DNA from: Fragilaria crotonensis
Lineage: Eukaryota > Bacillariophyta > Fragilariophyceae > Fragilariales > Fragilariaceae
Direction: 5' to 3'
Assembly: GCA_022925895.1 (NCBI GenBank)
Contig: JAKSYS010000263.1
Location: 1-64,000 of the forward strand
Length of the DNA: 64,000 bases
A program made the position numbers and the translations under genes. The first letter of the stretch is position 1. Each line of letters begins with the position of its first letter. Positions 1 through 64,000 of this stretch are shown here, piece by piece. The notes under the pieces were generated by a model that saw only the letters and a program-made list of their open reading frames with translations, was not told the origin of the DNA and ran no database searches.

Positions 1-549
1 TTTGTCTGAAGATGATGTCCAAGATTGTGCCCACTTCGACACTCCAAAGGATGAGATGCTCGATCCCAACGCAACGAACGTCGCCTGGGTTGACAAGCTT
101 TGATCTGGGTCCTTCAGCATTCTATACGCTGGAAGAGTCGACGCACCGAGACCTGACTGTTTCCCATTTTCGGAGCAAGAGGCTGAACACGATCGAGCTC
201 TCGGGAAGAACTTGCTCAGGCTGAAGATGGTGCGAGCGTCAGGAAAGTACCCCAGTTCCATTGCTGTCGCCACCGCCGTCGCCTCTTTGTGTAGAAAGCG
301 ACAAAGGTCAGCTCACGACAATGTGCGAGTGGCCATGCAACTTGGCCGTCGACTGTGCTCTTCTGGTCACCGGCATGCGGTCGCATTCTCCGGTGTCGCT
401 TGCTATGATGGACGAACAGCCTTTACCTCTTACTACTATGGATATGATGCCGGGACTTCGCTGACACCACTACTTCGAGGGATACGTGTCAACCTGGAAT
501 GATGCATTGACTTTATGATACATTAATTGTACTTGTATAGGTTGTTACA
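1..549. other. Window-start stretch, possible gene remnant
   Basis: No recognisable gene. The second plus-strand frame reads open from the first base to about position 109, through a peptide containing DTPKDEMLDPNATNVAW, and could be the end of an exon cut by the window edge. Downstream plus-strand reading frames up to 502 change frame repeatedly and show no domain. A decayed gene or a frameshifted 3' exon are both possible. Confidence 0.25.
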
Positions 550-1077
550 TTACATTTGTTGATTATTCATGTCTGCTGACACCATACAATCACGTTCTCC
601 GCTTTCGTCTTTTTCCTCATCACGCAAGCTGATTGCAGCACCCCTGTCGGAATCGTTGAGTTTGGCCAACCATGAGGACTGAATGACATCACCGTTTGGA
701 GGACACCAATGGGGTTTGCCACAGCGCTGCTCTACAGTAACTATGCGTGGATACCAGTTCCGAACAATACGCTCTGCATTCAATGGGATTGTCAATCTCG
801 TGTTGCCATGATAAGTAGGGGATCGGTCCCCATACGCTCGAGCGTTTTGCCCGTTTCCGCCAAAAGTGCCACTGGACAATGAGTGAGTAGAGCCAAGCCG
901 CACATAGCGCGCGGTCAAACCATTGACACCAACAGTGGAACTTACAGATCTGTGTCATTCGTATGATTCCATCTGGGCCGATATAGTAGCCTTTGATCGC
1001 CATTTGTGATGAAGTGGTCGACACCATCTACAATAAGAGCTCCCCAAGGCGGTTGTCGTGGTTGTTGGGCTTGTAAG
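550..1077 (-). CDS. Unrecognised spliced protein, C-terminal exons
   Basis: I do not recognise this protein. A minus-strand reading frame containing PWGALIVDGVDHFITNGDQ runs to about 946, meets a GTAAGT donor, and continues in phase after an intron at 872-945 (ending CAG). It then stays open for about 107 codons to a stop at 550. The joined frame reads through the junction as DTDL then GTFGGNGQNA. The last exon is hydrophilic, has Cys/His residues in its middle (RCGKPHWC) and ends in an acidic tail. The upstream limit is uncertain because the frame closes just above 1080, possibly at another splice acceptor. A 200-codon plus-strand frame at 1006-1608 overlaps it but has no recognisable features. 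Confidence 0.4.
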
Positions 1078-1736
1078 TTGAAGGTAGGAGATCAAATTTC
1101 GGGCAGATTGAAAGCGAACAACCTGAATTCGTTTCAAGGCTTGCAATTCCAAGTTGCAGTTGCGTTATCCAATTTTCGCAACTTTTCCTCCAAATCGTCG
1201 GAGCTCTGTGCGCTTCTTGACAAAAGAGTGGAAACGGTTTTTTCGAAGAGTGAGAAAGGTTACAGCAACACAGTGACAGGAAACCAATCGACACTGGCAA
1301 CCAGTGGCAATTGCACAGGCTGCGTTCATGGCCAGACTTGTGGCATAGGGTCCTTGTACAAGAACATTGCCTTCATTTACAATCAGGGAATGTATGATAG
1401 AACGAGGCGCATTTTGAATCCTATCGGTTTGATCCATGAACTCAAGATCGAGTCACCAATGGTGAGGTACTCATGTTCGATGGCTACAGAGGTGTCTGAA
1501 GATCATGAAGGGACCCAACCAAGCACTACGGGTACGTCGTATTCCTCAGATTTGATGTCGTTGTCGTTGTGCGCGCTCTTCATATTTTGTGCTCCTGGCA
1601 TCAATTGACATAGAGTGATATACTCCGAGTACATGAACTGTTGGTAACTTCGAGATTGGCGTGCCATGCGATAGCTCCGCTACAGTGCCTGGTACTCCTA
1701 GTACTACAGTACTGAGTACTCGGAACTCGAAGTACT

Positions 1737-2925
1737 GTACCTGCAAGTTGCGGTCATTCTCTTTTAAACACAAAACTTGTTCGCAGATGGAAGCGACATC
1801 CGAAAAGAAAAAGACATTTGTTCTGAAAGGACGATCTGTCATATCAGAGAAAAGAAATTAAATTTCATGTCAGCAATGTCACAACTACTATCATTATGAG
1901 ACAAAGGAACAATTTCTACTGGTTGTTCATACAACGAATGATTAAAGTCTATTTCGGTTTGGATGACACCTAAAACTTCCGTGGACTTTTTTGAAACCTA
2001 AGTACGACAGGCATTGGTCTTTTTGAAATCGTGGAAAACTCGTCCATGGTCATGACGGAATCTTCGGAATCTCTAAACATTTCTTGAAACCTCTAAAGTT
2101 TTGTCTAAAGTCTCATTCTCTCTAAAGACTTTGGACATTGAAAAGATTCCGTGGAACACTTTAGACATTAGACAAAACTTTAGAGGTTTCATAGAGTTTA
2201 GAACAGATTCCGTCTCACAACTTGGATTCAGACATATCTTTTTCTGAATCTATTTCACGTACGTTTGATTGCAGTCGTCTAGTACATGGAGATTTTAGGC
2301 TATATTCTTAAGTAAACTGAAATTCGACATTTATTGTTAATCATTCGTTGTTTCGTACATACGGGGAAATTATCCTTTGTCTCATATGGTCACTTTGTAC
2401 TGAAACTTGGCTAAGTTAACATCGTGGAAACTTGTCCGTGGTCATGACGGAATCTGCAGAATCTCTAAACATTTCTTGAAACCTCTAAAGTTTTGTCTAA
2501 AGTCTTATTCTCTCTAAAGACTTTAGACATTCGAGAGATTCCTATAACACTTTAGACATTAGACAAAACTTTAGAGGTTTCACTTAAGAGATTAGACAGA
2601 TTCCGTCTCTACGCTTCGGATTCAGACATATCTTTTCTGAATCTTCTCATTACGTTTGATTGCAGTCGTCTTGTACATGATTTTAGGCTGAATCCTTAAG
2701 TAAACTGAAATTCGACATTTATTGTTAATCATTCGTTGTTTCGTATATACAGGAAATTATCCTTTGTCTCATATGGTATCTATGACGTTTCAGAACATCG
2801 ATTCTATTTGGTTTCAAATATACTACAGATCGTCCTTTCAGAATAAATTTCTTTTCCATTACGTTGCCGCTTCCATCTGTCAACAAGTTTTGTGTTTAAA
2901 GAGAATGACCGCAACTTGCTGGTAC
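1737..2925. mobile_element. Non-autonomous DNA element with long inverted repeats and an internal tandem duplication
   Basis: The ends are long imperfect inverted repeats. The left end, starting GTACCTGCAAGTTGCGG and running to about 1850, reappears reverse-complemented at about 2820-2925 at roughly 85% identity by eye. A second inverted pair lies further in (about 1890-1960 against 2700-2790, around CAACGAATGATTAA). Between them a unit of about 390 bp occurs twice in direct orientation (about 2030-2400 and 2420-2790). Each unit has a hairpin whose arms carry AAACCTCTAAAGTTTTGTC and its complement, plus CTAAAG/CTTTAG motifs. No coding capacity is visible. This fits a foldback or MITE-like element. 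No target-site duplication could be fixed with confidence. Confidence 0.7.
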
Positions 2926-3677
2926 GGATAAAGTGAACTCTCGGAAGTCGGCCTTCCTATTCTGTACTGGTGCCGTGGTGCCGTTTTTTGAGTCCATCGT
3001 TGTCGTTGTCTTACAAATGTATCCACCAGGAGCACTGTATTATGAATCGACACAATGTTAGCGACACACAGAGATAGAAACCTATTTCTAGATCTCGATT
3101 TTCTCTTTTTTGGAAGTAATCGGAGAAAGTTGTCATTTCTCGTGTGTCAGTTAACTATGTACCCTTGTTGATCAAATGATATACTTTCTTCGTTGTGTCC
3201 CACCCAGATCCTAATGATCACACCTGTATACCATAATTTGTAGAGCAAGCATGGTGCAAACGTGCTTCGCAGCTTCACCACTATTCGACTACCCCGGAAG
3301 CGCGATGCACAAGGTCTCCTACTTGTACCACCAGCTACCTGCTCGACTTTGCTTGTGAGATGTGAGTACGAAGTTCTTCTTCTGCTAAGCTGATACCGAT
3401 AGAAAGTAGGAGACGACTATGCAAATTAAAGTGGGGTCAATGACTAGAAGCGTCACGATTTAGGTGAACACTATCCTTGTGAAGTAGTGATAAGAAAACG
3501 AAATCCGTTTAGAGCGCAATCAGATTTTCATCCCCACCACACCGGGAAAATGTCGGGAAACCAATGCTACATCACAGTGCGGCAAACGTGCTGCATTTTT
3601 CGGCAGCTTTACAATCATTTAGTGACGATCTGCCCTCGGAACATCAAACTGGCATCAAGGATCCGCTTCTCACCCCT
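2926..3677. other. Intergenic, nothing recognised
   Basis: About 750 bp between the inverted-repeat element and the TYW1 stop. I see no conserved reading frame or repeat. The plus-strand frame at 3487-3702 shows no family resemblance and overlaps the TYW1 3' end. Confidence 0.4.
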
Positions 3678-5960
3678 TCAGCTCTGTGACGGTAGTTCCT
3701 GAGCCAATCTGACTTTCTTTTCTTCCATCTGTTGAATCAGTGCTGCCCTCTCTGGCACTGAGCTCGTGCCTGTTATGGTCGTGCGTGGGATTCCAAGTTC
3801 ATCAAATTTGGTGTACTTGGGATGTTTTTGCTTCTTGCGGTGTCTGCTGTCAGTTGGGTCAAAGCCTTCCTCTGCAGCGCCAAAAGAGCCCATGATGGCG
3901 TGTCTGCCAAATAGTCTTTCACATCGAAGGTGAAGGTCGGGTCTTCAGCATTGCGAGCAGCCAGTTCTTGGAATTTTTCATAGTCGATCCAAGTGCGCCA
4001 CTTTCGCTGTCCAGTCTCAGGGTCGTCCACAGCAAACTGATCTACTCGAGCCAACAAAACGCTCACTGAGTGCTTGTGCTCACATGCAAGATCATAATCA
4101 GGAATGTCTGGGTCACCTTCTCGGAGCTTGCTGAGTTCGTGCTTGAGATTTCGAACCAACTCCACCACTTCGTGGTGCCAAGGTGTGTTCGACATGTTGA
4201 ATTCGAAGCATCGGATTTCCCACAGAATGTAACCCCTTGACCTCAACCAGCGACACATGTCCCAACGCAATTAACTTCGCGTAGCCTTCCACTTCATCTG
4301 AGTTCCAGCCCTTCACGACAGTCAACCGAGCCACAGTTCTCTGACCCTTCTTCTTTAGCATGCGGAGCGATTCCTGCAGTCTCTCCCATGCGTCTTGGAA
4401 GAGCGGGCGGTCGATGGCTATCAACGTTTCTGGTGTTGGAGCGTCTACCGAAACGTAGAGCTGCGTAATGGGTCGGATACTAGCAATGCTCTGCGGATGC
4501 TGCCCGTTCGTAACGAGATACGTGGAAATCTGACGTCGGTGCAACTCACCCAAAAACTCGTCAATGCGCGGGTACATGATGGGCTCACCCACTAAACTCA
4601 ACGCACAATGTCTGACAGTGTGAGCCTCTCTCCATCGGTCCATCTTGACGCCTGGAATTCCCTTCGTCTCCTTGATCATTAAGATATGTTCCTTAACAGC
4701 CTCTTCTACAATCATGTACGGATCATCCGTCTTCCATCGCCATTCCTTCCCAACTGGATTCTTGTGATGTCGCCAGCAAAAGACACACTTGTTGGCACAT
4801 GCTAGCGATGGCGTCGCCTCCATACATTGATAACTCGTAATGCCGTAAAATGTGTGTTGTAACACCCTCCTCTGCCTCTCAACTGATGCTTCGTCCAGCG
4901 ACAAAGTTTGACGGCGCTATGAGTGCCAATTAGCCTGTATCCTTCCTTTTTGAGGGCGACCGCCTGCGATGGAGTCGTCATATCAGGAAGCTCAGAGGAT
5001 TGTTCAGTTGCATTCGAATTCAGCATAGAAGCACCCATATCTTCCAGATCCATCACTTCTGGTTCACGTTGCTCCGCCTCATCTTCATCATCCTCTTCGT
5101 AGTCTTCTTCAGATTGGTGTTCAACCTCTTTCTGGTGACTGTGGCTACTGCAGCAATCCTCGTTTTTGGACACATTTCCACACCCACATGATGTATTGGA
5201 GTACATGCGCTCTAAATGTGGCACAACATCGCTAGACATCCACTTGTGAAAAGCAAGCTTTGCGTGGTCACCGACAGCATCGTCACCTACTCAGGTACCC
5301 CAATTGTTTTTGCTCAAGCGCCCGAAACTTCTGCCAAGCCTCCTTGGCGGGTCTACCATGGTTGCGTCATCGTAGGCGGAACTCCCCATGCCAAATGTAG
5401 CCACCTGCAATCCTGTCTCGAAGTGGCGCCTTTTCGATGCGCCAGTCGTGTTGCAATTCTTCCAAGGACCGCTCCAAGTCTTCTGCCCCAACTGGCCATG
5501 AACCACCCGCATGAGTCGGCAAGACAAGAATGACGACTGGGTCAGCCTTATCTCCCTTGCTTTGTTCGTCCTCCTTGTTCAATAGCTCATCCCACCAATC
5601 CCATTCTTCGACCTTTCCTATCTGAATGGTGGTTGCCGAAAATGCTGGATTTTGCACCAAAGTCTGCTGAATTTGAGCTGCAAACTTGGAGCATGTTCCT
5701 GTAATCGACGCATGCACAATTGTGATGGTATTGTTGGTCAGAATTCGAATCTTATCGCCAGAGTTGTCGTCGTGTTGTTCCGTCCACTGCACGTCACGTG
5801 GAATCTTGTTGACATTGTCAGGAACGATTACTTCAGTTGCAGTTTCTTCGGCGTCTTGATTGTCCTGCACCTCTCGCTGTTTCTTCCACAGAAGATACAC
5901 ACCTAAACCTAGGGCCGCAGACGTTGCTACCGACACGATCGTCGTTGATCGTCCAGTCAT
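3678..5960 (-). CDS. TYW1: tRNA wybutosine-synthesising protein 1, frame-broken
   Basis: TYW1 is a radical-SAM enzyme that condenses pyruvate with N1-methylguanosine-37 of tRNA-Phe to make the tricyclic core of wybutosine, which stabilises reading frame. The order seen is: an N-terminal membrane anchor (about residues 8-25), a flavodoxin domain with an FMN loop (HASITGTCSKFA), a flavodoxin strand VATFGMGSSAY, an acidic Cys/His-rich linker, the radical-SAM cluster CANKCVFCWRH (CX3CX2C), CALSLVGEPIMYP, and the family C-terminus (TPWHHEVVEL, WRTWIDYEKFQEL). The stop is at 3678. The frame changes by one base at about 3893, 4195, 4215, 4865, 5300, 5345 and 5430, with homology continuing directly across each break. 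Some breaks sit in base runs, which suggests missing bases in the assembly. A recent pseudogene cannot be excluded. Start taken at the first ATG ahead of the anchor. Confidence 0.92.
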
Positions 5961-6522
5961 AATGCAGGTGTGCGTCTCTCGCTCTATCCTGTGCTAAAAT
6001 TTGTTTCATCCATCTGTTTCCCCCTGCAAATGGTGGTGACTCGAAATGAAGACAAGACAGCGAAGAAAAAACACCATGTATGTATCACGGGTCATATTCA
6101 CATGTGTATTGAAGGGTTGAGGTTGTGACGGAATCCGGCGCTTCGTACTCGACGGGATTTCGATTCGAAACAGGATTAGTCGAGTGCTCCGAGTTCCGAT
6201 TAGTTCGTTGAATTCCAATAATGCCATTTCACAGTACCAGTACAGCGAAAAGAAGTACCAGTACTCCAGTACTAGTAGGACATACTGCAGATTGCAGACT
6301 ACCAGGTAGTGCGCTACGGTAGTAATTGTACTGTTGTACACCGTAGTCGGAGTATGATAGTTCATGGTTGATGGTACTAGTACTGGGGGACGTGGTACTT
6401 CCGTATGAGTGGAGGAGTTCCGCAGTGACATGTGACACACATGTGGACACCCCTCGTTCTCATGAAGGAAGGATCTATCACCTTCTGCTATCAAGGACAC
6501 AGTTGCACAGTAGTATCACCAA
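5961..6522. other. Intergenic, GTAC-rich
   Basis: No gene is recognised between the TYW1 start and the stop of the Mg2+ transporter. About 6230-6400 is dense in ACCAGTAC, AGTACT and TACTAGTA motifs of the kind found at most gene borders in this window. The open frames here (6006-6500) are low-complexity products of these motifs. Confidence 0.5.
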
Positions 6523-7828
6523 CTAGATTGATCCTAAAACTAAACCGCTTACACAGACTGTGATTGTCACTCCCAAAATGTCCATTAGCACTTGGATGGT
6601 GGTGGAACTATGCGCTGGATCAATGCCCACAAATTTCATTCCTAGTGGCAGTGTGGCTCCCAATACAACCGAAATCATAACAATAAGGAACAGAGATGCC
6701 GTGATGGCCATCGTTTCGAAACGGCGTCGCAAACGCAGCCGCACGAAGCCACCGCCGCTCCCAGATGATGCTCAGGCACAAACCGACTGCAAATTCTTTT
6801 CCAAGAAAGGATCGCACGGCGTTGCGCGGGATCGAACCAGTGGCTAGTCCACGAATCACTGCATCGAGAGAGTGATAGACACCCAGCGCGACAAAGTGTT
6901 AGCAATGGTGCACAGAATGCTTGCACGCTGGGAGATATTGCAACGCAAAACACCGTACCGTCCCACAGTGTCACAATAACCAGAAAGACTTGAACGTACC
7001 TCGCACACTGGCTTGATTGCCGGCGTTCCCACCGGCGCCTACCAACATGGTTAAGAAACGGACAATCACCAGATGCTTTTGCAACATGATTTCGTTTCGT
7101 TGAATGATAAAGGAGGACATGGATTGCAGTACCAAAAGCCCCACCAGCCAACCAGCGCGGTCCAAAATCATGCTCCCAAATCCCAACTCATCGTGGTGAC
7201 TGTCACCACAGTCGGCCCGCTGGTTTTTATGGCGCCCAACGCCACATGCATCTTCAGAATGAAATTCATTCAAATTCGTCCCTGCTTCCATGTAGTGCGA
7301 GGGGCGTGGTGATTCGACATCGTCGAAATCGTTCGAGTCGCGATGCTTGACGATGGACATGGCCTTTTTTCGTCGAGGATCGTCGTCCTCCCCAGGTTGT
7401 CGCCGATGATGCAATCCCATCAACGGAATTGAGAGAGGTTCGGCATTCAATGATCGAGGCGCTGTTTGAGATGTAATTTCGTGCTTCAAGGCCGGTAGTG
7501 CGGGCGGCGTCGAATGTTTCGAGTTTGGGATGGCTCGTACTGGCGTGTTTTTTGCACGGGTCACATCCTGTTCGTAACGACGAAGGCGTTTCTTCATATC
7601 CTCCAACTCTAACCGTAACTGTCTGTTTTCGCGTTCGAGACGCAATGGATCGACTTCAAATTCCCCAACGGCGCTGTTCTTACTACTAATCAACGCAAGA
7701 TTCGTTTTGGTTTCAAGTCGAGGAGGAGGGTTGGAAATTCGACGCTTCAAACTCATTTTTGGGTCCATTGCCTTTTCAGCACCGCGTTCAAGAAAAGAGA
7801 GGATGCACGAAGGGTCGTATCTTATCAA
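6523..7828 (-). CDS. MgtE/SLC41-type magnesium transporter
   Basis: Predicted divalent-cation (Mg2+) channel or carrier of the MgtE transmembrane family. The N-terminal 180 residues are hydrophilic, with a coiled coil (LRLERENRQLRLELEDMKKR). The membrane domain begins at GWLVGLLVLQSMSSFII and includes the family signature LTMLVGAGGNAGNQASVR, in which the GGNAGNQ stretch lines the pore in MgtE. A GT/AG intron at 6859-6999 joins ASVR to VIRGLATGSI in frame. The last part (ITASLFLIVMISVVLG, then GIDPAHSSTTIQVLMDI) is also typical, but one or two single-base shifts around 6740-6780 break it from the preceding exon. Bacterial N and CBS domains are absent, as in SLC41-like eukaryotic members. The start could also be one of two ATGs about 20 codons downstream. 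Confidence 0.85.
6859..6999 (-). other. Intron in the MgtE-type transporter gene
   Basis: GTACGT donor and GATGCAG acceptor on the minus strand. Removing these 141 bp restores the conserved NQASVR-VIRGLA junction in frame. Confidence 0.85.
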
Positions 7829-8355
7829 TATGTTACTGTTTCAATCATCCGTGCAGACCTTGTCATGTCACGTCTTGGTCCTTGTTGTAAGTCGAAATGT
7901 CTGCTGTTCCCTGCATTTCAGTGACCTGTGTGACCAGCGACACGCGACACTCGACCCACCCAACCACAACCCGCGACAGCGATTGATCGAGCCACGAAAA
8001 CTTCCGTTCGCTGTACTCTGCACTGTAGCACCAGGTATTGGAGTACTGTAAATACTAGTCGTACTCAGTACTAGTACATGCAAGCTGTGATACTGTACAA
8101 TTGTACAGTTTGTACTGGAGTACTTGTTGTTTGCACAGTACTACGTAGTACTACGTAGTACTGCATAGACACTGCATACCTCGATTTATGATATCTGGTC
8201 ATGCACTCTGAGGTCTGAGGAGTATTAATAAGGGCACCTGGTACTCGTACCACGTATTGAATACGTGCAATCATATCTGTCGGGTCGCAGCAGGTCTCAG
8301 CTTGTCTTGCTACACCCCCAACACAATTTTGGATCTCCGGTCTCTAGGCAGCACC
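7829..8355. other. Divergent promoter region, GTAC-rich
   Basis: About 530 bp between two divergent genes (Mg2+ transporter and dynein LIC-like). About 8035-8165 holds a cluster of AGTACT, CTAGTAC and ACTACGTAGTACT motifs, including a direct repeat of ACTACGTAGT. I see no gene. Confidence 0.5.
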
Positions 8356-9526
8356 ATGGCCCTATTTTCAACCCTCCTGTCGGCTTCGAGTGAGCGACCA
8401 GCTTCAACTTCGGCATCGATCCCTACGCTGATGCAACTGTTCACTTCGAAGCCAATAATCTTCGACGAAAATGCAAATTTGGATGCTCATGCTGTACTGT
8501 CCTATCAAGCATTGGAAGTCAACCCGCCTACACCTGAAGGAGAATCGAAACTCTTCCAACAACGACGCAGTAATAATCCAGCGAATGGACCCCTTTCGCC
8601 CAACCTAGGAGTCTGGAACTGTTGCATCTCTAAGAACGAATTGGTCGACTCGCTGCTCAAGATACCGGATGCCGCGTCGTCGAGTACTGGCGATCATCGT
8701 TTCTGCATGACGGTCAGCTTGACAGACCCATCGTTGGTGGAGCCTTCGATGGCAATGATGCACGAGGCCCTTGTACGACTCTTGATTCAACAACCACCGC
8801 CAACACGGAAAGACGTAGCGTCCGAAACTGAAACCACGGCGTCAACGTCATTGGCGCAGCTGAAAACCACTCAATTTGGCTTGGCGCCGGACGACAAACC
8901 TACCGTGTCGCAAGTCGCAGAAGACGACCACCACGTCCAGATTTCTCTCTTAATATGTGCTGTTTTTTGATCACTCGGGTGCTGTTGCCAACAACAAGGA
9001 TGAATACATGGAAACCCAGGCGCAGAACCTTATCATTTACCACTTGCGACGATATGCTGCTGCCTTGAACTGCTCCCTCTGTTTCGTGGGAAACAAGACT
9101 GACATAGATGTTCCTACTATCCCGCTGGCGGATGTTGCCTATACGTGGTTAGAATGGATTTCTTCTACTGATCTTACAGGCAAGGTGGATAACGTGTTCG
9201 CTCCAAATCATCATCAACCTGACTTGATTGAAACCGTCTTGTTGCGCAACGCTCAGCACTTGGCTGGCCATTGGGATGCTTCCAAGGATTCTTTGTGGAA
9301 GGCACTGCCTCCTTCTCAGGAAGAAGAGAATTCCTCAGAGTTTTCAAGCATTAAGAATAAGAAGGCCGCATCCCATGGTGATGATGGTTGGTTGGCACAA
9401 TTGCGAGAATCTGTCGCCAACGTAGAGGCGCAGCCAGTTTCGACACCTTCCGCCGCCGTTTCCGTGGCACCTAAAACGGAAGATGCTGCAGTCTCTAGCT
9501 TCTTTGAGAATCTCCTCAAAAAGTAA
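8356..9526 (+). CDS. Dynein light intermediate chain-like protein
   Basis: Probable cytoplasmic dynein light intermediate chain relative, a Ras-like-fold subunit linking dynein heavy chain to cargo adaptors. What is seen: a first frame from the ATG at 8356 to about 8965, then a second frame from about 8957 that continues FFDHSGAVANNKDEY, LIIYHLRRYAAALNCSLCFVGNKTDI, VFAPNHHQPDLIETVLLRNA and a low-complexity tail ending FFENLLKK. Two frames with no plausible intron between them (the boundary is a run of six T) point to a one-base indel. The assignment rests on the order of a small-GTPase-like C-terminal half and the VFxPxxHDxxLI-like segment known from LIC proteins. A P-loop is not evident in the first frame, so another dynein-associated or GTPase-like protein is possible. 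It is convergent with TOM70. Confidence 0.5.
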
Positions 9527-9833
9527 CGCAGAAAGCCTTGTTATCTATTGATATAAAGAACAAGAAAGACTCGAAGTGATACCACGGACTATGATCATAG
9601 TATGTCTACGGTAGTTTTTGTTCAAGTTGATTTTGCTTTCTTTCTTTCAGCCCACCCTGCACCACGTATCTCCTCAAAATTAACGTACAGACACTTAATA
9701 ATCGTTGAATGTAAAGAAAGAGAAAAGATTCGAGTAGGCAAGGTGGAAAATGAAGATTATGTCTGGTATGCAGTTGAAGATGATTTTAGCTTCGAATTAT
9801 TACGTTAGAATATCCTCCCCATCGTGTGCACGA
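9527..9833. other. Convergent intergenic region, nothing recognised
   Basis: AT-rich 3'-flank DNA between two convergent genes. The short plus-strand frames here show no family features. Confidence 0.4.
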
Positions 9834-11772
9834 TCACTGCATACTGAATGTCTCCATCTTCAGCATAGTAGCAGCATCAACCTGCGCCTGCGTCAACACC
9901 CGGACTCCGCAAATGTCGCGCATCTCATCGGGAGTTCGGCAATACCCAATGCCTGATCATACAACTCCAGCACTGTACGAGCAACTGACAAATCCGTCGC
10001 CATGGCCAATTTGAGTTGACCAAGATGCATGTACGCCGAATGCATCTGAGGATCGACTTGAATCGCCTTCTCCAGCATTTCAATGGCGCCGGCCACATCC
10101 GGAGGTCCTCCCATGGCGGGTGGTGTATTCATAATCGCCAATGCGATGTTCACGTAGGGTAGGATTGGAGGTTCGAGTGCAATGGCCTTCTCAAACTCCA
10201 CTTTGGATTCCTCCAGTTCGCCCTGCGTGAAATGCATTTCGCCTCGATACGAGTGAACCTCGGACGAATCTGGGGCTAGCTTTTCAGCCTTGTTAAGTTG
10301 TTCTTTGGTTCCTTCAATGTCGTTGACCGCCATCTGCAACGTTGCAAGGCGGAGACGCGCCAAAACATGTTCTGGACGAATTTCAAGGCAGCTCATCAGA
10401 TCAGCACGGGCTTCGTCCACCTTTTGTTGAAGAAGACGAAGATTGGCACGATGGAGAAGAGCGTCGGGAGTATTGGGGTCGAGTCCCAGAGCCATGTCGA
10501 AGAACTCCAGAGCTTCATCGTGGTTACCAGCATCCATTTTGACGCCTGCTTGTTTGACCAGAATTGAAGTCTGCGAAGCATCAATCAATCGATAATTAGA
10601 CGGATTCAACAAGCAAACGGGCACAGTGCGTTGGCGATCAGACACTTACATTAGTGGGTTCCAATTCAGCACATTTTTGGTACGCCTCGAGAGCTCCATC
10701 CAAGTCATACTTCCAGTGTCGTGCCATTCCAACCCACTCTAACAACCTTGCATAGTCATCCTCCTCCAATGCATCTTGGAGATCTGGCTTATCCTCGACT
10801 AATGCAAGACCCGCCTCGAAATCGATCGCTGCCTTCTCATAGGACCTGTCGTGAACATGGCGAAGTCCCCGTTTAAGGAAGAGGCTTGCCTGTTTAGCGG
10901 GGTCAGTTTCGGCCTCCAAAGCAGTTGTGAGCACCGTGACAGTCCCGCCTCGCGCAGCCTTGGACATCCATGCATTGTATCCCGAGAAAGACTTCAGAAG
11001 TTGCGTGAGAGTGTAGTGGGATGGCAGTGGGCGGTCGACTTTTTTGTTGGCAATAGCCATGCACTTCTCGACTTCACCAGGAATGATCTTGGCTATAATT
11101 TCTTCCAGTTTTTGCTGTGAGACTGGCGGTTGAAGAGGGATCCCCATACGAAGCTGGGCTCTGTTATCTTGCATGAACTTGAGTTGCAAAGCGCAAACTT
11201 GGACCAAGGCCTCGGAATAGCGTTCTTGCGATTCAAGAATTCTCAAGGTTCGAGTGCGAGCCTTGTTGTGACCGAGATCTTGTTCCAAAATTGTGGAACA
11301 ATCCAACAACGCAAGATCTGCAAAACCTCCCTTTTCGTAGATGGCAGATCGGTTGTTGATAAGGGTAGTAACTTGACGAGCCAAGGCGGCAGATTCCTTG
11401 GATCCGCCGTGGTTGGCAATCAAATCCAAGGCTTCCGTGAACGCATCTGCTGCTTCAAGATACTTTTTTTCCTTAAAAAGAGCCTTTCCTTTCTTGTCCA
11501 ACTCTTCAATTCTGATGTGAAGTGCCTTCTCCTCACGACCAGTTGTGTTGTCTACGAGGTTGCTGCCCCGACGGCACAGACTTGGTTTCTCCAAAGTCGT
11601 AGCTTTTCCCGCCTGTGGTAAATCACGTGACTTCTTCGCAGTGTCCTTCTTCACGGCATCATCTACTTCACTTTCACGAGGATTGTTGTAAATTTGATAA
11701 AGAACAAGACTGGTGATAGCTGCCAGGCCAAGAACAACTAGGACAGATTGTGAGCCTCGATTGTCTTGACAT
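9834..11772 (-). CDS. TOM70: Tom70-like mitochondrial import receptor
   Basis: TPR receptor of the mitochondrial outer membrane that docks chaperone-bound preproteins. An N-terminal anchor (VLVVLGLAAITSLVLYQIY) precedes a charged linker. A first TPR cluster starts EELDKKGKALFKEKKYLEAADAF, with a solvent-exposed NNRSAIYEK motif typical of the clamp domain. A second TPR superhelix includes KQAGVKMDAGNHDEALEFF, LHRANLRLLQQK and SYRGEMHFTQGE. The family ending YCRTPDEMRDICGV is in a shifted frame after about 9950. A GT/AG intron at 10571-10649 is in phase. The anchor is in frame with the TPRs, but the nearest ATG (11770-11772) is one base out of frame, so a second indel near 11750 is likely. Length (about 630 aa) matches the family. 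Non-fungal eukaryotes, including stramenopiles, are known to have Tom70. Confidence 0.85.
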
Positions 11773-12495
11773 AATGCACTTCTTTCGCCTCTTTTAATCT
11801 TTTAATTCAAATATAATAATGCGTTGCGAGTACGACAAAGCAATGTGACGTGCTCGGTGCTCCTTCAAACAACACACTGGAGTTCCACTCAATGAAACGA
11901 ACGCAAGAAGCAGTTTGGCAGAAGCACGATGACTTTCTGGGTCCTGTGCTCTGGTGCCTTCGCCGACGTCCAGTCCTCCTCCAACACCTGCGGCCTGAGA
12001 TTTTCTTTTTTTTGAAGAGTGGATATGATTTTCGTGACGTGACGATCAGATTCGAAGGAGTACAGTAGCATACGTACAGTACAGTGCATTGATAAAAAAT
12101 CTCATCAACATCTCAACTGCGATGAGAGGATCGTACTTTGAGATAAAGGCTTCTAACTTTCTCAAACGACTCTACTACTGTAGCTAGTAGCGTCATCCAA
12201 TCAGATGCTACACATGACTACAGTACCAGTACCACGTATGCGTAACATACCACCATACCCAATACATGTGCAATGTGCACCCATGCATACCGCAATACGT
12301 GGCCAGCAGTCACTTGGATCTTGTGTTTCACAAGAAATCTACAGAAAACAGTGTTCGCACTGTTGAGTGGCTAGTAGTAGACAGTAGATGTACGAGCACT
12401 ATCAACGACGATGACACCTTGCTGGTAGCTCATCACTTTTTTATTGATCATCACATCATCACTAATCACCACATGCCACCCCATCCCATCAGACC
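11773..12495. other. Divergent intergenic region with GTAC motifs
   Basis: About 720 bp between the TOM70 and cyclophilin starts. About 12055-12240 contains GTACAGTAC, CTACTGTAGCTAGTAG and CAGTACCAGTACCACGTA motifs. No gene is supported. Confidence 0.45.
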
Positions 12496-13461
12496 ATGAT
12501 TGCACTATTACCACGACTGCTGCTGCTGATCGCGATGTGTTTCTTAGTTAACAGTTTCGGAAATGCAAAGTGCAGTACACGCTTCAAACATTCAACAAGT
12601 GTGCTGCTAGCGCATGGCCTCGATCGCCGTTCCGCCCTTGCCACGTCGATGGCTATCCTAACGGCATCGCGTCTACCCCCTGCCCAGGCTGATGCTCCTG
12701 ATATTCTTGCTCCTATAACTGATAAAGTCCTTATGGATGTGCGAATTTCTCGTCAGGATGGAACGTTTTATGTCCGAGACGATCTTGAAGATACTCCGGA
12801 AAACAAAGTGTTCTATGGACAACTCACAATTGGGCTCTTTGGTAATGTTGCACCCAAGACTGTCAAGGAGTTTCTATCATATGTAGATATCAACTTCAAC
12901 CCCGCGGATGAAAATCCTCTGCCATCCTACGCTCGTAGTTCCTTTGTCAGTTTGGATCAATCAACTGGATTACTCCTGGGCGGAAACATTCCTAGTCTGG
13001 AAGTCACTGAATTTGGAGGCTCAACAGCTCTCAAATATGGTGGCCGCATCTTAATGGCTCCTCTTTGGTTCGATGGGCAGCAGACAGAGCGAATCTCTCA
13101 CACAAGAAAGGGGTTATTTACCCATCGGACATTGGATGTGGCACCCACATTTGGGATAACCACAAGACCAGCTACAGAACTCGACGGCACGCACACCGTT
13201 TTTGGCCAACTCATCCTGGATGATACGAGTCAAAACTTCCTAAACCTCGTACAAGACCTGCCTACCTACTCCATGGAACGACCTCGTGGTGATCCGCGCC
13301 AGGAAACCGCCATGGACAATGTGGCGTCGGCTGTCTTCAACTCTCAGCGAGAAATCTTTCGATCGGCGGCCCAAACTTTGGGAGACACGAGGGTGAGCAA
13401 GTTGTATCCGGGAAAGTTGTTACGACGCGTGGAAGTGACGCAAATCCGACACGTGGTGTGA
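12496..13461 (+). CDS. Plastid-lumen cyclophilin-type peptidyl-prolyl isomerase
   Basis: Cyclophilin-fold protein, predicted to catalyse or assist proline isomerisation of thylakoid lumen proteins. The 321-codon frame is intact. The leader is composite: a hydrophobic signal (residues 3-20, LLPRLLLLIAMCFLVNS) followed by FG, a basic Ser-rich stretch, then RR with a hydrophobic segment (DRRSALATSMAILTASRLPP) and AQADA, which looks like a twin-arginine lumen signal. The mature domain has a cyclophilin start (GQLTIGLFGNVAPKTVKEFLSYV) and an FGQLIL segment near the end (HTVFGQLILDD). Several active-site residues of classical cyclophilins (FHRVI, QGGD) are replaced, with GLLLGGNIP in the QGGD position, so isomerase activity is doubtful. 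This resembles the divergent lumen cyclophilins of algae. Confidence 0.8.
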   Translation: MIALLPRLLLLIAMCFLVNSFGNAKCSTRFKHSTSVLLAHGLDRRSALATSMAILTASRLPPAQADAPDILAPITDKVLMDVRISRQDGTFYVRDDLEDTPENKVFYGQLTIGLFGNVAPKTVKEFLSYVDINFNPADENPLPSYARSSFVSLDQSTGLLLGGNIPSLEVTEFGGSTALKYGGRILMAPLWFDGQQTERISHTRKGLFTHRTLDVAPTFGITTRPATELDGTHTVFGQLILDDTSQNFLNLVQDLPTYSMERPRGDPRQETAMDNVASAVFNSQREIFRSAAQTLGDTRVSKLYPGKLLRRVEVTQIRHVV

Positions 13462-13931
13462 GGAGCGCTTGATGCACCCTAAAGTCATGAAGTGCGAAAG
13501 CTCTAGAGACAGAAGCATCAACCAATATCCCCATGTCAAGTGTCCCTCGATATTCTAAGGATCAATACGCAGCGCTAGAGGTGTGTGTGAACTTACGCGC
13601 GCCCGGCTGCTTCAAGAATCTTCCTGGTATCCTCGCAAAGCTATAAGAACCTTCACCATCGTTAGTTTACCGCATTTCTCGCCCGTCCCTTTTACATGTG
13701 TCACATCAAGACTAAGGATGGCATGTTTCCAAGGCCGTCCCTGATTATTGTGAGCATTATGCACAGTCAACATCGGTGTAAGGTACCTCCAGTTTTGCGT
13801 ACTGTTCCAGCTTATCAATATGGAACTAGACTCGTCACGTCTGCTCCGGCAGCAGGACAGTCCAGACATTTCCATAACGACCCGCATGATACCAAAATGA
13901 TTGATTGCGACCCAAGACATGACCACCAGTA
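13462..13931. other. Convergent intergenic region, nothing recognised
   Basis: About 470 bp between the convergent cyclophilin and sulfotransferase 3' ends. Open frames on both strands here do not resemble a protein family. Confidence 0.4.
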
Positions 13932-15179
13932 TCACTTTTTCGCTTTAGAGTCGACAAAACATCCATACTTGGTACAATTCAACGCCGCCGCGGCCAATTT
14001 GTAGCTTCCTCCATCGTGACAGGGATCAATGTCCCAGCGTTCCAGAAGGTTTCCAAAGTGGTCAGGAGAAGAAACGTGAACGCCCTTGGATGGCAAAAAG
14101 TACGTTCGAATCCATCGTGATCCATTGCGCGCATGTGCCATCAACACTTTGCGGAGATGCGCGTGTTCAGGATCACATATATTGATCTTCTTGGCGTTCC
14201 TCTCTTCTGCCTCTTTCTGAGACAAGTCCTTGCGCCCAGGTTTGAACCAGACCATCGGCGGCAGTTCATTCCTTAGATGGAGAAATTTCTGTAAATCCTT
14301 GCGAAATTGCCATGACCGTGTTTCATTCGGATCATTGAGTTGATCGACCTCGTATAGGAATACGCGTCCGGTAAGGTTATACTTTCTCAAGTAGCGCTGT
14401 CCCCAGAGCGGCATCAATGCACGTTCGGCTTTGGTCTGTCGCGTTTTCCCCAACATGGCAAGATTGACGTGAAAACCGGCTCGGTTCGTACATACGCCAT
14501 TTCCGTTCTTGCTGCAGGATCCAATGAGCTTTGAAAGGTTCAACATTTGGATGTTGTTTTGTATCCGGTGATTATAAAAAGATTCGAACCACTTGACAGG
14601 ATGGCGAATCCCTACAATCATGTCTGTGTTTGGAAAGAACCGCGCATAATTCGTCAAGGCAAGTTTGTTCTCAACATCTCGCGGACACTTGATCCCTCTC
14701 ACAAAATCTCCAGCGGGAAAGTCGGCATACATATCGTTAATCAGGCGCACATGCTGATTACTGCCGAGATCGCATCGTTCATCCTTGTGAATGTGTACTT
14801 CGGGGTTTTTGGCGAAATAGTGCATCAGCGTTGAGGTACCGCATTTTGGAAATGCACTGATCGCAAAGTTAAGGAGCCATTGGGGATCGCCCACCACATT
14901 CCAACCATCGACTATCTCATTTATCTTGGGTCTGGGATTTGGTTCGTACGGGCGAGGCGACCATTGGTTAACTTGTTTTTGTGATGTATTCAGAGTTGAG
15001 GGAAGAAATTGTTTTGTCTCAACATTGAGTGAAGAGAATGCGTCCGGTAGGTGGAGCATTGGATTATCGGCGAAAGCATTTTCACTTGTCGACCCTGCTA
15101 CCTTGAAAGAGACTCTGAGTAATTGGCACAGGCATATCATCACCACCACAACGCAGGCAACCAGAACTTGCACGGTCAT
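13932..15179 (-). CDS. Type II membrane sulfotransferase
   Basis: Predicted Golgi sulfotransferase moving sulfate from PAPS to a carbohydrate or protein. The frame is intact. The start was chosen at 15179, directly before a signal anchor (TVQVLVACVVVVMICLCQLL), rather than at the upstream in-frame ATG at 15323. The 5'-phosphosulfate loop is AISAFPKCGTSTLMHYF at about residues 106-122. The 3'-phosphate motif is IVGIRHPVKWFESFYNHR near residue 195 (conserved R and S). Several NxS/T sites and late Cys residues fit a lumenal domain. Diatom genomes carry many sulfotransferases of this P-K-C/S-G-T class, probably for extracellular sulfated polysaccharides. The substrate cannot be read from sequence. 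Confidence 0.88.
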   Translation of the reverse strand: MTVQVLVACVVVVMICLCQLLRVSFKVAGSTSENAFADNPMLHLPDAFSSLNVETKQFLPSTLNTSQKQVNQWSPRPYEPNPRPKINEIVDGWNVVGDPQWLLNFAISAFPKCGTSTLMHYFAKNPEVHIHKDERCDLGSNQHVRLINDMYADFPAGDFVRGIKCPRDVENKLALTNYARFFPNTDMIVGIRHPVKWFESFYNHRIQNNIQMLNLSKLIGSCSKNGNGVCTNRAGFHVNLAMLGKTRQTKAERALMPLWGQRYLRKYNLTGRVFLYEVDQLNDPNETRSWQFRKDLQKFLHLRNELPPMVWFKPGRKDLSQKEAEERNAKKINICDPEHAHLRKVLMAHARNGSRWIRTYFLPSKGVHVSSPDHFGNLLERWDIDPCHDGGSYKLAAAALNCTKYGCFVDSKAKK

Positions 15180-15860
15180 TTCGACAACGACCTGTCCTCC
15201 AACAGCTTCAAACTCCAAATAGTGCCTGTGATGGCAACCTTCAGCTCGCAAAAAGTTGGTCTGCATGAATTGTGTGAGGTGTTTGTCAACGCTTACCGCA
15301 ACGTACAATTGTACTTGGAGCACCGTACTACGTCTTCCATTGCAGGCACGAACTGATACTCGTAGGAGTACTGTAGTCTTGCATACAGAGCTCGTAGTGT
15401 CATAGTGTGCTGTCGGTACTGAATGGCGATTACTGAATGATTAATCAAAATTAATGCATACTCCAGTAAAGTACGTCTACAAGTACATCGAGTACCACGT
15501 AAAAGTAACTTTTACTCGAGTTTCTGGAGTACTTGTACTCGTTCTTGTTGCAAGTTGCAAGCAGCCACAGCCTTTGAGTATGTATGATACTCCGAGTACA
15601 TATATATACAAAATACAAATACCAAATACATTTATCGCATAGATGCAACTGTATGCCGGTCAAGGGCGGGACTGATGACGGATGACGGCGTGGATGCATA
15701 GCGAGGGGAAAGTGGAAAATAGCAGTAAGCGTTTTGTTGATAACCCGCCATTGCGGAACGGAACATAGATGAACATAAAGAGGTGAAGGGATAATCATTC
15801 CTTGAGGCATGATACCCGATTACTATCCATAAACGCTACATCTTCTGCCTGCCAAAGCGA
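15180..15860. other. Divergent intergenic region with GTAC motifs
   Basis: About 680 bp between the sulfotransferase and CysRS starts. GTAC-type motifs (GTACTACG, GGAGTACTGTAG, GAGTACTTGTACTCG) are concentrated at about 15300-15610, with a TATATATA tract at 15600. No gene is seen. Confidence 0.45.
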
Positions 15861-17961
15861 ATGAAAGGGCGCTCTTCTCTCATGCATACCACTGCAATTC
15901 GAAGGTTTCATGGCGCGACGTCGGTCGTCGTACCCTGTTCGTACCGGTCTACTGGTCGATCGTTAAGACCTACCCGAAGCCCAGGGCGACCACGAAGGAC
16001 CATTTGTCGAATACGTCACAGCTATTTCATTCGAATCGCCTCTGCAAGTCAGCACCACCGCGACAAGATGGCTTCTATCTCTACGACTCACTGTCAGAAA
16101 CGTTCAAATCTCTCCTTGATTTCGATGAACAAGGGTTTGGCATGGTACACATGCGGACCAACCACGTATGCCCCTGCTCACTTAGGTCACGCGAGGACCT
16201 ATGTGTGCTTAGACATTGTTCGTCGCGTTCTGGAACATCATCTTGACCAGAACCAACAACCACCACCACTCTTTGTCATGAACATTACTGATGTGGATGA
16301 TAAGATCCTAGCTACCTCCCGGAAACGGGAGAACTACCGCTGGATCTAGCGAGGCGATTCGAACACGATTTTGGAGAGATTTGGACGCCCTTAATTGCCT
16401 GCGACCACACGTGGTAACGCGAGTTTCTGAACATGTATTGTCCGATATCGTTCCTTACATTCAGCGCTTGAGCGACCAAGGGATGGCGTATGAATTAGAC
16501 GATGGCGTCTATTTCGATTTGAGATCTTTTGACGAAAAACTTGGAAAGGTGACTAAATATGGAAAGCTAGCTCCACCTTCGATTGCCACAGATTTCTTTT
16601 CTATTGGAAACGCAGATGCCTCGGAGCATACGAACAAAAAGGATCCTCGGGATTTTGTACTGTGGAAGAAGCGAAAGCATGGAGAGGCGCTTTTTTGGGA
16701 TTCGCCTTGGGGTGAGGGGAGACCTGGTTGGCATATTGAATGCTCTGCCATGATAGAGGCGGTTTCTAATGCCTTCAAGGATACTCACGAGTTCATGTTT
16801 CATGCTGGTGGAGTCGATCTTAAGTTTCCTCATCACACGAATGAAATCGCGCAATCAGAAGCCTATAACGCAAATCGCCTCGAGCAACAACATCGAGAAT
16901 GGATTCCACACTGGGTCCACACAGGACACCTTCATATCGATGGACTGAAAATGTCGAAATCGCTCAAGAATTTCGTCACGATCGAGGAGTTACTTGACGA
17001 CCACAATGGGGCCTCGTCGCTGTCATCGCCTGCGGACGACTTTCGTCTTTGGTGTCTCGGCCTTGCAGGCTCGTACAGAGGTCAAGCTGTCTTCTCCATG
17101 GAACGCATCCACGAGGCGAGGAGCGTACGTGAGAAGCTGGTCAAGTTTCTACTCGATGGTTCTGAATGGTTGGACGAATCTAGAGACTCTGGACCAAGGA
17201 ATTGGATGCAGACAGATATAGATTTATACAAGAGAGCCAATGAACGGTTCACCAAGTCTCAGTCAGCTATTCTGAACGATTTAGACGGAAAGGTGTTCTT
17301 ACAGGAGCTTGTTGCTATCGCCGACATGGGTAACGCGTACCTACGAACACCCCCTGTCGGGTCAGCTGGAGCGTTGGAGCATTGCATATCATTGTTGAGA
17401 AAATCGTTGTCGCTTGTCGGCTTTTCAGAAAAGACTGTTAGAGTCGGTTTGAGGCAAACTTCTTCTGAATCCCCTCATGCAATTGTTGGAGGTACGAGAG
17501 CATTGATTGAGGAGTTCGTCAACTTTCGAAGCGGGGTTCGCAATGCCGCTCTTGTCAATGTCCGAAACGGAGAATCGACAGAAACCGTACGGGAAATTCT
17601 TCGATTGTGTGACGAATCTCGTGATCTTGCGTTTCCCTCTATTGGCTTGCAGCTCATTGACGGGGACAGTGCAAAGTCATGGCGCTACTGTTTACCTCAC
17701 TCTCAAGGTCCTTCTGCCTCGGTCGCCGAGGTACCTGTTACGAAGGCGATTCAATTGGGAGACATCCCGCTGGAAGACTTCTTCAAGGTTGGACAATATG
17801 TTGGTATGTTCAGTGAATTCAATGATGACGGCGTTCCGATCACAAACTCAGACGGGTCAGTTATCTCCAACCGCCAAATGAAAAAGCTGATGGCGAAAAG
17901 GCAGAAACATGAGGAACGTTTGCGTCATGCTGCTGAGGAAAAAGCTCTGCAAGCCTCTTAA
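15861..17961 (+). CDS. Cysteinyl-tRNA synthetase, frame-broken
   Basis: Class I synthetase that charges tRNA-Cys. Features in order: LYDSLSETFKSLL, the zinc/catalytic segment GLAWYTCGPTTYAPAHLGHART (HLGH is the HIGH motif), MNITDVDDKI, the long catalytic domain with WHIECSAM and LKFPHHTNEIAQSEA, the KMSKS motif in GLKMSKSLKNFVTI, then a DALR-like region and a basic coiled C-terminus. The protein continues through one-base frame changes at about 16135, 16340 and 16375. At 16375 one T missing from a TTTT run would give HDFWRDLDALNCL. The N-terminus before LYDSL is basic and Ser/Thr-rich, compatible with organelle targeting, but its frame is uncertain, so the start is approximate. It is convergent with the next gene, with an 81-bp gap. 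Confidence 0.92.
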
Positions 17962-18042
17962 AAGGACGGCAGATGAATCCAATAGCTATTTACAATTGTG
18001 GAGCGTGTGGCTTACTTTCTACAGGTGTACTCCGTATAGTGC

Positions 18043-19224
18043 TCATTGAAAATAGCACTCCTCAGTGACTCCGTGCCAAATGCATCCGAAATCGCCGAGC
18101 ATTTCCTCCTCCATCTTCTCTTCAGTCCTCTCAAAGCAATGTGTTGCGAAATCTTTCCACACCGTGACGTCGTCGTCTTGAGTAGGAGGTTCGTTCCACG
18201 CCTTGTCCTTTAGAACAGAAACTCCTCCATCGCGCAGCATCTTGAGTGCCAACTCTGGGGATGGCCTGCCGAAGAAGATTTGATGTTCAATGGGCACCCA
18301 CGCAAAACTGAAGTATTCTTCACCAATTATGATCAGCTGGCCCTCCATCCATTGCGAGTTTTGAAAGTTTTCTTCAGCCACACGACCGAGGCCGTGGTAG
18401 CGAGGAAGCTGGGTTGTTCCCCACTTCTTGGATGCCTTCTCAGTTAGCATAATGGGACTGAGGGGTTCAGGCTTTGTACCTCGATTAATACGATTTAATG
18501 CCAGAGGATTCAAATCAGCTTGAATGTGATTTCACCCCGAGGAACATTCTGGTCCCCAGTGACCTTGAAGGCAATAAGAGTGTCACCTGCGTAGGTAACA
18601 TTAATCATTTCGTACCCATGGCTGCCATACCTTACGAGATCGTCAGCGAATTGAATTGAAAAACAAATATGCCAACAGGCTAAGCAGTTCGACTTACTTT
18701 CCAACCCATAGACCTTCCAAGTTGAAATGAGGAAGGCAACTACGTGCATTTAGGGCTCTACCTTTGTGAAAGATCTCATCCTCTGTGCGCCCATCACGTG
18801 CGGCTTTGTGCATAGCCTCGAGTTCTGTTCTGTACACAAGCTCTGGGTCACGTCTCTCGACTTTGCGAAGACTTCTTCGGATTTCTCTTTCAGTTTCTTC
18901 AGCATTGCTGTTAATCGCCTCGACTAACTGATTACTCAAATCATTCATGGTTCCTCTCAGATCCCACAGATCATTACCGTACTTTGCAAACTGACCTTCA
19001 TTCTCCTTCTCCCGGTCTAAGCGCTCTCGTCGAGCTTGTGACTCAAGCAGCGGTTCCAAATACCCAAATTCTGCAAGGCGACGACGGCCACTTCCGTCGT
19101 GCGCTGCACCGTCAGCGGCCTCGAACAAACGTGATGACAGCATTGGACTGCTGCTTGGCAAGACCACGAACGCCGTGGCCGTGAGGATGCATGAATAGAT
19201 GAAGAGGACGGCAGCCAGTGCCAT
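18043..19224 (-). CDS. Plastid-targeted conserved protein with UVR-like helical region (paralog A)
   Basis: I do not know the function. The start at 19224 gives a signal peptide (MALAAVLFIYSCILTATAF) followed by VV, an ASAF-like plastid motif. A helical, charged region (ETEREIRRSLRKVERRDPEL) resembles the two-helix UVR motif of UvrB/UvrC and clpC-type proteins. It is followed by LPHFNLEGLWVGKYGSHGYE and a beta-rich domain (INVTYAGDTLIAFKVTGDQ, QWMEGQLIIIGEEYFSFAWVP, QIFFGRPSPELAL). An intron at 18631-18697 splits the codon for K in GKYG. A one-base shift near 18515 separates TFK from DLNPLALNR. It is closely related to the gene at 21841-22960. The GLWxGxYGxHG motif is shared with some plant F-box-associated domains, so a sensor or quality-control role is speculative. 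Confidence 0.7.
18631..18697 (-). other. Intron, paralog A
   Basis: GTAAGT donor, GTAAG acceptor, 67 bp, phase 2, inside the codon for K of GLWVGK-YG. The paralog at 21841 has an intron at exactly the same codon and phase. Confidence 0.85.
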
Positions 19225-19721
19225 GTTGGTCAGGATTGTTTCTGCGAAAATTCCAACTTGTGAGGCATTTCGTTGGTGCTTGATCGGTTGATCCAAACGG
19301 TGACACCTTCTGTGATGCTGAGTGAGGGACGAATTCTGTTCTGCTCCTCTGCCCATTCCTAATCCGATATTTGAAGGTTCACGTCATTCTCCAGTCTCTA
19401 TCCACTCCTCGATATTCACAGCGAAAAAGAATTTTGATGAGAACCCTCGAACATACGTCAATCCTCATCAACGCACGTCATACACTGCACGTCGGGCGGG
19501 ATGCTAATCTACTAGGACAATACGCTAGTAGTCCAGTAGTGTATTCGGATTATGTGTGCTCCCTATACCAGTACGTTGTACTTGTACCACGTATTCATGT
19601 AGTGTTTGCTGCTTCCTTTTGTGTCTTGGGCGTACATAACTTCCACCACCGCGGGCTGTTTTTATACCTCCTATCTCCTTTATCCTATATCGCATATTCA
19701 CTTGTGGTGCAACTACAAGTA

Positions 19722-19876
19722 CCGTATTTCTCGGAATTTTGTTCCTCGGATTCCTGTACGTGTACGGTACCCTTTGCCGAAAATCGATGTACATTTTTGA
19801 CCCACTCGACTCCAAAAAGTGAGCCCTTTTTAGATCCTTTTGCAGAGCAAATTCTGGCATTTCGCTGAAACGTCAA
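19722..19876 (+). mobile_element. Truncated copy of the CCGTATTTCTCGG MITE
   Basis: The left terminal repeat CCGTATTTCTCGGAATTTTG follows a TA. The next 150 bp (ATGTACATTTTTGACCCACT, GTGAGCCC, TTCTGGCATTTCGCTGAAAC) match the left part of the complete element at 58791-59121. Homology stops near 19876 and I find no right terminal repeat downstream, so the copy is truncated or interrupted. Confidence 0.75.
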
Positions 19877-21840
19877 GATCTAGCAATTGGAATATCAACA
19901 CATCTGATGCTGCTTCCATTACCTTAATTGTACTTAGTCTAAATGCAGTGTTGAGGGGAATGGGTACCGAGCCTGCCTTGATTCTTCAGCAAAGTAGAAA
20001 ACAAGAAGGCCTTTTGGAATGTGGTCCTAAATACTCCTGTCATATTCAATCCATCAAATGGACTTATCAGCACTTTATTGTCTCCCAATGGAGGACACAT
20101 GATGGACATGGCAGTAATGAACTCTTTCTCATCAATCGCAAGGAAAGCATCAATGCATTTCGTCAACTTTGTTCATGCTTCTACAAATGTAGAAACAGCA
20201 AGGCAGTAATAGCTTAAATAATCTTGGTTGGTATGTGATTTCCAATTGAATCAGTGTGATATTGGTTAAGAAGATACTGGAGTATCTACCTCCTTTGTCT
20301 GACATACAAACCATCAACTTAACCCCAGCTGTACCATTCTTCAGAGAGGAGTCAAAAGGTTGGAATGGATATGTTGAGAATTGTGGTGTGCAATTTCATT
20401 GGTGCTTGCTTCCAAAATGAGAAAATATTCTGACATGGTGGCATCACAGCCTCATTATTTAGTTGTGGTTATACATGATACATTCTGTTCTAGGCACAGC
20501 GCCTGCTGGCTGAGCTGTGAACGAAAGACAAATATGTGCCAGCTGGAGGTGAAAAATCATTTTGACTTGCTGTTGGGCTGTTGCTATGCTGGATATACCA
20601 GTGTGAGCTTCATTTTGCTGCCACTTGCTGACAAAACATCTCCCAACAAACAAATCTGACTGCTGCCAGCATGTGCACATGAAAAACATATCTGCTGACA
20701 TGATCTTATGATGAAGCTGACAAGTAAGAAATTTTCCAAGTACGAAACAATATGCCAACAAAAAATCTGCTGTCATCTTCTGACATTTGCTCATGAGACA
20801 CAAATCTGCTAGCCTTCATTGATGTTAAAAAATTGCTGACATTTGCTGAACCTTTCCATATCTACTAACAATGCAACACCTTTGTTAGAGCGTTGTTAAG
20901 CCTCTAATAGTTAGTTCAAATTTAAACTGATAACAGGGCCGCCAGACATTGGCTGGCGCACACATCCTCTATGTCTCGAATTTCAGTCCCAAACCTGCTT
21001 TGCCCCGACGTTCCTGGACCTGCAACCTGCAACACGGTGTAAAATGTACTGTAGGACTGCGCCACTATTGAGTCCTTTTAATCGTCCTGTACAAGTACCA
21101 GTACTACGTACGTTACTCAAGTCTACTCTACCGGTAGCTAGTATGCTGAGACTACTACCGGTAGAGTAGCAGGCACTCAGCTACAACACAATATCGTACT
21201 CCGAGTACTACAGTACGTCTGTGTACCTCAGTATTGCTACAAGGTTGTAGTAGTACCGTTTTGTACCTCGTACCAGGTACTGCACTTGTTTCATCACACT
21301 TCACTCTTCGCCAATTTCGCCTATATGAGCTTTATGCGAACTGCCGGTTGAGGCTTGTAGAGACCTGTCCATGTCACGGTACGCTCACGCCAGCCCATAC
21401 GTTGTACTAAGTCAGCACTGGTCCACTGTGCACTACTGTCACATGACTGCCCACCCAGATCTTCCAGTCATTCCACACATGCCCGCACGTCCACTGTCCA
21501 CTGTCCACTCTCATACGCCCAGCTGTCGCACACCGCATTCGTCATCTTGACCATTAGCGCATGGCGACTACAATTTGCAGTCGTCATTGCTGCTTCATAT
21601 TGCCCCATTCAGATTACGACGTCACGTTTGCTTTCGTGGACACCCAATTGGCAGGGATTTTCAGATGCTGTTCGGATGTCTGATTTGATCCCGCAAGGTG
21701 ACGGAGAGCTATCGTATCGTACCAGTCAGATCCTCGACCAAAAACAAAAAAACTAGAGCATCAACTCGTGTACGTTGTCATATTTTCGTTTTGAACGAGA
21801 TACTCTGAATTGCGACGATCTGGTCGTTCAAATCCGCATC
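19877..21840. other. Intergenic repeat-bearing stretch
   Basis: About 2 kb without a supported gene. 19880-20220 has one plus-strand frame (20021-20209) with no recognised domain. About 20640-20880 contains several degenerate copies of AAATCTGCTGACAT-like words, perhaps another short-repeat array. About 21090-21280 is dense in GTAC motifs, including two copies of CTACCGGTAG-type palindromes (21128, 21158). The rest is unremarkable. Confidence 0.45.
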
Positions 21841-22960
21841 ATGACTCGCTTGTTCCACATCAACGCAGCTATTCTAGCCATATCATCAGCCTCTGCTTTC
21901 ACATGCTTGACGCCACCTTCATCATCACACTCTGTATTCACCGGCCGCTCTCCTCAACCTCTTCACATGTCACTCTCCCATACTGGTGACTGGGAACTCC
22001 CTGATGAAACACCAGACGGAGGCGATGACACAAGCCTCATGGAGTCACCACCAGTGATTATCAGCTTTGTCCAAGGTGATGACTTGCAACGGTTGCGAAT
22101 CCAAGTCTTGGAACTGCGAGCAGAATTGTACGATGCCAAAGCCGCTAATGACGCTGCTCGTGTTCTTGAGCTCCAGCACTCCATCATCAAGGCACAACAA
22201 CATGACGCCGAATTCGTATACTCTGTATCTCTCGAACGTATGGAAGCAGCGGAAGCTCGCGGTCGATGGGTGGAAGCTGAGAAGTTTCGGTTGGACGCTA
22301 TCGAGGCACGTCAATCGTTGCCACAGTTCAATCTGGAAGGCTTGTGGGTTGGAAAGTAAGTAAAGTGCGATACATCAGTATAATGGACTCGAATTCATTG
22401 TTTCGCTAACTTTTGTGATGTCATCTTCAAGATACGGCGACCATGGATACGAAATGATTAATGTCACGTACGTGGGCGACACTCTTCTTGCGCATAAAGT
22501 AACTGGTGAGCAAAACGTGCCCCAGGGTCAGCTATCCTTTACCGTGGACTTGAGTCCGAAATTGGAGAAGGAACAATTTTTGGAACCTGTCGTACTTGGC
22601 GAGGCCGCAGCACGACAATGGGGTGCTAAGTTTCTCTCGCGATTCAGTGGCAAGGGTCAAGTGGCAGGAGAAGGGTACACTAACGCCCAGTTTGTGGAAG
22701 GACAGCTGATTCTTGTTAATGATTTCTTCTCGTTCGCTTGGGTACCCATTGGCCATCAAGTGTTTTTTGGGAGACCAAGTGCTGAGTTGACACTGAAGCT
22801 CTTGAGGGAGTCAGAAGAAGGCGCTCGGGGCGTAGACAAGGCACGTGCTCACCTTGCTCGATGCATGGAGGAGACAAAGAGTCTTGAAGAAGATGACGTT
22901 GAAGACATTCCCGCTATCGCCCAACATGACTACTACGGCGTCCAGGGATACTTCGATTGA
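21841..22960 (+). CDS. Plastid-targeted conserved protein with UVR-like helical region (paralog B)
   Basis: Close relative of the minus-strand gene at 18043-19224. The leader is textbook diatom plastid targeting: MTRLFHINAAILAISSASAF-T, with the ASAF motif at the predicted cleavage site. Then come a linker, a charged helical region (LRIQVLELRAELYDAKAAND), LPQFNLEGLWVGKYGDHGYE, and the beta-rich domain (INVTYVGDTLLAHKVTGEQN, EGQLILVNDFFSFAWVPIGH, VFFGRPSAELTLKLL). The second exon is intact. A 76-bp intron (22356-22431) has the same position and phase as in paralog A. The two genes lie 2.6 kb apart in head-to-head orientation, so a local inverted duplication is likely. Function unknown. Confidence 0.75.
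22356..22431 (+). other. Intron, paralog B
   Basis: GTAAGT donor and TTCAAG acceptor, 76 bp, splitting the codon for K of GLWVGK-YG, homologous to the intron of paralog A. Confidence 0.88.
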
Positions 22961-23428
22961 AGTATATTATACCTGTCTTATGCATTGTGCAACATTCATG
23001 CCACCGCCTGACAAAATGGAGGACATGCCTACTTCGCCTTTCAGGGATTCTTCGTGTACACTAAGTTTTATCAGAAGACGTATGCCATGTAATGCACCGC
23101 AGGCATGGCGACGCTTTGCCAATAACGGAGGGAAGCCATACGTTTCCCCTTGTAATGCTAAATTTATTACGTTCACCCATTATGCGTTGAGATCGACACC
23201 TGTACCTGCGATGGCCTTACGGAGGTGTGTTCGATGTTTACCTATTCTATGAAACTTCGTGCCGCAAGGTCAGCTTTCTGCACGTGTGACACTGCATGTC
23301 TTGAGTGCTTCAACCCTGCAGAATCATAGCGCACACGTCAAACTTTCATCTTTGTGAGTCAAGCTGTCACGCCAGAAGGACGATACCACTGGTATGACAT
23401 TCGGTAGTTTTTCCTGTATGCAGGACCA
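22961..23428. other. Intergenic, nothing recognised
   Basis: 3' flank of paralog B leading into the nested-repeat cluster. No conserved frame seen. Confidence 0.4.
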
Positions 23429-23907
23429 GGGACATGCGGAAATTCTTCTCAGGACGGAAATAATAACCGTCTTTTGCCGTTGACTGTTTTAAAACCAATG
23501 ATGGATAACGGCAAAATATTTTTGAGCATATCGAAAATGTCAGACTCGCGCTCGTGAGCTTGGCTTGCGCGTTTCCGAAACCTTCTTATGAACGAAGAAT
23601 GTTGAAAGGACCTTCTTCGCCCGAAGAAGCCTGCTTCCTAATCTTCTTCGTGCGAAGAAACCTTCTTCGTTGGATGTCGTTTTCTACTTACGTCATCGAA
23701 GAAGGTGTTCACATAAAGTCTGGTCTGGTACATGTTGCACACTGAACCAACGTAGAATATTTTTGTGTGTGTCACTTCAAAACCTTCTTCGCATGTCTTC
23801 TTCGTCCGAAGTAGGTTTGCAAATCGTCCTCTTCGCTGGAAGCGTGTTGAAGATTTTTGTCTCTCAAATCGTTGTTGGGGTGTGACTGGCGTGCTCGATG
23901 GGAATCT

Positions 23908-24856
23908 GGAGGTTCCGGAATTTCGGCTCTTTTATGTGTCTCATACCTTTCACGCAGATTTTCTACCAGAAATATGTTCGACGAACACCTAAATAATTCC
24001 ACGTTTCAAAATGATAGAATGTCTTCTGTTGAACCACAATAATAAAAACCGTGCTTAAGTTTTGGAACTTTGTTAACATCGTTTGTTATGACAAGTACGA
24101 CATCGATTCAATGTCTTGGATGAACCCTAGTACTATGTAGGGATATTTGGAAAAGACGTTGGCTCTTGAGCCATTGGCTCTTGAGCCATTGGCTCTTGAG
24201 CCAGAGGCTCTTGAGTCATTGGCTCTTGAGTCATTGGCTCTTGAGTCATTGGCTCTTGAGTCATTGGCTCTTGAGCCACTGGCTCAAGAGCCAGTTTACT
24301 TCGTCGAACTAGTCGAGGAACGTGTTTTCCTTAAATGAGAACTCGCCAAACGGGGAACGAAAGAAATGACAGGTCATCTATGGTTGCTATATAGCATTTT
24401 CTGTAAGCATCGGCGAAACAATATTCAAGTATGAAGAGAATACATTGAGCGAATGACAAGCTCTATGACACACAAAAAAGTGTGTTCTTGAGTTTGACTT
24501 CGTCGGGGGCTGTTGTTCAGCCGTTGGCTTTTGAGCCAGCGGCTCTTGAGACAATGGCTCTTGAGCCAGCGGCTCTTGAGACAATGGCTGCCGACACTTC
24601 AAATGTCTTATATCCTTAAGTAGGATTTCATAAGACGTCGATTCCATTGTCGCAAAGTCTAAGCTCAAGTGGGTTCTTTACTTAAAGCTCAAAATTTGTC
24701 ACGTCATGCAATTAATGTACCTAATGATCCGGACATTTGAAGGGGTGATGGAGCGTGGAATATTTGTCCGGCGTGATGAACGAAGTTGTAGAATTAGTAC
24801 TGTATACGTAGCCACTATACACTTAAAGGTAAAAGAGCCGAAATTCCGGAACCTCC
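23908..24856. mobile_element. Inverted-repeat element IR-3 with GGCTCTTGAGCC array
   Basis: The 27-bp terminal repeat begins GGAGGTTCCGGAATTTCGGC (23908-23934) and returns as its exact reverse complement at 24830-24856. The interior holds a tandem array of a 15-bp unit, GGCTCTTGAGCCATT (about 9 copies, 24158-24294, some with TCA for CCA), and a second, inverted cluster at about 24521-24590. The unit is a near-palindrome. It sits inside IR-4. Confidence 0.75.
24158..24294. repeat. Tandem 15-bp near-palindrome array
   Basis: About nine head-to-tail copies of GGCTCTTGAGCCATT with C/T variation (GAGCC or GAGTC), ending with GGCTCAAGAGCC in the opposite sense. It forms the centre of IR-3. Confidence 0.9.
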
Positions 24857-25127
24857 TGAGTACGCAAGATTACCTTCAAGACGTTATGAAATAACGTTGT
24901 AGTAGCCGTTCAATGTATCCAATAACCCCCGAATTGACTGCCGACTAAAGGTTAAGAAGGAATGCCGCATGTCCCAGCGTACTTTGCTTTCAGGAAGGTC
25001 CGGCCCATGCACGTTCCAGCCGTACCGTTAGGGGCAGTTGTATTTGCGCGTCAGCCTTGCTCCGATTTGCATGATGCGAGAATTTTAGCAATCGCAATGA
25101 TCCATCCGAGCCGGCAAGGTTGCTGCA

Positions 25128-25425
25128 TCGTAAGCAAATTTTTCATGACAGTAAGCAAAATCAGTAAGCAAATTATGCCGGTAAGCAAATTTTGTAAGCA
25201 AATTTTTTCTGTAAGCAAATTTGATTTTCGTAAGCAAATTCTTCTTTGCTGTAAGTAAATTTTATTTAGGTGTTTGAAAATTGGTATGTTTTTACGTAGA
25301 AAAGACAGTCCCCGTAAGCAAATTTAATCTCCCAGTAAGCAAATTTTGTAAGCAAATTTCTGCTTACAATAGATTTGCTTATGGTAAGCAAATTCCGTAA
25401 GCAATTTCATTCCGTAAGTAATTTT
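25128..25425. repeat. GTAAGCAAATT interspersed array
   Basis: About 15 copies of GTAAGCAAATT or close variants with short irregular spacers, mostly one orientation, with two reverse copies (TTTGCTTAC, ATTTGCTTAT) near 25365-25380. Spacer lengths are too irregular for CRISPR. Confidence 0.9.
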
Positions 25426-25434
25426 TTTTTCCCA

Positions 25435-26059
25435 GGAAGGTCCGGCCAAAGCACGTTCTAGCCGTTAAGTTCCGGTAACGAAGTCATTTCCGCGCACGCC
25501 GACTTCAAAATACATGTGCTGCGATATTTGTAGCTTTTGCAGTCAATGCAAACGAGCCGGCAAGGTTTTCTGATGCGAAGTGGAAATCCACTTCAGTGAA
25601 GTGGAATTCCACTTCGGGTAAGTGGAATTTCACTTCGGGGAAGTGGAATTCCACTTAGGGGGAGTGGAATTCCACTTAGGGGAAGTGGAATTCCACTTAC
25701 CCGAAGTGAAATGCAATGTTCCCAAAATGAATTCATACTGAATTGTGTAGGCGTCACGTGTGTCCATCGCATTGTGAGGAAGTGGAATTCCACTTCGGGT
25801 AAGTGAAAATCCACTTCGGTGAAGTGGAATTCCACTTCGGGTAAGTGGAATTTCACTTTGGAGAAGTGGAATTTCACTTAGGGGAAGTGGAATTTCACTT
25901 AGGTGAAGTGGAATTTCACTGACTAGGATCCACATGATAATCGCGCCGGCCTTGCTTTTTATCAGTTGAAAATGACATAACGTGGAAGCGAGACTCTTAC
26001 TATGAGGTGTCACGTGTTCTCGTTTTTTCCTCGATTCCGACGGTGCGGCCGGACCTTCC
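25435..26059. mobile_element. Inverted-repeat element IR-2 with AAGTGGAATTCCACTT array
   Basis: A 13-bp terminal repeat GGAAGGTCCGGCC at 25435-25447 and its exact inverse at 26047-26059. The left subterminal block (CACGTTCTAGCCGTTAAG, GAGCCGGCAAGGTT) is homologous to the same block of IR-1, so IR-1 and IR-2 belong to one family. The centre is an array of the perfect 16-bp palindrome AAGTGGAATTCCACTT separated by short CGGGTA/AGGGGA spacers. It lies inside the GTAAGCAAATT array of IR-1. Confidence 0.75.
25575..25920. repeat. Array of 16-bp perfect palindromes
   Basis: About a dozen copies of AAGTGGAATTCCACTT (and variants GAAATCCAC, GGAATTTCAC) every 20-24 bp in two blocks (25575-25703 and 25779-25920), divided by about 75 bp of unrelated DNA. 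Each unit can form a hairpin. Confidence 0.92.
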
Positions 26060-26327
26060 AGTAAGCAAATTTTCTTACAGACGTCAGCCGTGTCACCACC
26101 ACGCCGGCACATCCAATTTTGCGCCAGCCAGACATCGATCGGAACTTGTTTCCCTCCCGGCGGGCGCGCATACTTCCTTTATTCAGGACTTCGCCCGTAT
26201 TGCCGGACCTTCCTGGGTAGACTCTACTACTGTACCCTAGTAGAGAGTAGAAGTCTCGACTCTACTAGGAAGAGCAAAAACAGACTGGAGTACCTTTGGT
26301 ACTTGTACTCCTAGCTAGTACCTGGTA

Positions 26328-26921
26328 CCACATAAAAAGTGCCTGGAGCCATTACTTTCACCCCGTTGTGGACTAAAGATATCTTGCTCAAAAATGCTTT
26401 GATTTCAATTCTGTTTTTACAAATGCTGTGTGATGTTCTTGGCTATCCAGAACATTAATCATTCTTTTTCCAGAGCAAGAATTGATGAAGTTGTCGCTGA
26501 ACTTGTGACGCTCATTTTAGCAGTTATCAGCTCCAGGCACTTCATTTAAATGTATCCATACCTTAAGACATTTTTTAGGCATCGGTTGAGATTTTTCACC
26601 CCATTCAACTATGATTTTTTTGTACTTGTTTTCTACTGCTACAGAGTTTTTCCCTATTGGTGGTACGCGATCAATGGGGTGAAAATCCGAGGGGGTGAAA
26701 AATTGCGAGCCCTCAACTTCCAGTGATGTTTACAACACCAGTTTCTAATCGGTTTGTTCACCACTCCAGAAGACTTCGTTGTATTGCATATCAGAGATCA
26801 AAACGGCCATAGCAAGTGCCATTGATTTCTTGAAATTGAGTGACTTATTTGTAGGAGGAGTCGAAAAAACCCCGTTTAACGGCTCCAGCGGTCGAAACGG
26901 CTCCAGGCACTTTTTATGTGG
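26328..26921. mobile_element. 594-bp MITE, TA target duplication
   Basis: A perfect 23-bp terminal inverted repeat starting CCACATAAAAAGTGCCTGGA at 26328 and ending at 26921, flanked on both sides by TA (26326-26327 and 26922-26923). TA duplication plus short perfect ends is typical of Tc1/mariner-type MITEs. The interior is AT-rich, contains several TTTCACCCC / GGGGTGAAA words in both senses, and encodes nothing. Confidence 0.85.
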
Positions 26922-27352
26922 TAGTAGACAGCAACACTACGCACTACGTGAGACATAGTAGTACTGGAAGTACTGGAGTAGGAAATACAGTACCCCACAG
27001 CATTGCAGGTCATCTTAGTACTTGTACCAGGTACTGTACTGTACATACATTTTCTAGATGCGATTCCTGATTCCCGATCAGAACGTCAATCCCGGTCAAA
27101 GTCCAACTCTCAAACGCAACCATTCCATTTTTTTCGTCGCGGTGTTGTACTGTACAGGCAACAAACTACAGTACCTTGTACCACGCCGTCGTGCAGTGTT
27201 GCAATTGTTGTCAAGTCACGTGACAGCATCAATGCAAGCCACAAGACAACCCGTCCGACATACCGCCTTCTCACCAACCGCATCTCTACACTCTACACTC
27301 ACAATCCCCGAGTCAGCCACTGGCCAAGGCTTCATATCGACCTGGAATAGCG
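26922..27352. other. Upstream region of PRP17, GTAC-rich
   Basis: GTAC motifs (AGTACTGGAAGTACTGGAGTA, TTGTACCAGGTACTGTACTGTAC split across 26960-27050) lie 300-400 bp ahead of the PRP17 ATG. No other feature is supported. Confidence 0.45.
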
Positions 27353-29167
27353 ATGGATTTGATCGAGGGATCCGATGATGAGGAACAGACTACAGAGCCG
27401 ATTGTGCCTGTGGTTCGCAGACCGGACCGAAGATTTCTCAACCCGGCTCCGCCAACGTCCATGTTGACAGAAGCCTCCATGGCACTAACAATTCACAAGG
27501 GTAGCGAGCAGAAGAAAACTGCTGCTCCAGGTGGAGCTCTCGTGTTAATGAACAACCCGACCAAGGCGGTGCTGTACCAACCTATACAAGGACCGCAGAT
27601 GGCGGATCCGAAGCGACCTTCAACAAAAACACCGGGGGTGGTGGAAGCCAATATCGCCTTTGACGAAAGCACTTTTAATGAACAGAGAACTGCCTTCCAA
27701 CGTACTGGCAGAGCCTTGGCTCCCTCCAGCACAGGAGAAGTCGTAACACGAACTACTTTGGGTTACACGGAAACCCGTCTTGAGCATTTTGCCAACGAGG
27801 CGATGAATCGTCGCAAACGACCACGATTCGAAGATAAGAGCGAACCAGAACCACTGGTACTTGGAGATGACGATGACACACAATTCGGCATCTGGGGTCC
27901 TCCCACACGAGAGGAGCTTTGGCATGGAGAGAACGCCCTCTCGGACCTGGCACGCGGCGGTGTGGAGGGTTTAGCGCCGGAGCAACTTGCGGAACGCGAA
28001 TATCTGCAAGAACAGAAGCGACAAAAGGGTCTCGAAGAAGAAAACCAAGCCAAGGAACCCGATATCGATCGCTTGGTGGAGCGCAAAATGGCTCACTTGC
28101 TTCCGCCAAGACTCCAAGGGGACGGACCGATCGAACCAACCACCAAGTTCCATGGAAAGGAAGAATTCGATTACAAGGGAAACTCTTGGATGGCACCTCC
28201 TGCTGGCATGGGTTCTGTAAGTGGAGAAGCTGGCGTGGAAGATCACAAATGTTTCGTTCCCAAGAAATGCGTCCATCGATTTACTGGCCACAACAAGGGT
28301 GTTCATCGGATTCGACTTTTCCCCAGAACTGGTCACCTGCTGCTTTCGGGTGGTTTGGATGGGAAATGCAAGGTTTGGTCCATTGAGCATAAGCAGGTGA
28401 TGCGTACCTACTCGGGCCACGCAGCTGGGGTACGGGACGTACAATTCAATCACGACGGGTCCAAATTTGTCTCTGCTTCGTTCGATAGGTACCTCCGCTT
28501 GTGGAAGACCGAGACAGGTGACGTCTTGCAAACCTTTACCAATCGTAAGGTGCCATATGTTGTCAAGTTCTACCCACACGATGACAATCTCTTCGTTGTG
28601 GGGTGCAGTGACAATAAGATTGTGACTTACGATGCCACGACTGGTGAAATTACTCAGGAATACAACCACCACCTTGCGCCAGTGAACGCTATCCTTTTTG
28701 TGGAAGATCATGGAACTAAAATGATAACCAGCAGCGATGACAAGAAAGTGTTGGTATGGGAGTGGGACATTGGCGTTCCTATCAAGTACATATCAGATCC
28801 CACTATGCATTCGATGCCTACGATGACCTTGCACCCGTCCCACCAATTCTTCGTTGGCCAGTCGCTTGACAATCAAATTGTAGTCTTTCAAGCCCAGAAT
28901 CGCTTCGCCATACAGCGAAAACGACGCTTTGCGGGGCATCAAGTGTCTGGATATGCCTGTGAGATGGCCTTTAGTCCCGACGGCCAATTTCTAGCAAGTG
29001 GCGACGGGAATGGCAAGTTATGCTTTTGGGAATGGAAAAGATCGAAATTGCTTCAAAAGTACAAGGCTCACGACAAGGGACCAACTATTGGGTGTGTATG
29101 GCATCCACTGGAACCGTCGGTGGTGTTTACCTGCGGTTGGGATGGCGTAATCAAAATGTGGCAATGA
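27353..29167 (+). CDS. PRP17: Pre-mRNA splicing factor PRP17 (CDC40), WD40 protein
   Basis: Second-step splicing factor acting in the C-complex spliceosome. The 604-codon frame is intact. The N-terminal half is disordered and charged, with an early acidic motif (DLIEGSDDEEQT). A PRP17-typical linker (SWMAPPAG, KKCVHRFTGHNKGVHRIRLF) leads into a seven-bladed WD40 propeller from about residue 305 to the end, with recognisable blades (LLSGGLDGKCKVW, FVSASFDRYLRLW, FLASGDGNGKLCFWEWK, VVFTCGWDGVIKMWQ). The C-terminus ends on the last WD strand, as in the family. The start chosen is the first ATG in frame, and there is no intron. Confidence 0.95.
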   Translation: MDLIEGSDDEEQTTEPIVPVVRRPDRRFLNPAPPTSMLTEASMALTIHKGSEQKKTAAPGGALVLMNNPTKAVLYQPIQGPQMADPKRPSTKTPGVVEANIAFDESTFNEQRTAFQRTGRALAPSSTGEVVTRTTLGYTETRLEHFANEAMNRRKRPRFEDKSEPEPLVLGDDDDTQFGIWGPPTREELWHGENALSDLARGGVEGLAPEQLAEREYLQEQKRQKGLEEENQAKEPDIDRLVERKMAHLLPPRLQGDGPIEPTTKFHGKEEFDYKGNSWMAPPAGMGSVSGEAGVEDHKCFVPKKCVHRFTGHNKGVHRIRLFPRTGHLLLSGGLDGKCKVWSIEHKQVMRTYSGHAAGVRDVQFNHDGSKFVSASFDRYLRLWKTETGDVLQTFTNRKVPYVVKFYPHDDNLFVVGCSDNKIVTYDATTGEITQEYNHHLAPVNAILFVEDHGTKMITSSDDKKVLVWEWDIGVPIKYISDPTMHSMPTMTLHPSHQFFVGQSLDNQIVVFQAQNRFAIQRKRRFAGHQVSGYACEMAFSPDGQFLASGDGNGKLCFWEWKRSKLLQKYKAHDKGPTIGCVWHPLEPSVVFTCGWDGVIKMWQ

Positions 29168-29741
29168 GAAACGCCGGGTTCTAAATCTCTGCAGGCTAGC
29201 TCATCGCTAGAAGGGGAAAGGACATCGACGTCGATAATAGCTAAAGGTCAAGCACACTTCTTATTTCTAGTTGAGTTGGCGAGAGAATTTGGATTATCGC
29301 ATACGACACTTCATTGACTACATTGCACTTTCTATTGAGCTTCGGAAACCACTCATAACTGCCGTTAGCCATGACAGCGGAGTGAACGCAAGTGCACTAA
29401 TTGTACAATACCGTTTCCTGGTACCAGTACCGGTAGTAGTATCAAATATGATATACGTAGTATCGTATAGCATATATGCATACATAGGCGAGTGCACGTA
29501 ATCTAGCGCATGGTAAATTTCTGGCGCCACAAACTGCGTTCATTTCGGCTCCAGCAGCAGCAAGCCATTACAGCACTAAGGTTGGTCGGACAGTAACATG
29601 ATCGAACTTATCCTTCAACTAGGCTCATATCTCGATAATCTCACCGGAATCAAAGGTACCCTTGGTGTACGTAGTGTGTTGGGCGACTAGGATGATTAGA
29701 GGACTGATACATGTATCCTCGTTCATGATTTTCTAACAAAA
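29168..29741. other. Intergenic with GTAC motifs
   Basis: About 570 bp. 29400-29490 has CTGGTACCAGTACCGGTAGTAG and ATACGTAGTATCG-type words. No gene is recognised. Confidence 0.45.
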
Positions 29742-30605
29742 ATGCATTTGCTCCCGTTTCTTGACGCTTGCACATACACGCACACACAGCACATTGCCAT
29801 CTTTCTCATTATCTTGGTCGCACACACCTTGGCGAACTATGTTCCATCAGTTAATATTCCACAAACAGGACCAAAGAAAGAAGTAAGAGCGGACGAGAAG
29901 GATCCTCCTCGGAATTTTACTTCGAAACAGCTAGCCGAGTTTGATGGGACCAAGGATGGCGACGAGGATAAACCGGTCTACCTTGCATTGAATGGCATTG
30001 TCTTCGACGTGTCTGAGGGTCGCAACTTTTATGGTCCAGGAGGACCGTACGAACTCTTTGCGGGACATGAATGTGGTGTGGCCTTGGCCAAAATGTCATT
30101 TGACACTGAATATCTTGACGACATGGCCTCGATTCCCAATCTCAAGCATGGAGAACGAGTGGAGTTGGAAAATTGGATTGAAAAATTCACCCACTATCGT
30201 TGCTACCCTGTCATGGGAAGACTCATTCTCGATGACCAGTTACCATCCAGCGATCGAATCCTCACAAAGGAGGACTTGGCAAAACATTCTGGTTTGGAGG
30301 AAACGCCGGACAAATACGGAGCTGCGCCAATTTACATCGGTGCTGGCGACAAGGTGTTTGACGTTTCCTTTGGTGGTGTGATCTTTTATGGACCTGGTTG
30401 CTCGTACCATCGATTTGCGGGGAAGGATGCTTCTCGCGCGCTAGCCAAAATGAGTTTTGAAACCGAAGATATCGAAAACAACTCTGTCGATGATTTGACC
30501 GACAAGCAACGTCAAGTTCTCGATGACTGGATCAAGAATTTCGAGGTACGAAAAGGATATCCCATTGTAGGACGACTAGGAAAAGTTGAGATCTCGTGGT
30601 TCTAA
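29742..30605 (+). CDS. Tandem cytochrome b5-like (MAPR/PGRMC) haem-binding protein
   Basis: Membrane-associated progesterone-receptor-like protein, which in other organisms binds haem and supports P450s or sterol metabolism. A hydrophobic N-terminal segment (HIAIFLIILVAHTLANYV) anchors it, probably in the ER. Two MAPR-type cytochrome b5 domains follow: the first from FTSKQLAEFDGT to PVMGRLI (about residues 64-165), the second from LTKEDLAKHSG to PIVGRLG (about 175-285). Each has the MAPR signature F-Y-GPGxxYxxFAGxxxxxALAKMSF (NFYGPGGPYELFAGHE and IFYGPGCSYHRFAGKD). The Tyr ligand seen in PGRMC is conserved in both copies, in place of the two His of true cytochrome b5. Two copies in one chain are unusual. 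The frame is intact. Confidence 0.88.
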   Translation: MHLLPFLDACTYTHTQHIAIFLIILVAHTLANYVPSVNIPQTGPKKEVRADEKDPPRNFTSKQLAEFDGTKDGDEDKPVYLALNGIVFDVSEGRNFYGPGGPYELFAGHECGVALAKMSFDTEYLDDMASIPNLKHGERVELENWIEKFTHYRCYPVMGRLILDDQLPSSDRILTKEDLAKHSGLEETPDKYGAAPIYIGAGDKVFDVSFGGVIFYGPGCSYHRFAGKDASRALAKMSFETEDIENNSVDDLTDKQRQVLDDWIKNFEVRKGYPIVGRLGKVEISWF

Positions 30606-30729
30606 AATTCTAAGAAAGAGAGTAAGTCTATTATGTGGTTGCTAGAGTTTATGGTGTCGTACACCGCTTCACTCGGATTTGTAGGGTCGTGTTGGCTCAC
30701 GGGCATGTCATCAAAAAGAATGACGGGGT

Positions 30730-31728
30730 TTATAGGTGCAGCCTGGTGTTGTCGGTGTCATCACACAGAATCGTGAGGTCCAACTGGGCAGGTTTGGTCT
30801 CGTTTGCTTCTCGCCTCCAGCTTCGATAGCTGCAACAACCAAAAAGCACCTCCGCGACAACAAAGCCAACGATGATTAAGGCCCACCCAAGAAATGGGGA
30901 CGCGCTTCCTGCGCCACTATTTCTAGCAAGCTGCGGCATTGTGTCTCTGCTCATTGAGTTCGAGGGTTCGAGGGTGGGGGTATTGCTGTAAGTGGCTTCT
31001 TCGTTCGTTGGAGTGTCAATTAATTCTTCATTTGTTTTCTCCATTTCGTGAGCAGGTCGCCAGTCGTCATTCCAGTGAAGAGATGAAGGAGCAAGATCGA
31101 TTGGAGAAGAAAGAGACTGCTCCATGCGAAGAGACATACGTTTGCCTGAGTTAGTGGATGAATACTGGTCCATTCCCCAAAGTGCCGTCGGGGTGGAAAA
31201 CATATCTGGGTCGAACTGGTGCCCGAAGTCAACAGTCGTCGGCCCACCTGTTTGAGGCAGGGCCTCAGTCGGAACAGCAATTAACTCAGAAGAGCCTTTG
31301 CCATCCGCAGTGACAGGCGTTGACGTCGGGACTTTTGGTTCACGAACGACCCACTTGCATGGGCGGAGGACTGAGAAATTACTTATGCTGCACAGATCCT
31401 CAGTGATGGTGTCGCAATCAGTTTTCTCACCGTCCACGCCCGAAAAGCATCGATGGCTATCCCACGAGCAGAACCCTTGATATATTCCTAGCGCAGATAT
31501 GCAATCCAACTCGTTGTACAGAGTACCACACGAACTGGAACCATCCAATGCGTTGATATCACCAGAATAGCTGCGCACATTGCTGCACACATGTGATTGG
31601 AGACTGGTTTCACGGTTTGTGGATTCGTCCTGAAGCGCTTGAATTCTCCCACATGAAACCCCGAGAAATACTACGAAAACGAGCAATGCGTGTATGCCAT
31701 TTGAAGACACCAGGATCTTGGTCGTCAT
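30730..31728 (-). CDS. Single-pass membrane protein with Cys-rich ectodomain, unknown function
   Basis: I do not recognise a family. The start at 31728 gives a signal peptide (GIHALLVFVVFLGVSCG). The next 110 residues carry about ten cysteines in a spaced pattern (CGTLYNELDC, GFCSWDSHRC, DCDTITEDLC) resembling short disulfide-bonded repeats of stramenopile surface proteins. A long Ser/Thr/Pro-rich, probably unfolded stalk follows, then one membrane span near the end (GWALIIVGFVVAEVLFG) with a CC pair and a basic stop-transfer (SYRSWRRE), and a short cytoplasmic tail. The frame is intact and convergent with the MAPR gene. It may be a cell-surface or frustule-associated protein; that is inference. 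Confidence 0.6.
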   Translation of the reverse strand: MTTKILVSSNGIHALLVFVVFLGVSCGRIQALQDESTNRETSLQSHVCSNVRSYSGDINALDGSSSCGTLYNELDCISALGIYQGFCSWDSHRCFSGVDGEKTDCDTITEDLCSISNFSVLRPCKWVVREPKVPTSTPVTADGKGSSELIAVPTEALPQTGGPTTVDFGHQFDPDMFSTPTALWGMDQYSSTNSGKRMSLRMEQSLSSPIDLAPSSLHWNDDWRPAHEMEKTNEELIDTPTNEEATYSNTPTLEPSNSMSRDTMPQLARNSGAGSASPFLGWALIIVGFVVAEVLFGCCSYRSWRREANETKPAQLDLTILCDDTDNTRLHL

Positions 31729-32311
31729 CACTCGTTGATAGGCTTTAGAAGTGATGTGCTTGGGGCAAGAGACAATCTGGCGCAAACGAATTCTCTGGGA
31801 CGAGTTTATGAAGACAACAATCTAGCAATCGAAAAAGTGAGACACGATACGCGAACACGATGGTCGACAAAATCTTGACGAAATGAGACCGTGACGTGCA
31901 TCGTGCACCAATACTGTACCTAATACTACAGTAGGAAATACCAAGAACACGTATCATCTATGCATATGACTTACATAGACGTGCATACAGAGTGTACGCC
32001 TCTACTAACTTACCATTAGTCTACTCGACCAGTACCAGTACGAAATTGAAAATATGCACTGTATACGTGTATACGGGTTGGCGTCAGGTTTTTGCATTCG
32101 TGTGAATCGAATCGTGCTGTTGTCTTCGAAAAAGAAATTGATGTCATCAATTGGAAATTATTGCCTCGCGTTTTTGTCACATCAACAAGGAGATTGAAAC
32201 AACGCGATCACTGGAACAGCAAAGTAAACCTCGTACCGAGAGGCCTAGCATATTCCAAACAGGGTATTCCCTTTGTTAAACCAATTGCTGTCTCTTATTG
32301 ATAAAGTAAAT
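31729..32311. other. Divergent intergenic region with GTAC motifs
   Basis: GTAC motifs at 31905-32050 (CCAATACTGTACCTAATACT, GACCAGTACCAGTACG). No gene is supported. Confidence 0.45.
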
Positions 32312-33284
32312 ATGGGTGCGGGCTTCTTCCTTCCGAGCACTCGTCGTCACGATCGAATCGAGATTTTTGACTACACGTCGCTTATCATAGATGGCAGACT
32401 TCTGAAGTCGGTCCAGGCCCCAGCATGCTTAGAAGAGTTGGTCGATTGGACGAAAGCAGCAAACCTGATGATAAGGGACATGCCAGATATGATTCAGATT
32501 AGATTTCGACCTTATATCAAGACATCGTACCATAACGATGAACCAGACAGCGACCTGTCGTCTGTAAGTCAAATATATGAATAACGCCCCGAGGACGTTG
32601 CGCAGCACGTTCTTTAGATCTTCTGCTTCTCATGGATGATGGTGGGGATTTTGATATTGCGATATCTCTTTTCTTACGGATTTGTATTTCATTTGAATAA
32701 ATCAACAACAGGTGGTCATTGTTGGAGAGGGAGCAGAAGCAGGCACCTTACCGGATTCCACACTAAAGAAGTCTGTCATTTCCGTGCCGGATTTTGCATC
32801 TACTACATGCTGCTTCGAAGATACTCTGAAATCATGGATATTGGCAGGCCATCGTTCCTGCTGAATGGGTTGTCAAGACCGGAATGTGGCATCTGCATGA
32901 GCCAAGCCGATGAAGTCGTGCTTCCTGTGCACACAGCATGTGTTCCACCTGCGCCATGAAATGGGTGGAAGTTCATGCAAATTGCCCATTTTGCCGTTAT
33001 CACTATGATGACCTTAAGCGACTTGAAAGAGATCAATGGCAGGTAGGTTAGTGTGCGTTCATTTTGTTCGTGGTCCAAAATTCAATCTCACAGGAAAGCA
33101 GCTTCATACATGGTCGCAGGATTCACTTGAGCATGATATCTGTAATTTGGAATCGAGACTGAAATCGTTTTGGTACAAACGCAGTAGCTTCTCATTGATC
33201 ACACCTGACGAGTGGATACCGCTCTCATCCTCAGCCACCGTGACATCGGTGAATGTAAACAATGATTTCGTCCTGATTCAGTAG
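32312..33284 (+). CDS. RING-finger protein, probable E3 ubiquitin ligase
   Basis: The first exon (MGAGFFLPSTRRHDRIEIFD) encodes a compact domain ending near DSDLSS. An intron at 32564-32711 (GTAAGT to ACAG) leads to VVIVGEGAEAGTLP. A RING-HC finger then reads CGICMSQADEVVLP followed, after a one-base shift at about 32930, by CAHSMCSTCAMKW and CPFCR. The spacing CX2C-CXHX2CX2C-CX2C is complete only if the shift is corrected. Another shift lies near 32860. A second probable intron (33043-33093) precedes a 60-residue tail ending FVLIQ, whose phase does not quite match. The family name is not clear. It lies 33 bp from, and convergent with, the E2 gene. Confidence 0.7.
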
Positions 33285-33317
33285 AAGATTTGCATACTAA
33301 ACTATATTTCAAAGTCA

Positions 33318-34017
33318 CTATATTCCTCCCAGAAGTTCATTGACCGCAGCACTCTCGTCCCAACCATGCTTTTCGAGAGCTCGCTTTGCCGACTTTCTAT
33401 CAAAGCCCATATCACAGACACGTGCAATGGCTTCTTCTTGGTTCGTTTCCTTGGCATACGTTTCAGTCCAAAACTTGGCGGTTTGGTCAAAGTTGGAACG
33501 GTCATTCAGGTACATTTTGGCAACTTCTGCATCCTGCGGATCCGCAGGTTCTGGAGAACAAAGCAGGGCCTGGAGAGAAAGCAACGCCGTCTTGATGGTG
33601 AGAGCGGGCGACCATTGGTCTTTGAGAATGTCCTGCAAAACACGAATTCGGAAAATGGAACAGAAGCAAAGAAGAGGGTCAGCACGGGTGTTGGTACATT
33701 TCTTAGGTGTGGTTGTCTGATTGTGTCGCTCTCGCGGATCTTACCAGACAAATCGCTCCAGTTTGCGAGGAAATGTTGGGGTGCCAGATTTTGGTGTGAA
33801 ACTTCATCTTGGGTGGTTCAAACGGATATTGTTTCGGAATGTCAATGTCAATTTGAAAGATCCCACCTTCGTAGGGAGTGCCTTCTGGTCCCTTTATCGT
33901 CCCGATCAGGACTCTTAGATTGTCGGGTCTGACCGGAACGGCCTTCACTCCAGAGGTTGCGTCATCTCTCCCAACTTCTGAGAGTTCCTTCGACAGACGA
34001 GTAGCAGCAGACGACAT
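33318..34017 (-). CDS. UBE2K: Ubiquitin-conjugating enzyme E2 with C-terminal UBA (UBE2K/Ubc1 type)
   Basis: Class II E2 that carries ubiquitin on a cysteine and, in the UBE2K family, builds Lys48 chains. The UBC fold runs from ATRLSKELSEV to KFWTETYAKE. It includes YEGGIFQIDIDIPKQYPFEPP, the HPN motif (WHPNISSQTGAICL), and the catalytic Cys in GAICL (about residue 96). A 112-bp intron (33633-33744) falls directly after CL and the join restores CL-DILKDQWSPALTI. The C-terminal UBA domain (EEAIARVCDMGFDRKSAKRA) with its MGF loop identifies the UBE2K subtype. The frame is intact and the length (about 195 aa) is normal. Confidence 0.95.
33633..33744 (-). other. Intron in the E2 gene
   Basis: GTAAGA donor and TTGCAG acceptor. 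Removal restores the conserved CLDILK active-site context. Confidence 0.9.
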
Positions 34018-35716
34018 TGAGGATCACAACAACCGTTACAGTAACCAGCGACAACTTGGCGAGCGATAGAAAACGAATAGCGAAGAAGAAGAGAAACCGT
34101 AGTATCTGTAACTGATTTCTATCTTGTATGCGCCGGGAGGGCAACCTGAATGACCGCAGCCTTGGTTCTCTTGAGAAGAGTGTTGCAGATTTGCTTGCGG
34201 TTAGCGGTTAGCGTAATCTTCTACGGGTTCGGCTACAGTACCGGTAGTCTTGAGCCCTTGAGCACATCCAGATTTGCGAACTGGTGCTGATGATGCAATC
34301 GGAATTTCATTCTGAAGCATTCGAACTGGGCACTGTCGTCACAGTACTGTACTCGGAGTATACTCTACACTCTACTGTCCGCTCTCCACCGTCCACACGT
34401 CCGCACTCCACAGATTCAGGTCAGCGCTCACCACATTCGACAGACGTAGTTGGATGTCCAGGATGCAGCATTTGGTTTCACCAATCATGCTACTGTACTC
34501 ACATTTCTCTGGATAAATTTGCTTTAGAAGCTCATCGTGGCTTCAAGAATTCCATTCCAACACTGCAAACCCTAAATTTGACAGTCAAGAATTAAAGGCT
34601 AAATCTTGAATTGACAGCACCACATTGCTTTACTGGTAGGTGCAACTCTACAACCCTAGTCAGGTTTGACACTTTTCTCACCTTCAAAACATGTTGTGGC
34701 CCTACAAAGGTGAACCTATTATAGGGTTCCATAAGGGAAGCTCCTGAAGAAGTTTACCATTCTCAATGTTCAATGGTGGTTTTTGGAATTGAGAAAAGAT
34801 GTACCAGCAGAGTCTTTGCTTTAAATGCTCAAATGTTCCTGGAGAACAATTCTTGAATAGTCATCCTACTTAACCCAGAGTGTTGCGGTGATTCAAAATA
34901 CTATAAATTTGAATCTTGATTGCACCAGGGGTCATGCAGTTCATGGAGATGCACAAGACTTCTGGCATTACAATTGTTGAAGGTGTTGAAGATCACAGAA
35001 CTGCATGTCTTTGCTTCCAGCACAAAAAGATATGGTTGTTCAGTTGACTTTCATGTACTTTATGTGCACCTCCGCAACCAAAATAAGTTACCATCCCTCA
35101 GAACCAAACATCCAATTGGGAAATAGAAGGGTATGCTTCAGGGTGAAGCAGGTACAAGAAATTGGTGAAACCTGTTGTTTATGAGGTGTTTATTGAGAAA
35201 GGAGACAACAACAAGACTGTCAAATAATCAGGAGTTGTTGCCAGCAGGAATGTCAGCTTCTGCAGTCTTCCCCAACACTGGCAGCTATGACAGACGACAA
35301 AAAAAAAATTGCTCCAGTTGCCTCGACATAGGTCTATCATGCTACTGTACACTGTATGCATACAGAGCATCATAGGATCATACCCATGTCGTGTTCTGTG
35401 GGCGTGTATGTGTCACCTGTCACCCATACGACTAGAGGCAACGGCGGTTTTTTCATCAGTTCCTGTGCACGACGTCACGAAAACGAAAAACCGTTATGAC
35501 AATTACGAACATGGGTTTGAAGTTCGAACACGGGACTCTATGCATGTGCCATGTGCCATGTGCAATGTGTTTTCGATGTGCAAAAAGGGATCCCATGAAA
35601 GGCGACTACAAAAAATGCTCGCTCACTCTGGAAAACACGAACACGAGGCGTCTCAGCAACCAGGACAGCGTGAACGACGACAACCACTAATTTCCCGGCT
35701 ACCTCGTCAAGCAGAC
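34018..35716. other. Intergenic, no supported gene
   Basis: About 1.7 kb. 34240-34400 has GTAC-type words and CTCCAC/CTGTCCGC simple repeats. 34430-34600 has a plus-strand frame with a Cys/His motif (GCPGCSIWFHQSCYC) that faintly recalls a PHD finger but is isolated. 34600-35330 is AT-rich with no conserved frame and could be old mobile DNA. 35330-35420 has ACTGTACACTGTATGCATAC-type words. Confidence 0.4.
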
Positions 35717-36399
35717 ATGGACGACAGTTGCACTACTCCTCTTGTTGAACCACGAAAAAGTCGTGGAACACCATCTACGCCTGTTCCACCCGTCGTGAAG
35801 GGGCAACCACCGCATACTGACGAATTCTCGTGCGACATGACGATCTCGCCGGAGCAACCGCAGGCCAACACCAGTTTTTCTTCTCCTCCTCGAACTGGCG
35901 ATCCGTCGGAAGAAGAGTCCATTGCTTTGGCACGACAGCTCATGGCGCAAGAAGCATTGGGAGTCGTACGCTGCATTTTCCAGCGATTACTTACGGTACA
36001 ATACGGCACAATATTCGCAAGAAGATCTGGAAGCCCTCCATGCTGCATTGGACGACGATATCGACGAACAAGTTGGTGGTGAATCAAATGGTGAACAGTA
36101 CGAAATCATGTTACGTTTAGGCGAGGCAATTGGTGATGTCAAAAAACGAACGTTGGAAGATGGTGTCGGATCAGTACATTTCCTTGCTGCCAACGTTTGA
36201 GTTCGACCATGAAGCAGTCAAACAATTGGATGAGAATGATTCCAGACGTAAATGCTTGGTTTGTCAATTTGTCTACGAGGATGGAGAACATTTGAGAACA
36301 CTTCCGTGCGGGCACTGTTTCCATGCTGACTGCGTCGACCAGTGGTTGAAGGACAAGGATTGTTGCGCGTACTGTAGACAGCCAATTGTCCAGGGTTAA
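35717..36399 (+). CDS. RING-H2 finger protein, probable E3 ubiquitin ligase
   Basis: The start is the ATG at 35717 (MDDSCTTPLVEPRKSRGTPS). A disordered Pro/Ser-rich N-terminus is followed by a helical segment (EEESIALARQLMAQEALG, then YSQEDLEALHAALDDDIDEQ), an acidic linker, and a RING-H2 finger at the C-terminus: CLVCQF...LRTLPCGHCFHADCVDQWLK...CAYCR, with all eight zinc ligands. One-base shifts at about 35965 and at the AAAAAA run near 36145 separate three collinear pieces. Correcting the A-run joins IGDVK to ERWKMVSDQYISLLP. ATL/RNF-like E3 ligases share this terminal RING-H2 layout. The partner E2 is unknown, though an E2 gene lies 1.7 kb upstream. Confidence 0.8.
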
Positions 36400-36618
36400 A
36401 GGGAGCGCATTCCTCATGTCTTTCCAGGAGAACATAGGTGCACGATGGACTGCGTTCCCCGTGTAGTGCGATTCATTAATTCTTCATGTGCCGTGAGTGG
36501 CGAGCCCGGCCGTTAGAGGATTCGTCGGAAGTCTGCTTAATAAACATGACATTAAGCTAGAAGAGCTACAACCAGAACCTTATGTGTGTCAACCTCCTCC
36601 TCGTATCGTGTTGTTTCG

Positions 36619-37179
36619 TTACAGCAACCTTATTCTTCCTACTTCTCGCCACTCTGCCACACCTGCTACCGTCCCCGGTTCTGTTTTCCACAACGCTAGT
36701 TCCGTAGCCTTAAACCCTTGACGAAGAACCACAGTCTCAGGATCAGGTACATTTTCAGTTCCATAGTACAGCGAAAAATGTGGCTCGCAGATCATTGGGG
36801 CAAACTTGGGTTCTAAAGGTCGCTCAAAGAAAGTTAGACAAGCATCCACCAATTCAATCAAACTCTGGGTTCGCTCGGCCACTGCAACGAGGGCTTGATT
36901 CCACTGCACTGTGCCATCGCGCCGCATTGATACTGTCCTATCAAGGAATTGACAATCGATACCTTTCACAAATCTGCCTCGCAAGGCTTCTTGGAGGTCC
37001 CGGCACAGTTCAGTGGGATCATCACACTGAATTCCTCCAACAATTGTCACGTGGGGTTCAAAGGGCACAGACGACGCTCCTCGTCCTTCAGCAGATAACT
37101 CATCAATCAAACCCCTCCAGTCATTCCCAACCGACGCTGGAGGGAGCAGCCAAAGTGAACATCTCATCGTGTTTCCCAC
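36619..37179 (-). CDS. 2H phosphoesterase / cyclic phosphodiesterase-like
   Basis: Member of the 2H (LigT-like) superfamily, close to the plant/yeast CPDase group that hydrolyses ADP-ribose 1'',2''-cyclic phosphate from tRNA splicing or other 2',3'-cyclic phosphates. The two HxT/S catalytic motifs are present and correctly spaced: PFEPHVTIVGGI at about residues 40-51 and CEPHFSLYYG at about 138-147. The N-terminal SLWLLPP and the terminal W-x-V-GxIxLL-type strand also fit. 186 codons, intact. An ATG five codons in (MRCSLWLLPP) may be the true start. Confidence 0.85.
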   Translation of the reverse strand: MGNTMRCSLWLLPPASVGNDWRGLIDELSAEGRGASSVPFEPHVTIVGGIQCDDPTELCRDLQEALRGRFVKGIDCQFLDRTVSMRRDGTVQWNQALVAVAERTQSLIELVDACLTFFERPLEPKFAPMICEPHFSLYYGTENVPDPETVVLRQGFKATELALWKTEPGTVAGVAEWREVGRIRLL

Positions 37180-39363
37180 AATGCGGCCCTGACCACCACA
37201 ATTACTTGGAGATCTTCAGAAGTCGATGAAAAAAATTGAGGCGTATCTTTTTAGTGTCTTGCTTTTCTTCAAACGAGAGCGCAACTCGCGACACACATGA
37301 TGGTATGCATATATTTTATCTCACGAAGCAGAGGCGTGAAAATGGTACCAGGTATGGCTGGTTTCATCAAGAAACTACATATAGTACAAGTTGTGTAGGA
37401 ATGGTACAAAATCCATTGACGTCATGGAGTGAAATGCGATCCGGCATCCTCGCACCTCCGAACAACACGAGTGGCACCACACAAATAAACGATCTTGAGA
37501 CCATGAGATTGCAATGACGATTTGATCGTCTTCCAGTCCTCATCAGCCGGACCTTTTTGAACTCAGAGCTCATTTATCAAGTTGGTTAGGCCCCTGAACT
37601 GAAAGGTCCGGCTGATCGGCCATAATGAACCCACTGCTGATGTCCTTCCGATGATGGCTGTAAACGTTCGCCTCTCGCTCTACAGAATGCATTTCCGGAC
37701 GCCAATTGGCGTGGATACGTCCCTAAGTGATTCATTTCCAAAGCCAACAAGTGTGCATCCCATACCCAGCAGATTGCATGCAACAACGTTGCTGAATTGC
37801 CTCAGCAGGGTCTTCAGAAAGTTGCTCGACCATAAACACTACCTGACTATGACTATCAGCTATCAGGTGCGGAGTTATACACAGTCTCGCACTTGAAACA
37901 TAAGGAAAGGCTGCTACCGGCTATTTGGAGTTCTCATCATCCCAGCTTGAAGCATCTGAATAAATGAACGCTATTAGTGAACCAAAAGTGCTCTGCTTCA
38001 CTACTATTTCACTCGTTGTGTTTAATATTACTATGCGATTGTCATTTGTGGTCCTCTCCTGCCTCAATAGGTTGTATGCAGTGGCATAACTTTTGACCAC
38101 AAAGATTCCACCCACAAAAGGAGTTTGATAGAAAGCAGACGTTGATGAAGTGGGCATATACTCATGGTCGGCTTGAAATCATCCACGACATTGCTTTGCT
38201 GGAAATTCATTCGTCTAGTGTCCATCCTCGGCAACGTCAGAGTACTTGGAGCTTTCAAAGGCTGGAACCTTCATCATCTGATTTTGAACGTTCCTCTCGC
38301 ACTCCAGAATGTAGGGTTCGCCGGCAACATGGTTTGACTCAGCTGGTACGTAGCAGGGCTTGCAATGACAGACAGCAATACACAACCCGGCAATAGGAGT
38401 CAATGACCGTTGCGGAGCTTGCGGTATTGAGCCAAGTATGGCATCTCATGAAAGGCATACTTCATGATAGTCATCATAGTCATGAGGTCAGAGATTAGTC
38501 AGGAACGTTGCTCAGTTTGATGTTGCATATGACATCAGGTGTAAGTCGCTTCACTTTGCTGCTGCACCATCAAGATTAGGGCCGTGCTGGCTGCAAAAGG
38601 CCTTCAAAACAAGGAAGTCAGTGTTAAGAACTTCAGCCATGGCAATCATCGCCTTCAAAAAGTCAGTTCCAATGATGGTGTTCAAGTCGCTGAAGGTCTT
38701 CCGAAGGGTACGAGTCGAAATGCCGATGCCGCAGCATGTGACCGACAACGCTGCACCTTCCCTAGTGCCAGTAGAGAAAAAAGGCATCGATTTCGATAAA
38801 AAAGGAACACATTTGAAGGCGTTAGTCAAAGATGCAAAAAGCAGGGAAGTTCTCACAACCGAGACAGTCCTCCGCAAGTGTTCAAGGCAGGCAAGCGAGA
38901 GGGTACGGCGCATATCATTCATGAGAGCACAAACAGGGCAGATTAAAGCACAAAACTCACCCTTCCGCTAATCGAACGCCGTGTCAAGGCATTTACAACA
39001 AATGAAAGCTGTCGACTTGTGATACAGGCTTTGTTTACGGCTTTGTGCCTACCGCCTACCATGACGGATGGATTGTAACAATTATGACGAACGACGAGGT
39101 TGATTCCAAAACTTTTGCGCCAGATAAATTTTTAGAGTACTGAGTGTACGTGTTGCTACGATATTCAGCCAAAGGATGAAACCAGCCATACCAGGTGATA
39201 GTATGTGTACATACTCGTACATGCGTATGTATGATACGCGTGAAATGCGTACTACTGGCCACTGGCTACTTGTGCTGGCGAAATTAAGCATCCGCAATCC
39301 GCAATCCGCACTTCCTCGTACTTAAAAAAGCACACTCTGTCGACAAGAAATTCGATTCAACCG
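37180..39363. other. Intergenic, 2.2 kb, no recognised gene
   Basis: Contains a 15-bp perfect inverted repeat (37542-37556 and 37602-37616), and open frames on both strands at about 37650-37900 and 38550-38970 without any family resemblance or consistent phase. The 38551-38922 minus frame (123 codons) is the longest and could be a lineage-specific exon, but its plus-strand shadow is nearly as long. 39115-39310 has GTGTACATACTCGTACATG-type words and a CAATCCG triplication just before the next gene. Confidence 0.4.
37542..37616. repeat. Short inverted repeat (hairpin)
   Basis: ATCAGCCGGACCTTT and its exact inverse AAAGGTCCGGCTGAT bracket a 45-bp loop. The core GGTCCGGC is shared with the terminal repeats of IR-1 and IR-2 (25435, 26047), so it may be a minimal relative or coincidence. 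Confidence 0.7.
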
Positions 39364-40991
39364 ATGCGCCGGAAGATCTCAATTCTTGATCAAGAGCCTA
39401 TGATGCAGGTCAACGAACATGAACTAGTTCCTCTTTCGATTGATCGGGACGAAGTCGTTATCCAGAGCAACGGAAAACCGTTGGATGAACGCATCCTCGA
39501 TTTGGTTGCCAAGAATCCATCCAAAGTGTATCCTACGCGATTGGTAACCGAATTGGGTCTTTCACACGATGACGCATCGGCAGAGTTATGCGGGCTCTTG
39601 AAGGCTGTCGGAAGTGGAGCATCCTTTCAATTTGAACATTTGGAAAGTGATGTTGTCATGTGTTTCTCCTTCCCACCCGATTTCCGCCAGAGAGCCAGAC
39701 GGAGTCGCGCCCAACACGAGTGGAGTGAACGACTTTGGACGACGGCAGCCTATGTGGTAAAGGTCTTGAAAATCGTGACAGCGTTTGGATTGATTCTTTC
39801 GTTACTTATTGTAACTGTTGCCGGGATGATTGGCCTAGTGGCAGCGTTGGTGGCCATGTCTCGAGCCGGCAACAGCGATCATCATCGGAACCAGCTAATG
39901 CGACGAATGCGAGATATGTTTTATTCCATGAGGCAATTAATGTGGTGCTACGCGATGTTTGGACACCATTTGGAAGGTCAAGATCCTTTTTTGAGTGAAA
40001 TAGCCTACGATGTTTCTCTCCTAACGTCAATATGCTGTGGAAATCCGAGTTCCATGTGGTTTTGGTTTCGTGCGCAACAACTGTCTCGTCGTCGCAGCTA
40101 CATGGCCCGATCCTGGGGTCGACTGGTACAGTCTGACTCTGCGGGAGTGGCAAATAGTCTCGTGCGAGTACAAGGTGAAAACGAAGAAGAGTTGCCATCG
40201 TCAAATCGTCTCGAGACGAACGAACATCGGGGATTACTGTCTTTAGCAGTGGAATTCCTGTTTGGCCCCATTCCCCTTTGCACCTGGACCGACAAGTCTC
40301 GAGAAGTGGAAGCTACGCGCTGCAGTGATTTTGGAGCAGAGTGCTAGGGATGGCAGTGCAACGCTTTCCAGCTTGACACCCTTCTTTGACGATCCTCCAG
40401 GTTCCTTGACCGACACCGTAAAAATTCAAGCGAACGGGCTTGCAATCGTGACTCATTTTCATGGCATACCGAAGCAAATGGATGACAAAGAGCAACACTT
40501 TATTTTTTCCAGAGTTGCTCGCGGAGAGCACGCATTCCACCACCTACGAAGAAGGAGCAGATTCAGATGATGGTTCTTGGCGAGCACTTCTCTATGTTCC
40601 TGATATCATACTTTGGTCTCCGACGGGTCGACTGCCGTCATCGCTTCAAGAACGACGCTACCGCCTTACTTTGCTAGGCTCGAAACAATTTCTCACATGC
40701 GTGACCATCGGGTCGTTGAATCTGATTGGCGTTTGGTGGCTGACCCTTTCGCTCCGCCCTGGCGGGGTTTTGAATGACTTCATCCGTAGTGCCGCTATTG
40801 TAAATGCACTTCAACGGACAATCATACCAATCCTGCAGTTCTATTCGGTTCTCTTCTTCATCCTTCCAGCTGGTCGCTTGTTGCTTATTCTCGGATTCAA
40901 CGCAAAGCTGGAAGCCCGTAATCGGAAGCGTGCCGATTTAGCGCATGCCTTGGGGCTGCTGCCCATCCAGCATGATGCACAAGTGCTTTAA
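39364..40991 (+). CDS. Conserved multi-pass membrane protein, plant chloroplast-family-like
   Basis: Function unknown. Features: a helical winged-helix-like N-terminus (DERILDLVAKNPSKVYPTRL), membrane spans (VLKIVTAFGLILSLLIVTVAGMI and the following helix), a central domain starting WKLRAAVILEQSARDGSATL with TPFFDDPP, and after frame changes at about 40300 and 40510 a stretch YRLTLLGSKQFLTCVTIGSLN with two further spans (IGVWWLTLSL, PILQFYSVLFFILPAGRLLL) and a basic end (EARNRKRADLA). From memory the layout resembles plant chloroplast proteins of the At5g03900/At1g56180 kind, which have the same central 'no-growth-then-PxLD' domain and terminal spans. That link is tentative. Its stop codon overlaps that of the convergent SNM1 gene. 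Confidence 0.6.
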
Positions 40992-42405
40992 GGGTTTTGG
41001 TGGGATGGAGGTTGAGAATCAATCTCCACAGGTCGCTCCTCGGTTCCGTCTTGCTCATTGGAAAAAACACCGCTTAATAAGACCTCGAGAGCGGCCTCCA
41101 CACTTCCATGACATCGGAGTAATGCCCTGTCGGCTGCAGACTGAGTGAAGCCCATGGATTCTAGCTGCTGCAGCGCTGATTCTGCGGGATCAGACTTGAG
41201 CTTCTTTGTCGCTGCCTGTTTAAGCGGCGCTTTCGGAGCTGGCGATGATCGCTTCATGGAAGCAAAGAAATTTTGTTTCGCCCGCGTGGTATCGACTAAA
41301 TTTCGAAATCTTGAAACGATCTTGTGACGATCGCTCTCGTCTGAGAAAACCGTGGGGATGACCTTGCGGGGCTTGAGAAAAGTGACAAAGTCAACTAGCT
41401 CGGTAAAGGCTGAATGCTCCGAATAGCTAACGAGTCTAATCTCCACTTCTACCCTTTCATTTTGATTAGTTTTGTACGACATGGACTTGGTAACAATGGC
41501 GTTCTTTTTGTTCCAGTTCGATCCATTGGCCCAACCAGTTGGAAGAAAGGCCACCACCTTGGAGTACCGCTTGTGCTCCAGCGCTTCTGCATAATCACGA
41601 CATGCAGAATAGTTGGGTTGGAAGAAGGGCCACAGTTCACCAGCTAGTCCCATGGGTATGACATGAATATCTGTTTCAGAGGTGTCCAAGGTGCACAAGT
41701 CCAGTCGTTCCTGGCAACACTCCAACAATTTTTTTTTTTTTCTCTGAAACAAAAATGGGTTGTTGGGCACGGGCGGCGCACTCCCAAAGCACTTTCTCTT
41801 TTCCGATGGAGTAGCAAGACAGAAGAACCAGAGTTGAGTCGGGGGGACTTGATGAGTCGTTCGACAACCGTGGCAACCTGGTCCACCGCTTCGGATTGGG
41901 GACAAAAATCATGTTTTGGATGTCCATAAGTAGTATCGAGATACACCAAATCAATTTTTCGATTCTCGACTGCTTCTTTTAGCAGCGAGTATTCTTTCAT
42001 TGCAGGCGAGTACCGCATATCTCCACAATGCAGATGATGGTTGCCATCGGGTAGTTTTACAAGCACTATGACAGCTCCGGGACAGTGGTTGGCGTCATAG
42101 AAAGTTATCTTGGCCTCAGAGTTTTCCATCTCCCATGTCTCTCCGAAGGCATGTTCCCTTACAAACTGTGCGGGGACTTGGTGAACGTGAAGTAGCAGGG
42201 CAGCGGTGACTGGTGAGCAATGTATCACAGCAGGACCTTGGTACTTGTTGTCGCGAGGCAAACTTTGATAGTGATCTCCGTGGTAATGAGTGAGAACAAA
42301 GGTATTACTGTTGTCTGACGTCTTTCGAAGTAGAGGTCCTCGAAAGGCATCGATAAAGAGATGCGGGCAACCTTCAATTTCATGACAGTCGTTAGCCGCA
42401 TTCAT
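40988..42405 (-). CDS. SNM1/PSO2-family DNA cross-link repair nuclease with C-terminal UBA
   Basis: Metallo-beta-lactamase/beta-CASP 5' exonuclease of interstrand cross-link repair (SNM1A/DCLRE1A-like). The start at 42405 gives CPHLFIDAFRGPL. The metal-binding motif is LTHYHGDHY (HXHXDH), followed by FYDANHCPGAVIVL, CGDMRYSP and LVYLDTTYGHPKHDF. After frame shifts near 41840 and at a 13-T run near 41735, the beta-CASP part continues with PMGLAGELWPFFQPNY, VSYSEHSAFTELVDFV and LKPRKVIPTVF. A UBA domain (ALQQLESMGFTQSAADRALL) sits near the C-terminus; animal SNM1A has an N-terminal ubiquitin-binding zinc finger instead. The poly-T run makes an assembly error very likely at that point. Confidence 0.88.
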
Positions 42406-42909
42406 CGTCGTTCTTTCTGACTGAAGATCGAGAGTCGAGATGTAGAACTCCCCTCCACCCGGGACTGAACCAGATTCGTGATCTGAGGGATGGAGGGTGG
42501 AGGGTGCACTATTCGAGTAACAGCGTACTGTAGTACTGGTACCGCCTCTGATTTTGGACGAGAACGCGTAGAAACATATGCACACGCAAATACTTCTACT
42601 AGGTACTAGTACAGTGGTACAGATATCTGTACTGTTGTACTTGCACTCCTTGCACAAAGTGCGAAGTCCTGGTTCGTACTCAATGCTGGAGTACTGTACA
42701 CTTTGTGAGTACTGGTACTAGTACCACGAACACCGAACACTGTGGAGTGCTACTACTGGGAGTAATACAAAAGTACACTTCACAAGTGATAACGGGGTGC
42801 AATCATGTAAACGAACCAAGTACGTGGTGGCCATCAGCATCATCACTGCCAAACATCACTTTCTGCACACCGAATCAGTCAGATCACCATTATCGACACC
42901 GAGTAGACC
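42406..42909. other. Divergent intergenic region, GTAC-rich
   Basis: About 500 bp between the SNM1 and AKR starts, with one of the densest GTAC clusters in the window (42525-42780: GTACTGTAGTACTGGTACCG, CTACTAGGTACTAGTACAGT, GGTACTAGTACCACG). A shared promoter region is inferred. Confidence 0.5.
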
Positions 42910-44165
42910 ATGGCGACGATTCGACGATTATTTGCAGTATCTACATTGTTTGCATCGACCATCGCCTTTCAAATACCTCCGTCGATAGAACGATCAACAT
43001 GCTTGAAAGCCAAATCTGCCGATGAATTGAGTCGTCGAGACGTCATAGATCGATTTGCGGCGGCAAGCATGACCACAGCGTCTGGCTTGATGATTCCTAA
43101 GAATGCCGCGTCGGCTGAAGAATTATCTCCTGCAGTTGTGGTTCCCAAAATTAAACTTGGAGCTAGTTCCCTGGAAGTATCCCGCACCATTCAAGGGCAT
43201 TGGCAACTAGCTGGAGGACACGGAAAGTACAAAGAAACCGATGCCATTGCCAACATGGAAGCTCATTTAGCGGCTGGTATAAACACATTGGACACGGCGG
43301 ATATTTACGGCCCCTCCGAGCTTATCGTCGGAAAGTTCGCCAAGAGCAATCCGTCCGCTGTCCCTCTCACAAAGTTTTGCTGCTTTCGCTTCCTGGACGA
43401 AATTGATCGAGCTGAAGTCCGCAGTCGCATCCAAAAGTCCTGCGAACGATTGCAGGTTTCGAAACTGCCTCTAGTACAGTTCTTCTGGTCCAATTACAAA
43501 GAACCTAATTACATTAACGTTGCTCTGTGGTTGACGGAACTTAAGGATGAAGGTCTCATTCAAGAGATCGGTGCTACCAACTTCGATCTGAAGCATTTGC
43601 AAGAGTTGAAAAACGCTGGCGTGCCACTCGTGTCGCATCAAGTGCAGCTGTCGGCACTCGACCGACGACCTGTTCAGTCAGGCATGGCAGACTGGTGTCT
43701 CGAGAACAACGTTAGTTTGATTGGATTTGGAACTGTTGGAAGCGGTATTCTGTCTAGCCTCTACTTGGGTAAGAGTGCTCCGACAAACAACGAATTGAAC
43801 ACACCAAGTTTGAGAATGTACAGTAGTACGGCTGGCCGATTCGGTGAATGGAAACTTGTTCAGGAGCTTTTACAAACGATGGACGTGATTTCCAAAGAAG
43901 TGCGCGACGATGGACGCTGTGCCGAATGCAGTATTGCGAACATTGCTCAACGCTACGTCCTAGAGACACCAGCGGTGGCGGCCGTCCTAATGGAGTTCGC
44001 AATCAAGATCACATTGCCGAAAATGTTCGGACGCATGCCTTCACTTTAACCCAGGCGGAACGAGATGCAATTGACGCTGTCGTCGCCAAACGAAAGGGAC
44101 CGCAAGGTGATGTCTGGGATATCGAACGAGGCGCTCTGGCTGATATGCAAGTGAAGAAGGAGTGA
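42910..44165 (+). CDS. Aldo/keto reductase, probable thylakoid-lumen or plastid targeting
   Basis: NAD(P)H-dependent aldo/keto reductase fold. The leader is composite: MATIRRLFAVSTLFASTIAF-Q (signal plus IAF plastid motif), then SRRDVIDRFAAASMTTASGL and a NAASAEE site, a twin-arginine-like second signal. The barrel begins at IKLGASSLEVSRTIQGHWQL. It contains LAAGINTLDTADIYGPSELIVG with the catalytic D and Y, LPLVQFFWSNY, IQEIGATNF and VSHQVQLSALDRRP. The usual catalytic His segment (VD.L.LH) is replaced here by LPLVQFF. The frame shifts once near 44000; the end (VRNQDHIAENVRTHAF, ERDAIDAVV) carries the NADP-binding helix. Homologs of this subgroup in algae include light-responsive oxidoreductases; the substrate is unknown. 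Confidence 0.82.
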
Positions 44166-44243
44166 TTACTCAAACACTACCACGCTAGCTACCAATCAAC
44201 TACCATGCAGCATTCACTTCACTGTAGTCTTCGTCATCAAGTG

Positions 44244-46524
44244 TCAAGATACGGATGTACCGTGTATCGTTTGGTTGTCAGTGTTGTCACATTCGTCGAA
44301 TGCTGTACAAAGGGAATCCAATGATTCTCGAGGTGGTATTCGTGCTTTTGTTGTTCTTGTTGACGTCTTGACAGGAGAAGGCGCCATTTCAGAATTCAGG
44401 GAACTAGTCGACTCCAGTCCCTCCATTGAAGTCGATAATCTGTGTCTTGGAACCTTGACTGGGGAAGGGGACATGCAGCCCCAGGATTCCGACGTCTGAG
44501 GGCGCAACGGAGAGGTTGGTAAGGGCGCCTCTGTGCCCCGATTGCTGCTTCTCGTGATCATTTTGTTTGCCTTCATCTTCTTGCGAGGCGTGGTGGTCTT
44601 GTCCCCATCTGTAGCGACACAAATTTCCCGAAGTTTCGCTTCCAACAGTGGTCCCAGTTTTGACACGTCCAGCAGATCGTGATCTTCTTGTTCGTTGTCG
44701 GTAGAATCGTCGCTCCGATGCGTATCGGCACTCACTTTTGCGGTCCAACCCCGAATTACCTTCAAGAAGTGCTTCTGATAGCTTACATCCTTGGACTTGC
44801 AGATGACGCACGCCATCGCTGCCGCGGCAGATGGGATGTATCGCGTGTCTCGAATAGTTGTTTTGAGCTGCATTGGTGTGAGTAAGAGGGCTGGATTTGT
44901 TTTTTGAAGTGATTGCAAGCACTTCACCACACCTGCCTCCACCGCGCTGTCAATGGCAATATCGTTGAGTGGTAGTCGACTTTTGGACAGAGTTGGAAGT
45001 GGAAGAGACGACGGATGTGCATGGATCTGAATTACGACGAGGATGTTCCCAAGCCGGAGATGTGCCGGCAGCAAGTGCGACGTTTGTGCCCTATTCTTAG
45101 GGCGGTGAGCAAGCTCATCGTCCTCTCCATTTTCCGCTTCGCTTTGATCATCATCCCCATCCTCGATATCCTGGAGCTCGAATAGTTGATGTGGACTACG
45201 ATTCTGGAAGAAGGATGCCACGCTATCGGAATCTCGGATTGCATAGGTGGGAACAAAGAGACGCAAATCAGACGCTGTTTGATCTGTTCCATGACTGGCA
45301 GACAGACCGAAGGAGGACCACATGGATTGCTTGGTTGCAACGCATTGGACCAAGCCACACGCCGATGCTTCCGCCCCGTCCAAGAGTGGAATACGATTTA
45401 CCATTCTCACCAGCGTCATACGGGCCGAAGGCATGTCGGATGAATTGTCAGTACCTTCGTCATTGTCCGTTCTCTTTTCGTACACGATCATGTCAACCTC
45501 CAGAGTTGGACTTGTTTTGGAACGACGTTTGCCGTTCCGAATCGGTTGTTTCGAGTGTGCAACATTCTTGAGATCGACATTGCACCTTAAAAGCAAGAGA
45601 CGGCTCGCTGGATGTCTATGCGGATATCTTCGTCAGCGTCCACAGAACATGCTGAGTCGGAGTCTGAGCCGGCATCTTTTAGGCCCCATTCGTCGTCTTC
45701 CGTTGGATGGATGGAGTTTGTTACAGCGTGTTGGTTCTGTTGCCGTCGTTCAAGAGGGGAGCGTACAAAGAGCGGAACAGTCGATAGGCTTGGCGCCATG
45801 ACTTCTAAGCTGCAGGGCAATCCCAACGATAGTTGAAATCTGGCGAAATACTCAGCTAGTCGAGGCCAGGCACGATGTGCCATGGGGCCGCCCTTGACGC
45901 AAGAGAGAAGAGTTACGTTCCAGGTGAGATTGGGGAGTGCAAGGGGAACAAAAATTCTAGAAAACTCATGCAACGTACTGGTACCAGAATACTGACAGAC
46001 GTTCCCGACTCGTCTGGTCTACTCTTTGGTGTTTCCTCCCTTGGAATGCATTTGACGCAATCCCCTTCAGTATCGACGACGTAATCTGCCGTCTGAAAGC
46101 ACTTCGACGTTTCTGTGGCGGATGAAATTGATGCAGTTGAATTCGGTACCAATCGCTGCGCATGCAGCAAACAAAGAGTCAGTCCGATTCCATATCGTCC
46201 GGCCGTCTTGCTTTGCTTCTCATTCGATTCTCCCTTGTTGGATCGAAAGGCTTCGACACAGTCTTGTATACAGGACATACCGCATCCATTGTCCGTGACT
46301 GTCACTCGTAGGACAGTAGGAGAGACCTGAGTAAAGTCGACTCGGACTCGTCGAATTTGGTCGGAATCCTTTCGGCAAGCGTCGACCGCGTTGTCCACCA
46401 GTTCCTTGACAATCTGTGCGAAGGCATCGCAATCCCCTTCTCGGATGGATAGGCCACTCTCGTTTCCGAAGCCTCCGAGTGCCGGGTTCGACTGAAATGT
46501 TTTCAGGATTCGTGCCATGGTCAA
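44244..46524 (-). CDS. DNA topoisomerase VI subunit B-like ATPase
   Basis: GHKL ATPase of the Topo VI B group, partner of Spo11-type subunits in endoreduplication (TOP6B) or meiotic break formation (MTOPVIB). The Bergerat fold is clear: AFAQIVKELVDNAVDACR (N box), VTDNGCGM (G1), AFRSNKGES, and GRYGIGLTLCLLHAQ (G2). The transducer domain follows: VSILVP, then after a shift or short intron near 45965 AWPRLAEYFARFQLSLGL, and after another shift near 45600 NVDLKNVAH and VRMVNRIPLLDG, matching the RFANRVPLL switch-region motif of Topo VI B. FVVxxHxxS-like LVVIQIHAHPSSLP and AIDSAVEAGVVKCL also fit. Acidic and Ser-rich insertions and a 150-residue low-complexity tail make it longer than archaeal B subunits. 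MutL was considered but lacks the NRxPLL region. Confidence 0.78.
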
Positions 46525-47132
46525 ACAAAAGTTCCAAGTGCGCGCGTTCTCAGCACATTCGGACGAATACGTTTATTTTAGACTACGGTGCGGTGCCTGC
46601 GTAGTACTAGCGGCGAGTCACACATCAACTCACAGATTAGGCATGATTTGCACGTGCACCAGTACCAAGATCTACTTGTGCTCGTACTACAAAATAACAT
46701 TGGCGTACTCCAGATTCCAGTACCAGGTACTTGTACTTGTACTCGAAGGCACTTTTTCGCTTTTTTCTAGAAGAGCGAGGTTTGCATTTCTTTGCATCTC
46801 AGACTTTGAAAATCGAGCTTGCGAGGAGGTGATACATATGTCACCGTACATCTTCTGTGGTCTCTACGACATGCATTTCATAGGGCGTCTGGGAAATGGC
46901 GATTTTCAAATCCAAGGCCATGTCATTGTCACCACGGCGTCACCAGGTCACCAGTCACCACACACCATGGCCGATTGAACGTACAATACTCTACCGGTAG
47001 TAGGTAGTAGCGTACTCCGAGTACGAACGTATGAGTGTACTCGAGTAGTATTTAGTGTGCAGTATGTAGTATGTAGTACAGTAGTACCAGGTACTCGGAT
47101 TACTGCAGTATTTTGAGATCACTTTCACTGGC
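46525..47132. other. Divergent intergenic region, GTAC-rich
   Basis: About 600 bp between divergent genes. GTAC motifs occur at 46600-46745 and 46980-47105 (CCAGTACCAGGTACTTGTAC, GTAGTACAGTAGTACCAGGT). No gene is supported. Confidence 0.5.
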
Positions 47133-48056
47133 ATGGCTTGTTACAACGTTATGCTGCCAGCTTCTGCTGACAATCAGGTTGGATTCCATGTTCTCGCCAT
47201 GGTCGATAGTCATGACGAAACAAACGCGTTGGCCGAAGGGCCCGAAGATCTGCCACCGTCTTCTACAGGAGCTGCCAGCAGAAGCTGGTCATGGTCTCCT
47301 GCGTGGAAGGAGCTTGTTGGCTCCATTTTATTCTTTATTCTTTGCATGATCCCTTTCCTCGCGACCATTGCGCCCCGTACCCGTCCGATTCCTTTTCAAC
47401 TCATCATGTCTGGAGAATACATCTTGAATCTGGTGAATAATGAGTCCTTTGATTCCGAGACAATATCGACTCTGGTTCTCTTTGTCGTCTCGGCGTTGGT
47501 ACCTTTTGGCCTTCAAGTAATTCACGTCGCAACCAAGTCAAGACGAAACGAGGACACGCTCCACACTATTTGTGTCTACCTCGTTGGATTCGGTTTAACA
47601 ATGCTCGTCACCGAAACCCTCAAATCCTACGTTGGATACTTGCGTCCCTCATTTTATGACCTTTGCGAGCCAACTGCAGATTACACATCATGCACTGCAG
47701 GAGACAGCAACGACGCTAGAAAGTCATTTCCCTCGGGCCATGCATCCACTGCCTTTTGTGGATTTTCTCTGTTTTCCAGATACTTGGAACGAACCTATGG
47801 GGTCGAGAGTGTCCGAGAAGTTGCGATAGAGGACAACAACGCTGCGATGGTTGTTCGATACACAACAGCTGCACCGCATTACCACAGATTCTGTTCGATC
47901 CTGTGCCTACTACCCATGGCATTGGCAATCTATATTGCAGCGTCCCGCGTGGTGGACAACAAGCACTTTCCAGCAGATGTTGTTGCTGGGTCGTTACTCG
48001 GAGCTGCCAGTGCTCATTTTGCAAACCGATTATGGTTTCCATCGCTATTAGCATGA
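47133..48056 (+). CDS. PAP2-family lipid phosphate phosphatase
   Basis: Integral-membrane phosphatidate or lipid-phosphate phosphatase, making diacylglycerol or dephosphorylating related lipids. The 307-codon frame is intact. After a soluble N-terminus there are about six membrane helices (the first is LVGSILFFILCMIPFLATIA). The three PAP2 motifs are complete: KSYVGYLRP (KX6RP, residues 164-172), KSFPSGHAS (PSGH, 197-205) and SRVVDNKHFPADV (SRX5HX3D, about 281-293). A Cys-containing lumenal loop (YDLCEPTADYTSCTAG) precedes motif 2. It is convergent with the next gene, 51 bp apart. Confidence 0.93.
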   Translation: MACYNVMLPASADNQVGFHVLAMVDSHDETNALAEGPEDLPPSSTGAASRSWSWSPAWKELVGSILFFILCMIPFLATIAPRTRPIPFQLIMSGEYILNLVNNESFDSETISTLVLFVVSALVPFGLQVIHVATKSRRNEDTLHTICVYLVGFGLTMLVTETLKSYVGYLRPSFYDLCEPTADYTSCTAGDSNDARKSFPSGHASTAFCGFSLFSRYLERTYGVESVREVAIEDNNAAMVVRYTTAAPHYHRFCSILCLLPMALAIYIAASRVVDNKHFPADVVAGSLLGAASAHFANRLWFPSLLA

Positions 48057-48107
48057 CATCATGACTAACCCAAGATCAAATGCATCAAAATCAATCCAAA
48101 TTCACCT

Positions 48108-49013
48108 TTAGGCATGTATTACAAAGTGTGCCGCTGGCTTCGAACGTCGTTGCTTGCGGCCGGACGCTAAAATCCGGGTAGTTTTGTGCGACCGTCTCCA
48201 GCCCTCCTTCTTGGCAGGTTTATTTTTGGAAATACCAGTCTTCTTGATTGTGCTGATACCATCTTGCAGTTTACTTCTGGAGAAGAGAAGTGCAGCTTGC
48301 GATGGTTTCGTTCCTGTCGCCGCAGCTACGGCTTCTGGAGATCCCAGCACCACCACTGCAATATTGTGCTCTCGCTCCACCACATTTTCTGTTTCTTCCC
48401 TAGAAATAAATGTCGTTTTCTTTCCCTTGGGCGCAATCTTGGCTTGTTTCTTATCTCTGCGTTCTTGGTCAAGTTCGGCATCGAGTTTCGCAAAAAAATC
48501 CTCGTCCATGGCGTCGTCTGTTGTCGGCATGGTGTCGACAGCCTTGCGCTTTCGCTTCGTCTCTATTTTCTGAAGAACAATAGCAGTCTTTCGTTCCAGT
48601 TGCATCTGTCCAACAACTTGCTCCTTGGCAACGGAGGCCTTCACTTCTTCCACATTTCCATCATCATCGTCGTCGTCGAGTGCTTCATCATCATTCGTCA
48701 ACTCTTTTGTGAAGGGGACTGTTTCATCTGCGAGTTCATCGTCTCTAAAAATTATTTTCTTGGCAGCCGTTTGCTCAGTATCAATTTTCCCGACGAGACC
48801 AACGCTCTTGGCACGAAGGTCCTCACTGCGTTTCTTCTTGGATTCCCGCGTCAAGGCCCGCGTAGACCTCTTGGACACTGCCGTGGCTCCATCGAGGACC
48901 TTTTCATCGTCATTCATGTTATCATTATCTGGTGCTTGTTCTGATTCTTTTTGATCTTGGACCGCTTCAACCTGCAATTCTTTAGCCTTTCGAGACGATC
49001 GTCGTACAACCAT
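48108..49013 (-). CDS. Basic/acidic coiled nuclear protein, possible nucleolar factor
   Basis: I cannot assign a family securely. The 301-codon intact frame starts with a nuclear-localisation-like RRSSRKAK, alternates lysine-rich (ESKKKRSEDLRAK, ETKRKRKAVD) and acidic tracts (DDDDDDGNVEE), and has one conserved-looking segment, DEDFFAKLDAELDQERRDKK. It ends very basic (HKTTRILASGRKQRRSKPA). The short EDFFAxLDxEL motif recalls small-subunit processome or ribosome-biogenesis proteins, but this is only composition and a short motif. Cytoplasmic function looks unlikely. Confidence 0.5.
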   Translation of the reverse strand: MVVRRSSRKAKELQVEAVQDQKESEQAPDNDNMNDDEKVLDGATAVSKRSTRALTRESKKKRSEDLRAKSVGLVGKIDTEQTAAKKIIFRDDELADETVPFTKELTNDDEALDDDDDDGNVEEVKASVAKEQVVGQMQLERKTAIVLQKIETKRKRKAVDTMPTTDDAMDEDFFAKLDAELDQERRDKKQAKIAPKGKKTTFISREETENVVEREHNIAVVVLGSPEAVAAATGTKPSQAALLFSRSKLQDGISTIKKTGISKNKPAKKEGWRRSHKTTRILASGRKQRRSKPAAHFVIHA

Positions 49014-49308
49014 GGCTTATGCAAATGTTTCGTCGGGCGGGTGCAACAATGATGCCGGTGGAGGCGTCGTCGGAGCGGTGTATGTTTAAGAATGTCGGTC
49101 GAGAGTCACTCAGTGTTGAAGTGTTGGATGGAGATGCCAGATTGGGCTCATAATCCGATGAAGAACGAAAAGCACAGTGCTAGTACACACTATTGCTCGT
49201 TGCTATTGCTATACTGTACCGAGCACATGCGAGTCCTCTACCGATATTCTAAAATATTGGATACCTGGTAGTAGTACTCCTGCAAATAGCTGATAACTTC
49301 CATTATAC
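49014..49308. other. Intergenic spacer
   Basis: About 295 bp between the nuclear-protein start and the Tic22 stop. A few GTAC words at 49175-49280. Nothing else seen. Confidence 0.4.
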
Positions 49309-50432
49309 CTACTGTCCCATCAACTCAATTGCTTTATTGACATCGTCGGCCGAAGCATAAAATGATAATTGCGTCATGCCGGGTCTAGTGCCTTTTTCCA
49401 TCGAGAATAGTTCGTCGTTCAGCGTTGTCGACCGGATGTTTGGTGTCTCCGGTAGGTTAAGATTGGTGCCTCGAAGTCGATTGTAACTTGTAAGGCAGTC
49501 GCGCTTTTCGAGAAAAAGAGGAACCTGTCGTCAAGACAAGTGTCATTAGCCGTCGCTGCATCGTCGCCATACGCAATATTGAGCCATACAAGCAACGCAC
49601 CTGCAAACCACCATTCGGACTGGCAAATGCGAGACGATCTGCCACAAAGAGCGGGAAGTCACTGCTAGAAAGGTCAATTTTGAGTTCGGCAGCATCTGCC
49701 AGCGCTTGCTTTGAGGGGACAAGGGTGAAGGTCGTGTCTGAACCGACCAGCGCCTCTTCTGCCTTCTGAATTTCGGAGGGCGGAGGCGCCATGCGCATGC
49801 GACCTCGCTTCAATACTAATGGATATCTGAATCATAGAAGATCAGAATAAAGCTGAGGTAACGCCAGAATTGTTCGAAAACACTTACTCGACTTGGTCCA
49901 ACGTGGTTGCTTTTACAATTTTGCTCCCTGCAACGTCCTTGGCATCATTGTAGGATAAGTACAAATCAGTTCCCATTTCGCCATTGCCTCCGACGACATA
50001 GAACACTGGGACTGTATTTAACTTTTCTTGAATAGCGGCTCTTGACAACCGGTATTTATCATTCGTCACTACTTGTTGTTGTTGATCTCGTGTAGCCACC
50101 GAGTTGGCCAAGGGAGCAACACCGCCACCAGCACGTCCCATATCCATCATGGGTAGGATACTTCCACCGACAAAGAGAATCACAATGACAAGCAATCCAG
50201 CGGCCGTCACTATTCCCTTGGAGCTTCCACCTCCCGACGACGACATGGTCAACGCAGTGGAAAGTGGGCGCGGTGAAAGATCAGCCGGCACCAGCTGCGA
50301 CGAACGACTCCCAGTAGCGACATGGATTTTCGTCTCGTGATGCTTCAAAGGGATAAAGCCAAATATGCCTGGAAGAAACAATGATGAGACGAGAGAGAGG
50401 AGCAGGAAACGACGCCGTTGATGGATTGACAT
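49309..50432 (-). CDS. TIC22: Tic22-like plastid protein-import component
   Basis: Tic22 is a soluble intermembrane/periplasmic-space chaperone-like factor of plastid protein import. The start at 50432 gives a signal peptide (RRRFLLLSLVSSLFLPGIFG-F) with a GF plastid motif. A second hydrophobic span follows (IVTAAGLLVIVILFVGGSIL). The Tic22 fold is recognisable in two halves: LNTVPVFYVVGGNGEMGTDLY with SYNDA, and IDLSSSDFPLFVADRLAFAS with GLQVPLFLEKRDCL, ending QLSFYASADDVNKAIELMGQ. Two GT/AG introns (49827-49887 and 49525-49600) join the three exons in frame (DQVE-YPLVLKRG and GGLQ-VPLFLEK). The second hydrophobic segment suggests membrane attachment or further sorting. Confidence 0.82.
49525..49600 (-). 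other. Tic22 intron 2
   Basis: GTGCGT donor, CGACAG acceptor, 76 bp. Removal restores GGLQ-VPLFLEK. Confidence 0.85.
49827..49887 (-). other. Tic22 intron 1
   Basis: GTAAGT donor, ATTCAG acceptor, 61 bp. Removal restores DQVE-YPLVLK. Confidence 0.85.
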
Positions 50433-50708
50433 TGTACGAAGGTTTTGTTGCCACACTGAGATGATCGAGGAATCGGACGTTGAAGTGTCAAGGGAATCTA
50501 TTATGATTTCGGATGCTTCCTTGTCCGAATGTCCGCGTTCATCAGAATTAAAATGCGTTTGGGGTTCCCCTTTCCACCACGAAACGGGAACTTTCAATCT
50601 GTGCCAGAACAACGAACTACACGTATGCATAGGTAGGTAACGGAACAGCGACCTTATTACCTCTATTGGGTCTATTGTCTATTGCAAAAAGACCACAGAA
50701 CATAGACC

Positions 50709-52161
50709 ATGCCGACGAAAAAGCGCATTCGCTCTGATGGCGAGGAAAAAGCGGTCGACCCCAGCGAGGAAGATGAGCTCGAGGCCTCCAATATCGCCCA
50801 TGTGCATCCTCACGTGGGAATGAGACTCGAAATCCGCGATGCAGACTACATCTGGTCGTCCGGGTTCATTGTCCAGATATCGATCAACGACAAGCAGACG
50901 ATGGTGACTGTTGCTTCCGACGGATGGGGAAGACAGTGGGATGAGGTGATGACTTGGCCGAATGATCGACTGGCAAAGCTTTACACTTACACGAAGCAGG
51001 TGAAGTGCAACTTGGATTTGATCCGTAAAAATACGAGTAGAAAGCCCTCGCGGCAGGACTTGGCAAACCTTCCGAAACGTGCCAAGAGAGTGTACTCCAC
51101 GTTATGGCCAGGTACAGCTCAATTTCGAATGCCTCATCCTGGGGTCAAGCACGCTAGGTATGCATTGCGATTAGAGGACAAGGTGTATGTCAAGCCATAC
51201 GGCGTGGAGTTCCTGCCGAAGGGGATCCAGGCAACGATGGTTCACGATGGAGGATGCTGGCTCCATCATTCAAAGATAAGATTGTGGAGAGATGATCCGA
51301 TTACCTGCGGTGTTCTGCATGCGAATTATCAACAAGCATTCCAGATAGCTCGGCGAGATCAAACTGTCAAGGGTTTGCTACGTGTGAAAGCGTTAGAGGA
51401 GAGCTCCCTCCTGCACGAGAGATATCGCGCGCTCGACATTCGTGGGTGCGACATCTTCGATGGAGTTCTACGCGAAATGAAGCCTCCTGAGAAACGTCAA
51501 CGACTTGATCTTCTCGACGATGAGGAAGAAACGAATGAAACGCGAAGTGAGAAACCACCTTCAGTTGTAGCAATTCACGGTGTTTCGGTCGCAAAGGTAA
51601 GTTGCCGCAAGTTTCTTGCCAAATTTAAAAATCGCTGATTCTAACTGCGATCCCAGAAACCAGAATATTGTGAACCTCCCAAATTGCCTCCTCCCATTCC
51701 GATTACAGAACCTCTGTATCCAAACAGCGGTGTTATGAAGTGCCAGAAGACTAATCAGTGGGTTGCTTCTCTATCTATGAACGGCAATCAAGTGTTCCTT
51801 GGGTCGTTTCCTACGGAATCTCAAGCTTGGCTGGCGACCCGCAAGGCAAGGGAAGCCAACGTCGAAGTGCCTAACACATTGTTAGAGGCGCAACAAGCGG
51901 ACATACAAGGTGTGTCCATGGAGACTATAATTGATGCATACGAAGCTCATTATGACCCCACTGTCAATGGCTTCTCTCCATAACTGGACGGTGGCCAAAA
52001 TCAATCATTATTGTTACATGCGAGATAAGCTGCGTTCAGAGATTGAAGCTCGCCACAAGAAACCTGAGCAAAGTGCTATTCCACTGCAGCCACAGGTTGA
52101 GCGGAAGAACAAACGCAAGGGACAACCACGTAAAGTCGTTTTAGCGAGAACGATACCTTGA
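50709..52161 (+). CDS. Nuclear protein with Tudor-like and AP2-like segments
   Basis: Probably a chromatin- or DNA-associated protein; the family is not firmly known. A basic/acidic start (MPTKKRIRSDGEEK) precedes a Tudor/agenet-like strand set (GMRLEIRDADYIWSSGFIVQ, WGRQWDEVMTWPNDRLAKLY). A middle domain (VYSTLWPGTAQFRMPHPGVK) follows. After a GT/AG intron (51597-51656) comes a segment NQWVASLSMNGNQVFLGSFP with SQAWLATRKARE that resembles the beta-sheet and helix of an AP2/ERF or CRISPR-unrelated AP2-like domain (W-V-A-x-I, F-LG-F, A-A-R-A). A one-base shift near 51975 connects YDPTVNG to HNWTVAKINHYCYMRDKLRS and a very basic tail. The AP2-like part is divergent. Confidence 0.6.
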
Positions 52162-52271
52162 TGAAAGTCTGTCGCTTGAGATTAAAGTCATGCGCACACT
52201 ACCAACAGCAGAGAGAAAATGGTCCACAGGTATAAAGAAAATAGAATTTGCTTTCTTTTCTAATAACGCCT

Positions 52272-53012
52272 TTACTGGAAATGGAAGGAAACCTGCTTGT
52301 TGGTAAGCTTTCCGTAGACAGCAGCAAATGTTTCAAGTTTGCCCTCCACGTTTGGCTCGTCCTTGCCGTCAAGGAAAACCTTGAGAATTCTCTTTCCGTC
52401 CACCTTTACGCGAGTGCGCTTTCCAACGATTTCGGTTGGGTAGACAATGTCCTCCAAGATTGCGTCCTGAACATGTGTCAAGGTACGGGAACGCGGGCGA
52501 GGTCCCTTCGTCTTGGTGCCGCGAGCAAAGGCCTTGCCCAAGATGATTCTTTGCGCAATGATAATGACATGACGTCCTGAGAACTTCTTCTCCAATTCAC
52601 GCACCAATCGTTGTTGAATTTTGTTGAACGACTTGAGCAACTTGTATGGAACGTAGATGATGATAGCCTTCTTGTCACCTCCGCAGTCAACATCCTTGGC
52701 AGCGGTAATGTACAAATCACGGAGCGACGCCTTGAGCTCGGTCGAGGTCATCTCAAGGTTGAGAAGCTCCTGAGCCACCGAAAGCTCGAACTGGTCTGGT
52801 TCCTGAAGGAAAGGAGAAGAGGCAAAAGTCAGGCAAACGTTCACGTTGTGTTATCGTAACCCTCAATAGCACAGATTGAAGATCGAGAAACAACGTTCTC
52901 AGTGATTGTCAGGGATTGATGCTGCTGACAACTACAATCATCCACTCCTCAACACCGACGCTATGCCATGTGCATCACTCACTCCACTGCTCTTTCTGAT
53001 CTTGGTCGCCAT
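52272..53012 (-). CDS. RPS7: 40S ribosomal protein eS7 (S7e)
   Basis: Structural protein of the small ribosomal subunit, needed for 18S rRNA maturation. A 10-codon first exon ([10 protein letters not shown], 52983-53012) is joined by removal of a 180-bp intron to [17 protein letters not shown]. The body has the eS7 hallmarks: [70 protein letters not shown] and the end [20 protein letters not shown]. The second exon is intact to the stop at 52272. A short first exon with a first intron is usual for ribosomal protein genes. Confidence 0.96.
52803..52982 (-). other. RPS7: RPS7 intron 1
   Basis: GTGAGT donor directly after codon 10 and a pyrimidine-rich CCTTTCCTTCAG acceptor, 180 bp. Confidence 0.88.
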
Positions 53013-53836
53013 GGTCGACTGTCTTTGACTGCGTGTCGTTCTCGGTGCGGAATGTTGCAACCAATCGATCAGTCAAAGGCTACTTGGTTTGGTACTAATA
53101 AGGACGTAGCCATGACAAGTAAGATGCTCTGAGGTAAAAATGTTCTAATTTAGAGTTCGAGTTATGAGTTCCTGAAGCAGTGGTTTCTTCGCTTCTGTGA
53201 GTTTACATACGCCAGTACATGTGTCCAGCTGTATCCGTATTCCATATGACAGTGAGAGGTATGGGCGTATGGGTATCGTGTACCTGGTACAGTACAATGG
53301 TATCGGGTATGCGATGCGGTATGCATATGCGGTATACGGTATGCGGTACGAGTATGCGGGGTAGGGGGGACAGGAGACAGGATAGACAGTTTTCTTGGCC
53401 TACACTCGCTGGCTCCCTGGTATAAGTACTGCCACCACCATTGCGTTACCAGGCGTACAACCTGCTCGGACTCTACGGCGTCAATTATGGTGTAGGTACT
53501 TGCTTCCTGTAACTATATCAATACCGAATGACCGGCAAACCTATCCTAGGTCCCAGCGTATGCTTCGAAATATACTTCGCGGCTCTGAGATTCTTGCGAT
53601 TGTAAGCCTAGCTTTACCTTACTAACCTACTGGGATCATTTCATCCATTCCCTTGCAGTCTTCTGTCATATGAGATTCTTTCTTCATGACTATTCTTAAA
53701 CCATCGCTTGTCTTCGCCTCGCCGTTCTCAGTGTTCGACCACGTTGGCGCGTATGGTATGTCAGTAGCCGACAATCCCACTTCCTTCGTGTCACTCACTC
53801 AGTTCTCTCCGAGTACCCCGGAGATGTCCTACGACA
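53013..53836. other. Intergenic with GTAC/GTATGCGG simple repeats
   Basis: 53205-53370 is a degenerate repeat of GTATGCGGTAT and GTACCTGGTACAGTAC words. No gene is supported. The RPS7 promoter should lie just above 53012, but I see no clear TATA box. Confidence 0.45.
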
Positions 53837-55453
53837 CTACTCAACATCGTCGAGCGAGTTCGATGCATCCTCTTTCGCAAGCTCCCAATCAAGAAACTTA
53901 ATGATCTCTCGGAGCTCCTTCATCTCATCGACCCGGCTGATCGGCATGGAGGCGCTTGGACTGTTCTGCATCTCGCCAAACCTATGCGTGTCAATTGGTA
54001 AACATGGCATGGAGGAACGGCGCATTGGCGATGGCTCAAGCATGCAGGAGATCGTTGAGCCATAATATTGATCCCGTTCCTCTTCAGTAGCAATTATGGC
54101 AGAGAATGGTTCACTGGGCTTAACCATGCCAGAGACCATTGAGACACGAGACTTATCACTTTCGTCTTCGGTCGGGTTTGCATCACGACATAACATGGCC
54201 ATAAACGCCGTAACATTTCCACCGTCCATCCAGGCGTCATTGCCTCCTGGCCCTCCGTACGCGACGGGTTCTATAAAACCAGCAGGATTAGAGCAATCAG
54301 CTCCGAAGGACGACAATAGAGGCACAGAGGACGACGATTGCCCGGGATGGCAGGTTGTCACCTCCGGCAAGGAGAAACGACCTCCCATAATATCTAGAAG
54401 GCTCATTGGAAGTGAAGTGCCCTTCTCTGACACCTCTTCTGACTCCTCTGATCCTTCAACGGGTGGAAACGAGGCGAAGGCAGGCACGGACACGCGGCGA
54501 GGTCCTGCGTGTAGCGGAGGAACCGAGGACAACGATGGTTCATGGTGGCGGGTTGTCGCTTCTCCTTGACGCATCATGCTCCCTTGAAGGCTCATTGCCA
54601 GCGAAGCGCTCTTGTGTAAGTCCTCCGATCCTTGAACGAGAGGAGATGAGGAGAAAGTATGCATGGACATACGGCGAGGTCCTGCGCCCAAGGGCGGAAC
54701 AGAGGACAATGATAGCCCGTGATGGCAGGAAGTAATTTCTCCTTGACGCCCTTCGCTACCATGAAGGCTCATTGGCAACGAAGCGCTCTTTCCTGACTGC
54801 GCTGATCCTTCAACGAGAGATGAGGTAAAAGTAGGCATAGACATGCGGCGAGGTTCTGCAAATAGAGCAGCATTTTGAAGCTGGGCCTGCATCATCAGTC
54901 GTGCTTCAACCTCATGTCGTTGAACTGAGAGGCTACCACTCAAATTTGGGTCCGGCTTGTTCTGAGCGACCAAGGAAGGAAGTGGTGTCAGGACGTAATC
55001 CCCTGAGGCCATGATGTGCTGTTGTTGATGGGCAATCAACTTCTTCAAATCGAGTTTGCTTTGAGCTTTCCACTGTGAAAGAGCCATTCTGTAGCGCCTT
55101 TTCTCATGGACAGCCTCCTCGTCGAATTGCTTTCGGTCGTTGACATCGAGAGCGTTCCATTTGGCCGAGATTTCCTTGGCCATATCGGAAAACCCGAGCT
55201 TGCGTTTTGCCTTAACAAGCTTCGCGCGTTCCGACCTGAAGAAAGATTGTACGCTGTAAGGGAGCGCTTCGGTTTGCGGTTTACTCTCGCGCATGGACAT
55301 GCTACGTTGAAGCTCGGCCACATATTCGAAATATCTCTTGATCATGCGATTCACTCCTATAGTGTCGTTTGAGGACGAATCTAGCTGCAGAACCCTGTCC
55401 ATAGTCTGTATTAGAGGAGCGATTGTTCGTCCTCGTTCCAGCCTTGGTGGCAC
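53837..55453 (-). CDS. HMG-box protein with internal repeats
   Basis: Predicted DNA-binding HMG-box protein, nuclear. 538 codons, intact. The HMG box is at about residues 64-131 (LPYSVQSFFRSERAKLVKAK, GFSDMAKEISAKWNALD, DRKQFDEEAVHEKRRYRMAL), followed by a Gln/His-rich stretch. About residues 200-345 hold three diverged copies of a 55-residue repeat starting PRRMSMPTF / PRRMSMHTF / PRRVSVPAF and containing LPMSL and HHxxSLSSVPPL. The R-R-x-S-x pattern in each is a possible phosphorylation site. The C-terminal part is disordered except for a final helix (EMKELREIIKFLDWELAKED). Diatoms have expanded single-HMG families with such tails. The target genes are unknown. Confidence 0.85.
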   Translation of the reverse strand: MPPRLERGRTIAPLIQTMDRVLQLDSSSNDTIGVNRMIKRYFEYVAELQRSMSMRESKPQTEALPYSVQSFFRSERAKLVKAKRKLGFSDMAKEISAKWNALDVNDRKQFDEEAVHEKRRYRMALSQWKAQSKLDLKKLIAHQQQHIMASGDYVLTPLPSLVAQNKPDPNLSGSLSVQRHEVEARLMMQAQLQNAALFAEPRRMSMPTFTSSLVEGSAQSGKSASLPMSLHGSEGRQGEITSCHHGLSLSSVPPLGAGPRRMSMHTFSSSPLVQGSEDLHKSASLAMSLQGSMMRQGEATTRHHEPSLSSVPPLHAGPRRVSVPAFASFPPVEGSEESEEVSEKGTSLPMSLLDIMGGRFSLPEVTTCHPGQSSSSVPLLSSFGADCSNPAGFIEPVAYGGPGGNDAWMDGGNVTAFMAMLCRDANPTEDESDKSRVSMVSGMVKPSEPFSAIIATEEERDQYYGSTISCMLEPSPMRRSSMPCLPIDTHRFGEMQNSPSASMPISRVDEMKELREIIKFLDWELAKEDASNSLDDVE

Positions 55454-55862
55454 AGCCTCTAATGCGAATGGATGAATTTTTTTCAGATCACGTACGGATA
55501 CTACCAGTAGCTGTGTTCGTTGCTCTATTTTTTTAAAAGAACGGAGAATCCTCAGATCCTTGAGTACTTAGTACTCGATGTACAAGGTATTGTACCAGGT
55601 ACTCCCGAGGTATGACATACTAGTAGTATGGCACTCTATATGCATATTGCGTATATGAATATTCACTCCCGTATACAGACCAAAATGTCGCAATCATCAG
55701 AGAGGATAGGAAATAAGTAATCCTACTATATTATAAATTAATTGTGTGCGTGTGTGCGTGCGTGCGTCCGTCTGTTACGGAGTATGACCACTCTGGGGTA
55801 CTGGATCAAATGAATACTGTCTCATACTCTGAGCATATATGTCATACATGCATACTGGAGTA
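55454..55862. other. Upstream flank of MITE, GTAC and GTGCGTGCG repeats
   Basis: 55560-55640 is GTAC-rich. 55743-55770 is a GTGTGCGTGCG simple repeat. 55769-55803 is the left copy of a 35-bp direct repeat whose second copy lies just beyond the MITE (56685-56719). Confidence 0.6.
55769..55803 (+). repeat. 35-bp direct repeat, left copy
   Basis: The sequence starting CGTCTGTTACGGAGTATGAC and ending GGGGTACTG is identical at 56685-56719. The two copies bracket the Stowaway-like MITE. Confidence 0.85.
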
Positions 55863-56629
55863 CTCCCTCCGTCCGAATATAGTAGTCCCACTTAAACTTT
55901 CAGTCGAGAAAATTCTGGCATTTCACTGAAACGTCATGTCATTTGGATTGCTCGAAATGAACACTATCGATCCATGTATAACATCAAATGCATGCGTTTT
56001 GATCTGAATGTTCGAAATTGAGTTTTCAGGTCGCAATTTTCTAAATAAATTTTTCTTAAGGCTATAACTCGCGCAGATGACCTTCCCCGTCCCGAAGCTT
56101 CCGTTACGACTTTTTCAACTATGCATGAGGAACACAAAACGTACTGGGGGCTAAACATAATAAATCGTTTCCAGAACGCTGTCACACCTGAAAGGTTGCA
56201 GTCCTGACGGTAGTTTTGCTTGAAGTCATTAACGGTCGTTGTTCATGGCTTTTTATGTGCTTACCAAATCAATATCACGCCATATAGGAAGGACTAACGG
56301 AAAATGTCTAATTAAAAATCGTGTCTCGAATTGCAAGGACACTTTTCCTCATACAAGGCTCATTCAAAACTTTATGTAACTATTAGTGTCATTCGTTTTG
56401 AATACTGTTCCGTTTCCGTGTGTTTCATTCTACATGACCTATGGAAAGTCAATTAGGCGGAATTTTTTGTCACAATGCGGAAATTTCTCTAAGTAGTGTC
56501 GGTTGAGAGAGCGCATGCCTCGCCAAATCGTAGAAACATACCAGGAGCGTACGTCCAAATGACTGAAAGACACCGGATGGGAACCCCTTTAAAATATTAG
56601 TCGGGACTACTATATTCGGACGGAGGGAG
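55863..56629. mobile_element. Stowaway-like MITE (Tc1/mariner), 767 bp
   Basis: A perfect 27-bp terminal inverted repeat starting CTCCCTCCGTCCGAATATAG, flanked by TA on both sides (55861-55862, 56630-56631). CTCCCTCCGT with TA duplication is the signature of Stowaway-type MITEs well known in plants. The interior has TTCTGGCATTTCACTGAAAC, which is shared with the elements at 19722 and 58791, so the families are related. It encodes no transposase. Confidence 0.9.
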
Positions 56630-56684
56630 TACTCCGTAAGCGATGTCGGTAAGATTTGCATATACGTAGTTGCGTCAGTGCGTG

Positions 56685-56719
56685 CGTCTGTTACGGAGTA
56701 TGACCACTCTGGGGTACTG
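56685..56719 (+). repeat. 35-bp direct repeat, right copy
   Basis: Exact copy of 55769-55803, 55 bp beyond the right end of the MITE. Confidence 0.85.
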
Positions 56720-58635
56720 CACTACTTGCGTATAGTACTGAACTGTACAAACAGTACACACAACCGTGCACAACCCATACCGTACACGTATTCCAAAAGT
56801 CCGACCAATTGGGAGGTACCCACTAGTAGGTAATAAATGTTAAACTCGGAATACCTACACTCTTTATGTCAAGTCCTTTGACAGGTGTCATTGAGACTTG
56901 ACGCCGATTTGTCCGGTAAACACGTCCTACATTGGTCGAATACTACGACGCGTCTCTCCATTCCGACCATATCGTTGGCTCTTACCCGGAATCCATCAGT
57001 CGCATGGGGTAATCCAGAGTTCATAAATGTGATACAAATGGAGATCATATTCAGAATCTTATCTTGGATATTTCAGTGCTATCAATTTTGAGTGAATTCC
57101 TGAGCACTATGAACAATATCACACTCTCCTCCAGAGTCCAGAGCACTCGACGTGTGTCTCGTATCTCCAGACAAAAATCCACTTTCCGATTTTGTGCGAC
57201 ATGACTGTTCTCCCTCCAGATCCTGCCAACACTGTTTTAATTATTCTGTGATGCTCAAGGACATCAGAAACTCAGCGTTGTCAGATGGTAATGTTTGTGC
57301 CGCGCTTATCATAGTATTGAGCGATCCCTAAATCTCCGCGATACAAAAGCACATTTTGTCGATTGGAAATGTCATCAGGACACTGTCCATGTTTAGATTT
57401 ATGCGCCGCACATGGAAAAATGTGCTTTTGCGAGTGTGATTGCTTCCAAGGGCAACAACGTTTCCGTTGTGAAAACGAGAAGGCGAATCTGTAGTGAATC
57501 TGCTTCGAAATCAGGACTGCATGTGCAGAAATTGCGAAACACAAGACCCATCCTGCACTAACCACGTACGGTGAAAGTTTTGACCATCGTGAAACGGAAA
57601 GATTCTAATCACAGTATTCAACAAGCAAACCAGCCTTTCTTGACACACAACGAACATAATAGTAGTGACAGGTTTCTCTTGAACAGCAGTCAAGCAGCTC
57701 TTCGCACAAATACTAGAACTGTCTTGTTAGCTAATGACAATTGAGATGGCATTGACACAATTAAAGAATAGGATTGTTGTGCATTCCACCAAGTACAGAA
57801 ATACCTATCTACTTGAAGAAGCAACTTCAGAAGCCAGCCCATGCAACATTGTTTATGCCCGTGCTGCATCTTTGTCTGTCACTGCAAGATACAGCAACTC
57901 ACAGTTCACCACTGTACACCACCAACAATTGGAAGAGAGGATTACAAGTCTCCCTTTGAGTTGTTAACAAGGTGTGAAGTCACTCCAAATCTGTATCTTT
58001 TTCAAGCTTGTGGATGTTGTGTGTTTGTCCTCGGCAAGAAATTGCACTCTGGCAAGCATCTGCCTAAGTGGGAGGTCAGATGGCGTATCTCCAAGAAGTG
58101 GAGTCTCAGAAGGTGGTATGAACTTTCCTGACAAGGACTCCATTGCAGCCCTGTCCAAGAGTAAAAGTCTGACTCGGCAAGGTTGAGAATAGAGGAGGCC
58201 AAGGGGCGGAATTGGCACTCAGATCGAGCGACGGACACTACTTAAGGGATTCAAAAATGCCTTTAGCTGATGGAACCACGTCCTCTGATGGATTAGCAAA
58301 ATGTTGACATGTTAACCTTCTCACACAGCTTCCGCTTGTATTGGTCCAAAAATAAGCTCCTCGTATCTTTCTATTATTTTTTTCGCCGTTAATTCTTGAC
58401 GAGGGGGACGGCATTTCTTTTATGAATAGGAGTGTGAAGCGTGAAAGTATCGTGATAATGCAATCGGTGGTTCATTTGTCATAGTTGGGTTGATTATGTT
58501 ACATGTTCAATGGATTGTCAGCATTGGACATCGAGTGTGATTGTGATGGGTGATGAACACATCGAATCTGTCAACATAAATGGCGGATGGGGTATGATGG
58601 TGTTATGGTGTACCTGCACATGATACACGTGATAC
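56720..58635. other. Intergenic, no supported gene
   Basis: About 1.9 kb. Short frames on both strands (57281-57565 minus, 57734-57967 plus, 57964-58218 minus) show no family resemblance. 57740-58250 has a reasonably balanced composition and may be old coding or transposon DNA. 58600-58643 leads into a GTGATAC microsatellite. Confidence 0.4.
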
Positions 58636-58643
58636 GTGATACG

Positions 58644-59641
58644 CAGGCCACTTTAATAGTGGCATTTTCTGGGAAAAACCACTATTAACCACTATTAACC
58701 TTTCTGGTGGCGCCACTATTAACGATTTTTTTTACGTAGAATCCATACTACGGCGCATTTGCACGCCTTAACTTTAGTAGTACAGTACTACCGTATTTCT
58801 CGGAATTTTGTACCCCACGGATTCCTGTACCCTTCACCGAAAATCAATAAACATTCTTGACCCACTCGACTCAAAAAAGTGAGCCCTTTTAGAACCTTTT
58901 GAAGAGCAAATTCTGGCATATCGCTGAAACGTCAGGTCATTTGAATTCTTCGTGACGAAACCTATATTTACATGTATAACTTCAATGATCAAGTGATGTG
59001 TTTAAATCTTTGTTTTCAAGTTTTTCACTGGGTTGCGCATTGGTTTTTTTTCCTCGGTGACCTGTACCCTTCGGACATTTTTGATGTACATTTGGGGGGT
59101 ACAAAATACCGAGAAATACGGTAGTACATAGTACACACTTCATTGATCCTGACTCCGAACAAGAGCAGAAGACACTGTTCAATGAAGGCCATGCCATTGC
59201 ATATGGCCTCACAGTATGTGAGCAAGTGGATGCACAGACAGCACAGTCAGTAGTTTCAGTTTCACATCAATTCTGTTTACATTTCAGTCATGATGTGAAG
59301 ACTTTGAGTGGAGGCTTCTTAGCCACTGCATTGTTTCCAGGGACATCATTTGTTGAGAGTGACTTCTCTGAAGTAAAGTGAAGAATGATTGCTGAACTGG
59401 TCTTAAAAACTTTCTTTTGGTGGATGGCATTCTGCATTCTACTACATTCCAAGCAGTTTACAATGCTTCAATCCAGCGTATTCCTACTGTATTCTACTAC
59501 TTGTACCTGTGGCTCCTACTGTAGTAGTGTTTCTGGTGTACACTGGCACGTGACCACTATTAGCCACTATTAACTTTCTGACGGCGCCACTATTAGCTTA
59601 ATAGTGGTAATAGTGGCGTCCGCCACTATTAAAGTGGCCTG
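58644..59641. mobile_element. hAT-like element with decayed transposase, containing a nested MITE
   Basis: A 20-bp terminal inverted repeat CAGGCCACTTTAATAGTGGC starts at 58644 and returns inverted at the right end (59641). CAGG ends are typical of hAT elements. The 8 bp on each side are GTGATACG, the right length for a hAT target duplication, but both flanks are GTGATAC microsatellite, so the match is weak evidence. Subterminal CCACTATTA/TAATAGTGG words repeat at both ends. Inside, 59140-59510 decodes in broken frames to GGFLATALFPGTSFVESDFSEVK and related words, matching the C-terminal ESDFS segment of hAT-like transposases. A TA-flanked MITE (58791-59121) lies within. Confidence 0.75.
58791..59121. 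mobile_element. 331-bp TA-flanked MITE nested in the hAT-like element
   Basis: Terminal inverted repeats CCGTATTTCTCGGAATTTTG (left) and the matching right end (one mismatch over 26 bp), with TA on both sides (58789-58790, 59122-59123). The interior matches the truncated copy at 19722 and shares the TTCTGGCAT-CGCTGAAACGTCA stretch with the Stowaway-like MITE at 55863. Confidence 0.88.
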
Positions 59642-59677
59642 GTGATACGTGATACGTGATACGTGATACGTGATACT

Positions 59678-59925
59678 TGCTACTAGTACTTGCTACTAGT
59701 ACTTGCTACTAGTACTTGCTACTAGTACTTGCTACTAGTACTTGCTACTAGTACTTGCTACTAGTACTTGCTTCTAGTACTTGCTACTAGTACTTGCTAC
59801 TAGTACTTGCTACTAGTACTTGCTACTAGTACTTGCTACTAGTACTTGCTACTAGTACTTGCTACTTGCTACTTGCTACTTGTACTTGTTACTTGATACT
59901 TGATACTTGATACTTGATACAGCCC
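59678..59925. repeat. 13-bp minisatellite TTGCTACTAGTAC
   Basis: About 14 tandem copies of TTGCTACTAGTAC (one with TTGCTTCTAGTAC) from 59678 to about 59865, then the shorter TTGCTAC and TTGATAC units to about 59925. Preceded by a five-unit GTGATAC microsatellite (59642-59676). The unit contains the CTAGTAC word that is common at gene borders here. Confidence 0.93.
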
Positions 59926-60332
59926 ACACCATACACAAATACACTACTAGGAGTACACCATACGCAGACCATAGACCATCGTATGCATAAAATGTGTATT
60001 CATTATTACCATATATACTTGGACCTTGTACCAGGTACTACAAAATTGTAATGGAGTTGCAGTACGAAATACCTGTACGAGTACCTGCTCCCCCTACATT
60101 AGAAGACTCCGGAGTAAAATCGGAGTGTTTTTTATCACACACCCTGTCTTTCTGTATTTTTACGCAGTCTGAAGTTGAAGGTCGAATTGCTGGCAGAACA
60201 CGAACAACCACATACTTGACACTTGACATGCATTTGTCGGTATTGCTGTAGTCCCTGATAAAGAGTCTTATCTTAGGAGAAGTACTCCAATATTTTGCAT
60301 TCAATATTGCTTCACAAGAACAAAACGGTGCC
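59926..60332. other. Upstream region of the FTO gene
   Basis: GTAC words at 59945-60085 (GGAGTACACC, CCAGGTACTAC). No other gene is seen. Confidence 0.4.
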
Positions 60333-61868
60333 ATGGCTAGAAGCAAAACGACTGATAAGCTCAAGAAGAAACCTGAAAAGGGTGAAAACAACCCAACAGA
60401 GACACAACATCACTCACTCGTTGCTCAGCTTCGGCGTGAAAGGGGAACAGCTGATTCCACTCCGCTCCCCCCTCCCTACGAACGAACGTCCCAGTCCTCA
60501 CTCACACCGACCGACGAGCACTTTCAAGAATGTTTGAAAACGTCGTACCAAGGATTTGTATACCAAACTCCGGATGAGCTGGAGGACTCGTTGCACACCG
60601 CCTTTGAAAAGTGCTTTCAAGATCTTGAAGAACTGTATCTTTATGATGCAGTTCAAGCCGGGGGTCAGCGTGTTTCTCGCACTTTTGTACGAAGGTGTCT
60701 GATCGGTGAGCCAGGTTCAACGTACAAGTATTTGGGCTTGCGCCTTTTCTCGCATCCGTGGTCGTTATCATCGTCGTCGTCGATTGTTAAGGAAGGGTCA
60801 AAAAGTGCCAACCTGGTCGCGTTGGGATACACGAAGCAGCATGCACGAGCCCTAATTCAAATGGGAAAATTAAATCGAATCCTGGTGCAGAAAACTAAAG
60901 AGCAACTGCAAAGTCTTTCGGAAAAGGGCAAAGTGTTGGGATCATGTGAATTCACGTTAACTCTTGTTAATCGAATGGAGCCATCCTCTCAGAAGAAGGA
61001 TCTTAAACGAGATCCCATCTTGCAGAACAAGACATCCGTCAGCTGGCACAAGGATTCTGGCTTGATGGACTTCTCATCGATTGCCGTTTATCACAAACTA
61101 ATTGGGGACGATGTCGCACGCACAAAACCATGGCGAGTTGCTCTTCGTGTAGCGTCGCCGTCATCGAAAACACCGGCACTAGAAGTTCCGCTTCCATCCG
61201 GAGCGCTATACTATCTCCTGACGATTTCAACCACCAGCACGAGCACGCCGTCCTGTCAGGCGCAACGCAGCTCCGATACTCCAGCACCCATCGAGTTGCC
61301 CGTGGACAAACGTGGGAATCCGTCAAAGTCAGATGTCAATCCATACTTGAAAGTAATCAGCCTGTCGCGTCAGCTGGCAGCGGGCAAAACAGGTTCGGGC
61401 CAAGCAGCAGCTGTGGACTGAGTTGGAATTCGAATGGATACGGCAATGGTGCATTCAAGGTGCATGCCGAATTGCATCCTACTGGCATGGTCCGTTAAAA
61501 TATCTTGAGGAGTGTTGGAAGAGCCTGAATACCATGACCTTGACTGTGTTAAACGACCTCAAAAACGGCTCGCCTGAAGAAGACCTGTACGATGTTATGA
61601 TCGAATCCTACCAAGAACGGATTGCTCTGCGTGAAAGTGGGAAGTGCGGTTGCGAGACCCACTATATGCCACAATGGATGCCGAAGCAAAGCCCATGACA
61701 TGCGAATCCTGTCCAACAACTCTGGCGGAGCTCAATTCGACTCTAGCTAATCTCCGTACGTGGATGAAGCGCAAATTCGCTGGTGGAAAAACCAAGAAGG
61801 AGAAACGAAAGGTCGCATCTAACTGGGAAGCGATGAAGAAGTCCGAAAAGAAGCACAAGCATTCATAA
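60333..61868 (+). CDS. FTO: FTO-type 2-oxoglutarate/Fe(II) RNA demethylase
   Basis: FTO removes N6-methyl groups from adenosine in RNA (m6A, m6Am), using Fe(II) and 2-oxoglutarate. The start is the first ATG (MARSKTTDKLKKK). The N-terminal catalytic-domain region carries FVYQTPDELEDSLHTAFEKC, VSRTFVRRCLIGEPG, TYKYLGLRLFSHPW and the Fe(II) HxD pair in VSWHKDSGLMDFSSIAVY (H239, D241). After a one-base shift near 61220, LDDFNHQHEHAVLSGATQLR supplies the third His, and the RYSSTHRV stretch the 2-oxoglutarate-binding arginines. After another shift near 61415 the helical C-terminal domain follows (ELEFEWIRQWCIQGACR, LKYLEECWKSLNTMTLTVLN, RIALRESGKCGCE). A last shift near 61660 leads to TLAELNSTLANLRTWMKRKF and a Lys-rich end. 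All catalytic residues are present once frames are joined. FTO is known only from vertebrates and some algae. Confidence 0.92.
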
Positions 61869-61877
61869 CCCCCGACA

Positions 61878-61969
61878 TTTTTGTCCTAGCGGGTAGGACA
61901 AAAAACAAAATGATTTTCGGATCGCCGAATCCATTTTGTCCTCTGGCGGATTTAGCAATAGGACAAAAA
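61878..61969. repeat. Nested short inverted repeats
   Basis: TTTTTGTCCTA (61878-61888) pairs both with TAGGACAAAAA five bases on and with a second TAGGACAAAAA at 61959-61969. Inside lie ACAAAATG/CATTTTGT and CGGATCGCCG. It sits 10 bp after the FTO stop, so it may serve as a 3' hairpin, or be a very short palindromic element. Confidence 0.6.
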
Positions 61970-62296
61970 GTAACCTTATAACCACGGGTTAATCAAGTTT
62001 AACACGAAGAACACCGTGTTGACCATGATCTGATCACACCATTCTTCATGGCTTACTCGCTCAGTGTCACGGATCGTTTCACAACAACCAAACGCACCTC
62101 CGGGGTACACTTGTTTATGCGTATGCAATCCAGTTTTGACGTTGAATGACGGGTTGGTACGTTATGACAGTATCATGGCATGGTCGTTGAGACAATTTTC
62201 GGTGATGAACACGACCTGAACCTTTGTTACAATGCGAGTTCTTTACTACTCGCATTTCCTTGCAAATTCCATTGCAAATGAAACAGCAACTTCATC
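61970..62296. other. Intergenic spacer
   Basis: About 330 bp between the hairpin region and the transposase-like frame. No feature is recognised. Confidence 0.4.
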
Positions 62297-64000
62297 ATGC
62301 ACGATGATGATCAGTATGAAGGTGCTAACGAGGACCTCCTTGGAGGGATTGAAGATGTTGACAACAGCATGATGGAGACCATGTTCAACCTGAGTGCGTA
62401 CGTCAGCGGTAGTAACAATGATGAGGACGACGACGAAAGTGATGATGATACGTCTGTCCAGCACGGTGTGAGGACCAATTGCGATGATGTGGCAAGTCAA
62501 GGCTGGACGTATCTCACTGGATGCAACCGTCCAGAAGTTTCCATTTCAATTGATGGCATCGACAACCGTCTGCTTGACAGGGCTCGCGAAGAAGTTACTG
62601 TTGTGCTTCTAAACCTGAAAAAGAATTGGTTCAAGACGCGATCGGGATGTTCGTACAATTTCGCCCGGTGACTGCTTGAAGGCCTTCATGGATCCAAACT
62701 TTCTGGGATACATGAAGGCCTTCATTAATTCAACATGAGAAATAGTAATGATCTTGTATCAAGCTCCGACATAATTGCATTCATTCGTGTCGAGCTCATG
62801 ATTTCGTTTTATAAGGTAAGAACATCAGTTATCAACGCCTTCCTTGTGTTTTTAATTTCATCAATGGACTGACCGGCAATTTGCCTTTTGTTCTCGTCCC
62901 TCTTCTTAGGTTTCCCCCTCAATGTACTTTGATCCTGCAAATGCAGCAAACTTCCCTTCCTCCACTGGTGGCATGAGTCACTATCAGTACAGCCAAATAC
63001 TGAAAGCACTCGATACCACCAACCGTGCTCCACGAACGCAGGTGGTGTGTGGAACAACTGGTCGTACTATTGATTCGTTAGGAGTTGGAGTTTGGAAGCC
63101 CCCTATGACACACAACACAGATATGGCAACTGCCATGTCAATCGTTCGCAGAACATGTGCTGAGATTGCTTTTGTTCTGGCACAACAGACATCGGGCTCG
63201 ATGATGATCTGCTACGACTTCGTTCTAGAAGTTGTGCTTGAAGGGTACTCTCAGATAAACAACCCCAACAAGGGGCTGGGCGTCATCCACCATGGCGCTG
63301 TCTCCAACTGTACATCTTTGTACTGTGGAGGCCATGTCGCATCAGGAAAGAGTCGACGATTGATTGTGTAAAGATACTCCTTCTTGCATTGTCTGGAGCG
63401 TCAATTGAGTCTCAGATCTATCTCAACAGGACAAAATTCTTTTGGGACAGAGGCTACGGCGGCGTCGAAGGTGAAGTGAATTCGTTTGCAACTCGCAAAG
63501 GTGCTGTGCTTGTGGGCACGTCGAAACGCATGAAATCATCGTTCACATTTGACCAACACAGGCCCTTCGCCGGCTCGTCAAAGAGAAGAGGCACCGCCGC
63601 AGCATATTGGGCTGTCAGGGAACCGGACGAAACAAGCAGTTCGCCTTGGCTAACAGGAGTGGGTTGGGTCGCGTTGTACTGATGCACACAACGGATGAAA
63701 CGTTGGGTCCAGGGCGTTACACTCTGATCACGCAGCGGGGAGCGAACGCGTAAGCAAGTTCTGGAGCGCGACGATCCAGTAATGCCATATCTTGACAAAG
63801 TTCAATCATGTTGACGGAAAGCCAGCGAACTCCTGAATGGTTTCTGCTTCGAAGTTTCGGATAACAGGAACAGGTGCGTACGCTATTTGGGTGCTACTCA
63901 GTCGCTATCCAGATGTTGATCGCGACGAGAACATCAATGCAGTGCTGCGGATTCTCAGCCTGCTACGGACATGCTGATGACAGGCGGTGGATGACGTTGT
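62297..64000 (+). pseudogene. PiggyBac-like transposase, frame-broken, runs off the window
   Basis: Remnant of a DDE transposase that resembles the PiggyBac domain. An acidic N-terminus (MHDDDQYEGANEDLL) is followed by FMDPNFLGYMKAFI and DIIAFIRVELMISFYK. A probable intron at 62816-62909 joins this to VSPSMYFDPANAANFPSS and SHYQYSQILKALDTTN, matching the PiggyBac AFIxxxILM...YWS...F..IL pattern. Later pieces are LGVIHHGAVSNCTSLYCGGH, FFWDRGYGGVEGEVN (candidate DDE aspartate), SFTFDQHRP, AAAYWAVREP and, near the end, FRITGTGAYAIWVLLSRYPD. At least five frame changes separate them. Given the indels elsewhere in the window, some breaks may be assembly errors, but the number suggests real decay. 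The element continues beyond the right edge, and its terminal repeats were not identified. Confidence 0.65.

Follow-up and report, generated by a model that had tools for sequence, protein, structure and literature searches.

Nested MITEs of probable PIF/Harbinger class with family-specific arrays of short words

Results

Two nested pairs of inverted-repeat elements

The window, the whole stretch of 64,000 nucleotides analysed, contains four inverted-repeat elements in two nested pairs, as an earlier note on this DNA had proposed: B (IR-3 of that note) lies within A (IR-4) and D (IR-2) within C (IR-1). Element boundaries were set by comparing copies having different flanks. An FTO-type gene, which would fit a marine alga as host, is also present in the window, and one 160-aa frame spans D and C. 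The features, including the relic of a further family, are as follows.

20542-20858, F-like relic (family F, below), 67%
23427..24977, + strand, element A (IR-4); CAG 23427-23429 and CAG 24975-24977; ends GGACATGCGG; interrupted by B
23581..23840, no strand, A arrays; TTCTTCG / CGAAGAA half-words in two blocks
23906..24858, - strand (label arbitrary), element B (IR-3), within A; CTG 23906-23908 and CTG 24856-24858; ends GAGGTTCCGGAATTTCGGCTCTTTTA
24159..24293, no strand, B array 1; 15-bp unit TTGGCTCTTGAGCCA, 9 units in the window
24525..24589, no strand, B array 2; 15-bp unit TTGGCTCTTGAGCCA, 4 units
24991..26215, + strand, element C (IR-1); CAG 24991-24993 and CTG 26213-26215; ends GAAGGTCCGGC; interrupted by D
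25108..25119 in C and 25554-25565 in D, + strand, subterminal block GAGCCGGCAAGG
25130..25432, + strand, C array; GTAAGCAAATT words unevenly spaced on either side of a unique centre
25433..26061, + strand, element D (IR-2), within C; CAG 25433-25435 and CAG 26059-26061; ends GAAGGTCCGGCC
25577..25705, no strand, D array 1; 21-bp unit made of AAGTGGAATTCCACTT and a 5-bp spacer
25778..25921, no strand, D array 2; same 21-bp unit as D array 1

The last word of the C array (26061-26071) stands on the far side of D. The terminal sequence GAAGGTCCGGC is common to C and D; the ends of IR-1 and IR-2, which had been called related, are the same. For B, the boundary comparison gave GAGGTTCCGG as the terminal sequence. 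The block GAGCCGGCAAGG occurs 149 times in exact form across the genome, against 4 for the reversed-pattern control. Flanking duplications match in the window copies of A, B and D, and the window copy of C is mismatched (CAG/CTG). The two nested pairs are adjacent as described, at a distance of 13 bp by duplication boundaries and not the 15 bp first given. Without their inserts three of the four elements are indeed near 600 bp (A ~595, C ~593 and D ~623 bp), B being 947 bp.

Palindromic arrays were found in all four elements as claimed, with the qualification that the C word GTAAGCAAATT is itself non-palindromic and stands mostly in one orientation. At one mismatch or fewer, in one copy per family, the array words number 10 in B (GGCTCTTGAGCC), 16 in C (GTAAGCAAATT) and 24 in D (GTGGAATTCCAC, a perfect palindrome scored on both strands, hence ~12 sites). 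Exact TTCTTCG half-words number 10 in L060, an uninterrupted A copy (shuffle mean 0.26). Dinucleotide-shuffle means for the array words were 0.00 to 0.26, and the observed counts lie far above them. Parts of the words can be recognised by eye in the termini of the window copies: GGCTCTT stands in each end of B, and CTTCT in each end of A.

The whole nest occurs a second time on contig C733, where identity to the window is 99.0% over 6.8 kb, both flanks included. Because the match extends through the flanks, we regard it as an allelic or haplotig copy and not as an independent nest.

Insertion at CWG

The genome (62.1 Mb, 881 contigs) contains 36 exact A ends, 282 B ends and 422 GAAGG ends, the type seen in C and D (212 in CAG form, 210 in CTG form); the end patterns required CAG, CTG or CWG, and other triplets would escape these counts. 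With reversed patterns as controls the counts were 0, 0, 0 and 1. Neighbouring ends that face each other were taken as pairs, and GAAGG rows past C295 were dropped so that both lists span the same contigs. The same CWG stood on both sides of 29 of the 31 B pairs below 1.5 kb (first 100 of 282 ends), of 60 of the 63 GAAGG pairs below 1.5 kb (196 of 422 ends) and of all three A pairs below 12 kb (all 36 A ends). Elements A to D insert at CWG with a 3-bp duplication. The duplications are CAG or CTG, the single exception being CCG in one D copy (L072).

The empty site of B, a single CTG, is present in three A copies (L059-L061); the search string gave no match in three other A copies. D is absent at the same place from 16 uninterrupted C copies, of which 15 read CGCTG and one CGATG. 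The window reads CCCAG before D and CAG after it, unlike the CTG of those 15 copies, and the D site is therefore not a simple one.

The core is kept within families

The core had been supposed to be replaced or generated anew in each copy. This fails, as in each family the alignments between copies run through the core. For B they cover the element at 11 loci (78-95%), and D copies align at 8 loci at 91-99% plus 5 at 76-79%. The 5' part of C including its array gave 28 matches in 27 loci (72-99%), and that of A 6 loci (95-98%; A5 matches, 6 other loci plus haplotig). These loci had been chosen for matching the elements or a GAAGG end; haplotig L065 was left out and matches of at least half the query were counted. 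Because copies align through it, the core is best regarded as a family character. Within a family, copies carry the same core, the very finding that the earlier note had named as fatal to its idea.

The number of B units ranges from 2 to 11 in block 1 and from 2 to 4 in block 2 (13 copies), the 245-bp step between the blocks being kept in 9 of the 13; array 1 has 9 units in the window and 11 on the other haplotype. Array shrinkage is seen in L030, a C relative that retains two words, and in L036, a D2 copy that retains one unit on its 5' side. Lengths within D/D2 change in steps of 21 bp. L036 had been considered as a mosaic of E and D2 and turned out to be a plain D2 copy.

One word in the GAAGG-ended families

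When 33 elements selected for reading were clustered, they fell into groups C, D, E, F, G (L042) and B. Families E, F and G lie outside the window apart from the F-like relic. The word GTMAGYRRAWTT, GT(A/C)AG(C/T)RRAWTT, occurs 16 times in C, 13 in D, 24 in D2, 12 in E, 8 in F and 16 in G (at most one mismatch, both strands, one copy per family). Its count in A and B is 0, shuffle means are 0.03 to 0.20, and its density in the window outside the nest and the relic is 0.087 per kb (5 in 57.5 kb). The choice of GTMAGYRRAWTT was made once C, D, E, F and G had been read. Among 13 stretches outside its definition, a partial hold-out with most drawn from the same families, 11 had 2 to 14 matches and two had 0. 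The word is absent from the ~85-bp micro-MITE L037 and from the first 867 bp of L023, though both are GAAGG-ended.

The proposal that related ends carry unrelated cores stands in one half: arrays and centres are visibly different in at least five families, and the words are not unrelated, being variants of one. We read the variable-core observation as surviving in the form of divergence of a single word.

Comparison of D with D2 (11 and 10 inner units, one copy each) gave 91.7% identity for the 16-bp palindrome and 35.5% for the 5-bp spacer. Within D the values are 92.5% and 64.0%, and within D2 91.2% and 84.9%. On these identities we take the palindrome to have been retained while the spacers all along the array changed in concert, and the D word to be under constraint. 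The words of C start 13 to 63 bp apart, and their spacers are unrelated.

Large relatives with a transposase

At least 150 DDE_Tnp_4 matches are present in the genome (150 of 333 candidates scored). The A ends at C317:61930 and C687:18093 lie ~0.9 kb before such matches, and two spans flanked by IR-4-like halves, 12.7 and 17.2 kb long, contain a Harbinger-type DDE match. At L090 (C687:18070-19000) the order is CAG, A end, A-like array and then transposase exons split by an intron-like gap. The array there matches A at 75% over 205 bp (E 3.5e-37) and is degenerate, with two exact TTCTTCG. In this one A relative the array is already present in the larger element and is not made anew per copy. 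Matches to the 3' half of MITE A, at 68-69%, lie at C317:78834-79102, C687:30533-30795 and C55:29844-30110; the right end on C317 is followed by CTG, agreeing with its left CTG. A looks like two ends of the large-relative type joined by loss of the middle. The 12.7- and 17.2-kb spans may contain nested inserts, or C687 may represent two separate copies. A search with the A transposase fragment gave 17 matches, distributed over 14 contigs and counting its own two. The position C164:18499 is near a DDE match.

On C41 two paired B ends spanning 8.0 kb (C41:88159-96194), each flanked by CAG, enclose a fragment (C41:90336-90563) 46% identical to the A transposase; no DDE_Tnp_4 match was found on C41 among the 150 scored. 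Four transposase-match contigs fall within the listed B-end range, and the match is inside a B pair in C41 only. On C155 one B end lies 5.5 kb from the transposase match, and C80 and C140 have no B end among those listed.

For the GAAGG ends (C, D) no coding parent was found in the end lists to ~C307 and a 20-match genome-wide subset. L029, a long GAAGG-ended element, has six ORFs with no Pfam match above the cut-off; one of its frames may be Mutator-like. Several candidate parents were rejected. L089 is a distinct Harbinger that has inserted within a copy of C. In L018 an F-like 3' end (92% over 86 bp) is followed by an insert, taken for a retrotransposon; the coding part of this insert comes from a repeat family that has at least 150 matches and in which frames reach 1,095 aa. 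ORFs beside unpaired ends are ordinary genes (guanylate cyclase, RCC1, kinase) adjoining the ~85-bp micro-MITE, and the ends on C196 and C179 pair at 1,004 and 595 bp.

Class and known relatives

The elements are ~600-950 bp long, have inverted ends and are multi-copy (6 to 28 matches per family in the examined loci); judged from their length and the ORF list they have no coding capacity, as befits MITEs. The description of all four as non-autonomous inverted-repeat transposons with internal arrays is thus borne out. The DDE_Tnp_4-type transposase of a larger relative, which marks the PHIS superfamily, was found for A (C317, C687) and for B (C41 fragment). On this sequence evidence we assign A to the Harbinger-derived MITEs; B very probably belongs with it, and C and D probably do.

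Within the PHIS (PIF/Harbinger-ISL2EU-Spy) superfamily, NuwaI is defined by CWG duplications and, in the excerpted text, was reported in 2015 only from 16 animal genomes (PMC4482050). PIF/Harbinger elements target TWA according to the same excerpt, as against CWG here. The present elements share with NuwaI the 5'-CWG-3' duplication, inverted ends starting with G and, in the large A relatives, a DDE_Tnp_4-type match. They differ in length, autonomous NuwaI averaging ~4.5 kb and the spans here measuring 8.0-17.2 kb, and in their subterminal arrays, of which the excerpt makes no mention. NuwaI ends 'usually' start GGG, which is therefore not strictly defining (PMC4482050); with CWG counted as duplication, the ends here start GGA, GAG or GAA. 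All four elements are NuwaI-like rather than NuwaI, and NuwaI is the closest group. NuwaI has a second ORF with a Myb/SANT domain; the profile PF13837 gave no match in this genome and none in control genomes either. In the literature covered, with most subscription papers outside its scope and the sources excerpted, PMC11304231 (Spy transposon) is the only paper besides PMC4482050 that concerns such transposons; no further report of a CWG-duplicating Harbinger was found, CWG in PMC12595863 being author initials.

Subterminal tandem repeats occur in the Medicago PIF/Harbinger subfamily MtPH-A6-4 (PMC2213677). There, as far as the excerpt goes, they are 60-bp repeats with a triplicated 12-bp motif in one subfamily, whereas here palindromic or half-palindromic words of 12-21 bp occur in several families, with a different word per end type. 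Tourist-type MITEs such as mPing are likewise Harbinger-class, short and trans-mobilised, and their internal sequence affects mobility; the excerpted text differs from the present case in mentioning no word arrays (PMC9921582). A feature described for Arabidopsis SIRC resembles the C array, but SIRC is described in the part of the paper concerned as an independent element having lost its inverted ends (PMC10342631).

Discussion

We consider it likely that the four elements are PIF/Harbinger-class (PHIS) MITEs inserted at CWG, with arrays that are family-specific and were already in the parent, and we infer a docking role for those arrays. In the parent, repeats of a short word peculiar to the family would form an array that separates the terminal inverted repeat from the transposase gene. 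Loss of the coding middle would then give a MITE whose two subterminal arrays are near neighbours, with a short unique centre between them; the arrays would look like one core because the coding middle is gone. This layout is apparent in A and, in part, in B; for C and D it would follow from their CWG duplications and anatomy. Weighing against this account are the failure to find a coding parent for the GAAGG ends in the lists covered, the GAAGG-ended stretches that have no word, the degenerate array of L090, the length of the A spans, the single B-end pair (C41) with a transposase match inside it, and the state of the D site in C.

The arrays would offer multiple docking sites for the transposase or for an accessory DNA-binding protein, giving one address per family. 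Slippage or gap repair would add and remove array units, homogenisation would keep them alike, and the word and its binding protein would diverge together as lineages separate. The arrays are most likely family-specific protein-binding sites, by analogy with Galileo, whose transposase binds tandem repeats in its ends (PMC3688188). In Galileo and Foldback-like elements near-end tandem repeats hold multiple transposase binding sites, the nearest experimental precedent. Galileo differs in belonging to the P superfamily and in its long inverted repeats, according to the excerpted account, and homology is not claimed (PMC3688188).

A broader reading is possible, although we would not lean on it: a radiation of CWG-inserting Harbingers, perhaps outside animals, in which each lineage would have its own short palindromic word, repeated to either side of the transposase gene, and its own DNA-binding protein to read it. 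The word and this protein would co-evolve by concerted array turnover, blocking cross-mobilisation of MITEs, and the GTMAGYRRAWTT variants would be successive versions of the address.

Neutral repeat turnover is a serious rival to the binding-site reading. The arrays could be functionless tandem repeats, products of slippage or abortive gap repair copied along within Harbinger elements. The rival stays serious because subterminal repeats of variable number in MtPH-A6-4 were tied to abortive gap repair by the authors (PMC2213677, in excerpt). Unit number varies here too between copies and haplotypes (9 against 11 B units), and both the one unit left on the 5' side of the D2 copy L036 and the 21-bp length steps in D/D2 fit such turnover. 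It accounts less well for a word identity of 0.917 between D and D2 against 0.355 for the spacer, and for the uneven spacing of the C and A words and the unrelated spacers between them, a pattern that plain duplication of units would not produce. The presence of one word in five array-bearing families having the same ends also argues against it. We think it somewhat unlikely that the arrays are without function.

Alternatively, the arrays might be promoter or enhancer sites for transcription of the transposase and not sites of transposition. The L090 array does lie between the end and the transposase exons, and palindromes suit dimeric factors. MITEs retain arrays on both sides without any gene, however, and in the A relatives a match to the array-bearing 3' half of the MITE is found on the 3' side as well, which makes a purely transcriptional role unlikely.

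Both inner elements lie inside an outer one, and the arrays had accordingly been suggested as the insertion target of the next element. Four of seven mapped nested inserts lie in arrays, which is no excess because roughly half of every element is array. Those in arrays are D, a CACTA-ended insert (L031) and a Harbinger (L089), all three in C, and a C copy in F (L025); those outside are B, which lies in A, one insert in E (L026) and one in an F-like copy (L018). Moreover, the nested-insert loci were picked by matching ends and not at random. CWG is raised in the E (0.076) and F (0.093) arrays against 0.032 window-wide, and slightly in B array 2 (0.042), but the D array is poor in CWG (0.007), and the arrays of C (0.022) and A (0.019) and B array 1 (0.022) show no increase. 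Preferred landing pads are therefore an improbable explanation of the arrays.

Replacement or regeneration of the core in each copy, with the ends retained, is more improbable still. At least five families with common ends do differ in array and centre, but copies within each family retain the core, the array words across same-end families are variants of one word, and the one apparent mosaic, L036, was a plain copy. Divergence by descent suffices because copies keep the core and the words of same-end families are variants. Cores may have been exchanged between families over longer times.

Helitrons and Helentrons (HINE) are not known to make target duplications or to have full inverted ends, and they depend on a Rep/Hel partner. 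We know of no CWG duplication for Pearl, HINE or DINE-1. The elements here have symmetric CWG duplications and inverted ends. The comparison with Pearl and DINE elements is apt for the layout, with short arrays between conserved flanks and, in one Cg_HINE group, related flanks around unrelated repeats, and fails for the class, these being Helentron rolling-circle derivatives in the excerpted accounts (PMC7492417; PMC4067079). Despite that similarity of layout, the inverted ends, the symmetric 3-bp duplications and, for A, a DDE relative leave a Helentron-type origin with hardly any probability, and the duplications argue likewise for the other elements.

These elements bear on the question of how a transposase tells its own MITEs from the many with similar short ends. 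This one genome holds families of the same and of different ends, related array words and at least one large relative, and swaps among them could separate the effects of end and array. If the host is an alga, the finding would extend CWG-type Harbingers beyond animals.

The array of the MITE family C, the outer element of the window's second nested pair, carries inserts at two other loci of the genome:

L089 (contig C228, 25100-29100): Harbinger element that interrupts a C copy within its array, at CAGTAA
L031, 1694-2303: insert of about 610 bp in a C array, with CACTA-like CACTACAGACCTTT inverted ends

The Harbinger element encodes a DDE_Tnp_4 ORF of 437 aa and, on the opposite strand, a second ORF of 532 aa for which Pfam gave no confident match. 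Its ends differ from those of the host C copy and its target, read from the left junction alone, is probably TAA.

A micro-MITE of about 85 bp has GAAGGTCCGG ends and CAG flanks. Copies were found as follows:

L011, L012, L020, L037 and L038: beside an end at about 1503 or 2002
L017: 3644-3727

Ordinary genes adjoin the copies in L011, L020 and L037, and a search for the array word (the short repeated word of GAAGG-ended elements) at the L037 copy found none. Two long, AT-rich elements (L023 and L029) also have GAAGG ends; they are 79% alike across about 870 bp, beyond which there is no mutual match, and the first 867 bp of L023 held no array word. The GTAAG and CTGAC words in the arrays of family E and the D subfamily D2 (L009, L040) resemble the consensus sequences of 5' splice sites and branch points.

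Further repeats in the window are:

20542-20858: F-like relic, about 67% identity to the F family, with TCTGCTGAC words
54442-54859: 177-bp repeat, 2.4 copies, overlapping an HMG-box ORF
59674-59920: 13-bp tandem array (TACTTGCTACTAG), 18.8 copies

The F-like relic is the window's fifth member of the element group.

Locus L065 (contig C733) is a haplotig copy of the window's nested elements. The first array of B, the inner element of the other pair, has 11 units on the haplotig versus 9 in the window; arrays therefore differ between haplotypes. In the window D, inserted in C, has CAG on both sides (25425-25435, 26059-26071), whereas 15 of the 16 uninterrupted C copies have CTG at D's site. Either this C copy had been altered earlier or D arrived by another route.
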